Below, piece by piece: positions 1-38,761 of a stretch of 38,761 nucleotides of DNA. The stretch covers positions 1 through 38,761 of the forward strand of contig JAIRYF010000010.1 in assembly GCA_031267895.1 (NCBI GenBank), in the 5' to 3' direction. The notes beneath the pieces were generated by a model, which ran no database searches, had not been told where the DNA came from, and saw nothing but the letters and a program-made list of their open reading frames with translations. The DNA is from Candidatus Methanoplasma glyptotermitis (GTDB lineage: Archaea > Thermoplasmatota > Thermoplasmata > Methanomassiliicoccales > Methanomethylophilaceae). A program made the translations under genes and the position numbers. Positions within the stretch are counted from its first letter, which is position 1; each line of letters starts with the position of its first letter.

Positions 1-223
1 GGACCGCAGTACCAAGGATCATCGGCGGTACCGGTACCGGTAACGGCGGCATCCGATTCATTTGATTCCGTATATGTCACAAAGAATGCCGCTGCGAGAA
101 ACAGAGCAGCGGCAAACAATACCGTTATGTTTAAACGGCTGGGGAAATCAAAATTCCCCCCCCCCCCTGGCCGTGTGTTACACCCAGAGAAGAGGTAATT
201 CCTTTCGAAGATTTCATATTCAT
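1..223 (-). CDS. Adhesin-like membrane/secreted protein, N-terminal part, frame-broken at a poly-G run (partial)
   Basis: Only the first ~73 codons lie in the window. Reading starts at ATG 223 (an alternative ATG lies at 217) behind a good AAGGAG ribosome site at about 233-238. After about 20 codons the frame enters a run of 12 G (156-167 on the minus strand). With 12 G it hits TAA about ten codons later. With 10 or 13 G it stays open to the window edge and encodes a hydrophobic segment (LNITVLFAAALFLAAAFFV), then TYTESNESDAA and a Gly-Thr stretch (GTGTADDPWYCG). A membrane anchor or signal followed by such a low-complexity start resembles the large adhesin-like proteins of gut methanogens; that family call is inference. 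The intact downstream frame argues against random noise. It could be a phase-variable gene in the OFF state, or the G count could be a sequencing error. Confidence 0.6.
156..167 (-). repeat. Homopolymer G12 tract inside the 5' coding region (candidate slippage site)
   Basis: Twelve consecutive C on the plus strand (G in the coding direction). It is by far the longest homopolymer noticed in the window. It sits near codon 20 of the adhesin-like gene, where loss of two or gain of one G restores a long open frame with a membrane segment. Mononucleotide tracts placed like this are classical slipped-strand phase-variation sites in bacterial surface genes; an archaeal case would be notable. Confidence 0.75.
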
Positions 224-292
224 GAGTTTTTCTCCTTACTGACGTATTGCACTGCATTGTACCGCAGTGCGCACGGGTGTATCCGTACACTC

Positions 293-303
293 GAATATAT
301 AAC
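293..303 (-). promoter_or_regulatory. TATA box for the adhesin-like gene
   Basis: GTTATATATTC on the minus strand. A TSS about 25 nt downstream (near 272) would give a ~50-nt leader that includes the AAGGAG ribosome site before ATG 223. Apart from this, 224-660 contains only short, unconvincing open frames on both strands. Confidence 0.45.
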
Positions 304-665
304 GCACGTATACGGACGAACCGTACCGGCGGGTACTTCTGCGATACTCGACATCTCTCTGGTTCCTTTTCGGTTGGCTTGTATGCAGATCATGCCCCAT
401 ATTCCGATACAGTTCCGGTGGCCATACATCGAAGTATGAACATGTATGCTCAAACAATCACTCTCTGCGAACGGCTGTCTCCTCCGCTGTTCACATCCCA
501 ACTGTAAACGTTGGCACCTGCAGAATACAATCCGGTCCTGACGCGCACGAAAATCGATAAACTCTGACTGTCGCAGCAAGGGAAAACAGGAGTCTGCCGG
601 AGATATCCGTAACTGTACATATGGCACAGAAAAAGCTGCATTTTCAGCTTAGGAATAAATGTAAA

Positions 666-684
666 AAGGGTCCGGAGGACCCTT
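666..684 (-). terminator. Hairpin plus T-run terminator after the glutamate-synthase-like gene
   Basis: Perfect 8-bp stem (AAGGGTCC / GGACCCTT, 3-nt loop). On the minus strand it is followed immediately by TTTTTAC, eight bases after the TGA stop of the upstream gene. Confidence 0.65.
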
Positions 685-691
685 GGAGGTT

Positions 692-2290
692 TCAGAGAAG
701 TGCTTTCATGACTCTTGCCGCTCTTGCGTCAAGGGTCTCGATACCGGACACTTTGCTCGCGTACTCGGAGAGCGCAACGATATCTTCGTTCTCTATGCAC
801 CCGAGCTTGAACTTGCGTGTTCCCGCCATGAGCTGTTTCAGACCCTCTCCCAGCCTCTCGTTGAAGTAGGTGTAAAGGCTGACTCCTCCCCAGGGGATGT
901 CGGTTCCGACCTTTTTGGATTCAAATCTGGACTGAACGTCATCTGCTTTTATGAAGAACTTGTCCGGGTCGCTGCCGTACTGGGAAACGAAACTCTCGGG
1001 GAGCTGTTTCTTCGCCGCGAGTTCCGAGAAGTGCTTTCCTTTCAGAGCGGCCGTGATGGGGCCTCTCGCCATCGCGATGGACTTGACCAGCGGTCCCTCT
1101 CCGAGATCGGAGAGTGCGAATGCCTTGTACATCTGGGATTCGTTGATGAATCCGCCGGCGAATGCGAGGTCCGGGACAAATCTGCCCTGTGCCTTCAGTT
1201 CCTTAGCGCATGCCATAACCTGGCTGAACAGCCAGATTCCGGGCGAGCTGAGTTCGTTCATGTGCGTGACCGGGGACATTCCCGTTCCGCCGCCGGCTGC
1301 ATCGAAAGTGAGAAGATCGATCTTAGCCTCGGATGCGCACTTCATCGTGAATGCGACGACTTCGGGCTTGTATGCTCCCGTTTTCAGGAACACGTTTTTG
1401 AATTTGCTCCTGAGCTGGTCTATATCCTCAAGGAATGATGTCTCGTCGGGGAATCCTACGCGGCTGTGCCTTTCGAAAGATTTGAAAACCCCTGCCTTAA
1501 ATGCTTTCTGGACCGCTTTGTCTTCAGGGTCGGGCATTACTATGTATCCCCTCGATTTGAGCTCAAGTGCCCTCTCCAGAGATGTCAGTCTGACCTCTCC
1601 GCCGATGGCTTTTGCTCCCTGCCCCCATTTCCTTTCTATTACAGTAACGTCAAGCTTGGACTGTGCATAGTCGTCGACTCCGCCGCGCCCGTCTTCCACA
1701 TTTGTCTGGATAACTATGCGTCCGTTTTTTCCGTCCCAGAAGTCGGTGTACGACTTCACACGGAACGCAAGGTCGGGGGATTTCTGTACCTTTCCGTTGG
1801 AGTAGACTGCATCCGGGTCCATACCGCACACGTTCTCCCCTATGACCTCGGAGACCCCGGCCATAGCAGCTCCCGATGCGAGTTCTCTCCAGTTTGTCTT
1901 GGCGACTGCCGTGGATCCGAGTCCGGCTATGTGCACGGGCAGCAGCTGTGTTATGGGGTTCTTGCTTCTGGCGGCGAAGGAGGTCTTGATATCGACGTTT
2001 TCGAAAAACGCTACATCCGAGTTCTCTTCGATGCCCTTTGCGCCCAGCAGCTCTGCCATCACCTGGAAGTGGGACCAGTCTAGGAAGTAGTCTTTGTTAG
2101 ATGCCGCCGTGGATTTTCCGAAGTGCTCGGGGCTGGGGTACAGTACCTCACGTCCTCTGAGTGCTCCCTTTCCGACCTCGCAGAGAACGTTGCAGTCCTC
2201 TATGCAGACAGGACACATTCCGTTAATCGGACATGGGTCTTTGACGCGGATCGACGTCCCCGTCGTTGATTTTGAATTCTCTATAGACAT
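692..2290 (-). CDS. FMN-binding glutamate synthase-like protein (GltB2-type)
   Basis: 532 aa. It matches the central FMN/glutamate-synthase domain of GltB without the N-terminal glutaminase domain, the short archaeal/GltB2-like form. A Cys cluster (Cys20, 26, 29, 33, 37) opens the protein and suggests an Fe-S or metal site. The FMN-barrel motif AAGGGTGMSP lies near residue 340, and an AGGFINES segment follows near 380. Such proteins belong to the family that makes glutamate from 2-oxoglutarate with reduced cofactor; the partner supplying ammonia and electrons is not visible here. ATG 2290 is preceded by GGTGA seven bases upstream, and the gene ends at a hairpin terminator. It stands downstream of an aminotransferase, so supply of glutamate as amino donor is a reasonable but unproven role. 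Substrate is uncertain because the family also includes non-GOGAT members such as methylamine-glutamate enzymes. Confidence 0.8.
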   Translation of the reverse strand: MSIENSKSTTGTSIRVKDPCPINGMCPVCIEDCNVLCEVGKGALRGREVLYPSPEHFGKSTAASNKDYFLDWSHFQVMAELLGAKGIEENSDVAFFENVDIKTSFAARSKNPITQLLPVHIAGLGSTAVAKTNWRELASGAAMAGVSEVIGENVCGMDPDAVYSNGKVQKSPDLAFRVKSYTDFWDGKNGRIVIQTNVEDGRGGVDDYAQSKLDVTVIERKWGQGAKAIGGEVRLTSLERALELKSRGYIVMPDPEDKAVQKAFKAGVFKSFERHSRVGFPDETSFLEDIDQLRSKFKNVFLKTGAYKPEVVAFTMKCASEAKIDLLTFDAAGGGTGMSPVTHMNELSSPGIWLFSQVMACAKELKAQGRFVPDLAFAGGFINESQMYKAFALSDLGEGPLVKSIAMARGPITAALKGKHFSELAAKKQLPESFVSQYGSDPDKFFIKADDVQSRFESKKVGTDIPWGGVSLYTYFNERLGEGLKQLMAGTRKFKLGCIENEDIVALSEYASKVSGIETLDARAARVMKALL

Positions 2291-2500
2291 TTAAATCACC
2301 TATTTCACAGTATTACCTATGAACAAAGCAACTAAACTTGTCAAAGGATTTAAGCATCTTGCATACCGAAAAAGTACAGATAAACAATTGTCTATATATA
2401 CATAAAATAAGTGCACATTTAGACCAGATTATACTAAGTATAAAAACAGATGGAAAAGATGTCACACAGACCCTGCCCGATATCCCGGGACCGGACCGAG
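2291..2500 (-). promoter_or_regulatory. AT-rich promoter region of the glutamate-synthase-like gene
   Basis: The 210-bp gap between the aminotransferase stop and ATG 2290. On the minus strand it holds a TATA-like TATGTATATATAG at about 2391-2403, which would give a leader of ~75 nt, and the SD GGTGA at 2297-2301. The one small frame here is hydrophobic and has no family look, so no gene is called. Confidence 0.4.
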
Positions 2501-3658
2501 TCACATGATATCTCTTATCCGGGAGAGTTTTTCCAGCGCGGCGTTCAGGGTCGGTTCGCTCTTGGCAAAGTGCAGACGGATCAGGTGGTTTACGTCTTCG
2601 CTGAAGAAACTGGATCCGGGAACCGCTCCGATTCCTGCCTTTTTTGCAAGGTCCTCACAGAATTCTTGATCTGAATCATAACCGAACTCCGAGATATCCA
2701 GCATCACATAGTACGCGCCCTGCGGATCTGTGTGCGGTATGCCTGCCTCATCCAGTCCTCTGATGAAAAGTCTGCGTTTTTTATCGTATACTTCCAGAAG
2801 GTCTCTGTAGTAGCTGTCTTTGAATTTCAGAGCCGTAACGAGAGCCTCCTGCAGAGGAGCGGCTGCACCGACTGTCAGGAAATCGTGTACTTTTCTTGCA
2901 GTTTCAGTTATCTCCGGCGGTGCGATTATATAACCGACGCGCCACCCCGTGACCGAGTAAGTCTTAGAAAGCGACGAGCACGAGATCGTACGTTCCCACA
3001 TTCCCGGAAGCGCAGCAAAGTAAGTGTGTACATGCGGAGAGTAGACTATGTGTTCGTAGACCTCGTCTGTTATGACATACACATCGTATTCTTCGGCTAG
3101 TTTCGCTATGAATTGCAGTTCGTCTCTTGTGAACACCTTCCCCAACGGATTGGACGGATTGCAGAGCACCAGAGCCTTTGGGTTCTGGGCGAATGCCGTC
3201 TCCAAATCCTCCTTAAGGAAACGGAAGTCCGGAGGATGCAGAGGTACATATATCGGTTCGGCTCCCGACAGCATCACATCGGCACCGTAGTTTTCGTAGA
3301 ATGGGGAGAACACAATAACCTTGTCTCCGGGGTTGAGGACCGTCATCATAGCGGCCATCATAGCTTCGGTGCTTCCGCAGGTCGCCACAATTTCTCTGTC
3401 AGGGTCCACCTTTCTGCCCATGAAACGTGTCTGTTTCTCTGCAAGAGCCTCACGGAAATTCTGCGCCCCCCATGTGACTGAATACTGATGCGGACCCTCC
3501 AGGGCGACCTCCGCCAGTCTGTCCAGAAGTTCTTTCGGAGGATCGAAGTCCGGAAATCCCTGCGAGAGATTTATCGCGTTGTGTTCGTTTGATATGCGGG
3601 TCATGCGTCTTATCACCGAATCGGTGAATCCCGCCGTTCTTCTGGAAAGTTCGCGCAT
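2501..3658 (-). CDS. PLP-dependent class I/II aminotransferase (aromatic/kynurenine-type)
   Basis: 385 aa, full length for fold-type I aminotransferases. PLP-binding residues are visible: Asn170 in CNPSNPLG, Asp198 in VITDEVYE, the Schiff-base Lys232 in SSLSKTYSVTGWR with Arg240, and the C-terminal substrate-carboxylate Arg in LIRLHFAKS. The N-terminal NLSQGFPDFDPP is typical of the methionine/kynurenine/aromatic aminotransferase branch. It begins 10 bp after the stop of the phenylacetate-CoA-ligase-like gene, so the two are probably cotranscribed. Next to a 2-oxoacid:ferredoxin oxidoreductase the likely job is interconversion of aryl- or branched 2-oxoacids with amino acids. The exact substrate cannot be read from sequence. 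Confidence 0.85.
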   Translation of the reverse strand: MRELSRRTAGFTDSVIRRMTRISNEHNAINLSQGFPDFDPPKELLDRLAEVALEGPHQYSVTWGAQNFREALAEKQTRFMGRKVDPDREIVATCGSTEAMMAAMMTVLNPGDKVIVFSPFYENYGADVMLSGAEPIYVPLHPPDFRFLKEDLETAFAQNPKALVLCNPSNPLGKVFTRDELQFIAKLAEEYDVYVITDEVYEHIVYSPHVHTYFAALPGMWERTISCSSLSKTYSVTGWRVGYIIAPPEITETARKVHDFLTVGAAAPLQEALVTALKFKDSYYRDLLEVYDKKRRLFIRGLDEAGIPHTDPQGAYYVMLDISEFGYDSDQEFCEDLAKKAGIGAVPGSSFFSEDVNHLIRLHFAKSEPTLNAALEKLSRIRDIM

Positions 3659-3668
3659 TTGGGCGGCC

Positions 3669-5000
3669 TCAGATCTGATATGTAAGATTCCTTTCGTCTA
3701 CTATGCGTTTGGCTTTGTGAGTGGAACGTTCTATGGATCCTTCGGGGGACACGATGACCTTGGCGGGTTTCACGCCGACGCGGGCTCTGAGTGCATTGAG
3801 TACGCGGACCGACACCTGTTCGTCAGTCTCCTCCGAATTGGAGGATTCTCTTTCCACGGTGACCTCGTAGCGGCAGGTGTAGTCCTTCTCGTAGACGCGT
3901 ATCATGTATTCTCCGGTTATCCCCTTCAGGCCGCGGACCACAGCTTCGATATCGCTGGGGAACACGTTGACTGCAGATACTATGAACATGTCGTCTTTCC
4001 TTCCGATCACATGTATGCGGCCGTGTGTCCTCCCGCATCTGCATTTTGTTTTGTCTATGAATCCTATGTCTCCGGTGCGGAACCGTATCATCGGACGGGC
4101 CCGCTTTCGCAGCGTCGTGTATACCAGTTCTCCTGTCTCTCCGGGTTTCAGCAGTTCTCCTGTTTTTATGTCGACCGTCTCAACGTATATGTGATCTTCT
4201 GCTATGTGCAGACCGTCCTTCTCTTCGCACATGGCCGCACATGCCCCGAAGATATCTGACAGTCCGTAGAAATCGTAGACGCTGGCACCCCAGAGTTCTT
4301 CTATTGCCTTGCGCGTGCTTTCGATGGAACCTCCCATCTCCCCGGCCACGAATATGCTGCGTATGGACAGATCCTTAACGGGATCGATGCCGCTTTTCTT
4401 GCAGGTTTCTCCCAGATACCATGCGTAGGACGGGCTGGTCCATATGCATGTGGGCTGATACGTCTTCAGCACGAAGATCAGTCTCTCAGAGGGCAGCGTC
4501 CCGCCCCATATGCAAAGAGCCCCAAGGTTCTGCGCCCCTATCACATCGGGGCCGCCTACATAAAGCGAGAAGTTGAGTGCATGGACATAACGATCGTTCT
4601 TCCTCATGCCTGCTTGATAGAACCACCTGCTCTCGACATCCTGCCATTCATCAAAGTCTTGCTTTGTGAACGGACTCATAGTCGGGACACCGGTGGATCC
4701 GGATGAAGTAGATATGAACACGACATCGTCTTCCGGCACAGCGCAGAGTTCCCCGAGGAAAGTACCGACCCCTTGGGTCTCCCGCTGCGTTTTCTTGTCT
4801 ATGAAGGGAAATCTTCCAAGGTCAGCCAGTGTTTTTATGTCCTCCGGCTTCGCCCCTGCGGCATCGAATGCCCTCCTGTAGTAAGGGGAGTTCCCGTATG
4901 CGAACCGGATCTCTTCTTTCAGTCTCTCTAACTGGTAAGCCTCCAGTTCTTCGCGGGGCATGGTCTCGATTTCTTTATTCCAATACTTTCCGTCGGCCAT
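3669..5000 (-). CDS. paaK: Phenylacetate-CoA ligase family, AMP-forming (PaaK-like)
   Basis: 443 aa, the usual PaaK length. Adenylate-forming motifs are present: the P-loop-like STSSGSTGVPT (about 97-107), YDFYGLSDIFG near 250, the nucleotide-binding RFRTGDIG near 330, and GRKDDMFIVSAVNVFPSDIE leading into the small C-terminal domain. The enzyme activates a carboxylic acid (phenylacetate, indoleacetate or another aryl/branched acid) to its CoA ester with ATP, giving AMP and PPi. In methanogens, arylacetate-CoA ligases work with indolepyruvate-type oxidoreductases and aminotransferases to build amino acids from exogenous acids, and the gene order here fits. It has its own TATA box (5052-5062), so it starts a transcript separate from the oxidoreductase operon upstream. 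The actual substrate is inferred. Confidence 0.85.
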   Translation of the reverse strand: MADGKYWNKEIETMPREELEAYQLERLKEEIRFAYGNSPYYRRAFDAAGAKPEDIKTLADLGRFPFIDKKTQRETQGVGTFLGELCAVPEDDVVFISTSSGSTGVPTMSPFTKQDFDEWQDVESRWFYQAGMRKNDRYVHALNFSLYVGGPDVIGAQNLGALCIWGGTLPSERLIFVLKTYQPTCIWTSPSYAWYLGETCKKSGIDPVKDLSIRSIFVAGEMGGSIESTRKAIEELWGASVYDFYGLSDIFGACAAMCEEKDGLHIAEDHIYVETVDIKTGELLKPGETGELVYTTLRKRARPMIRFRTGDIGFIDKTKCRCGRTHGRIHVIGRKDDMFIVSAVNVFPSDIEAVVRGLKGITGEYMIRVYEKDYTCRYEVTVERESSNSEETDEQVSVRVLNALRARVGVKPAKVIVSPEGSIERSTHKAKRIVDERNLTYQI

Positions 5001-5051
5001 ATCATCATTCCAGATAATTTACACTTTTCAGATATGATTAGTATCACGAAG

Positions 5052-5062
5052 TTATATATAAC
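5052..5062 (-). promoter_or_regulatory. TATA box for the paaK-aminotransferase transcript
   Basis: GTTATATATAA on the minus strand, about 55 bp before ATG 5000. The predicted TSS near 5030 leaves a ~30-nt leader containing a weak GGAATGAT ribosome site. Confidence 0.5.
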
Positions 5063-5133
5063 TAAGATTGCCGTTATTATTCGCATAGTACGGGGACCGG
5101 GAGCAACGGGATGCACACACACATCCGCAAGCA

Positions 5134-6030
5134 TCACGGTGCTTTCCACGACCGGTTTATGTGTTCCCATCTGGCATCGCGCTTGGATTCTATGTACTCG
5201 ATATCGGGATCGCGGAGATGGCGGAAACGTTTCTGGCCTCTTATGTAGGCGCGCAGGAGACCGGGATCCTTCATGCTGCGGGTCAGGCTGTACTCCCCGC
5301 ACCCGTACTCGGCAAGCGGCCACAGCCCGCAGTCCGTTGCCATCCTGGCATATTCCACAGTTTCGTCCGGACGTATCCCCCATCCGGTCGGACACGGTGC
5401 CAGCACGTGTATGTACTTCATACCTTTGACCTCTGATGCTTTACGAACCTTTGCCATGTAGTCATCCACATATCCTATGCTGGCTGTTGCGGCGTAAGGT
5501 ATCCCGTGCGCGGCAACTATTTCGAACATGTTCTTTTTCTCGCGGATATTGCCTCTTATCTTCACGCCGGCGGGGGTAGTCGTGGTGTACGCGCCGAAAG
5601 GAGTCAGGGAACTCTTCTGCGTGCCGGTATTCATATACGCCTCGTTATCGTAGCATATGTAGATCATGTTATCGTTGCGGTCGATCGCTCCGGACAGTGC
5701 CTGTATGCCTATGTCTGCAGTACCGCCGTCACCCGCAAAACCGACTACTTGGTAATCTTTCTCGCCCCTTGCGCGGAGGCCCGCTTCAACTCCCGTCATC
5801 ATGGATGCTGTGCCTGCAAAGGTGGATATCATTGCGTTGTTGGCGAAACACAGCTGAGGAAAATTGAATCCTACTGCCGACATGCATCCCGCGGGAAGGA
5901 CTGCAACTGCTCTGCTGCCCAGGACTTTGAGTGCCATTCTCACGGCAAGACTGCCTCCGCAGCCGGCGCAGGCCTTATGCCCGAAGAAGTACTCATCTTC
6001 GGTTATGTTTCGGGCTGTGGGCCGAGTCAT
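5134..6030 (-). CDS. 2-oxoacid:ferredoxin oxidoreductase, beta (TPP-binding) subunit
   Basis: 298 aa. Start ATG 6030 overlaps the TGA of the alpha gene (ATGA); the longer upstream frame lies inside the alpha gene and is not real. The TPP/Mg motif is clear: GFAGDGGTADIGIQ, then a downstream NMIYICYDNEAYMNTG. The CAGCGG motif near residue 20 and PAGCMSAVG near 47 carry Fe-S ligand cysteines typical of PorB/VorB. It oxidatively decarboxylates a 2-oxoacid with CoA and ferredoxin, or carboxylates acyl-CoA in reverse. It is last in a gamma-delta-alpha-beta operon, the archaeal POR/VOR order. Sequence alone does not separate pyruvate from 2-ketoisovalerate or aryl-pyruvate enzymes; the nearby PaaK and aminotransferase favour an aryl or branched substrate. 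Confidence 0.88.
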   Translation of the reverse strand: MTRPTARNITEDEYFFGHKACAGCGGSLAVRMALKVLGSRAVAVLPAGCMSAVGFNFPQLCFANNAMISTFAGTASMMTGVEAGLRARGEKDYQVVGFAGDGGTADIGIQALSGAIDRNDNMIYICYDNEAYMNTGTQKSSLTPFGAYTTTTPAGVKIRGNIREKKNMFEIVAAHGIPYAATASIGYVDDYMAKVRKASEVKGMKYIHVLAPCPTGWGIRPDETVEYARMATDCGLWPLAEYGCGEYSLTRSMKDPGLLRAYIRGQKRFRHLRDPDIEYIESKRDARWEHINRSWKAP

Positions 6031-7193
6031 ATCTTCAAATCCTCCATGCCGATGAATACAACTCCTGTCTTTCCGGATGCCATGTCCTGGAACGCTGCGC
6101 GGATGTTTTCTTCTGTTATGTCCCGGCCCCCGAGTCCTCCGATCAGGTTCATTGCCGGAATACATATCCCCGCATTCTGGATAGCGGCGCATACGTTTAT
6201 GAATACGGTGCCGGCAAACCCGAATGATATGTCCTTCTCGAGAACACATATCGACCTGGCACCGGCAACCGCCGCCGAGACCTCCTCAACAGGGAACGGA
6301 CGCATGTAGCGAAGACGCAGGAGACCCGCCTTCATGCCGGATTTTCTCAGAGAACTTACGACATCCCTGCACAGTCCCGAGATGCTTCCGAGTGTGATCA
6401 GTATGAATTCGGCATCGCTGCACATGTATTCTTCTGTCAGACCGGTGTACTTTCTTCCGAATATGGCCGAGAATTCTTCTTCTGTCTCGATGACGGCTCT
6501 GCGCGACCTCATCAGGCCCGCATGCTCCCCTGCTTTGAATGCAGTATTATGGTCCGGTCCTGCAGAGAAACATAGGTTCCTCGGAGTATCGAAATCTATT
6601 GTGTTCTGAGTGGAATACGGCGGGAGGAACCGGTCCGCTTGTTCCTTTTCGGGCACATCCGCCATCTCGTATGTGTGGGTGAGGTGAAATCCGTCCAGAT
6701 TCACCATGAACGGCGTTGACACATCCGGCCGCTCGGCTATTCGGTAACTCATGAGAGCCAGATCCAGACCTTCCTGCGCATTCTGAGCGTATGCCTGTAT
6801 CCACCCGCAATCGAGCTGTGACAGAGAGTCCCGATGATCCCCGTATATGTTCCACGGGAGCGCAACGGAGCGGTTTGCATTCATCATGACGATGGGAAAC
6901 CTTCCGCCCGCTGCGTACGGGAGACACTCCGCCATATACAGGAGGCCCTGCGAAGAGGTGGCGGTAAACGTCCTTACTCCTGCTGCGGATGCCCCTATGA
7001 CGCAAGACAGGGCGGAGTGTTCCGATTCCACATGTATGAAATCGGAATCGATCACGCCGTCCGCAACCATTTCGGAAAGACGCTCTACCACTATTGTCTG
7101 AGGCGTGATGGGATATGCCGATATCACACCGGGAGAAGCAAGTCTGATCCCGTGGGCGAATGCTTCGTTTCCTGATATGAATGACCGGGTCAT
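6027..7193 (-). CDS. 2-oxoacid:ferredoxin oxidoreductase, alpha subunit
   Basis: 388 aa, full length. Signature PorA/VorA segments: ISAYPITPQT near residue 25, HVESEHSALSCVIGASAAG near 53-72, TSSQGLLYMAE, and PWNIYGDHRDS near 122. The C-terminal part carries the transketolase-C-like domain (RLRYMRPFP, then a GLGGRDIT segment). It pairs with the beta subunit to form the catalytic pyrimidine/pyrophosphate site. Start and stop both overlap their neighbours by four bases (ATGA), so translation of delta, alpha and beta is coupled. Confidence 0.88.
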   Translation of the reverse strand: MTRSFISGNEAFAHGIRLASPGVISAYPITPQTIVVERLSEMVADGVIDSDFIHVESEHSALSCVIGASAAGVRTFTATSSQGLLYMAECLPYAAGGRFPIVMMNANRSVALPWNIYGDHRDSLSQLDCGWIQAYAQNAQEGLDLALMSYRIAERPDVSTPFMVNLDGFHLTHTYEMADVPEKEQADRFLPPYSTQNTIDFDTPRNLCFSAGPDHNTAFKAGEHAGLMRSRRAVIETEEEFSAIFGRKYTGLTEEYMCSDAEFILITLGSISGLCRDVVSSLRKSGMKAGLLRLRYMRPFPVEEVSAAVAGARSICVLEKDISFGFAGTVFINVCAAIQNAGICIPAMNLIGGLGGRDITEENIRAAFQDMASGKTGVVFIGMEDLKI

Positions 7194-7486
7194 CTGCGTT
7201 CGGCCTCCATTCTTAACGCATCATGTCTGCACATCTTTGCGCATATACCGCACCCTTTGCAGAAATCGTAATCGACGGAGACTTTATTTCCGCACCTGGC
7301 GATCGTTCCGTCGGGACAGTACAGATAACACTGCAGACACCCCGTGCATTTTTTGGTGTCGATCACAGGCCGGATATCTCTCCATCCGGAGTTTTTGGTA
7401 ACCAAAAAGCCCGCTTCGTATGCGGTGTTGTCCGGAAGGCTGTCAGACCTCCATTCCGGTATGCAAGTTCTCAGATGCGGTTTCAT
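7190..7486 (-). CDS. 2-oxoacid:ferredoxin oxidoreductase, delta (2[4Fe-4S] ferredoxin) subunit
   Basis: 98 aa. Two complete CxxCxxCxxxC clusters, Cys47/50/53/57 and Cys76/79/82/86, with the Pro after the first cluster, as in PorD/VorD. It passes electrons from the TPP centre to external ferredoxin. Its ATG overlaps the TGA of the gamma gene (ATGA). That matters: the coupling would be useless if translation of gamma ended at its internal TAG 260 bp earlier. Confidence 0.9.
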   Translation of the reverse strand: MKPHLRTCIPEWRSDSLPDNTAYEAGFLVTKNSGWRDIRPVIDTKKCTGCLQCYLYCPDGTIARCGNKVSVDYDFCKGCGICAKMCRHDALRMEAERR

Positions 7487-8019
7487 GATCTCCCTCCTGC
7501 AGCACGGAATGCCTCTTCTGCAACCCTGACATTCCCTTCATGGAGATGTTCCGGAAGAGTGTCTTTTATTCCTTTGCAAACCGATTCTATCGGCAATCTG
7601 CCCCATACCGCTGCAAGTACTCCGACCATTGCCGTATTGAATATGGGAGTCCCCGATATTCCCGAAGAGATATGAGATGCGTCGAATGAGATTATATTCT
7701 GATTGTCATATGTCTCGGCGGTATTGATTATGACGGTACCGGCACCCTATGAGGTCCCGCGGAACAGAGTGCTGTCAAGATAGACTGTGAAATCGGCGCA
7801 TGTTATCTCGTTCCTGCTGTTGACTTCGGACTCCGATAGTTTCGTAAATGCCCTCACCGGCGCACCGCGGCGCTCCGGGCCGAACGACGGGAATGCGAGC
7901 GCATACCTGTCACCGCCCCCCGCAATATACGACGCAGCCAACAGCCTGGCGGCGGTGAATGCACCTTGCCCGCCTCTTCCGTGCCATACCACTTCGGTAA
8001 GCCCGTCCGCCTGATTCAT
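7483..8019 (-). CDS. 2-oxoacid:ferredoxin oxidoreductase, gamma subunit, with in-frame TAG (probable pyrrolysine codon)
   Basis: Read through one TAG, this is a 178-residue PorC/VorC gamma subunit, the normal family length. Before the TAG: VVWHGRGGQGAFTAARLLA (about 10-28), ALAFPSFGPERRGAP (about 39-54) and ADFTVYLDSTLF (about 75-86). After codon 91 (TAG at 7749-7747) the same frame continues with GAGTVIINT, then ISGTPIFNTAMVGVLAAVWG and an EEAFRAAG C-terminus, all expected for the family, and ends in TGA overlapping the delta ATG. The break falls in a loop just before the conserved GGTVIINT-like strand, a variable position. There is no frameshift and no loss of conserved residues, so it is not a decayed gene. 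A strong GGAGG site precedes ATG 8019. Either TAG is decoded as Pyl, or it is a sequencing error or a recent nonsense change. If TAG stopped translation the product would be a 90-residue fragment. Confidence 0.82.
7747..7749 (-). other. In-frame TAG (amber) sense codon candidate in the gamma subunit
   Basis: Codon 91 of 179 in a frame that is otherwise open and family-like from 8019 to 7483. The distance from the TAG to the TGA is 267 bases, an exact multiple of three. Confidence 0.75.
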
Positions 8020-8046
8020 TTACATGTCCTCCCGTCCGCGCATCTC

Positions 8047-8088
8047 TTATTGTGAATAAAATGTTATTGTGACTTATGCATATATGCA
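8047..8088 (-). promoter_or_regulatory. Oxidoreductase operon promoter: palindromic TATA element and direct repeats
   Basis: The perfect palindrome TGCATATATGCA (8077-8088) supplies a TATA box whose TSS would fall near 8057. Two copies of TTATTGTGA (8047-8055 and 8064-8072; TCACAATAA on the coding strand), 17 bp apart, lie across the TSS and leader, where a repressor would bind. The SD GGAGG follows at about 8029-8033. The rest of the 8020-8403 gap is AT-rich and holds promoters only. Confidence 0.4.
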
Positions 8089-8403
8089 ATCCGGGAACTA
8101 TAAATCGATATCAGGATTTCTGTATCTTTTCACGTTCGAGAAGCGGGATACCGGAATAAACCGTGTTCTATGCGTGCCGGCATATGTTTAGACCGGACAA
8201 CTGGAGCGAACCGAGACAATATTTCCGTGCGTTTTACAAATCGTCCGGATGTCTTTCCGCGGGATCGAGAACTTCGAGCAGTATTATTATATGACTATTA
8301 TTCTCAACTATCTTCATATATTGCTTATTAACTACCATTTCACATCTGAAAAACGGGTAATTCTGAAAATCAGAGGTACCGAATACGGATAAGGAGAATA
8401 GAA

Positions 8404-9729
8404 ATGTCAAAAACGATAGTGGCAATAGTTGTCGTGGCTATTCTGGTCATTGCGGGGGCAGGGGCGGCATTCGTCCTCGCCAGCAATGGAAAGGACAACA
8501 CGTCATCAGCGAATCCCGCTGAGATCAATTTCATAACAGGTCTGGAAGCAGTGGGGTCTGGGGTGTTCTACGACAAAAATAAGGTAACGGCATCTGACCT
8601 CTTTGCCGACGATATCCTCACCGCCGACGGACTCAGCGTCAGGGAGGATGTGACGGTGAAGTACAAAGCGGCAGGATGGAACAAACTTATAATAGGAACG
8701 CCCACGGCGACGGCAATACAGCAGATCCAAATAAAGACGATCGTTGAACAATATCTCAACGATGCCAGCAAAGTCGTGGACACCCCCAGAGAGTACAAAT
8801 ATGTGTCCTGGCAGGAAGGGCAGAAACTCGAAGACGGCGAAGTCTACTTCGTCCTTTACGGCACCGGAACGTCGGATGCAATACTCGCTCACACCTATGA
8901 TAATGTAGATCTCGGCATAACATGGCAGCCCAATTTCTCCAAAGTGGTGGCTGATTCGAGATATACTTCGCTGGTAAGGACCAACGAGCTGTTCCCGCAC
9001 CAGACATGCTGTGTAACGATAGCCAATGCAAAATTCGTCCAGGAGAACCCGGAAGTAGCGGAGCGTGTTGTGTGGGCTATTGTCCAGGGCACGAACTGGC
9101 TGAATGCGGCGAAGGCAGCAGGCGAATCCAATCCGAACGATGTGAACTACCAGGCACTGCTGAATATCGGAAGAGTTGTCGGGGGCGATACATTCACCAA
9201 AGAAGATCTGATCGTTCCGTTCAATGATGTGGAGTATGCATGGTCCGACAATGATGCCAATCCCAATGCAGAGAGGAACAGTCCCCTCGATACGCTGAAG
9301 TCAGACGTAGTCCAGCAGGTGGAAGACCTCTACAACGGAAGAGCAATATCGAATAACTACAGCGACCTTGGATTCAGCAGCTGGGCAGATTATGCCGACA
9401 GTTTAGTCGATGACACTGTACTCAGAAACATCATAAACAACGGAGTGGACAATGTTCCCGCATGGACCGACGAGGCTACCGTCAAATTCAAGCTGATCAG
9501 CGGTGACATACACCAGCTTCCCGTACACATAGCGGCAACGCTGCTCCCGGGACAGACACAGACATTCTTTGAGCAGGCCGGAATAGACTTCCAGGAGGCA
9601 GGAATCCGTGCGACCGGAAGCGGTCAGGTTGTAACAACGCTCCATGCCGGCGAAGCAGACTTCGCGGTTTCGGGTCAGCCGGGTGTGCTTATAGACAATA
9701 TAAACAATAAGTTCACTGTGAAGGATTAA
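8404..9729 (+). CDS. ABC transporter substrate-binding protein (SsuA/TauA/NMT1-like)
   Basis: 441 aa. An N-terminal hydrophobic anchor (IVAIVVVAILVIAGAGAAFVLA) has no lipobox Cys, so it is probably membrane-anchored outside the cell. The body shows periplasmic-binding-protein traits of the nitrate/sulfonate/taurine class: GWNKLIIGTPTATAIQQIQI near 95-115 and FPHQTCCVTIANAKFVQENP near 197. The C-terminal ~85 residues (from about DIHQLPVHIAATLLPG) look like the beginning of a second SsuA-like lobe, with GEADFAVSGQPGVLI, so the protein seems extended or permuted relative to a single-copy binding protein. ATG 8404 follows AAGGAG. The permease and ATPase genes come next, after a terminator, and the ligand is unknown. 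Confidence 0.78.
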   Translation: MSKTIVAIVVVAILVIAGAGAAFVLASNGKDNTSSANPAEINFITGLEAVGSGVFYDKNKVTASDLFADDILTADGLSVREDVTVKYKAAGWNKLIIGTPTATAIQQIQIKTIVEQYLNDASKVVDTPREYKYVSWQEGQKLEDGEVYFVLYGTGTSDAILAHTYDNVDLGITWQPNFSKVVADSRYTSLVRTNELFPHQTCCVTIANAKFVQENPEVAERVVWAIVQGTNWLNAAKAAGESNPNDVNYQALLNIGRVVGGDTFTKEDLIVPFNDVEYAWSDNDANPNAERNSPLDTLKSDVVQQVEDLYNGRAISNNYSDLGFSSWADYADSLVDDTVLRNIINNGVDNVPAWTDEATVKFKLISGDIHQLPVHIAATLLPGQTQTFFEQAGIDFQEAGIRATGSGQVVTTLHAGEADFAVSGQPGVLIDNINNKFTVKD

Positions 9730-9739
9730 ACATTTTTCA

Positions 9740-9763
9740 GGGGCATACAGCCCCGTCTTTTTA
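9740..9763 (+). terminator. Hairpin plus T-rich terminator after the binding-protein gene
   Basis: Stem GGGGC / GCCCC with loop ATACA, then GTCTTTTTATTT, 10 bp after the TAA. It probably attenuates so that the binding protein is made in excess over permease and ATPase, a common arrangement. Confidence 0.65.
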
Positions 9764-9953
9764 TTTGTGGCTTAAGTTCCGGGCCATGCGGGCGGCACCT
9801 GCGGTATTATTATAGGGATATTTCTGTCAAACCAATTCATATACTAAAATATGTTCTTCTTTCCTATATGATTTACGAGGGACCTGATAAAGAATACATG
9901 CGCCGCGATGGCCCCTGCGTGTGGCGCGGCAGATCCGAGGGGGGCGATGCACG

Positions 9954-10880
9954 ATGGCACTGTCTCTGAGGGGATCCGAAAATAAAGAAACAGGAGGAGA
10001 AGAGGGAAACAGCACGGAACGGAGGAGATCCGCTTTCTCCCTCGGAAACGGTGACGATGAACAGTTCACGTTCGCAAGCATCGGATATGATCCGGAGAAC
10101 AGATACCACAGGGCGGTCAGACTGACGCTGTTTACGATAGCATCTCTCTCTTTGCTGCTGATAGTTTGGCAGTTTTGGTCTATGTAGTGCAATGTTGCAT
10201 TCGTTCCCACGCCCGCCGATACGTATCATGCACTGATAGATCTGTTCAGGAACGGCGATGCGTGGACGCACAGAAGCATGTGGACATACATAAAATCAAG
10301 TTTTTCCACGTTTGCAAGAGGGTTTATAATGGCACTTGTCACTGCATTCCCTCTGGGTCTCCTGCTGGGATTCGTCAGGTTTTTCAGAGACCTGGCCAGT
10401 CCCGCGATCGAGGTACTCAGGCCCATAGCGCCTGTGGCATGGGCACCTGTGCTTGTGATACTGTACGGATCTGTGTTGGGGTCCATGCTTGTGGTGTTCG
10501 TGGGTGCGTTCTTCCCCATACTGACCAATGTGATATTCGGTGTGAGAAAAATCGATCCGAATTGGGTGGATGCCACCAAAGTATTGGGGGCCAGCAAGCT
10601 GCAGACCTTCGTGAAAGTGGTGATTCCATCGTCAATTCCGTATCTGATGAACGGTGTGAAGATCAGTATGGGGATAGGATGGATGTGCATCGTATCGGCA
10701 GAATTATATTCGTCTGCCGTCGGCGGACTCGGGTCTTTCATAACCAGCCATGCAAGCGTCGGAAACTGGCCCAACGTCTATGCGGGCATAGTATTAGTTG
10801 GAATATTGGGGATAATAACCGTCGGAGTGGCAGGATACCTGCACAAAATAATCTCTAAAAAAATGGGGATGGACGCATGA
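9954..10880 (+). CDS. ABC transporter permease (SsuC/TauC-like) with in-frame TAG (probable pyrrolysine codon)
   Basis: 308 residues when read through one TAG. Residues 1-77: a charged cytoplasmic start, then a first membrane helix (LTLFTIASLSLLLIVWQFW). Codon 78 is TAG (10185-10187). The same frame continues CNVAFVPTPADTYHALIDLF, the loop that normally follows helix 1 in this family (the 'P.P......L.....G..W.H' pattern), then five or so helices. The EAA-type cytoplasmic loop is WVDATKVLGASKLQTFVKVV (about 201-220). The codon sits in a variable external loop, so a bulky residue would be tolerated. Starting instead at the internal ATG 10278 would remove helix 1 and leave a 200-aa stump. ATG 9954 follows a G-rich SD (GAGGGG). 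The end overlaps the ATPase gene by ATGA. TATA-like sequence lies near 9838-9852. Confidence 0.82.
10185..10187 (+). other. In-frame TAG (amber) sense codon candidate in the permease
   Basis: It lies exactly in frame with ATG 9954 (codon 78) and with the downstream permease frame ending at 10880. Family-like sequence lies on both sides. Confidence 0.75.
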
Positions 10881-11692
10881 CAGAAGGCTGCACTGAATAC
10901 TCGTACAACAAGACAGGATGCGCAGGTGCGGATCCGCAGATAAAGATAGACAGGCTTGAGAAGACATACCGCAGGGACGGTAAGAAAACAGAAGCCATAG
11001 AGGATATCTCTCTGGATATAAGACAGGGGGAGCTGGTGACCTTCATCGGACCCTCCGGCTGCGGAAAGACCACCCTGCTTAAGTTGATAGCGGGTCTGAT
11101 CACTCCGAACGGAGGAACTGTTGAGATCAACGGAAGGCCCTGCACTCAGCCCGGCGCGGACAGAGGAATGGTCTTTCAGGATTTCGCGCTGCTTCCATGG
11201 AGGTCTGTAAGGAAAAATGTTGAACTGGGTCTTGAAATAGCAGGTGTACCAAGAGCGGAACGCAGAGAAAAAGCGGAAAGCTACATCAGGCTGGTGGGTC
11301 TCGAAAGGTTCGCAGATTCCAAGACATATGAACTATCCGGGGGAATGAAACAAAGAGTGGCCATAGCAAGGGCATTGGTCGTGAGGCCGGACGTTGTGCT
11401 GATGGACGAACCCTTTGGGGCACTGGACGCACAGACCCGCAATATCATGCAGGCTCAGCTCACAGACATACTCGGGAGCACAGACCAGACGATAATATTC
11501 ATAACCCACTCGGTGGACGAGGCCATATACATTTCGGACAGGATCGTTGTACTGACCAAGCGTCCGACCGCGATCCGGGAGGTAATAAATATACCATGGG
11601 CGCGGCCGAGAGACCGCTCTTCCTCCGAGTTCAATGCCCTGAAAAAGAGGATACTGGATTATCTGGAGAGAGAGAACGTCATGGACAGCTGA
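10877..11692 (+). CDS. ABC transporter ATP-binding protein (SsuB/TauB-like)
   Basis: 271 aa. Walker A GPSGCGKTT (near 56), Q-loop VFQDFALLPWRS, signature LSGGMKQRVAIARAL, Walker B VVLMDEPFGALD and the H-loop ITHSVDEA are all intact. The ALLPW Q-loop and IPWARPR tail are typical of the nitrate/sulfonate/taurine importer class. It energises the importer formed with the two preceding genes. The start overlaps the permease stop (ATGA). The gene ends one base from the convergent Rrf2 regulator. Confidence 0.9.
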   Translation: MTEGCTEYSYNKTGCAGADPQIKIDRLEKTYRRDGKKTEAIEDISLDIRQGELVTFIGPSGCGKTTLLKLIAGLITPNGGTVEINGRPCTQPGADRGMVFQDFALLPWRSVRKNVELGLEIAGVPRAERREKAESYIRLVGLERFADSKTYELSGGMKQRVAIARALVVRPDVVLMDEPFGALDAQTRNIMQAQLTDILGSTDQTIIFITHSVDEAIYISDRIVVLTKRPTAIREVINIPWARPRDRSSSEFNALKKRILDYLERENVMDS

Positions 11693-11693
11693 T

Positions 11694-12149
11694 TCAGATA
11701 CAGTATTCCGGGAGATCCGGCACCTCTGTGAGCCTGTCTCCCGGGACCCATTTCAGCATATCCGCCAAAGTCGTGCCGTCAAGAACTTCGTTGACAGAAT
11801 CGCTCAGTCTCTTCCAGAGGACCGTGGTTATGCAGACTGCGGAATACGGCGTTTCAGACATCCCGTCCTCTGTGTATTGGGCCGGCGATGCGCTCCCCTC
11901 CATCAGGCGGACAATCATTCCGGCAGTGATTTCATCGGGTTTGGAGGCGAGACGGTATCCTCCCTGCGGCCCCCTTTCGCTCCTGACGTATCCGGCTTTG
12001 TTCAGTATTGTGATTATCTGTTCCAAGTACTTCACAGATATCCCCTGGCGCCTGGATATGTCCTTGATCTTTATGTTCCCCCGTGTTCCGTTAGCTGCAA
12101 TATCCAGCATGAGGAGGAGTGCGTAGCGGCCTCTGGTTGATACAATCAC
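11694..12149 (-). CDS. Rrf2-family winged-helix transcriptional regulator
   Basis: 151 aa from GTG 12149. Typical Rrf2 start (STRGRYALLLMLDIA), HTH with ISRRQGISVKYLEQIITIL, then the wing GYVRSERGPQGGYRLA. The three-Cys Fe-S motif of IscR/NsrR is absent (Cys only near 105 and 150), so it is more like the CymR/non-cluster group. It is convergent with the ABC importer and divergent from the METTL5-like gene. No ribosome site precedes the GTG, and a TATA-like element about 25 bp upstream suggests a leaderless mRNA. Its promoter holds a perfect inverted repeat, which suggests autoregulation; a role in controlling the adjacent importer is inference. Confidence 0.87.
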   Translation of the reverse strand: MIVSTRGRYALLLMLDIAANGTRGNIKIKDISRRQGISVKYLEQIITILNKAGYVRSERGPQGGYRLASKPDEITAGMIVRLMEGSASPAQYTEDGMSETPYSAVCITTVLWKRLSDSVNEVLDGTTLADMLKWVPGDRLTEVPDLPEYCI

Positions 12150-12155
12150 GCCCGT

Positions 12156-12174
12156 ATTACTGCCATACAGTAAT
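12156..12174. promoter_or_regulatory. Operator-like inverted repeat in the Rrf2 promoter
   Basis: ATTACTG-N5-CAGTAAT, a perfect 7-bp inverted repeat lying 7-25 bp before the regulator start. It abuts the TATA-like TATTTAATT (about 12172-12180), where bound protein would block transcription initiation. Confidence 0.55.
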
Positions 12175-12271
12175 TAAATAGTTTTCCACGCCTCGGTGCA
12201 TTTGGCGGATCGGGGCCGCACAGATTATGCGGGCATCAATGATATTAACCGACGTACCCATACAAGACAGG

Positions 12272-12865
12272 ATGAAGAAAAAGGACCTTGAGATCGAGTT
12301 AGAGAAGGTTCCGCAGTTCGAGAATCCCGATCCGTCGCTCGAACAGTACCTCACTCCTGCGGTAATCGCCGCAGATATGCTGTTCCGTGCGTATGCAAAC
12401 GGCGATATCAGAGGCCTTAAGGTAATGGATCTGGGATGCGGGACGGGTATGCTTTCCTTCGGTGCGTGGATGCTCGGTGCCGGATCGGTTGAGGGATATG
12501 ATACATCCCAAAAGGCGATCGATCTTGCGGCTGGCCATGCCAATTCAGCAGGCGCGGATATATCGTTCGTTCTTTCAGATATCCGCGATGTGCACGGCGG
12601 TGCAGATACAGTTATTATGAATCCTCCGTTTGGATGTCAGAACCGCTGCGCAGACCGGGATTTCCTCATCAAGGCGATGGAGTCAGCCGAATGTATTTAC
12701 TCGGTCCATATAGCGGAGACATTCGATTTCGTTAAGGATTTCGCAAAAAAATACGGCCGGGAGGCCGTCCGTGATAAAATATATAAGTATGACATCCCCC
12801 ATACGTTCTCATTCCACAGCAAAGAAAAGCACAGCGTTGACATTGTGGTTGTCAATATCAGGTGA
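12272..12865 (+). CDS. METTL5-like N6-adenine rRNA methyltransferase
   Basis: 197 aa from ATG 12272, chosen because family members begin just here (MKKKDLEIELEKV then LEQYLTPAVIAADML). A longer start at 12227 is possible. SAM motif I is VMDLGCGTGMLSFGA (near 52-66). The catalytic NPPFGCQN is near 117, the signature of N6-adenine methyltransferases, and HSVDIVVV closes the fold. Archaeal and eukaryotic METTL5 proteins methylate a small-subunit rRNA adenine, usually with a Trm112 partner, which is not seen here. It heads an RNA-processing gene run with Csl4 and the ThiI-like gene, seven bases before csl4. Confidence 0.85.
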   Translation: MKKKDLEIELEKVPQFENPDPSLEQYLTPAVIAADMLFRAYANGDIRGLKVMDLGCGTGMLSFGAWMLGAGSVEGYDTSQKAIDLAAGHANSAGADISFVLSDIRDVHGGADTVIMNPPFGCQNRCADRDFLIKAMESAECIYSVHIAETFDFVKDFAKKYGREAVRDKIYKYDIPHTFSFHSKEKHSVDIVVVNIR

Positions 12866-12871
12866 AGGTGA

Positions 12872-13432
12872 ATGGCAAATATTATTGAAGTATTCCCCGG
12901 CGACGAAGTCGCGGGAGAAGAGGAGTATCTGGCATCCGATGGGACATTCGCAAACGAAGGCAAGGTATATGCCTCGCAGATAGGTATCCTCGAACTGGAT
13001 GACGACGAGTGCGTCGCAAGGGTCATCTCCCCCAACCCCCCGAACATACTGAAGACAGGAGACATCGTCTATGCTGTAGTGGCCGACGTAAGGAATACGA
13101 TGGCGACCGCAGACGTGGTGGCAAAAGAAGGTACGAGAAGAGGTATCGGTGGCGAAACTTATGCAACTATCCATGTGTCGAAGATATCTCAGGGTTACAC
13201 CGATGATGTTTCGAAAGAGATGAGAAAGGGAGACTACATCCGTGCAAGGGTTACCGGGACACACCCGTCTCTTCAGCTGACTACAAAGGATGACCGCCTG
13301 GGAGTCATAAGGTCGCTCTGCGGGACATGCAAAACGGAACTCGTCAGGAAGGGAAAGGGACTGTACTGCACGAAATGCGAGCGATCGTTCCCCAGGAAAC
13401 TTGCCGATGATTACGGTGATGTAAAAATATGA
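12872..13432 (+). CDS. csl4: Exosome RNA-binding subunit Csl4
   Basis: 186 aa. Three-part Csl4 layout: an N-terminal domain (PGDEVAGEEEYLASDGTF), an S1-type RNA-binding domain (GDIVYAVVADVRNTMATADV to VTGTHPSLQLTT) and a C-terminal zinc ribbon with CGTC (near 152) and CTKC (near 169). It caps the archaeal Rrp41/42 exosome ring and binds RNA substrates for 3'-end degradation and tailing. Its stop overlaps the next small gene by ATGA. Confidence 0.92.
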   Translation: MANIIEVFPGDEVAGEEEYLASDGTFANEGKVYASQIGILELDDDECVARVISPNPPNILKTGDIVYAVVADVRNTMATADVVAKEGTRRGIGGETYATIHVSKISQGYTDDVSKEMRKGDYIRARVTGTHPSLQLTTKDDRLGVIRSLCGTCKTELVRKGKGLYCTKCERSFPRKLADDYGDVKI

Positions 13433-13608
13433 ACAAGTCCAACGAGATAAACGAACTTAAAGCGGAGGTCAGGGCTCTCAAGAGCGAGGTCGCCGGGCTG
13501 AAGGAATTCATTCAAGCGATGTACAGCATGATGAGCGAGGATGAGGACTGTGATGATTCGTCGCTTGAGTTCTGCGGCAATTCAGGGTTCGGGAGGTATA
13601 ACACATGA
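13429..13608 (+). CDS. Small coiled-coil protein of unknown function
   Basis: 59 aa, between csl4 and the ThiI-like gene and overlapping both by ATGA. Residues 5-30 form a strong heptad pattern (NELKAEVRALKSEVAGLKEF), then a Met-rich turn, an acidic stretch with Cys (EDEDCDDSS), a second Cys (EFCGNSG) and a basic Tyr tail. Translational coupling on both sides indicates it is real. No family recognised; it may be an oligomerisation or adaptor peptide for one of its neighbours. Confidence 0.7.
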   Translation: MNKSNEINELKAEVRALKSEVAGLKEFIQAMYSMMSEDEDCDDSSLEFCGNSGFGRYNT

Positions 13609-14231
13609 AACTCATCTGTTTGATATCGGGGGGTATAGATTCCCCCGTCGCGGCGTATATTATGAACAAGGCAGGCGCAGACATTGTGATTCTGCATATG
13701 GACAACCGTCCGTTCGCCGATGATATGGCGATAGAGAAAGTGAAGAAGATCGCCGAACGGCTCAGAACCGTAACCGGCGGCGAGGTTCCGCTGTATTCCG
13801 CACCCCATGGCATATCCCAGGAAAGAATATCCAAAACGTGCGATACCAACTATCAGTGTGTGCTCTGCAAAAGAGTCATGCTCAGGACCGCTCAGGGACT
13901 CGCGGAAAAACTTGGATGCAGCGGGGTCGTGATGGGGGACTCCTTGGGACAGGTGGCCTCCCAGACGCTGAAAAACATCAGATATGTCAGTCACGGTCTG
14001 AACATCCCCGTTTTGAGGCCTCTGATCGGGTTCGACAAAATAGAGATAGAGGCGATATCGAAAGAGATAGGTATGTTTGACCTCTCTATAATCAAGTCAA
14101 AGGGGTGCCTTGTAGTGCCTTCCAGACCTATAACGGAAGCGGACCCGAAGAAAAGACAAAGATTCGACGAGGCTGCGAACGTGAGCGAACTTGTGACTAA
14201 TGCCGTGAATAATACTGTCAGAATATCCTGA
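13605..14231 (+). CDS. ThiI-like PP-loop sulfurtransferase (stand-alone AANH domain)
   Basis: 208 aa. PP-loop SGGIDSPVAAYIM at residues 8-20, CVLCKRVMLRTA near 86, GDSLGQVASQTL near 115-125 and RPLIGFDKIEIEAI near 140 match the C-terminal catalytic half of ThiI, the tRNA 4-thiouridine synthase. The N-terminal ferredoxin-like/THUMP RNA-binding region and the rhodanese domain are absent, so tRNA recognition would need a partner, or the substrate differs. The adenylation of tRNA and thiolation via the CVLC cysteines are family knowledge; use for 4-thiouridine here is inferred. Confidence 0.78.
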   Translation: MKLICLISGGIDSPVAAYIMNKAGADIVILHMDNRPFADDMAIEKVKKIAERLRTVTGGEVPLYSAPHGISQERISKTCDTNYQCVLCKRVMLRTAQGLAEKLGCSGVVMGDSLGQVASQTLKNIRYVSHGLNIPVLRPLIGFDKIEIEAISKEIGMFDLSIIKSKGCLVVPSRPITEADPKKRQRFDEAANVSELVTNAVNNTVRIS

Positions 14232-14233
14232 TG

Positions 14234-14509
14234 TCAGCAGAATACGCGGCAGGAGTCAAGGTCGTCTCTGCCATACAGCATATCTATTGTAATTCTTCTG
14301 ACATATCTTGCCTGTATCGCTGACACATAGAGCATGTTCGTTCCCATGGGTATCCTTATGTCCGATTCTTTCGGTCCTTTGACTGTAGTCGGCACCAAGG
14401 CAGGACCCGTGCATGAGGTGCAGATCCGATAATCGCGCCCTTCTGACATTATCAGTTTCATGACGTCACCGTCAACGTCTATTTCCATACAGTACCCGAT
14501 TGCGGGCAT
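14234..14509 (-). CDS. Small conserved-looking Cys protein, function unknown
   Basis: 91 aa from ATG 14509, five bases after the helicase stop. A longer frame would overlap the helicase and is less likely. It contains RICTSCTGPALVPTTVKGPK near 37-56, then an IRIPMGTNMLYVSAIQARYV segment and a Cys-containing tail. No signal or membrane segment. I recognise no named family. Its position at the 3' end of the XPD operon suggests co-expression. The fold looks like a small beta-rich protein with a possible Cys pair. Confidence 0.6.
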   Translation of the reverse strand: MPAIGYCMEIDVDGDVMKLIMSEGRDYRICTSCTGPALVPTTVKGPKESDIRIPMGTNMLYVSAIQARYVRRITIDMLYGRDDLDSCRVFC

Positions 14510-14514
14510 ATTTA

Positions 14515-16413
14515 TTATCTTTGCCCATTTGCAAAGAATCCTGCCACATCCCTGCACGGGTCAGTGCTGAGTTTAGCCTCTATACTTTCCAGATTGGGGG
14601 TCCTGCGGTCCAGTATTACAGCCACTCCCCGGTCTGCTTCGGATCGTATCAGTCTGCCTATTGCCTGTCTCATCTTTCTCGTTGCGGGTATTTTCGAGGA
14701 ATGTTCCCAGCCGTTTCCGAATCTCATGTCGTAGTATCTGCGCAATGCCTCCTGTCGGGCTGTCGGTTTCGGATACGGTATGCCTACGAGTACAGCCATC
14801 TCCATATCTTTATCCGGGAAATCAAGACCTTCGCTTATCCTTCCCCCGGTGACCGCAAACAGAACGCTACCCTCCGAGAGTCTGAAACGCGATACCTCAT
14901 CCATCAGTTCAGGCTGCGTCATTCCCCTGTATTCAGTGAAAAGGCCCCTCTTTATATCATCCCGAATCCCGTCCGCGAGAAATCGGTCCATTACGGCGTA
15001 CGATGGGAAGAACACGGCGGTGTTTCTGTTCACGGAACCGACCAAGGATAATATGTGTTCTCTCATCTTCAGATATATCTCCGGTATGTTGCTGAATTCG
15101 TCGTATTTCGTGGACACGTCGTCAACGTAGACTGTCATTAGATTTTCGGGAGGGAACGGGGATGGGAATGTCATTTCGACAGCATCGAAAAGTCCGATCT
15201 CCTCCGTATAGTCCGAAAGAGGAGACAGTGTACCGGATATATGCACGGATGACCGGCATTGTCTGAGCGGTTCGGCGGCCGCTTTCGGGTCGAGACAGTA
15301 TGCCTGAAATTTGGGATTCTCCCCGCCTGCTATAAGAAAAACACAAATCTCCTCGTCGGATGTGCTCCAGGCCGACAGAAATCTTCCCAGCGATAAAATG
15401 TATGATCTTGGCAGTTTTCTTCTTGTTTTCTTGGTCTCGACAATTAATTCCCCGTAATCAATCAAGCCTTTGTAAATCATGCCCAGAGAATGGGATGACA
15501 TACCCAGTCTGTCCATCATCTCATCCTGCAGGAAGGTGTATGGAATCATTCCGTCGTCTCCCGTGAGGTACTGTGAAAGTGCCTCGCCGAGGCATTCCTT
15601 CAGGACAGCCGTGATATCCGTCACACGCAGACCGCCGTGAACATCCGGGTCATTCCATTCGGCAGCTTCCTTTTCGGCAAGTGTCAGCATCTTTGCGCTG
15701 CACTCGGATGTCATCAATTCCCTCAGATAATCCGGAAGGTTGTGGGCTTCGTCCACTATTATCACTGTATCAGACAGCGGCACCCCTGCCCATTCCAGAA
15801 ATCTCTCCCTTATGTGAGGCATGAAAATGAAAGAGTAAGGTGCGGTGATGATGTCCGCGTACCTGACCAGGTGCTTGACCGTCTCGTATGGACAAAGATC
15901 TTTTCTGAGACAGTATTCGGCCAATTCTTCCGGCTTCGGATGGCTGACTCCTACGAACGTCAGTAGCTTCTGCATATCGGTTTTTCCGATATTCTCGTAG
16001 TATCTGCACGGTCTGCCGGTCCCGTCATCTTTTTTGTACTCCGAACACAGCCTTGACAGTTCTTCGGATGTTCCTGTTTCGTTCTCCGGATCTTTGGACA
16101 TCATCGGGCATGTGCGGATACTTCTTCCCTGAACACCGATGCAGACGATCGGCAGTTTCCGGGAGATCTCGTTGGCTTCGTGTATTATCTGTCTCTGCTG
16201 GGATTTTGTCCTTGTCAGATAAATTATCTTTTGTCCGGTTCCGGCGACTGCCCGGAGTGTACCCGTCATGGATACGACCGTTTTACCGGTGCCGGTGCCA
16301 GACTCTATTACAGCCGAACCTCCGTTCCTGACTGTCCCCTCAATCAGATTGACCGTTGCCTTCTGACTCCCTTTGTATTCGTAGGGGAAAATGTCGTCCG
16401 GATTCCCGTTCAT
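14515..16413 (-). CDS. XPD/Rad3-like superfamily 2 Fe-S DNA helicase
   Basis: 632 aa. Walker A ESGTGTGKTVV (near 37-47), the DEAH box IIVDEAHNLPDYL near 217, HISGTLSPLSDY (motif III/IV region), VTGGRISEGLDFP (motif V) and MRQAIGRLIRSEADRG (motif VI). Fe-S cysteines lie between motifs I and II (IRTCPM, the Cys of TGRPCRYYEN, DLCPYE). Archaeal XPD unwinds DNA 5'-3' and functions in repair. The start shares one base with the TAA of the DUF6015-like gene (TAATG), so the two are translationally coupled. Confidence 0.9.
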   Translation of the reverse strand: MNGNPDDIFPYEYKGSQKATVNLIEGTVRNGGSAVIESGTGTGKTVVSMTGTLRAVAGTGQKIIYLTRTKSQQRQIIHEANEISRKLPIVCIGVQGRSIRTCPMMSKDPENETGTSEELSRLCSEYKKDDGTGRPCRYYENIGKTDMQKLLTFVGVSHPKPEELAEYCLRKDLCPYETVKHLVRYADIITAPYSFIFMPHIRERFLEWAGVPLSDTVIIVDEAHNLPDYLRELMTSECSAKMLTLAEKEAAEWNDPDVHGGLRVTDITAVLKECLGEALSQYLTGDDGMIPYTFLQDEMMDRLGMSSHSLGMIYKGLIDYGELIVETKKTRRKLPRSYILSLGRFLSAWSTSDEEICVFLIAGGENPKFQAYCLDPKAAAEPLRQCRSSVHISGTLSPLSDYTEEIGLFDAVEMTFPSPFPPENLMTVYVDDVSTKYDEFSNIPEIYLKMREHILSLVGSVNRNTAVFFPSYAVMDRFLADGIRDDIKRGLFTEYRGMTQPELMDEVSRFRLSEGSVLFAVTGGRISEGLDFPDKDMEMAVLVGIPYPKPTARQEALRRYYDMRFGNGWEHSSKIPATRKMRQAIGRLIRSEADRGVAVILDRRTPNLESIEAKLSTDPCRDVAGFFANGQR

Positions 16414-16802
16414 TATTCCTTTCTGTGCCAGATATCATCCGGAAGCTCTCCGTAGACCGCGGACTCGTCGACGGTTTCCTCCGGTGCTCCGGCGGGGACT
16501 GCCTCCAACAGCCCCCTTATCCTGTCCTTTCTGAAGAGCCAATAGTGTATTCTCCACTCCCTCCCGTCATACAGAGTGGTTTCTTCTCTTTCTGTTGTGA
16601 GCAGTCCCGCATCCTCAAGCATGTAGAACGCGTCCCTGTCCTCCGGCTCCAGAATATTATCGATTATTCTGTCGGAATATCCGAAAAAATTGAGAACATG
16701 CCTGGCCAGTATGCAGGCTTGCTCCTCTTCCATTCCCATGCTGTTGTCGATGCTGTCTCTTATTGCAAGCGTCAGATCCTCTACAGTTACAGTGTGGTCC
16801 AT
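16413..16802 (-). CDS. DUF6015-like small acidic protein
   Basis: 129 aa, cytoplasmic and acidic. Characteristic run HVLNFFGYSDRIIDNILEP near 40-58 followed by EDRDAFYMLEDAGLLTT, then a strand region YDGREWRIHYW. It looks like a helical/winged-helix-type domain known from Thermoplasmata as a family of unknown function; the DUF6015 name is from memory and should be checked. Tightly coupled to the XPD-like helicase and 9 bp after serA, so a helicase-associated role is possible but unproven. Confidence 0.6.
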   Translation of the reverse strand: MDHTVTVEDLTLAIRDSIDNSMGMEEEQACILARHVLNFFGYSDRIIDNILEPEDRDAFYMLEDAGLLTTEREETTLYDGREWRIHYWLFRKDRIRGLLEAVPAGAPEETVDESAVYGELPDDIWHRKE

Positions 16803-16811
16803 ATGTATGCC

Positions 16812-18401
16812 TCAGTTGTCAACGAGGTCCGCGAATTTGACATCATCCGTGCCGGCGGCCTTTGCTATCTTGCCGAGGACGTCTGACGGGACATTTTGGT
16901 CAACCGTTATCACCATGAGCGCATCCGAACCCGATCTTCCCACGGACATCTGTGCGATGTTGATGTTATTGGTGCCGAATACCGAACCCACCGCCCCGAT
17001 TATGCCCGGAGAGTCTCTGTACGATACCATAACTATGTCTCCGCTCATGGGCGCATCAAACGTATATTTGCCATATCCCACGAGTCGGGGCTGGTCACCG
17101 AATACCGTTCCTCTTATGACGAAATTCTTACCCTTGGACACGATGCCCAGTTCGATCATATTTGCATAGTCTGCCGACTTTTCGGTGAAAGACTCTTTGA
17201 TCGATATTCCCTTCTGCTTGGCTACAGGCAGTGCGTTGATTATATTCGCATTGTCCTTGCCGATGATGTTCTTCAGTATTCCGATCACGGCGGATACAGT
17301 CAGCATTTTGGTCTGTCTGCCCGCGAGTTCTCCGCAGTAGGTAATATCCAACTCCTCAATGGGGTTATTCCCGGCTATCTGATGGGCCAGCACTCCCATG
17401 CGTTCGGCCAGCGGCATGTATGTCTCGGTCTCCGGGTCCATCCTGCCGCGCGGTGCGTTTATGGCATTGGTTATTTCTCCGTCTTTAAGATATTTCACGG
17501 CCGCTGTAGCCACCTCGATCGCCACTCTCTCCTGCGCCTCGACAGTACTCGCTCCCAGATGGGGAGTAGTCACAAGATTGTCGAGTTCCAAAAGTTTGAT
17601 TTCATTCCCCGAAAGGGGTTCGTTGCACCATACGTCGAAGGCTGCGCCTGCGATCACTTTCTCCTTGAGTGCAGTGTAAAGATCGTCTTCGTTTACTATG
17701 CCGCCCCTCGCCACATTTGCAATCCTTACGTTGGGCTTCATCATCCTGAACTGCGGAAGGCTTATCATGTTCACGGTCTCAGGCAACAGAGGCGTATGGA
17801 TGGTCATGAAATCGGCCGTTGAGATCACCTCCTCGAAAGTCGTGAGTCTGACTCCTATCTCGTCTGCCACATCTTTCGGCAGGAATGGATCATAGCCGAT
17901 CAGTGTCATGTTGAAGGCTTTCATCCTCTTCGCAACCTCCCCTCCCACGCGCCCGACACCGACAATGCCCAGCACTTTTCCGTTGAGTTCGACACCTGTG
18001 TACTTCGATCTCTTCCATTCGCCCCTGTGCACAGAGTCATGTGCAAAAGGTATATTCCTTGCGAGTGTCAGAAGCATCGCACACGAGTGCTCCGCAGCGG
18101 ATATGATATTGGCCGCAGGGGTGTTCATTATAAGTATGCCTCTTTCCGTGGCGTACGGTATGTCTACATTGTCGACCCCCACTCCCGCTCTTCCTATGAC
18201 TTTCAGCCTCTTTCCGGCATCTATTACTTTCCTGGTGACCTTTGTGCCGGATCTTATTATCAGGCAGTCATAATCCCCTATTATCCCGCAGAGCTGATCC
18301 TCTGTCAGATCAGTCCTCTCGTCCACCGGGAAGCCCGATCCCTTCAGTATGTTCAGGCCCTCTTCGTCGAGGGAGTCCGAAACCAGTATTCTTGTGGTCA
18401 T
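16812..18401 (-). CDS. serA: D-3-phosphoglycerate dehydrogenase (SerA), long form with ACT domain
   Basis: 529 aa. NAD-binding LGIVGVGRVGGEVAKRM near 145, catalytic signatures NVARGGIVNEDDLY (substrate/Arg region) and LVTTPHLGASTVEAQ (active-site His). An intervening ASB-like domain follows, then a C-terminal ACT domain (SYRDSPGIIGAVGSVFGTNN, about 455-475) for serine feedback. It oxidises 3-phosphoglycerate to phosphohydroxypyruvate, the first step of serine synthesis. The start overlaps the upstream class V aminotransferase stop by ATGA, giving a serine-biosynthesis gene pair. Confidence 0.95.
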   Translation of the reverse strand: MTTRILVSDSLDEEGLNILKGSGFPVDERTDLTEDQLCGIIGDYDCLIIRSGTKVTRKVIDAGKRLKVIGRAGVGVDNVDIPYATERGILIMNTPAANIISAAEHSCAMLLTLARNIPFAHDSVHRGEWKRSKYTGVELNGKVLGIVGVGRVGGEVAKRMKAFNMTLIGYDPFLPKDVADEIGVRLTTFEEVISTADFMTIHTPLLPETVNMISLPQFRMMKPNVRIANVARGGIVNEDDLYTALKEKVIAGAAFDVWCNEPLSGNEIKLLELDNLVTTPHLGASTVEAQERVAIEVATAAVKYLKDGEITNAINAPRGRMDPETETYMPLAERMGVLAHQIAGNNPIEELDITYCGELAGRQTKMLTVSAVIGILKNIIGKDNANIINALPVAKQKGISIKESFTEKSADYANMIELGIVSKGKNFVIRGTVFGDQPRLVGYGKYTFDAPMSGDIVMVSYRDSPGIIGAVGSVFGTNNINIAQMSVGRSGSDALMVITVDQNVPSDVLGKIAKAAGTDDVKFADLVDN

Positions 18402-19468
18402 GCTTTTTCCTCCAGTATCTCATCCATGGCTGAGAGCAGTTCCTTCACGCCGGCGGGCGTGGTATCTCCCATATGCCCTATCCTGAAAGTCCTGTCTTTG
18501 ACATCTCCGTAGCCGTTGGATATTTCGTATCCCTTTGATTTCAGAGACGAATGGAATTCGCCGAAATCCAGGCTCCCGCGGTTCAGGACGCTTATTGTGT
18601 TGGAACGGAATCCCTTCTCGGGAAAAGTTCCGTTCAGTCTGCTGCCCGCCCAATTTTCGACGATATCCGCCATCTCGCTGTGTCTCCTGTATCTTGCCGC
18701 CATACCCTCGGAGAGGATTCGGTCAAGCTGGAAGTCCAGCGCATACATCAGAGAGACGGGGGGCGTCGTGAGGGCGTAGCTCTCGTCGCTCTGTTTCTTT
18801 ATTTTCAGGAGGTCCGTGTAAAATCCTCTGTTGGGTACGGACTCGGCCTTTTTCAGAAGCCTCTCCGATACGGCCATCATGGCAAGTCCCGGAGGAAGTG
18901 CCAGGGCCTTCTGTGTACCGAAGACCACCGCATCCGCATCAAGCTTCCTCAGATTCAGATCCATAGCGAATGCGGATGTCACGGCATCAACGAAGATCAG
19001 GGAGTCAGGATTCTGTGACCTGACCTCGTCCGCGATTTCGTCAGAATTGCTGAATACACCGGTTGATGACTCATTGCTGACCCAGTGAACGGCCTCGGTG
19101 TCATGTCTTACCCGTTCCCTTATGTGCTCCGGACGGATAGCCTTCCCCCATTCGACCTTCACCTTATCTACTGTTTTTCCGTTAAGTTCGGCGATTTCGA
19201 TCGACCTGTCGCCGAACGAGCCGTTTGTAAGTCCGAGAGTCTTCGATGATACTCCGTTTCTGATCATGCCTTCCAGGAGAACGGATGCGGAACCGCTTAC
19301 CAGAAATATGTCCTGGTCGGTATTCAGTGCCTTTTTAGTCTTCTCGATTATAGCACGGTGCAATGCCTTGTATTCCTTTGACCTGTGTGTGATCATCGGC
19401 CTGATCATTGACCGGATAACCTCTTCCTCCACATTGACCGGCCCCACCGTGAAAAGTTTCCTGTTCAA
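18398..19468 (-). CDS. Class V aminotransferase (serine/phosphoserine or alanine-glyoxylate type)
   Basis: 356 aa from TTG 19468, supported by GAGGT eight bases upstream and no alternative in-frame ATG. FTVGPVNVEEEV at the start and MITHRSKEYK near 26 are typical of the SPT/AGAT group. LVSGSASVLLEGM binds PLP phosphate, FVDAVTSAFAMD holds the PLP Asp, and VFGTQKALALPPGLA holds the Schiff-base Lys. Coupling to serA points to the transamination that makes phosphoserine. Some methanogens use this class V type as SerC, but an alanine:glyoxylate-like activity cannot be excluded. TATA-like AAATAAATAC lies near 19513-19522. Confidence 0.85.
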   Translation of the reverse strand: MNRKLFTVGPVNVEEEVIRSMIRPMITHRSKEYKALHRAIIEKTKKALNTDQDIFLVSGSASVLLEGMIRNGVSSKTLGLTNGSFGDRSIEIAELNGKTVDKVKVEWGKAIRPEHIRERVRHDTEAVHWVSNESSTGVFSNSDEIADEVRSQNPDSLIFVDAVTSAFAMDLNLRKLDADAVVFGTQKALALPPGLAMMAVSERLLKKAESVPNRGFYTDLLKIKKQSDESYALTTPPVSLMYALDFQLDRILSEGMAARYRRHSEMADIVENWAGSRLNGTFPEKGFRSNTISVLNRGSLDFGEFHSSLKSKGYEISNGYGDVKDRTFRIGHMGDTTPAGVKELLSAMDEILEEKA

Positions 19469-19536
19469 TATGATACCTCGGGATATAATGACCCCGCTAT
19501 CTGTTAACCTGTATTTATTTTGACGTATGCGCGCGG

Positions 19537-20691
19537 TCAGAGGCTCAGCATGAACTTCTTGATCCTTGAAAATCCTTCCTGTATCTGATCCTCGCTTGTG
19601 GCATAGGAGATTCTGAAGAATCCCTCTCCGCTCGGTCCGAATGCCGATCCTGGGGTGACTGCGACATGTGCCTCTTCCAGCATCTTGGTGCAGAGAATAT
19701 CGGATTTAACCTTCGAATCGTATCTGGGGAAGAGATAGAACGCACCCTTCGGGACATTCACGTCCAGACCCTTGATTTCTCTGATCAGGTCCACGGCCAG
19801 GTTGCGGCGCTTTCTGAATTCCCTGACCATAGCCTCTTTCTCTTTCTGCGGTCCCGTTATCGCCTCCACTGCGGCGGGCTGCGTGAAAGATACGCAGCAC
19901 GAGATGGAATGAGTCTGGAGTTTGTTTATTTCTTTTATGTTGCTCTCGGATGCTATCGCCCAGCCGATTCTCCATCCCGTCATTGCATATGTTTTAGAGA
20001 GTCCGGAGATGGTTATTGTTCTGTCGAACATGTCTGGCATCGCCGCAATCGAGAAGTGTTTACCGTTGTAGATTATGCTCTCGTATATTTCGTCCGAGAG
20101 GACCATCAGGTTGTTCTCGATTGCGATCTTGGCTATGTCCTTTACCGTTTTGTAAGGCATGACGCTGCCTGTCGGATTAGACGGCGAGTTGAGCAGGATC
20201 ATTTTTGTCTTTGGCGTTATTGCCTCGGATATGCGTCCCGGATCTATGATGAAATTTTCGTCGAATTTCGTAGGTACGTACCGGGGTTTGGCCCCGGCGA
20301 GCTTTATGCATGCCTCATAAGATACCCAGCTCGGGTCCGGAAGTATCACCTCGTCTCCGGGGTCCAAATATGCCAAAGCGGTCATGAAGATGGCATGTTT
20401 GCACGGAGTTATGAGCACATTCTGCGCCGTACAGTGTATTTTGTTGTTGGAGAATGCCATAGACGCCACGGCCTTCCTCAGTTCCGGTATACCCGCCGAA
20501 GGCGTGTAGTGCGTGAAACCGGCATCAAGGGACTCTTTGCATGCATCCCTTATGTTGTCCGGTGTAACGAAATCCGGCTCTCCCATAGAGAATGATATTA
20601 GGTCCGCACCCTGTGCCCTGAGATGACTGACCAAGTCGGATATCGAAACGGTCCCGGATGCCGGGATCTCCCTGAGCCTTTTTGACACCAT
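19537..20691 (-). CDS. Class I aminotransferase (aspartate/aromatic aminotransferase type I-gamma)
   Basis: 384 aa. SFSMGEPDFVTP near 34-45, LLNSPSNPTGSV near 170 (PLP-contact Asn), VLSDEIYESIIY near 198, Schiff-base Lys in SGLSKTYAMTGWRIGWA near 232 and the C-terminal Arg in FFRISYATSE. Resembles the archaeal aspartate aminotransferases of the AspB/I-gamma group. A good GGTGAGGT ribosome site precedes ATG 20691. It lies 48 bp after purP on the same strand and may be cotranscribed. It differs from the aminotransferase at 2501 in both motifs and neighbours. Confidence 0.87.
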   Translation of the reverse strand: MVSKRLREIPASGTVSISDLVSHLRAQGADLISFSMGEPDFVTPDNIRDACKESLDAGFTHYTPSAGIPELRKAVASMAFSNNKIHCTAQNVLITPCKHAIFMTALAYLDPGDEVILPDPSWVSYEACIKLAGAKPRYVPTKFDENFIIDPGRISEAITPKTKMILLNSPSNPTGSVMPYKTVKDIAKIAIENNLMVLSDEIYESIIYNGKHFSIAAMPDMFDRTITISGLSKTYAMTGWRIGWAIASESNIKEINKLQTHSISCCVSFTQPAAVEAITGPQKEKEAMVREFRKRRNLAVDLIREIKGLDVNVPKGAFYLFPRYDSKVKSDILCTKMLEEAHVAVTPGSAFGPSGEGFFRISYATSEDQIQEGFSRIKKFMLSL

Positions 20692-20739
20692 CGTGCGACC
20701 TCACCGAAACTTTAGTATATTATTCTTTCATTACTTTTT

Positions 20740-21813
20740 TCAGCTCATCAGAGCCTTTATGTCCCCGGACCTGACCGCATCTTTTATCTCCATGGCCATT
20801 CTTCCGCCGGTGCTGAGTCCGGGGTATATCAGATCGGCATAAGGTGATCCCGATATGAATGGGTTGGTACCGGCAACTATCCTTGTGGATATCTCAAAGA
20901 CCTTGAAATCCAGTTTGTCGGTGACCACAGTCTCCAGACAGAACGGACCCCAAAGTCCGCCGAACAGCTCGTATGCACGGTTCACAACGTTTTCTCCCAT
21001 TTCGAACGCTTTGGGGAGGAGCGATTCCCTTATGACCACAGGCATGTTGCCCGTGACCACGAATGACGGATACATACCGCGTCTCTTGGCGTCTTCTATA
21101 GACCCGAGCTTGTACATTTCGTCTATATTGCTCTCGTCCCTGCGGTCTATGGAGAGGAGTTCCAGCGATCCTCCCTGTTTGCACCTGTATCCGCTCTCTT
21201 TTATGGGGTCGTAGAAGAAGTGCAAGTAGTACCTTGTACCCATGCAGTACTCCTGTATCGTATACGGCTGGGAGTTATCTATGGACATTTTGAAGTCCGG
21301 GTAATCTTTGGCTATGAAGAACCCGCGTCCTCCTTTGGCTCCGTGGTATTTGACCATGACTGCCTCGCTGATCTCCCTTGCATCGCTGATCAGTCGGGGC
21401 ATCGGCACTCCGGCCGATGTGAGCCAGCTTCTCTGTTTTTCTCTGTTGGATTCCCATTGGAGGACGGCCCGGTTTCCGTATGAGGGTATCTCATACTCAT
21501 CGAACTTGGATACGCCCATATACTCCACAAACGAACCGTGGGGAATGATAACTGTGTTCCTGTCAAGAAGTTCGTCCCCTCTCTCTTCCATCTCGTCGAA
21601 GTCAGCGTACTTTATGATTTCGTCCGGCTTTGCAAGAGGAAACGCGTCGTAGTAACGAGTGTTGTCTTTTACCGTGAGTCCCAAGGTCTTGAAACCCATC
21701 TTGCGTGCTCCGTGAAAAATCTGAAGTGACGAGTGGGAGCACAGCGTCGCGATGGTTATGCCGTTGATGTCGTATCCGTCCAGGATGTCATCGATTTTCT
21801 TCTTGGGAACCAT
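20740..21813 (-). CDS. purP: Formate-dependent AICAR transformylase PurP (FAICAR synthetase)
   Basis: 357 aa, whole-family length. ATP-grasp purine enzyme found in archaea lacking folate-dependent PurH1. Recognisable segments: ITIATLCSHSSLQIFHGARK near 19-38, IIPHGSFVEYMG near 88, VKYHGAKGGRGFFIA near 153, QEYCMGTRYYLHFFYDP near 187 and FEISTRIVAGTNPFI near 314. It makes FAICAR from AICAR, formate and ATP in inosine synthesis. No SD precedes the ATG. TTTAAAAG at about 21834-21841 would place the TSS at the start codon, so it is probably leaderless and separately expressed from the ABC genes 23 bp upstream. Confidence 0.94.
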   Translation of the reverse strand: MVPKKKIDDILDGYDINGITIATLCSHSSLQIFHGARKMGFKTLGLTVKDNTRYYDAFPLAKPDEIIKYADFDEMEERGDELLDRNTVIIPHGSFVEYMGVSKFDEYEIPSYGNRAVLQWESNREKQRSWLTSAGVPMPRLISDAREISEAVMVKYHGAKGGRGFFIAKDYPDFKMSIDNSQPYTIQEYCMGTRYYLHFFYDPIKESGYRCKQGGSLELLSIDRRDESNIDEMYKLGSIEDAKRRGMYPSFVVTGNMPVVIRESLLPKAFEMGENVVNRAYELFGGLWGPFCLETVVTDKLDFKVFEISTRIVAGTNPFISGSPYADLIYPGLSTGGRMAMEIKDAVRSGDIKALMS

Positions 21814-21836
21814 ATACTCTTATTGCATTTGCGCTT

Positions 21837-22733
21837 TTAAATTTTGTTATCATGTCTGTCCGACGGGTGCCGTAGTCCTTTTTGAATGTGTTTTCTTACC
21901 GACACCTCAGGTACAGCCGTTGTTTTTTCTCCTGACAGGTATGCGGTCCCGCTGTTTCCGGCCCTGCCTACGATAGTCACGCTGAGGCCGAATCTGTCAT
22001 CTTCATTCACGTCGGCTTCGACCTTGAAGATCCTTTTCAGATTTTCGCGGTTTATGGTTTCGCGCACGGTACCGGCAGCTGCTATCTCACCTCCGGACAT
22101 TATTATCACTCTGTCGCAGTATCTCGCCGCCAGTATTATGTCGTGGGTGACCAGGACTATCAGCATATTCCTCGTTGCGGCCAGACTTCGGATTAGTTCC
22201 ATCAGATCAAACTGGTGGTTTATGTCCAGATGCAGGGTGGGTTCGTCAAGCAGCAGTATCTCCGGTTCCTGGGCCAGTGCCCTTGCTATCATGACTCTGC
22301 GCCTCTCCCCTCCGCTGAGTTCGTCTATGTATCTGTCCGCAAACCCGATTATCTCGGTCTCGCTCATGGCTTCGTAAACAGCTCTGATGTCTCTGTCCGT
22401 CTCATGTCCGAGCGTATCGATCCTCGAATATCTTCCCATCATGACTGTCTCGTAGACTGAGAAGGGAAATGTTACGCCGGTCGTCTGTGTGACGAACGCC
22501 ATTTTTTTGGCGATATCCTTCTTGGACATTTCCTGTACGCAACTGTCGTCCACCATAACGCATCCGCCGCTCGGTGAAAGAGTGGTGTTCATGCACTTCA
22601 GGAGTGTGGTCTTGCCGCACCCGTTCTGACCCAGTATTCCCAGGATCTCCCCTGCCTCCGCTCCGAATGTGATCCCTTTCAGGACATCGTTCGATGCATA
22701 GGAGAACTTCACGCCGTTTATGTCTACTTTCAT
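21837..22733 (-). CDS. Iron/cobalamin-type ABC transporter ATPase (FecE/BtuD-like)
   Basis: 298 aa. Walker A GQNGCGKTT near 36, Q-loop FVTQTTGVTFPF, signature LSGGERRRVMIARAL near 138, Walker B ILLLDEPTLHLD and switch VLVTHDI. The H-L-D arrangement after Walker B is typical of the FepC/BtuD class. It powers import with the FecCD permease whose gene ends four bases before it. The C-terminal ~40 residues beyond the nucleotide domain are basic and not recognised. Confidence 0.9.
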   Translation of the reverse strand: MKVDINGVKFSYASNDVLKGITFGAEAGEILGILGQNGCGKTTLLKCMNTTLSPSGGCVMVDDSCVQEMSKKDIAKKMAFVTQTTGVTFPFSVYETVMMGRYSRIDTLGHETDRDIRAVYEAMSETEIIGFADRYIDELSGGERRRVMIARALAQEPEILLLDEPTLHLDINHQFDLMELIRSLAATRNMLIVLVTHDIILAARYCDRVIIMSGGEIAAAGTVRETINRENLKRIFKVEADVNEDDRFGLSVTIVGRAGNSGTAYLSGEKTTAVPEVSVRKHIQKGLRHPSDRHDNKI

Positions 22734-22737
22734 GATG

Positions 22738-23790
22738 TCACTCCCACATCTCCTTTTTCTTTGTTTTCATAACGTATACGAAAAACGGTGCTCCGAGCAG
22801 CGATGTCAGTATGCCGACCGGCACCGATACGGAGAATGCCGCTTTAGATATTGTATCTATTCCCATCATGAACGCTGCCCCGCCGAATACGCAGAGCGGT
22901 ATCAACAGCTTGTGGCTGGGTCCGACGAGCATCCTGAATATATGCGGCACTATCAGACCTACGAATCCGATCGTACCGGATATCGCAACGGACCCTCCGA
23001 CGCAAAGCGATGTTCCGAGTATGATCAGAATTCTTGTCCGTTTCACATTGACGCCCATGTTGGCAGCCTGTTCTTCTCCTGCGGATATCAGATTTAGTTC
23101 CCTTGATCTGAACAGGATAACTGCGATCCCGAGTAATATCGGGACTGCCGCAAGGTAGAACGAGTCCCATACGCACTTGTTGAAACTTCCCATTGTCCAG
23201 TATACTATCGCAGCCAGCGTGTCTTCGTCCGCGATGTACTGCATCAGGGACACCAGACCGTTAAAGAATGCTCCGACTGCCACTCCCGCCAGGAGAAGCG
23301 TGACTGTTGCGACCCCGTACTTCGTTCTTGCGATAAGATATACTATACCCATCGTAACGAAACAAAATGCGAATGCCATGAATGGTACACTGTACGTCCC
23401 CATTACAGCCGCCCCCGCTCCGAATGATATCGCAAGCGATGCTCCGAATGCGGCCCCCGACGATATTCCGAGGATAGAAGGCGAAGCCATCGGATTTTTA
23501 AAAAGACTCTGCATCGCCAGACCCGACAGGGAAAGAGCGGCACCGACGAGGCAGCAGCAAAGCAGTCTCGGAAGGCGTATATCCATCACGATCTGTCTGT
23601 CTGCAGGACTTCCTCCGCCGAAAAGTACGGCGAAAACCTCGTTCCACGGTATGGTGTAGTTGCCAACCATGAGGGTTGCCGTGAAGGTTGCGAACAGAGC
23701 TGCCGCCGTAATTGCTATGATGGCGGCAGATCTTTTCTTTCTCGAAAAATGATACGCCCTGAGTTCATCCAGAGAATTATGTTCGGCCAT
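22738..23790 (-). CDS. Iron/cobalamin-type ABC transporter permease (FecCD/BtuC family)
   Basis: About 350 aa from ATG 23790 (GGTGG upstream; a GTG two codons earlier is less likely). About nine to ten membrane helices. Family hallmarks: DIRLPRLLCCCLVGAALSLSG near 65-85, QSLFKNPMASPSILGISSGA near 89-108, GTIGFVGLIVPHIFRMLVG near 270-290 (the coupling region) and a C-terminal PVGILTSLLGAPFFVY. Transports metal-chelate or corrinoid ligands. Sits between binding protein and ATPase in a three-gene operon driven from a promoter with a metal-regulator-like palindrome. Confidence 0.92.
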   Translation of the reverse strand: MAEHNSLDELRAYHFSRKKRSAAIIAITAAALFATFTATLMVGNYTIPWNEVFAVLFGGGSPADRQIVMDIRLPRLLCCCLVGAALSLSGLAMQSLFKNPMASPSILGISSGAAFGASLAISFGAGAAVMGTYSVPFMAFAFCFVTMGIVYLIARTKYGVATVTLLLAGVAVGAFFNGLVSLMQYIADEDTLAAIVYWTMGSFNKCVWDSFYLAAVPILLGIAVILFRSRELNLISAGEEQAANMGVNVKRTRILIILGTSLCVGGSVAISGTIGFVGLIVPHIFRMLVGPSHKLLIPLCVFGGAAFMMGIDTISKAAFSVSVPVGILTSLLGAPFFVYVMKTKKKEMWE

Positions 23791-23830
23791 CAGCACCCAC
23801 CGAAAATAAAAATAGGGGACGGACCCCCCT

Positions 23831-24958
23831 TTACACTCTCATTTTTGTATCCATCGGCCTTGTATCGTTGGTGTAGAATACGATTATATCAGGTTTCTCC
23901 TGGAGGAGTGCTTCCGTATCGATCTCGCTGTTAGTCAGGAGCGATGTGTCCCATCCCATGAAATTCATAATGTTCGCCGACATTCCTGTGGCCCGTATAG
24001 ACGAACCGCTGTAATCTTCCCAGTACACACTGTGGCCTTCCGTATTCTGATTGCGCTGCTGTATCGAATAGTACACTGTGTACAGTCTCACTTGCAGATC
24101 TTCTATCAGAGCATTCGCGTACTCTCCGTATCCGAGTATGTACCCAAGACACTCTATGTTGGCGAATGCGTCCTTTATGTCTGTAGCAGTCACGAGGACC
24201 GCTTCCTCTCCGCCCTGGGTAAGAACAACGTTTCTGATGGTCGCATATGACGAATCCGAAACCGATTTACCGGACCCCACCAGAATAACACTCCTGCCCA
24301 TATCCGCAAGGTCTTTCACATGCTGTCCCATTTTCTCGAGATCATAGTTCCCTATTGTGTTCTGGCCTGCATCGAGGTACTGATCGGCATCAAAGTAGCC
24401 GCCGAGTTCCGTCTGATTGCCGACATATGTCAGGCTGGTCCCTCCGGCGATGACTCTCTGGAACTCTTCTTTGAGATCGCCGTTGCCGAGCGCACCGTCG
24501 GAGTAAGGTTCCTCGCTGTACTTGTGGCACAGGTAGTAGTAGACGGTAGTCATGTAGATGGTACCCATGGAAAGCATGGCATCGGCCTCTGCTTCCAACG
24601 TGATTTCGCGTTCCCCGCTCTGTATCTCGATCCTGACTGTATATGAACCGTCCGGATTGGAAGCGACTACCGAATCATAATCGCAGTACTTGTTCCAGAA
24701 TTCCGTATCAGACTTTGCGTCGTTTATGGTAAATCCGGTTCGGACGTAGTCCCCGTACACCTGTCCGTACAGGTCTTCGATCGATTCAACCATTTTTGGG
24801 GTGGCAGATATGCCGCCCATATCTACGGATATGACCTGGGCATTGAGTGCATACAGCCCTCCCTTCTCATTTTCCGAGCCGGAATTCAGCACAATTACCG
24901 CGGCCGCTGCCGCAATAACCACAACGATCGCTGCAAAAACAGCAATAATTTTCTTCAT
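23831..24958 (-). CDS. ABC transporter substrate-binding protein (iron-complex/cobalamin class, TroA-like)
   Basis: 375 aa. N-terminal membrane anchor (IIAVFAAIVVVIAAAAAVIVL), no lipobox Cys, then a divergent helical-backbone binding protein. LADMGRSVILVGSGKS near 230, ASNPDGSYTVRIEIQSG near 97 and the C-terminal ALLQEKPDIIVFYTNDTRP are the usual late motifs. ATG 24958 follows AAGGAG. First gene of the importer operon. The ligand (ferric chelate, heme-like compound or corrinoid) cannot be told; the promoter boxes argue for metal control. Confidence 0.78.
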   Translation of the reverse strand: MKKIIAVFAAIVVVIAAAAAVIVLNSGSENEKGGLYALNAQVISVDMGGISATPKMVESIEDLYGQVYGDYVRTGFTINDAKSDTEFWNKYCDYDSVVASNPDGSYTVRIEIQSGEREITLEAEADAMLSMGTIYMTTVYYYLCHKYSEEPYSDGALGNGDLKEEFQRVIAGGTSLTYVGNQTELGGYFDADQYLDAGQNTIGNYDLEKMGQHVKDLADMGRSVILVGSGKSVSDSSYATIRNVVLTQGGEEAVLVTATDIKDAFANIECLGYILGYGEYANALIEDLQVRLYTVYYSIQQRNQNTEGHSVYWEDYSGSSIRATGMSANIMNFMGWDTSLLTNSEIDTEALLQEKPDIIVFYTNDTRPMDTKMRV

Positions 24959-24986
24959 TTTCCATTTTCTCCTTCTGCAATAATGT

Positions 24987-25019
24987 TTTAGGAAAGCCTA
25001 AATAGTATATTAATTTAGG
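24987..25019. promoter_or_regulatory. DtxR-type metal-regulator boxes in the divergent importer/exporter promoter
   Basis: Three half-sites: TTTAGG-AAAG-CCTAAA is a perfect palindrome (24987-25002), and its right arm forms a second inverted repeat CCTAAAT-N9-ATTTAGG (24997-25019). They flank and overlap the TATA of the binding-protein gene (TTAATATACT, minus strand). The site also lies 31-63 bp before the divergent ABC-2 gene, so it could control both. The TTAGG...CCTAA pattern matches DtxR/IdeR-family operators; the regulator itself is not in this window. Confidence 0.6.
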
Positions 25020-25049
25020 GGTAAGTATTACCGAAGGGGCGGGAACGCA

Positions 25050-25910
25050 TTGAATCCGACAGATCCGATAATAATTGCCGAGAATCTGACAAAGAAATAT
25101 GGCGATCTCACAGCTGTTGATGATCTGTCGATCTCCGTCATGAAGGGAGAAATTTTTGGTTTCCTCGGGCCGAATGGTGCCGGCAAGACTACAACGATAA
25201 AAATGCTTACAACCATGACGATGCCCGCATCCGGCAGAATTACGATCGCAGGGTATGACTCGGTCGGGGAATATAGGGATGCGAGGAGAAACATCGGCGT
25301 CATCCAGCAGCACAACAGCCTGGATAAGGACATCTCGGTCAGAGAGAACATAATCCATCATGCTCTTATGCAGAACATGCCGCGTCCTGCGATCGGGAAC
25401 AGGGTCCAAGAACTTTCTGAGATAATGAATCTCGGGGACCGGCTGGACACTCCGGTCGAGAAACTGTCGGGGGGATGGAAGAAGAGGGTGGCGATCGTCT
25501 GCTCGATAGTGCATGACCCTCCGATACTTTTTATGGACGAACCCACCACCGGACTCGATACCCAATCCAGAAATGCGCTGTGGGTACTGATCAGGAAACT
25601 GAACAGAAACGGCACCACGATATTCCTCACAACCCATTACATATCGGAAGCAGAGGCACTCTGTGACAGGATCGGCGTAATAAACAAAGGCCGGATCATA
25701 GCCATCGGCAGCAGCGACGAACTCAGAAGCAGGATAGGTACGGCGGCTGTGGAACGGCTGAATGACGACGGGACCAGCGATAACCGCTATTTCGGCAACA
25801 GGACGGAAGCTAAGAGCTATATGCAGAGCCTCCCCGAGGATTCGAATGTATCCATCAGACGGACAAATCTCGAAGATGTCTTCCTTGAGTTCACGGGGAG
25901 GAAACTCTGA
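25050..25910 (+). CDS. ABC-2 type exporter ATP-binding protein (DrrA/CcmA-like)
   Basis: 286 aa from TTG 25050, preceded by a G-rich AGGGGCGGG; no nearby in-frame ATG fits better. Walker A GPNGAGKTTT near 42, Q-loop GVIQQHNSLD, signature LSGGWKKRVAI near 140, Walker B ILFMDEPTTGLD, H-loop FLTTHYISEAE, and a C-terminal tail with EDVFLEFTGRKL, typical of the drug/antibiotic export subfamily. One-base overlap with the permease gene (TGATG) shows translational coupling. Substrate unknown. Divergent from the metal-chelate importer with a shared operator region, so export of a metal or metal-stress compound is conceivable. Confidence 0.87.
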   Translation: MNPTDPIIIAENLTKKYGDLTAVDDLSISVMKGEIFGFLGPNGAGKTTTIKMLTTMTMPASGRITIAGYDSVGEYRDARRNIGVIQQHNSLDKDISVRENIIHHALMQNMPRPAIGNRVQELSEIMNLGDRLDTPVEKLSGGWKKRVAIVCSIVHDPPILFMDEPTTGLDTQSRNALWVLIRKLNRNGTTIFLTTHYISEAEALCDRIGVINKGRIIAIGSSDELRSRIGTAAVERLNDDGTSDNRYFGNRTEAKSYMQSLPEDSNVSIRRTNLEDVFLEFTGRKL

Positions 25911-26659
25911 TGTACAGGGTACTCGATGAGACTGTAAGGGTCGCATACGGCGATCTTTGTTTCATGAGAAGGAACATATTCAACGTGATTGTGTCAAGCA
26001 TGATCGCCCCTCTGCTGTATCTTGTGGCTTTCGGATACGGTATGAGAGTCGGATCGTCAGAGGAAGGTGTTGACTATATCGCATATGTTATACCGGGCAT
26101 AATGGCAATAACCTCCATGACAGCAGGATTTGCCTCGACATCCCAGAAGATTCTTATTCAGAGGCTGTTCCATTCAAGTTTCGACGAACTCGTACTCTGT
26201 CCGATGCACATAAGTTCGATTGTTCTCGGAAAATCGGTCATAGGCATGGTCAGAGGCCTTATGGGTGCTGTGATCATGCTCGTTCTCGGACTTCTGCTGA
26301 CAAAGGATATCCACCTGTCTCCGCAGCTGATAGTCTGTGCAGTATTCTCATGTCTCACGTTTGCGATGATGGGCGTTATGGCCGGGTTGCTTGCGAAGTC
26401 CACTCCGTCGCTTAACATGATATCTAATCTGATAATTCTGCCTATGACGTTTATGTGCGGCACTCTGTTCTCTGTGGATTCGCTTCCGGAACCCGCTGCC
26501 GCCGTGCTTTGGGTCCTGCCGCTGACTCATTCGTCCGAGATGATGAGAGCAACAGCTCTGGACTGGAGTTTCCCATGGGTATCTCTTGCTGTGGTAGCCG
26601 CATACTTCATACTGTTCTTCCTGATAGACTGCCACATCATAAAGAAAGGAAAATACTGA
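25910..26659 (+). CDS. ABC-2 type exporter permease
   Basis: 249 aa with six hydrophobic segments (for example VSSMIAPLLYLVAFGYGM, VIMLVLGLLLTK, LAVVAAYFILFFLI). ABC-2 family motif near 160-190 (LNMISNLIILPMTFMCGTLF) and the PLTHSSEMMRA segment near 205 are as in NodJ/DrrB-type permeases. Partner of the preceding ATPase. Convergent with the CbiX-like gene, only three bases between stops. Confidence 0.85.
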   Translation: MYRVLDETVRVAYGDLCFMRRNIFNVIVSSMIAPLLYLVAFGYGMRVGSSEEGVDYIAYVIPGIMAITSMTAGFASTSQKILIQRLFHSSFDELVLCPMHISSIVLGKSVIGMVRGLMGAVIMLVLGLLLTKDIHLSPQLIVCAVFSCLTFAMMGVMAGLLAKSTPSLNMISNLIILPMTFMCGTLFSVDSLPEPAAAVLWVLPLTHSSEMMRATALDWSFPWVSLAVVAAYFILFFLIDCHIIKKGKY

Positions 26660-26662
26660 CCG

Positions 26663-27442
26663 TCAGATGCGGGCCATGACCATAGATTCGATTATGCTTC
26701 CCACTTCGGGTCTCATTCCGATCGGAGCCGAATAAGACACAGACATTATTCTCCCGGCGGCTTCAACGGTCCCGGTTCTGCCGTCTTCATTCAGACAGAG
26801 TTTTTCGGGAAGGTCCTTGGCAGTATGTTCTCCGGATGACACGAAGAGAGGTATCGCTGAGATGTGCTCTATTCCGTCTCTTCCCATGGCAGTAAGGGCA
26901 TCCTCGATTGTGGGGTCGTTGAATTCGTTGAACGCTATGTATATTCTTTTTCCGGCCCTCCCGACCCTTTCTGCATTGCACATGATCATCTTTTTGTTTT
27001 CTTCTCCTTTTGATCCGTGTCCTATCAAAAGTGCCCCGTTTTTCATTTCAGAATCTTCGGATTCTTCAATCATCTTTACAATGATGTCCGAAAGCATCGG
27101 GTGATATCCGAAGACATCCGTGATTTTGATGTGTACGTCTCTGCCGCCGATGGAGACTGTGCCTTCTGTTTCACCTTTCCCGAGACCTACTCTCCTGGGC
27201 ACGATATCATTCGCATAATGACCTCGGGCGATGAACAGAGGAACCACGATAACCTCGTCGATACCGGCCGCCGCCATATCTTCGATAACATTCTGTACGT
27301 ACGGTTCGGAGTAACCTTTGAATGAGTAATATACATTCTTGTAGCCTCTGTCCCGGAGATAATCTGCATGCATCTTGACCGCCGGCTCGTTGGACCCGGA
27401 CCGGGAGCCGTGTCCGACTAACAGTATTCCTTTCATTCCCAT
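26663..27442 (-). CDS. Two-domain CbiX/SirB-type sirohydrochlorin (metal) chelatase
   Basis: About 259 aa. Start may be ATG 27442 or ATG 27436 (MKGILLVGHGSR, the classical CbiX start); a TTG at 27451 is also in frame. Two chelatase half-domains in tandem: LLVGHGSRSG with FIARGHYANDI, then LLIGHGSKGE with FVSSGEHTAKDL, so both halves keep the metal-ligand His pair. The enzymes insert Co, Ni or Fe into sirohydrochlorin; in methanogens CfbA inserts Ni for coenzyme F430, usually as a short single-domain dimer. The long, duplicated form here is the bacterial-type CbiX-L layout. Which metal is unknown. A palindrome shared with the importer promoter lies across its promoter. Confidence 0.82.
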   Translation of the reverse strand: MGMKGILLVGHGSRSGSNEPAVKMHADYLRDRGYKNVYYSFKGYSEPYVQNVIEDMAAAGIDEVIVVPLFIARGHYANDIVPRRVGLGKGETEGTVSIGGRDVHIKITDVFGYHPMLSDIIVKMIEESEDSEMKNGALLIGHGSKGEENKKMIMCNAERVGRAGKRIYIAFNEFNDPTIEDALTAMGRDGIEHISAIPLFVSSGEHTAKDLPEKLCLNEDGRTGTVEAAGRIMSVSYSAPIGMRPEVGSIIESMVMARI

Positions 27443-27464
27443 GCTGTCCAATAGAACTCTAACG

Positions 27465-27487
27465 ATATAATTTAGTTATCCCTAAAT
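27465..27487 (-). promoter_or_regulatory. Metal-regulator-like box over the chelatase promoter
   Basis: ATTTAG-N6-CTAAAT (27470-27487), the same TTTAG-N6-CTAAA frame as the importer palindrome at 24987-25002. Next to it, TATA-like AATTATAT (27465-27472, minus strand) predicts a TSS near 27443, so the transcript would be nearly leaderless and blocked by a protein on the box. Confidence 0.5.
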
Positions 27488-27569
27488 ATGGGGTTGCACA
27501 GATGGCCGTGACAGTCCGCCTCTTGGAAACAGATGGAATTCAGAATATTCGGACACCCCTACTAATGTG

Positions 27570-27577
27570 TTTTATAC
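27570..27577 (+). promoter_or_regulatory. TATA box for the RPA operon
   Basis: TTTTATAC; TSS expected near 27600. The leader contains GAGGT seven bases before ATG 27629. This lies in the 27443-27628 gap, which otherwise holds only the chelatase promoter. Confidence 0.5.
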
Positions 27578-27628
27578 CTTGCAAAGGGTACTGAAATTAC
27601 CTCGTGGAAAAACGAAGAGGTCGATTGA

Positions 27629-28954
27629 ATGAATGATGAAGAAATGCATCTCCACTTTGAAGAACTGAAGAAAGAACTTGACGGAAAGATCAGCGACGAA
27701 CAGCTCATGAAGGAGCTGAATGTGTACCTTAATGAATACCGTGTCACGGCGGAGGCGGCCAAGAGGGGAATCAAAAGGAAATACGGAGCTGACGGCCTCT
27801 CCTCTTTCATGACCGCCGACACACTCTCCAAGAAGATAGAGGAACTCAAGGGCACGGAAATGAATGTCGACATAACGGCGAAGGCAATATATGTCGACAG
27901 GAAACAGATAACCGTCAGGGGGAATCCCAAAACAATAGTTTCCGGGATTCTGGGGGATGAGACCGGGACTGCGCCCTTTACGATTTGGGAAGGAGAGAAT
28001 GTGGATTTGGAAAAGGGTGCGGTGTATCTTTTCAAAAATGCATACACAAAACTCTGGAATGATCGGGTGCAGATAAATCTTGGTTCGCGCGGCAAAGCGG
28101 AGAAGGCCGAAGGAGTCCGCGTCGATGTACCCGAACGCACTATAATCGCCGATTCCGCCGACACAAAGATAGGAGATATCACAGAGGGATCGGGCAACGT
28201 TACGGTCACAGGCCGTATAATGTCCGTCGAAGAGAGAAACATCACGGTTAAAGGCGAACCCAAGGTTGTGTACTCCGGAATAATAGCGGATGACACAGGC
28301 AAGATACAATTCTCTGCCTGGAACAACTATGATCTGAAAGACGGGGAGTCGATCTGCGTGAAGAACGGTTACATCAGAGCGTGGAGGGGGATCCCCCAAC
28401 TGAATCTGGGCGACAAGTGCGATGTCAGCAGAGTTGACGATTCATTCGGAGAAATAGAGCTTACCTCTTCCAAAAGAACCGTCGCCGAGATAATACTGGC
28501 AGGCGGAGGTTTGGATCTTTCGGTCACCGGGACCGTGGTGGATATGAGGGCAGGGAGCGGCCTGATATGGAGATGTCCGGAATGTAACAGATCCGTCCTC
28601 AGCGGCGAGTGTACCGCACACGGAAAGGTCGAGCCTGTCGCTGATCTCAGGATGAAACTGATACTTGATGACGGTACTGGCGCGATAAGTGCGATATTAA
28701 ATCGCAAAGACACGGAAAAACTCACAGGAGTCACCCTTGAGGCCGCAGAAAGATTGGCCAAAGCAAGAGGAGACTCCGAGATTGTGGCAAGAGAGATCAC
28801 AGAACTGATGATCATGAAAAGGATGACGGTCACCGGAAATGTCCTGAACGATGACTTCGGGCCGATGATGATAGTCAGCGAGGCCGTGACAGAGAGCATA
28901 AATATCCTGGCGGAAGCCGAGAGACTGTACAATGAAGTGGAGGCGGCACTATGA
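27629..28954 (+). CDS. Replication protein A (RPA), ssDNA-binding, multi-OB-fold with zinc finger
   Basis: 441 aa. An N-terminal helical region (about 1-70) is followed by OB folds near 75-155 (MNVDITAKAIYVDRKQITVR), 180-265 (GNVTVTGRIMSVEERNITVK) and 290-400. A zinc-finger-like insert, CPECNRSVLSGECTAHG, lies near 313-329 in the third fold. Euryarchaeal RPA41/RPA1-type proteins coat single-stranded DNA in replication and repair. The stop overlaps the gene for its associated protein by ATGA, the classic archaeal rpa pair. Confidence 0.9.
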   Translation: MNDEEMHLHFEELKKELDGKISDEQLMKELNVYLNEYRVTAEAAKRGIKRKYGADGLSSFMTADTLSKKIEELKGTEMNVDITAKAIYVDRKQITVRGNPKTIVSGILGDETGTAPFTIWEGENVDLEKGAVYLFKNAYTKLWNDRVQINLGSRGKAEKAEGVRVDVPERTIIADSADTKIGDITEGSGNVTVTGRIMSVEERNITVKGEPKVVYSGIIADDTGKIQFSAWNNYDLKDGESICVKNGYIRAWRGIPQLNLGDKCDVSRVDDSFGEIELTSSKRTVAEIILAGGGLDLSVTGTVVDMRAGSGLIWRCPECNRSVLSGECTAHGKVEPVADLRMKLILDDGTGAISAILNRKDTEKLTGVTLEAAERLAKARGDSEIVAREITELMIMKRMTVTGNVLNDDFGPMMIVSEAVTESINILAEAERLYNEVEAAL

Positions 28955-29853
28955 ATGCAAGAGAGACCGCATGGAGACTCTTCTCTTCGGAACTGAACTC
29001 CGCAACATACGAGATCAAAGGAGTCGACGAGAAGTCGCCTTCGTACGTGGTCACGAAACTCGGTGCGATGGTGAATCGGGTTCTTATTGCAGGAGTTCTT
29101 ACGGAGAAAGAGAACGTGGGATCTGATGACGAACCCATGTGGAGGGGCAGAATACAGGACCTCGCCACAGGTAATTTCTTTATAAATGTCGGAAGGTACC
29201 AACCGGAAGCTGCCGCAGCGATTGCCGATATCGATACCCCCGCATTCGTTGCAGTTGTCGGGAAGGTCAGAACATACACGACGGATGATGAGAGGGTATT
29301 CGTATCGATAAGACCCGAACGCATAGTAAAGATAAATGAGGAGACCAGAACACAGTGGATACTTGATGCCGCCAGATCCACTTGGGACAGACTCATAATG
29401 ATGAAGAAGGCAACATCTGCCGAGGACATTTCGGAGAAAGCCCTTATCGGCAGAGGATTTAATGAGAGAGATGCGAAGGGCATAGTGACAGCACTTGACC
29501 GTTACGGACGTCCTGACTCAACAACATATCTTAAATCCGTACAGACCGCACTGAGAACCATACTCCCCGATAAAAATATTGACTTGGGCCTCCCGGAGGA
29601 CATGTCCGACATGCCGGATGAGATAGATATCGAGTTCGGATCCTCCGGCAGCAACAATGCGGAGATAGAAGATATAATTCTCGCTCTGCTCGAGGAATTG
29701 GACACCGACGGCAAAGGAGCCCCGAGGGACGAACTTGAGAGAAGGGCCGAGTCCGATGGTATATCCAGCATGGAACTGGAAGAGATATCTAATGCGCTCA
29801 TGGATAAAGGACTGGTATACGAACCGAATCTGAGATATCTGAAACGCATTTAA
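28951..29853 (+). CDS. RPA-associated protein (RPAP, COG3390-type OB-fold protein)
   Basis: 300 aa. N-terminal OB fold (MVNRVLIAGVLTEKENVG near 31-48, VGKVRTYTTDDERVFVSIRPE near 109-129). An acidic linker (MSDMPDEIDIEFGSSG) leads to a C-terminal winged-helix domain (EDIILALLEELDTDGKGAP near 247 to the end). This is the organisation of the archaeal RPAP subunit that forms a complex with the preceding RPA. Coupled by ATGA. Followed by two hairpins and the convergent MEMO gene. Confidence 0.88.
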   Translation: MNARETAWRLFSSELNSATYEIKGVDEKSPSYVVTKLGAMVNRVLIAGVLTEKENVGSDDEPMWRGRIQDLATGNFFINVGRYQPEAAAAIADIDTPAFVAVVGKVRTYTTDDERVFVSIRPERIVKINEETRTQWILDAARSTWDRLIMMKKATSAEDISEKALIGRGFNERDAKGIVTALDRYGRPDSTTYLKSVQTALRTILPDKNIDLGLPEDMSDMPDEIDIEFGSSGSNNAEIEDIILALLEELDTDGKGAPRDELERRAESDGISSMELEEISNALMDKGLVYEPNLRYLKRI

Positions 29854-29858
29854 ATTAC

Positions 29859-29899
29859 CCGGGCTTCCGCCCGGAACCCCCTCCCAAGAGGGGGGAGGG
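29859..29899. terminator. Paired hairpins between convergent RPAP and MEMO genes
   Basis: First stem CCGGGC-TTCC-GCCCGG (29859-29874), second stem CCCTCCC/GGGAGGG (29879-29885 / 29893-29899). There is no long T-run on either side, so this is probably a bidirectional or RNA 3'-end-stabilising structure rather than a simple U-tract terminator. Confidence 0.45.
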
Positions 29900-29903
29900 T
29901 GCT

Positions 29904-30719
29904 TTATCTATACATCGCAGCGGAACCGTAACCCACAACCGAATCAAGTCCGTATCCCAGCGAGTCCCAGGAGTCCGAATATTTCAATATCTCTATTCTG
30001 GATGCTCCCGATCCGAGCATCGCGGCGGCCATGGGGCCGTATCCGCAGACCGATATTCCATATTTGCGCACAGCAGAATACATTCCGGTGATATCTTTCT
30101 CCTTTATCCTCTCCAAAACCATCCCATTCATTCTTTCCGCATCCCCTTTCGGAACATAATGGGACATGTCGCTTGATGCAATTATCACGACGTCTCTGCT
30201 TCTGCATACTTTTTTCACTGCTGTTGCCAAATTCTCGGCAGCTTCCATACTTTGATCCCTCATGATTATCGGTACTATTTTTGGGTCTTTGTCAATGAAC
30301 TGTATGAACGGTATCTGAACCTCAATCGAATGTTCGAATCGGTGAGCTTCGCAGTCGTTTGGTATCGTTTCCATAAGTTCCGATGCTATGTCCTCGTGTA
30401 TTCCGCACGGTCCAAGCGGTGTAAGAAAATCGTCTATGCACATCACAGCCCTGTAAGGAATCCCGCGATGGTCCGGTCCGATGATTATATACGCTTCCGG
30501 CAGCCCATCCTCTGCTATTTTCCTGTATGCATGTGCGGCGTTCATACCGGATGCAGCATAACCTGCGTGAGGGGCGATTATTCCGGATATGGTTCTCTCA
30601 TCCCCCATGCATTCGGGAAGGCCGGGTCCGAGTCTGTGAAGAAAGCATCCCTTTATGGCTGCATGCAGATCATTCTTCTCTGCGGGATAGAAATGTCCGG
30701 CCGCGATAGGGTACCTCAT
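29904..30719 (-). CDS. MEMO1-like family protein (AmmeMemoRadiSam system B type)
   Basis: 271 aa. MRYPIAAGHFYPAE at the start, IIAPHAGYAASG near 47-58, IIIGPDHRG near 77, EHSIEVQIPFIQF near 128, SSDMSHYVP near 182 and a CGYGPMAAAML segment near 225 reproduce the conserved His/Asp/Cys pattern of the MEMO fold, related to class III extradiol dioxygenases. Physiological role in archaea is unsettled; the family often co-occurs with a radical SAM protein and an AMMECR1 protein, neither seen here. Downstream of uS2 by 42 bp with its own TATA-like CTATTTAC near 30743-30750. Confidence 0.9.
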   Translation of the reverse strand: MRYPIAAGHFYPAEKNDLHAAIKGCFLHRLGPGLPECMGDERTISGIIAPHAGYAASGMNAAHAYRKIAEDGLPEAYIIIGPDHRGIPYRAVMCIDDFLTPLGPCGIHEDIASELMETIPNDCEAHRFEHSIEVQIPFIQFIDKDPKIVPIIMRDQSMEAAENLATAVKKVCRSRDVVIIASSDMSHYVPKGDAERMNGMVLERIKEKDITGMYSAVRKYGISVCGYGPMAAAMLGSGASRIEILKYSDSWDSLGYGLDSVVGYGSAAMYR

Positions 30720-30761
30720 AATACAAAATATGAATAAAAGGGTAAATAGTTGCCCCGGGCA

Positions 30762-31385
30762 TCAGAGCCTGGCTTCGAAGTCCTCAATCTCCATACGGAA
30801 ATCTGCGGGGTCTTTGAGGTCGCCCCTCGCAAGGAGAACCTCTCTCGTGAGGACCCAGTATACGCAGGCAAGGGCCCTTCGACCTTTGTTGTTGGTGGGG
30901 ATTACCAGATCAACATTTCTGGTCTCGTTGTTTGCATCACAAAGTGCAATAATCGGTATTCCAAGGTTCAGAGCCTCATTGAGTGCCTGTTTGTCGGCGG
31001 CAGGGTCTGTCACCATCAGGACCTCTGGTTCTACGAACCCTGCGTTGGAGGGGTTCGTGAGCGTACCCGGAACGAAGCGCCCCGCGAATGCGGGCGCGCC
31101 TATAGCTTTGGAGAATTCTCTTGCCGGTCTTTGGCCATATTGTCTGGCAGAAACCACAAGAATCATTTTAGGGTCGTATTTCGCAAGGAAGCTCGCCGTC
31201 GCTTTTATCCTGTCGTCGGTCTTCTTGACATTCAGGACGTACAAACCGTCCTGCCTGACCTTGTATATAAAATCCTTCATGTCCGCGCTTTTCTGCTGAG
31301 TACCTATGTGCACACCGGATGTAAGGTACAGGTCCTCAGCGACCAGCAGATCGTTGTTCGCGGTTACGCTCTCCTCTTCGCTCAT
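30762..31385 (-). CDS. rps2: Small-subunit ribosomal protein uS2
   Basis: 207 aa, archaeal size. [20 protein letters not shown] near 21-40, [20 protein letters not shown] near 64-83, [19 protein letters not shown] near 104-122, a [11 protein letters not shown] segment near 125 and [20 protein letters not shown] near 147-166 are conserved uS2 segments. Binds the head of the 30S subunit. Follows rpoK by 12 bp, the usual archaeal neighbourhood of RNA-polymerase and ribosomal protein genes. Confidence 0.96.
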
Positions 31386-31397
31386 TCTGATTCCTCG

Positions 31398-31592
31398 TTA
31401 ATTCCTGACCACTGTGATCGGTATGATATCGTGTTCATACTCAAGCATGGAGATGTCTATGGGATCCAGCATGTCTTCCGGGTAATCTATAAGAACCGGA
31501 GCACCGTATGAGATCTGGAGTGCCCTCGCACCCACGATCCTTGCCTTCTCAAACCTAGTGTACATCATTTGGTCCACCATATAGGATGGCAT
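31398..31592 (-). CDS. rpoK: DNA-directed RNA polymerase subunit K (Rpb6/omega homologue)
   Basis: 64 aa from ATG 31592; the longer upstream frame lies over the promoter and is rejected. [22 protein letters not shown] without the first residue is the archaeal RpoK core (T-R-F-E-...-GARALQ), then [16 protein letters not shown] and a C-terminal strand IIPITVVR. Clamps the largest RNA-polymerase subunit. TATA-like ATTTATAAT at 31609-31617 suggests a leaderless or nearly leaderless transcript that continues into uS2. Confidence 0.93.
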
Positions 31593-31608
31593 GGTATTAT
31601 GGTGCCTA

Positions 31609-31617
31609 TTATAAATC
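31609..31617 (-). promoter_or_regulatory. TATA box for rpoK-rps2
   Basis: ATTTATAAT (minus strand), centred about 21 bp before the ATG. On the opposite strand TGATATAAAAAC (about 31654-31665) serves the divergent DUF2240-like gene. Confidence 0.5.
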
Positions 31618-31720
31618 TTTCGTACGGAGCCACCTATCCACCGTTTCTCCATGCTGATATAAAAACACAGAGGTGCACACAGCAGCAATATACTTTTACG
31701 ATGTCGGCGATCGGCTCGGC

Positions 31721-32230
31721 ATGTCCGATGAATTGAAGGTCTGCCTGGCCGCTCTGTTCCTGAACAAGGGCAAAGATGTCTTCACGGCGAAGGAGTTTGT
31801 CATGTATGTGTCTCTGGACCTGAGATGGATGCAGGTCAGGGATGCGAACCTGCTCATGGAGTCTTTTGTGGCGACCGGTCTGCTGTCGAAGACCGGAGAA
31901 TATCTCCGGCCGATGATCAACATAACAGCAATGGATGTTCCGGTCGCATACAGGCCGTCGGATGCTCTTATCGCAGACATCAGAAAACCTGCTCCGCTGC
32001 TGTCTGTCGCAGCAAGAGATGGTAATAAACCGGACGGAGTCCTTCCGAGACTTATACAGGAGGCCACAGAGCTGAGGATGGAAAAGGGGGCATTCATATC
32101 CGAATGCAACAGGATATGCAAAAGAATGAACATCGATACGGAAGCGGCAGCAGTTATAGTACTGAAAGAAAAAGGAGCAGATATCACTCCTTTTGTAGCC
32201 GATGTCCGCTCGTCCGTCCTCGGCAGATAA
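31721..32230 (+). CDS. DUF2240-like protein
   Basis: 169 aa from ATG 31721, which lies after the predicted TSS (~31685); a GTG at 31673 would lie before it. Begins [20 protein letters not shown], then [17 protein letters not shown] and [20 protein letters not shown]. This is a helical, wHTH-like layout that I recall as the archaeal DUF2240 family. The C-terminal half ([20 protein letters not shown] to ITPFVADV) is helical. No function established. Convergent with the MBF1-like gene; the stops are adjacent. Confidence 0.65.
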
Positions 32231-32725
32231 TCATTCCTTTCGGATGAAGTTACTGAGAGTCATACTCTCGGACTTCTTGCCGCCCACTCCGACCTGGCCT
32301 CCGGACTGCACTTCTTCTCTCAGATGTATGTTCAGGCTTTTCTCCAGCTTGACGATCAATTTATCATCCGGAACCAGGTCGTTCGCCTCGATTCTTGCCA
32401 GTATCCCTCTTTTCTCGAGTATGGACTTGGCAAACTCGTCAAGATCCATCTTTTTTGATTCCCTTGCATCACGTATTACTTTGCCGTAATCCTCCACAAG
32501 TTCTCTGGTCGTGACGGAGTATACGTCCCTGGTCTGCATTCTCCTTTCTCTTCTTTGGAGCCTCTCTTCTATCACAGATTTTGGGACCGGCGAATTCGAT
32601 CGGGGGTCGGACCCTTTGTACTCGTCCCCGAATTTGACACAATTGGAACAAAGGTTCAGTTTTGTACCTTCCACCAGCATCGGTTTTGCTATGGGAACTT
32701 CTTTCCCACACATTTCACAAATCAT
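32231..32725 (-). CDS. MBF1-like protein (zinc ribbon plus HTH)
   Basis: 164 aa from ATG 32725; the longer frame extends into the promoter. Zinc ribbon CEMC (Cys3/Cys6) and CSNC (near 26-29), a basic linker (EERLQRRERRM), then an HTH of the Cro/XRE type (LVEDYGKVIRDARESKKMDL to LARIEANDLVPDDKLIVKLE near 77-130) and a Gly/Lys tail. This is the architecture of archaeal multiprotein-bridging factor MBF1, linked to transcription or ribosome-associated functions. TATA-like TTTAATAA near 32749-32756 predicts a leaderless start. Confidence 0.88.
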   Translation of the reverse strand: MICEMCGKEVPIAKPMLVEGTKLNLCSNCVKFGDEYKGSDPRSNSPVPKSVIEERLQRRERRMQTRDVYSVTTRELVEDYGKVIRDARESKKMDLDEFAKSILEKRGILARIEANDLVPDDKLIVKLEKSLNIHLREEVQSGGQVGVGGKKSESMTLSNFIRKE

Positions 32726-32812
32726 CGATGACGTGATCAATATTATCTTTATTAAATTGATTGCAGAACGAGGATGTATTGCACAAATCTGGATTACAAT
32801 GTGACCGTTCAT

Positions 32813-33264
32813 TGGGAATTATAAATCGTGCACCGAAATTCTGTACGGTCATTTGCGCACGCCGTCACATCGGAACCCGATTACGTTTTGGCTGCGGAAT
32901 ATGTTTGCCGTTCTTGGGATAAACAGGCGGAACACAAGCATGGTAGGGGAAACAGCCGAGTCCCGATGCGCCGTTGGAACATATACGGCCGTTCCGGACC
33001 CAGGAGCTTTTTGACTTTGCCGGAGATCACCCGAAAGCAGGAAGAAGTCCGTTCCGTCGCAGTTCGGATGAAAGATTGTGTTCTTCCCCCGGCATTCGGT
33101 GAATATGAGGGATACAATCCGAAAGATATTTTTCACGGAATCCGTAAAAATACAGCACATATGACAATTTTGTGAATGGTATGTTTGATTTTGCCGAGAT
33201 GTCTATTTTCAATTTCGGGCAGCGCGATTCAGGTACGAGAAAAAGTAATAAAGAAGAGGAACAT
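32813..33264. other. Gene-free stretch upstream of pan, content unexplained
   Basis: About 450 bp between the MBF1-like promoter and the pan leader. Open frames of about 100 codons exist on both strands but lack a ribosome site and any family look. A TATA-like AATTATAAATC at about 32818-32828 (plus strand) could drive an untranslated RNA. I see no tRNA, SRP RNA or RNase P core. Confidence 0.3.
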
Positions 33265-33339
33265 ATGGCTGTAACGAAAGGTATCGTTCATGGACAACGC
33301 CCAGATGGAAGAACTGAAGGCAAAGATCATCACGCTTGA
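33265..33339 (+). CDS. Short upstream frame overlapping the pan start (possible uORF)
   Basis: 24 codons, ATG 33265 preceded by GAGGAA at good spacing. It runs out of frame across the pan ATG (33290) and stops 50 bases inside pan. Product MAVTKGIVHGQRPDGR... has no family look. The pan ATG itself has only a weak AAAGG. Could tune PAN translation or be chance. Confidence 0.3.
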   Translation: MAVTKGIVHGQRPDGRTEGKDHHA

Positions 33340-34489
33340 AGAGAAGAATGTCCGGCTTATAGAGGATCTTCAGACTGCAGAGAACGACAAGCGTTATTCA
33401 GAGGGAGAACTCTTCAGACTGCAGAAGGATCATGGCAGAATAAGGGCCGAACTCGAGAGGCTCAAGAGTCCGCCGCTGATAATTGGATCATTGCGCGATG
33501 TCCTCCCCGATAACAAAGTCATCGTCAAAAGTTCCACCGGACCCGATTTCATCGTGTCGGTCTCGGAATACATACCACAGGCAGACCTTGTGCCTGGTGC
33601 CAGAGTATCTCTCAACAAGCAGACGCTCGCTGTGATGAATGTATTGCCGGTGTCCCTGGATCCGGTGGTTACGGGAGCCGAAATAATCGATAAACCGAAC
33701 GTCATGTACTCGGAGATCGGCGGCCTTGAGAAGCAGATGCAAGAGCTGCGTGAAGCGGTGGAAGACCCATTGCTCAGGCCCGAACTCTATATCAAAGTGG
33801 GTATCGAGCCCCCGAAAGGCGTGTTGCTCGTCGGTCCGCCCGGAACCGGTAAAACGCTGATGGCAAAGGCTGTTGCAAGTGCGACAAATGCCACATTCAT
33901 AAGGTTTGTGGGTTCGGAACTTGTCCAGAAGTATATCGGGGAGGGTGCCAGACTCGTCCGCGAGCTGTTTGATCTTGCAAGGGAGAAAGCACCGAGCATA
34001 ATATTCATAGACGAGTTGGACTCCGTAGGTGCGAAGAGGATGGATGTCGCCACATCGGGCGACAGAGAGGTCCAGAGGACGCTCATGCAGCTGCTGGCGG
34101 AACTTGACGGATTCACACCCACCAGCGACGTAAAAATAATCGGTGCCACCAACAGGCCAGACATACTTGACGATGCTCTTCTGAGGCCGGGAAGGTTTGA
34201 CCGCATAATAGATATAGGACTGCCGGATGTGGAAGGGAGAACTCAGATATTCAAAATCCACATGTCCCGTATGAACACGGACAGGGGTATCAGGCCCAGA
34301 AGGCTCGCAGATATTACAGAAGGGGCTTCCGGTGCGGAAATAAAGAGTATATGTACCGAGGCGGGAATGCTCGCGATCCGTGACGGCAGAGACACCGTTA
34401 CCGAGGATGACTTCATGGCCGCAAAGGAGAAAGTAATGGAGGCCGGGAGGAACAAAGTGAAGGCCGCCCCGGCATACATGTTCGGATAA
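33290..34489 (+). CDS. pan: Proteasome-activating nucleotidase (PAN), AAA+ ATPase
   Basis: 399 aa. N-terminal coiled coil (about 5-60), OB domain (about 65-130) and AAA+ module: Walker A GPPGTGKT (182-189), Walker B IIFIDELDS near 240, sensor/arginine-finger region TSDVKIIGATNRPDILD near 280 and RPGRFDRIIDIGLPD near 302. Hexameric PAN unfolds proteins and feeds them to the 20S proteasome. The C-terminus is ...PAYMFG: the last three residues are hydrophobic-Phe-Gly, a variant of the HbYX gate-opening motif that normally has Tyr. The convergent GPN gene ends eight bases away. Confidence 0.95.
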   Translation: MDNAQMEELKAKIITLEEKNVRLIEDLQTAENDKRYSEGELFRLQKDHGRIRAELERLKSPPLIIGSLRDVLPDNKVIVKSSTGPDFIVSVSEYIPQADLVPGARVSLNKQTLAVMNVLPVSLDPVVTGAEIIDKPNVMYSEIGGLEKQMQELREAVEDPLLRPELYIKVGIEPPKGVLLVGPPGTGKTLMAKAVASATNATFIRFVGSELVQKYIGEGARLVRELFDLAREKAPSIIFIDELDSVGAKRMDVATSGDREVQRTLMQLLAELDGFTPTSDVKIIGATNRPDILDDALLRPGRFDRIIDIGLPDVEGRTQIFKIHMSRMNTDRGIRPRRLADITEGASGAEIKSICTEAGMLAIRDGRDTVTEDDFMAAKEKVMEAGRNKVKAAPAYMFG

Positions 34490-34497
34490 ACGATTTC

Positions 34498-35262
34498 TCA
34501 GTCCCTTTCAGAATCTTCTCCGCCGAAAAATGCGAGCTGGGCGTATGCATATATTTCCTCCAGCCCCATCTCCTCTTCTGCGGATACTCCCTTTATACCT
34601 CCGAAGATGCCGGTGTTTTCCAGAGCCTTGAACAATTCCATCCCGACTACAGTCTGAGGATCAGAATCTTCATCCAGGAAGTCTCCGTAAAGTGTATCCG
34701 GATTCTCGAACCAGTCTGTAATTCTCTCGCTCTCTTCCTCCGTCAGCGTGTCAATTTTTGACAGAAGATTGACCATCGGCAGCTGAAGCCTGAATTGGAC
34801 CAGGGCCGAGAGCATCATTGATGAAACAAATCCGTTCGGTCTCCTGCAAAGCATTGGGTCGGAGAGGTACGCTATCATGGATTTGTCCTTTCCCAGTGAA
34901 TTGACGATCATATTGGATGATTCTCTGAAAGCAAAAAGTTCCAGTTGGCCTGGAGTGTCGATCAGAGCATATCGGGTTTTATATCCGCTGAGTACGGATG
35001 TCAGTTTGTGTATATTCATCGCCATCAGGTCGGCGGCAACTATCTGCGCACCGTTCGGGCCGAGAGAATATTCATCCATCACTTCTCCGAGTGATATCCA
35101 TTCCCTTATGTCGATATCTGCTTTGTACGCAAGCCGGTCTGTCCCAGGATCGAGATTGATGGTTATCGCATCGATTCCGTTGTCACCGAGCCATTGTTTG
35201 AATGCTCCGACCATTGTGCTCTTCCCGCTTCCGGCCGTGCCGACGAAATAGATATTTCTCAT
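34498..35262 (-). CDS. GPN-loop GTPase
   Basis: 254 aa. P-loop VGTAGSGKST at residues 7-16, INLDPGTDRLAY near 34, the defining GPN loop SLGPNGA near 66-72, IDTPGQLELF near 101-110, and NLLSKID (the guanine-specificity position) near 162. Archaeal orthologue of the eukaryotic GPN1-3 GTPases involved in RNA-polymerase assembly; the archaeal role is not settled. Convergent with pan. Confidence 0.93.
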   Translation of the reverse strand: MRNIYFVGTAGSGKSTMVGAFKQWLGDNGIDAITINLDPGTDRLAYKADIDIREWISLGEVMDEYSLGPNGAQIVAADLMAMNIHKLTSVLSGYKTRYALIDTPGQLELFAFRESSNMIVNSLGKDKSMIAYLSDPMLCRRPNGFVSSMMLSALVQFRLQLPMVNLLSKIDTLTEEESERITDWFENPDTLYGDFLDEDSDPQTVVGMELFKALENTGIFGGIKGVSAEEEMGLEEIYAYAQLAFFGGEDSERD

Positions 35263-35435
35263 AGAACCGCAATGGTATTCGGCCGATGCATTTTAAAATT
35301 ACCTCTGCAGGCAATCCCAGCCGCTGAATTTTGCGGGCCGGAATCTGCGCTGAATGGATATATCTCATGTTCTGCAAAGTCGGACTTGCCGCTGTTCTGC
35401 GCAAGTATAATTAAACAATAGATATTTGCGGGACT

Positions 35436-36011
35436 ATGAAAGTTCAAAAAGACCACAGCGTCGCATTCTCATGGTTTGGCATAATCGCGGTTGCGACATT
35501 TATTATATCGTGGATATGTGCGGCATCAATCGACACTGCATGGGAGTTTGGAGTGAATGTGCTCTCCGAGTTCGGCATATCGGACACTGATGCAAGATTT
35601 TATTTCAACTACGGCTGCATAATCGCAGGTGCACTTGTCATAGTCTTTGGATTCGGACACATCGCGACTGCAAAAAATGCAGGCCACACCGTGGGCGGGG
35701 CCTTCCTCGCCGCAGGCGGAATTATGCTCCTCCTCATAGGTCTGATAACAATGGACTCTCACGACCCGCACTACTTTGTCGCTGTCTCGGCGGCACTGTT
35801 CGTGTTCTGCTCGGTCGTAGCCGTTGCGGCGGGGAACTGGGCAGCCGGCCAAAAGATGTTCGCCGGGATCGGCATATGTGTCTCGCTTACTGTGGCGGCA
35901 ATGGTTTTTGTCTACAGTGTTGCGGAGATAGGGGCATACGGCATAATTCTGGGAATGATATGGCTCCTGGCAGAGAGTGTAAGGATGATCGTGTCGGGCA
36001 GGAAGAATTAA
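35436..36011 (+). CDS. DUF998-like membrane protein
   Basis: 191 aa with six likely membrane helices (for example WFGIIAVATFIISWICAASI, IIAGALVIVFGFGHIATA, AAGGIMLLLIGLITM, ALFVFCSVVAVAAGNW). NVLSEFGISDT near 40 and GLITMDSHDPHYFVA near 102 are the conserved loops of this family of unknown function. Upstream 35263-35435 holds only promoter-like AT-rich sequence. Confidence 0.75.
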   Translation: MKVQKDHSVAFSWFGIIAVATFIISWICAASIDTAWEFGVNVLSEFGISDTDARFYFNYGCIIAGALVIVFGFGHIATAKNAGHTVGGAFLAAGGIMLLLIGLITMDSHDPHYFVAVSAALFVFCSVVAVAAGNWAAGQKMFAGIGICVSLTVAAMVFVYSVAEIGAYGIILGMIWLLAESVRMIVSGRKN

Positions 36012-36044
36012 TACTTGTGACGAGATTAGACGGCAGGTGCAAAA

Positions 36045-36410
36045 ATGGAAACAGTACCCAGAAATGTCAAAATCGGCGGTGCGCTCGGGTTCCTAGGCGG
36101 GATCATCAGCGTGGTTTGCCTAGCTTTCTTCTTCAGGCCCGAGGAGACGGCACTTGTAGATATGGGAGTGTACATGCTCCTGGCAGCTATGTTTTTTTCT
36201 CTGGCGGGCGGACTCACCAGAGGCGGACAGTGGTCCTGGAATATACTGCTGCTCATGACATTCCTTACCATAAGTGCGATAGGCTGCGCTGTGGTATTCT
36301 CGGCGATTGACCTTTACGTTGCAATCACACTTGCTGTGATAGGCGCGGTGATCGTTGCCAGTCTCTCGATGCCCTCGGCCAGGACATGGACTGACAGGAT
36401 GAGAGTCTGA
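36045..36410 (+). CDS. Small membrane protein, unknown function
   Basis: 121 aa, four hydrophobic segments (ALGFLGGIISVVCLAFFF, MGVYMLLAAMFFSLAGG, WNILLLMTFLTISAIGCAVV, LYVAITLAVIGAVIVASL), short loops, basic C-terminus. 33 bp after the DUF998-like gene and probably cotranscribed. No family recognised. Confidence 0.6.
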   Translation: METVPRNVKIGGALGFLGGIISVVCLAFFFRPEETALVDMGVYMLLAAMFFSLAGGLTRGGQWSWNILLLMTFLTISAIGCAVVFSAIDLYVAITLAVIGAVIVASLSMPSARTWTDRMRV

Positions 36411-36610
36411 AACAAATGCCCGGAAACGGGCCTCGTATTTTTATACGGTATCAGACTTGTGCCTCGGGAATCACGGTATATAATTCCAATCCTGAGTTGC
36501 TGATTATCTCGAGAATGCAGAGCGGACTGAGACAGCTGTGCGGCTGGTGGATTCAAGACGGTTTTGAATGAAAGCGGAGACAGCATGCGATCCCGGCACA
36601 CCGTCACCCG

Positions 36611-37003
36611 ATCCTGACCTCAACAGTTGATTTTTGATATTGGGAAAATTTGACAGACGATCTGTTATGCGGACACGCGTCCGAACAGCATAGGCCAGGC
36701 GGCCGGTCTGCATCCCCGGGGATGCTGCTTCTGCAAAATAATCCGTATTTGTTTCAGAAATAAATCTGACAGTTGCTCACGCTTACGGTAACGAACACCC
36801 GCTCCGCCGGACATATTCCGACTTTGAGTATCTCAATTCTCTCATTCTGAAGGATACGGCGGTCGTTCCCCCGTTCTCAGGATGAAAGCCCCATTCAGGC
36901 CATGGGAATGTCCGGGGACAGCAGGCAGGAACGATCCATTGATCGGCGGAAGCTCAACTGTCAAATTTTCCCAATATCAAAAATCAACTGTCGAACTCAG
37001 GAT
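36611..37003. mobile_element. 393-bp element with 46-bp terminal inverted repeats (MITE-like or invertible)
   Basis: Left arm 36611-36656 and right arm 36958-37003 are inverted copies, 43 of 46 bases identical. The inner 34 bases (36623-36656 and 36958-36991) match perfectly and read ACAGTTGATTTTTGATA... in both. Outer ends are ATCCTGA / TCAGGAT. The 301-bp interior has no convincing gene but holds a perfect 16-bp palindrome (36710-36725, GCATCCCCGGGGATGC) and another stem near 36671-36682. No clear target-site duplication flanks it. It marks the border between the chromosomal core and AT-rich accessory DNA. It may be a non-autonomous transposon moved by a transposase in trans, or an invertible segment. 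The wider gap 36411-37110 has nothing else. Confidence 0.65.
36710..36725. repeat. Perfect 16-bp palindrome inside the inverted-repeat element
   Basis: GCATCCCCGGGGATGC; would form a strong cruciform or RNA hairpin in the interior of the element. Confidence 0.6.
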
Positions 37004-37110
37004 ACATGTGTGATTTGACAATGACTGAAGTGTCCGAATGGATAAGGAAAGGCATGCCGAATTGAAATTATGCCGATATATATTATCAATCTTAATATGA
37101 GTTATTCTAA

Positions 37111-37902
37111 CTACAAACGTGTTTGGTAACCAGTTGATTTCTTTGGATAATACAGCCCAATTATTATCCATGTTTTGAATATGTAATGGGTTCCCATTAT
37201 GAAGTGCAGATCATTTTTTGTGGTGAATGTATCAAAAAATCTGTCACGTATCTTCCCAAGGGTCTCTCCCTCGTCTTTGTAAATGTCTCTCCATTTTCTG
37301 AAGGCTTCGTAAAGCTCCCAGTCTTCACATATTATTTTGTGATTTTTTTCTTCTCCATCGCATTTGAACACATACGAGAAATGTCGGTCATACTTTCGGT
37401 TTATGGCTGGTATCTTTTTGATTTCGCCTTCTTCATCGAAGATCATTTGAAATGCTTTGTTATACTCCTTTCCCACTTTGGCTTCTTCATTATCCTTTGA
37501 TTTCTCGTATTTGAAATCCAATATTTCCGATGGTCTAATAAGGCCTAAACTTGCTCCAGATTCTGATAACTCTTGCAGATTTTTTACACGCTTTGGTAAA
37601 AGAATGGTGCTTCGCTCTGACCATTCAGCGCCGTCTGCATCAATATGGCCGACCTTTTTTATTGTGTCCGGGTTTATTTTATAGATTTCAGGTCGCTTGT
37701 CGTCTTCAGCCTTTTCACAATCAACCTCTATCCAGTCATATTTGCTTATTTTTGTATTCTTATCACAAAATATCCGAAATGGTACTGGATATATTCTGAT
37801 GAATTCTCCGTCATCGGTTATTCCTGCTGCGCATACTGATGCCTGATATTTTTTACTCGTCAGCGGCTCTGCTTTAGCCAAGACTAGAACTTTTTTCTTC
37901 AT
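37111..37902 (-). CDS. Unrecognised protein paired with AbrB-DUF488; ends TAG then TAA
   Basis: 263 aa, cytoplasmic, Lys/Asp/Glu-rich. N-terminal beta-rich part (KKVLVLAKAEPLTSKKYQAS, FIRIYPVPFRIF), WSERSTILLPKRVKNLQEL near 94-112, SLGLIRPSEILDF near 118, then a helical part (WELYEAFRKWRDIYKDEGE) and a C-terminal HFIMGTHYIFKTWIIIGLYY. I cannot name the family. It follows the DUF488 gene with an ATGA overlap, so the two form one unit. The DNA is notably AT-rich compared with the rest of the window, a sign of transfer. The stop is TAG (37111-37113), the only gene end of this kind here; if TAG is read as Pyl the protein gains Pyl-Leu-Glu before TAA. Confidence 0.7.
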   Translation of the reverse strand: MKKKVLVLAKAEPLTSKKYQASVCAAGITDDGEFIRIYPVPFRIFCDKNTKISKYDWIEVDCEKAEDDKRPEIYKINPDTIKKVGHIDADGAEWSERSTILLPKRVKNLQELSESGASLGLIRPSEILDFKYEKSKDNEEAKVGKEYNKAFQMIFDEEGEIKKIPAINRKYDRHFSYVFKCDGEEKNHKIICEDWELYEAFRKWRDIYKDEGETLGKIRDRFFDTFTTKNDLHFIMGTHYIFKTWIIIGLYYPKKSTGYQTRL

Positions 37903-38525
37903 AGATGCTCTACCTTATATCCCATGTTCTTCAGTTCATCTGCAAGAACTCTCCTGTGACAATGTACATGTGATAACTCAAAACACATGAGTGCTGAAAC
38001 CTTGTTAGACACATATTGTTCTAGTACTTCTACTTCTTCTGGAACGTTCTCTTTTATGTATTTTCTATAACTGTCAAAAAATACTTTATCTGATCCTCCT
38101 TCCTTGAATTCATGCCTTATGTCTGATGGAGACCCCAGTTGAGGAATGTGTACATATTCTATGCCTTCTTCTTCTAGAAGCTGTCTGAGTGCCGACTTTG
38201 AAAATCCTTTTTTACGACTTATTGGTTTTTCTCTAACGTCGATTAGTTGCCGTATTCCGTGAGTCTTCAGTCTTGCTACGAATTTGTCCACAGTACGGCT
38301 CTCGTATCCTATTGTGTACACGACATGCGAACTTTCCCTCGATGGCATGAATGTCGATTCGATTCCGATTTCTCCGGCAGGAACAGACGGCTTTACGAGT
38401 GATATTGAGCCACCGTTAGTGGTGACATAAAGTTCATCACCTGCATTCAATCCAGCTGATTGACAAATATTTTTTGGGATTATCATTTGAAGACTTGATC
38501 CATTTTGAGTTATTTTTGGGCACAT
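37899..38525 (-). CDS. DUF488 protein with N-terminal AbrB/SpoVT DNA-binding domain
   Basis: 208 aa. Residues 1-50 are a swapped-hairpin AbrB domain (NGSSLQMIIPKNICQSAGLN, then GDELYV). From about 68 a complete DUF488 domain: VVYTIGYESRTVDKFVARL, LIDVREKPISRKKGFSKSAL, EYVHIPQLGSP, and near the end ALMCFELSHVHCHRRVLADE, with the Cys and CHR motif that is almost invariant. DUF488 has no settled function; the CHR suggests an enzyme or nucleic-acid-related role, and fusion to AbrB suggests targeting or autoregulation. Promoter TTATTTAAAC near 38540-38549 points to a leaderless start. Low G+C and location next to mobile-looking DNA suggest acquisition. Confidence 0.85.
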   Translation of the reverse strand: MCPKITQNGSSLQMIIPKNICQSAGLNAGDELYVTTNGGSISLVKPSVPAGEIGIESTFMPSRESSHVVYTIGYESRTVDKFVARLKTHGIRQLIDVREKPISRKKGFSKSALRQLLEEEGIEYVHIPQLGSPSDIRHEFKEGGSDKVFFDSYRKYIKENVPEEVEVLEQYVSNKVSALMCFELSHVHCHRRVLADELKNMGYKVEHL

Positions 38526-38674
38526 AAATTTAAGTATTGTTTAAATAATAATTAAGTTTAATTGTTAAATTATTCAAGATCTGGCACATTATTTATTTCT
38601 ATTAAAATTAAGTTAAATCTGTTAAATTTTTACTATTATTCTATTATAGTTAATTACTAAACTTATTTGAATAA

Positions 38675-38720
38675 TGATGCCTATACATATCCATGGCAAG
38701 ACCGGAAGCTATAGGCATCA
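38675..38720 (+). promoter_or_regulatory. Hairpin enclosing the start codon of the last gene
   Basis: TGATGCCTATA (38675-38685) and TATAGGCATCA (38710-38720) are a perfect 11-bp inverted repeat around the ATG at 38693. Folded in mRNA it would place the start codon in the loop, a layout seen before some transposase genes to limit translation. Confidence 0.4.
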
Positions 38721-38761
38721 TCAAACATATGCCGATGGAAGAACTGAACAAAGCATTGGGC
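38693..38761 (+). CDS. Start of a gene, possibly an IS630-like transposase (partial)
   Basis: First 23 codons only: MARPEAIGIIKHMPMEELNK, then ALG at the window edge. Several archaeal IS630-type transposases begin with a similar 'MARP...I......M...ELN/KI' helix before the HTH, but this is too short to be certain. The 165 bp upstream is extremely AT-rich. Could equally be another HTH protein. Confidence 0.35.
   Translation, partial: MARPEAIGIIKHMPMEELNKALG

What the first reader, a model, noticed from the sequence alone, without database searches (positions are those of the whole stretch)
9954..10880. Second in-frame TAG, in an ABC permease, independent of the first
TAG at codon 78 separates membrane helix 1 from the rest of an otherwise intact SsuC-like permease, in frame on both sides. 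Two separate, non-decayed genes 2.4 kb apart, each broken only by TAG and never by TAA or TGA, are hard to explain by random mutation. A Pyl residue in an external loop of a transporter would be unusual.
Basis: partly seen in the sequence, partly recalled or inferred. Interest (0 to 1): 0.85.

Follow-up and report, generated by a model that had tools for sequence, protein, structure and literature searches.

The report
Transporter gene read through TAG (pyrrolysine)
A gut methanogen's transporter gene is interrupted by the codon TAG, and because this archaeon makes the 22nd amino acid pyrrolysine and has TAG, but no confirmed TAA or TGA, inside many intact genes, the cell most likely reads the codon as pyrrolysine and makes the whole protein; this habit is already known in its order, but here it also reaches a single-copy essential gene.

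Summary
TAG at 10185-10187 is codon 78 of an otherwise intact NrtB/CmpB-like ABC permease (9954-10880 +), and a second lone TAG interrupts the gamma subunit of a 2-oxoacid:ferredoxin oxidoreductase 2.4 kb away (7747-7749, minus strand). The genome is a Candidatus Methanoplasma-like Methanomassiliicoccales with pylT, pylS, pylB, pylC and pylD. In nearly all relatives with a homologue the permease is one unbroken protein, so the 200-aa form from ATG 10278 is not the normal product. In 589 alignments of conserved genes, the only stop codons deep inside homologous sequence were TAG (4 TAG, 0 TAA, 0 TGA). TAG ends about 2% of called genes, and half of those continue as coding sequence. Other TAG-interrupted genes include single-copy aspartyl-tRNA synthetase, PurH, TrpF and D-aminoacyl-tRNA deacylase. 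Best explanation: UAG is read as pyrrolysine across the genome. In the permease it is probably recent and near-neutral: relatives carry I, L, V, A, M or T there, at the last turn of helix 1 rather than in a loop. This is a known kind of event (16 such proteins in M. alvus, 46 amber-containing genes in ISO4-H5). The modestly new point is an essential single-copy synthetase that depends on it. Incorporation itself is inferred, not shown.

The parts
9954..10880 (+). ABC transporter permease, 308 aa when TAG is read through; NrtB/CmpB/TauC-like (PF00528)
10185..10187 (+). in-frame TAG, codon 78; relatives carry I, L, V, A, M or T here
10101..10190 (+). predicted membrane helix 1 (residues 50-79), with the TAG residue in its last turn
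   Evidence: AlphaFold model, mean pLDDT 77
10278..10880 (+). the 200-aa frame from ATG 10278, the supposed alternative product; it lacks helix 1 and the segment after it, and no Shine-Dalgarno-like sequence precedes it
7483..8019 (-). 2-oxoacid:ferredoxin oxidoreductase gamma subunit (PorC/KorC, TIGR02175), TAG-interrupted
8404..9729 (+). substrate-binding protein of the same transporter, SsuA/NMT1-like with lobes in permuted order
10877..11692 (+). ABC ATPase of the same transporter

Best explanation
The permease is one 308-residue protein, and its UAG codon 78 is decoded as pyrrolysine by tRNA-Pyl(CUA), charged by PylS. Pyl is made in this organism constantly enough that UAG acts as a sense codon through much of the genome. 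TAG stops have largely disappeared, so a point change to TAG inside a gene is tolerated instead of lethal. At codon 78 the change is lineage-specific and probably near-neutral: pyrrolysine replaces a variable hydrophobic residue in the last turn of helix 1. Shown by sequence: the TAG, the homology across it, the pyl genes, and the one-sided count of interruptions. Inferred: actual Pyl incorporation, its efficiency, and its lack of functional effect.
For: Single TAG in an otherwise intact, conserved frame. pylS over its curated cut-off, pylB/pylC/pylD and TAG-bearing methylamine methyltransferases beside it, pylT with CUA anticodon just upstream of pylS, single copy, PYLIS_3 over its cut-off in mttB. 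Stop usage 732 TGA, 231 TAA, 19 TAG in 982 called genes from about three quarters of the genome; 10 of the 19 TAG-ended genes continue as coding sequence (score over 8), against 14 of 228 TAA and 39 of 729 TGA. Non-methyltransferase genes with homology across a TAG: AspRS, PurH, TrpF, D-aminoacyl-tRNA deacylase, gamma subunit, glycosyltransferase, permease. AspRS is single copy and 83-88% identical to unbroken AspRS of most congeners, so termination there should be lethal. No other CUA tRNA was found among 36 tRNAs in the sampled stretches.
Against: No peptide or transcript evidence. aRF1 keeps its NIKS and YRCD motifs, so termination at UAG remains possible. About 9 genes in the sample may still end at TAG. 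No PYLIS-like element at the permease TAG; such elements are reported as not obligatory (PMC4153887). An intact paralogue of the permease lies elsewhere in the genome (C56, 51% identical), so loss of this copy might be survivable.
Confidence: 0.86

Rival explanations
1. The permease is a young pseudogene: a nonsense mutation truncated it and the intact paralogue on C56 covers its function.
For: A paralogue with intact permease exists, and one relative carries a copy with three different stops (G014:C69).
Against: No frameshift, deletion or second stop anywhere in the operon; SBP and ATPase intact; the interruption is TAG as in AspRS, PurH, TrpF and the gamma subunit; no deep TAA or TGA interruptions found. 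Even as a relaxed gene its TAG would be read in a genome that reads TAG in AspRS.
Confidence: 0.08
2. UAG terminates most of the time, and a shorter permease from ATG 10278, or a split protein, is the working form; readthrough is a minor or regulated product responding to Pyl supply.
For: An in-frame ATG exists at 10278; aRF1 motifs are canonical; regulated Pyl expression is reported in other organisms (PMC4153887).
Against: Homologues have helix 1 and the following segment; the ATG downstream of the TAG has no clear ribosome-binding sequence. A mostly-terminating UAG would not suit a single-copy AspRS.
Confidence: 0.05
3. Sequencing or assembly errors created the TAG codons.
For: The genome is a 72-contig assembly and no reads were available.
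Against: Errors would not choose TAG; seven independent well-supported genes plus the expected methyltransferases carry TAG and none was confirmed to carry a deep TAA or TGA.
Confidence: 0.01

Closest known systems
Putative Pyl-containing proteins of 'Ca. Methanomethylophilus alvus' (Borrel et al. 2014, PMC4153887)
   Same: Same order; complete pyl set; 1.6% TAG stops; [quoted passage not shown] one is a transporter family protein.
   Different: Different genes; here AspRS, PurH, TrpF, D-aminoacyl-tRNA deacylase and an ABC permease are affected.
Methanogenic archaeon ISO4-H5 (PMC5011839)
   Same: 46 genes with in-frame amber codons, including central metabolism genes.
   Different: Rumen organism; gene set differs.
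tRNA-His guanylyltransferase (Thg1) with Pyl by neutral evolution (Heinemann et al. 2009, seen here only as a reference in PMC4153887 and PMC8211752)
   Same: As its title says, Pyl appearing in a non-methyltransferase protein by neutral evolution.
   Different: One protein there; many genes here. Experimental details not read.
Archaeal 'Pyl code' (Kivenson et al., Science 2025; from memory, not found in the library)
   Same: Archaea in which TAG is read as Pyl throughout.
   Different: Whether this species was included could not be checked.

Membership tests
UAG-as-pyrrolysine decoding (Pyl-decoding Methanomassiliicoccales) | complete pylS, pylB, pylC, pylD and tRNA-Pyl(CUA) | tested here: met
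   pylB, pylC and pylD named from their translations and order, not run through a family library
UAG-as-pyrrolysine decoding (Pyl-decoding Methanomassiliicoccales) | methylamine methyltransferases with in-frame TAG | tested here: met
UAG-as-pyrrolysine decoding (Pyl-decoding Methanomassiliicoccales) | low use of TAG as terminal stop | tested here: met
   19 of 982 genes end at TAG in the sample, at most about 9 genuinely
UAG-as-pyrrolysine decoding (Pyl-decoding Methanomassiliicoccales) | conserved genes interrupted by TAG but not by TAA or TGA | tested here: met
   4 against 0 against 0 deep interruptions in 589 alignments; domain-spanning TAG genes, no domain-spanning case among the TAA/TGA candidates with Pfam matches
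UAG-as-pyrrolysine decoding (Pyl-decoding Methanomassiliicoccales) | pyrrolysine found in the protein by mass spectrometry | not testable with these tools
   no proteome
UAG-as-pyrrolysine decoding (Pyl-decoding Methanomassiliicoccales) | PYLIS-like element after the permease TAG (reported as not obligatory) | tested here: not met
   no Rfam match at 7300-10900 beyond a chance SNORD48 hit
Fully reassigned TAG code (no TAG stops left) | no gene uses TAG as terminal stop | tested here: inconclusive
   about 9 TAG-ended genes without clear coding continuation remain, e.g. window 37111-37902 with a TAA two codons later
Type I ABC importer permease of the NrtB/SsuC/TauC group | BPD_transp_1 domain and the NrtB/CmpB fold | tested here: met
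   PF00528 67 bits over cut-off 26.4; CmpB TM 0.84, NrtB TM up to 0.83 on target length
SsuC (aliphatic sulfonate permease) proper | NCBIfam equivalog cut-off | tested here: not met
   NF008470 69.9 bits against 347; NrtB and TauC cut-offs also missed

The most novel reading that the evidence does not exclude
UAG is effectively a sense codon for pyrrolysine throughout this genome, and the amino acid has become unconditionally essential because the only aspartyl-tRNA synthetase needs it: pyrrolysine supply then controls charging of another tRNA, whatever methylamines are available.
Probability: 0.5. Interest if true: 0.6.

Novelty: new member of a known kind. Interest (0 to 1): 0.42.

Why it matters
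Automatic annotation cuts such genes in two or calls them pseudogenes, so the proteome of these gut methanogens is misread. A TAG in a single-copy aminoacyl-tRNA synthetase would tie basic protein synthesis to pyrrolysine, a clear case of a code change becoming hard to reverse, and it is directly testable by removing pyl genes in a culturable relative or by proteomics.

Tried and rejected
A first homology count was swamped by antisense shadow ORFs and N-terminal over-extension of query genes; filtered by frame score and inspected alignment by alignment. The TAA and TGA candidates from the symmetric scan with Pfam matches are neighbouring genes in one frame, e.g. CbiN-CbiQ, PyrI-kinase, NADHdh-Oxidored_q6; two TGA candidates had no Pfam match and stay undecided, and the rest were not scanned. 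The TAG in PurH of G008 is at another position near the N-terminus, so no TAG position was seen shared. ARAGORN misses this tRNA-Pyl, and so did my pattern search; it was found by reading the sequence upstream of pylS. A literature search for 'Pyl code' found nothing in the library.

Full report
Observation. Reading window 9954-10880 + gives a 308-residue ABC permease with one stop, TAG at 10185-10187, codon 78. Pfam places BPD_transp_1 at residues 132-302, which alone would not prove continuity across the TAG, so homologues were used. In 61 genomes from the genus, family and order (own included), 60 have a match, and the best match of each relative runs uninterrupted from about residue 40 to the end, except fragments at contig ends and one with a TAA near its N-terminus. 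In the 20 homologues aligned, the alignment crosses the TAG without a gap; they carry I, L, V, A, M or T (one each) at that column. W72 upstream and P87 downstream are invariant. An AlphaFold model (mean pLDDT 77) puts helix 1 at residues 50-79, so residue 78 is in its last turn rather than in a loop. The ATG at 10278 suggested as an alternative start would remove helix 1, and no Shine-Dalgarno-like sequence precedes it.

The other TAG. On the minus strand, 8019-7483 encodes the gamma subunit of a 2-oxoacid:ferredoxin oxidoreductase (TIGR02175, 145 bits, over its cut-off of 81) with TAG at codon 91 (7749-7747), 2436 bases away. The POR domain spans it and the closest homologues, in G008, G014, G003 and G002, are unbroken. 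In G008 and G003 the permease and this subunit also lie on one contig, 1.8 to 5 kb apart.

The genome. It is 1.717 Mb in 72 contigs. The nearest named record of the permease is from a Candidatus Methanoplasma MAG. PylS scores 284.7 bits against a cut-off of 178. The same contig holds frames that read as pylB, pylC and pylD, a RamA-like activator, two methyltransferase genes with TAG at codon 202 and a corrinoid protein (names by position and sequence, not each run through a family library), and MttB with TAG. A single-copy tRNA with loop CTCTAAA, anticodon CUA, lies at C35:7979-8048, just upstream of pylS. Among 36 other tRNAs in the sampled stretches none reads UAG.

Stop usage. I took stretches covering 1.26 Mb plus the window. 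A codon-usage gene caller gave 982 genes: 732 TGA, 231 TAA, 19 TAG. Of the 19, ten continue after the TAG with coding-like sequence (score over 8), against 14 of 228 TAA and 39 of 729 TGA. Reading each stop in turn as sense, 15 genes had strong coding on both sides of TAG, 11 of TAA and 6 of TGA. Pfam separates these: for TAG, single domains span the codon in PurH, TrpF, D-aminoacyl-tRNA deacylase, a family 2 glycosyltransferase, the gamma subunit, MttB and the dimethylamine methyltransferase, and AspRS has its OB-fold before and its catalytic domain after. Of the TAA/TGA candidates scanned, the seven with Pfam matches have no domain across the stop and mostly show two different neighbouring proteins; two had no match, and the others were not scanned.

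Homology count. Genes called in stretches of G007 and G003 were aligned to the sampled genome. After removing shadow frames, 589 alignments (583 kb) remained. The TAA and TGA inside them lay in the N-terminal part of an over-extended query (inspected) or within a few residues of an alignment end. Stops deep in homologous sequence were TAG in AspRS, TrpF, the gamma subunit and the permease: 4, 0, 0. If the three stops were equally likely, four of four TAG has probability about 0.012; the seven well-supported non-methyltransferase cases, all TAG, about 0.0005. These are rough, since the stop types need not arise equally and the second figure pools several searches.

Essentiality. AspRS is single copy in this genome, with TAG at codon 108, and is 81-88% identical to the unbroken AspRS of most congeners. 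PurH and the deacylase are also single copy. Efficient decoding of UAG is the only reading I find compatible with this. Across genes the residues at the TAG columns of relatives are diverse (E or V in AspRS, P in PurH, K in TrpF, D, S, A or P in the gamma subunit), and no TAG position was seen shared with a relative, which favours recent, near-neutral origin over a role for pyrrolysine chemistry.

Mechanism. Shown: sequence, continuity, machinery, one-sided counts. Inferred: that tRNA-Pyl decodes this UAG and with what efficiency. aRF1 keeps its stop-recognition motifs, so decoding presumably wins by competition. No PYLIS element is present at either window TAG.

Known context. Borrel et al. 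2014 (PMC4153887) reported 1.6% TAG stops and 16 putative non-methyltransferase Pyl proteins in 'Ca. M. alvus', and proposed that in-frame ambers persist there and could make Pyl essential. ISO4-H5 has 46 amber-containing genes (PMC5011839). I recall a 2025 Science paper defining an archaeal Pyl code but could not find it in the library. The finding is therefore a new member of a known kind.

The transporter. The permease resembles CmpB and NrtB most closely in structure (TM up to 0.85 and 0.83 on target length) and in sequence. It misses the NCBIfam cut-offs for SsuC, NrtB and TauC, so 'SsuC-like' is fair only as a superfamily label and the substrate is unknown.

Noticed in passing
window 8404-9729; L068:231-1409; L154:2836-3966; L153:1763-3889: The substrate-binding protein has its lobes in circularly permuted order: C-lobe first, N-lobe last. 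The order recurs in the aligned relatives, with another cut point in L154/L155 and a 709-aa form with two copies' worth of sequence in L153. Rejoining L154 gives one continuous NMT1_2 match (27-242, 91 bits) instead of half; the window protein still gives two separate matches. A glucose-binding lipoprotein with divergent topology (PMC4990184) turned up as possible precedent (abstract only).
   Followed up: partly
L027:2535-4355 (G000:C14): Single-copy aspartyl-tRNA synthetase with TAG at codon 108, between OB-fold and catalytic domain.
   Followed up: yes
L054:2033-3673; L077:3072-3689; L083:6376-7224; L076:18648-19634: Further TAG-interrupted genes: PurH, TrpF, D-aminoacyl-tRNA deacylase, family 2 glycosyltransferase.
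   Followed up: yes
L141 (G008:C74): PurH of the relative G008 has a TAG at a different, N-terminal position, so it may be read there too, or the true start is further in.
   Followed up: partly
window 37111-37902 -: The only one of the listed window genes that ends in TAG has a TAA two codons later, like a back-up stop.
   Followed up: no
L090:13547-14095; L053:15977-18007: A weak transposase-like frame and a leucine-rich-repeat protein also carry a single TAG; homology across the TAG is weaker there.
   Followed up: partly
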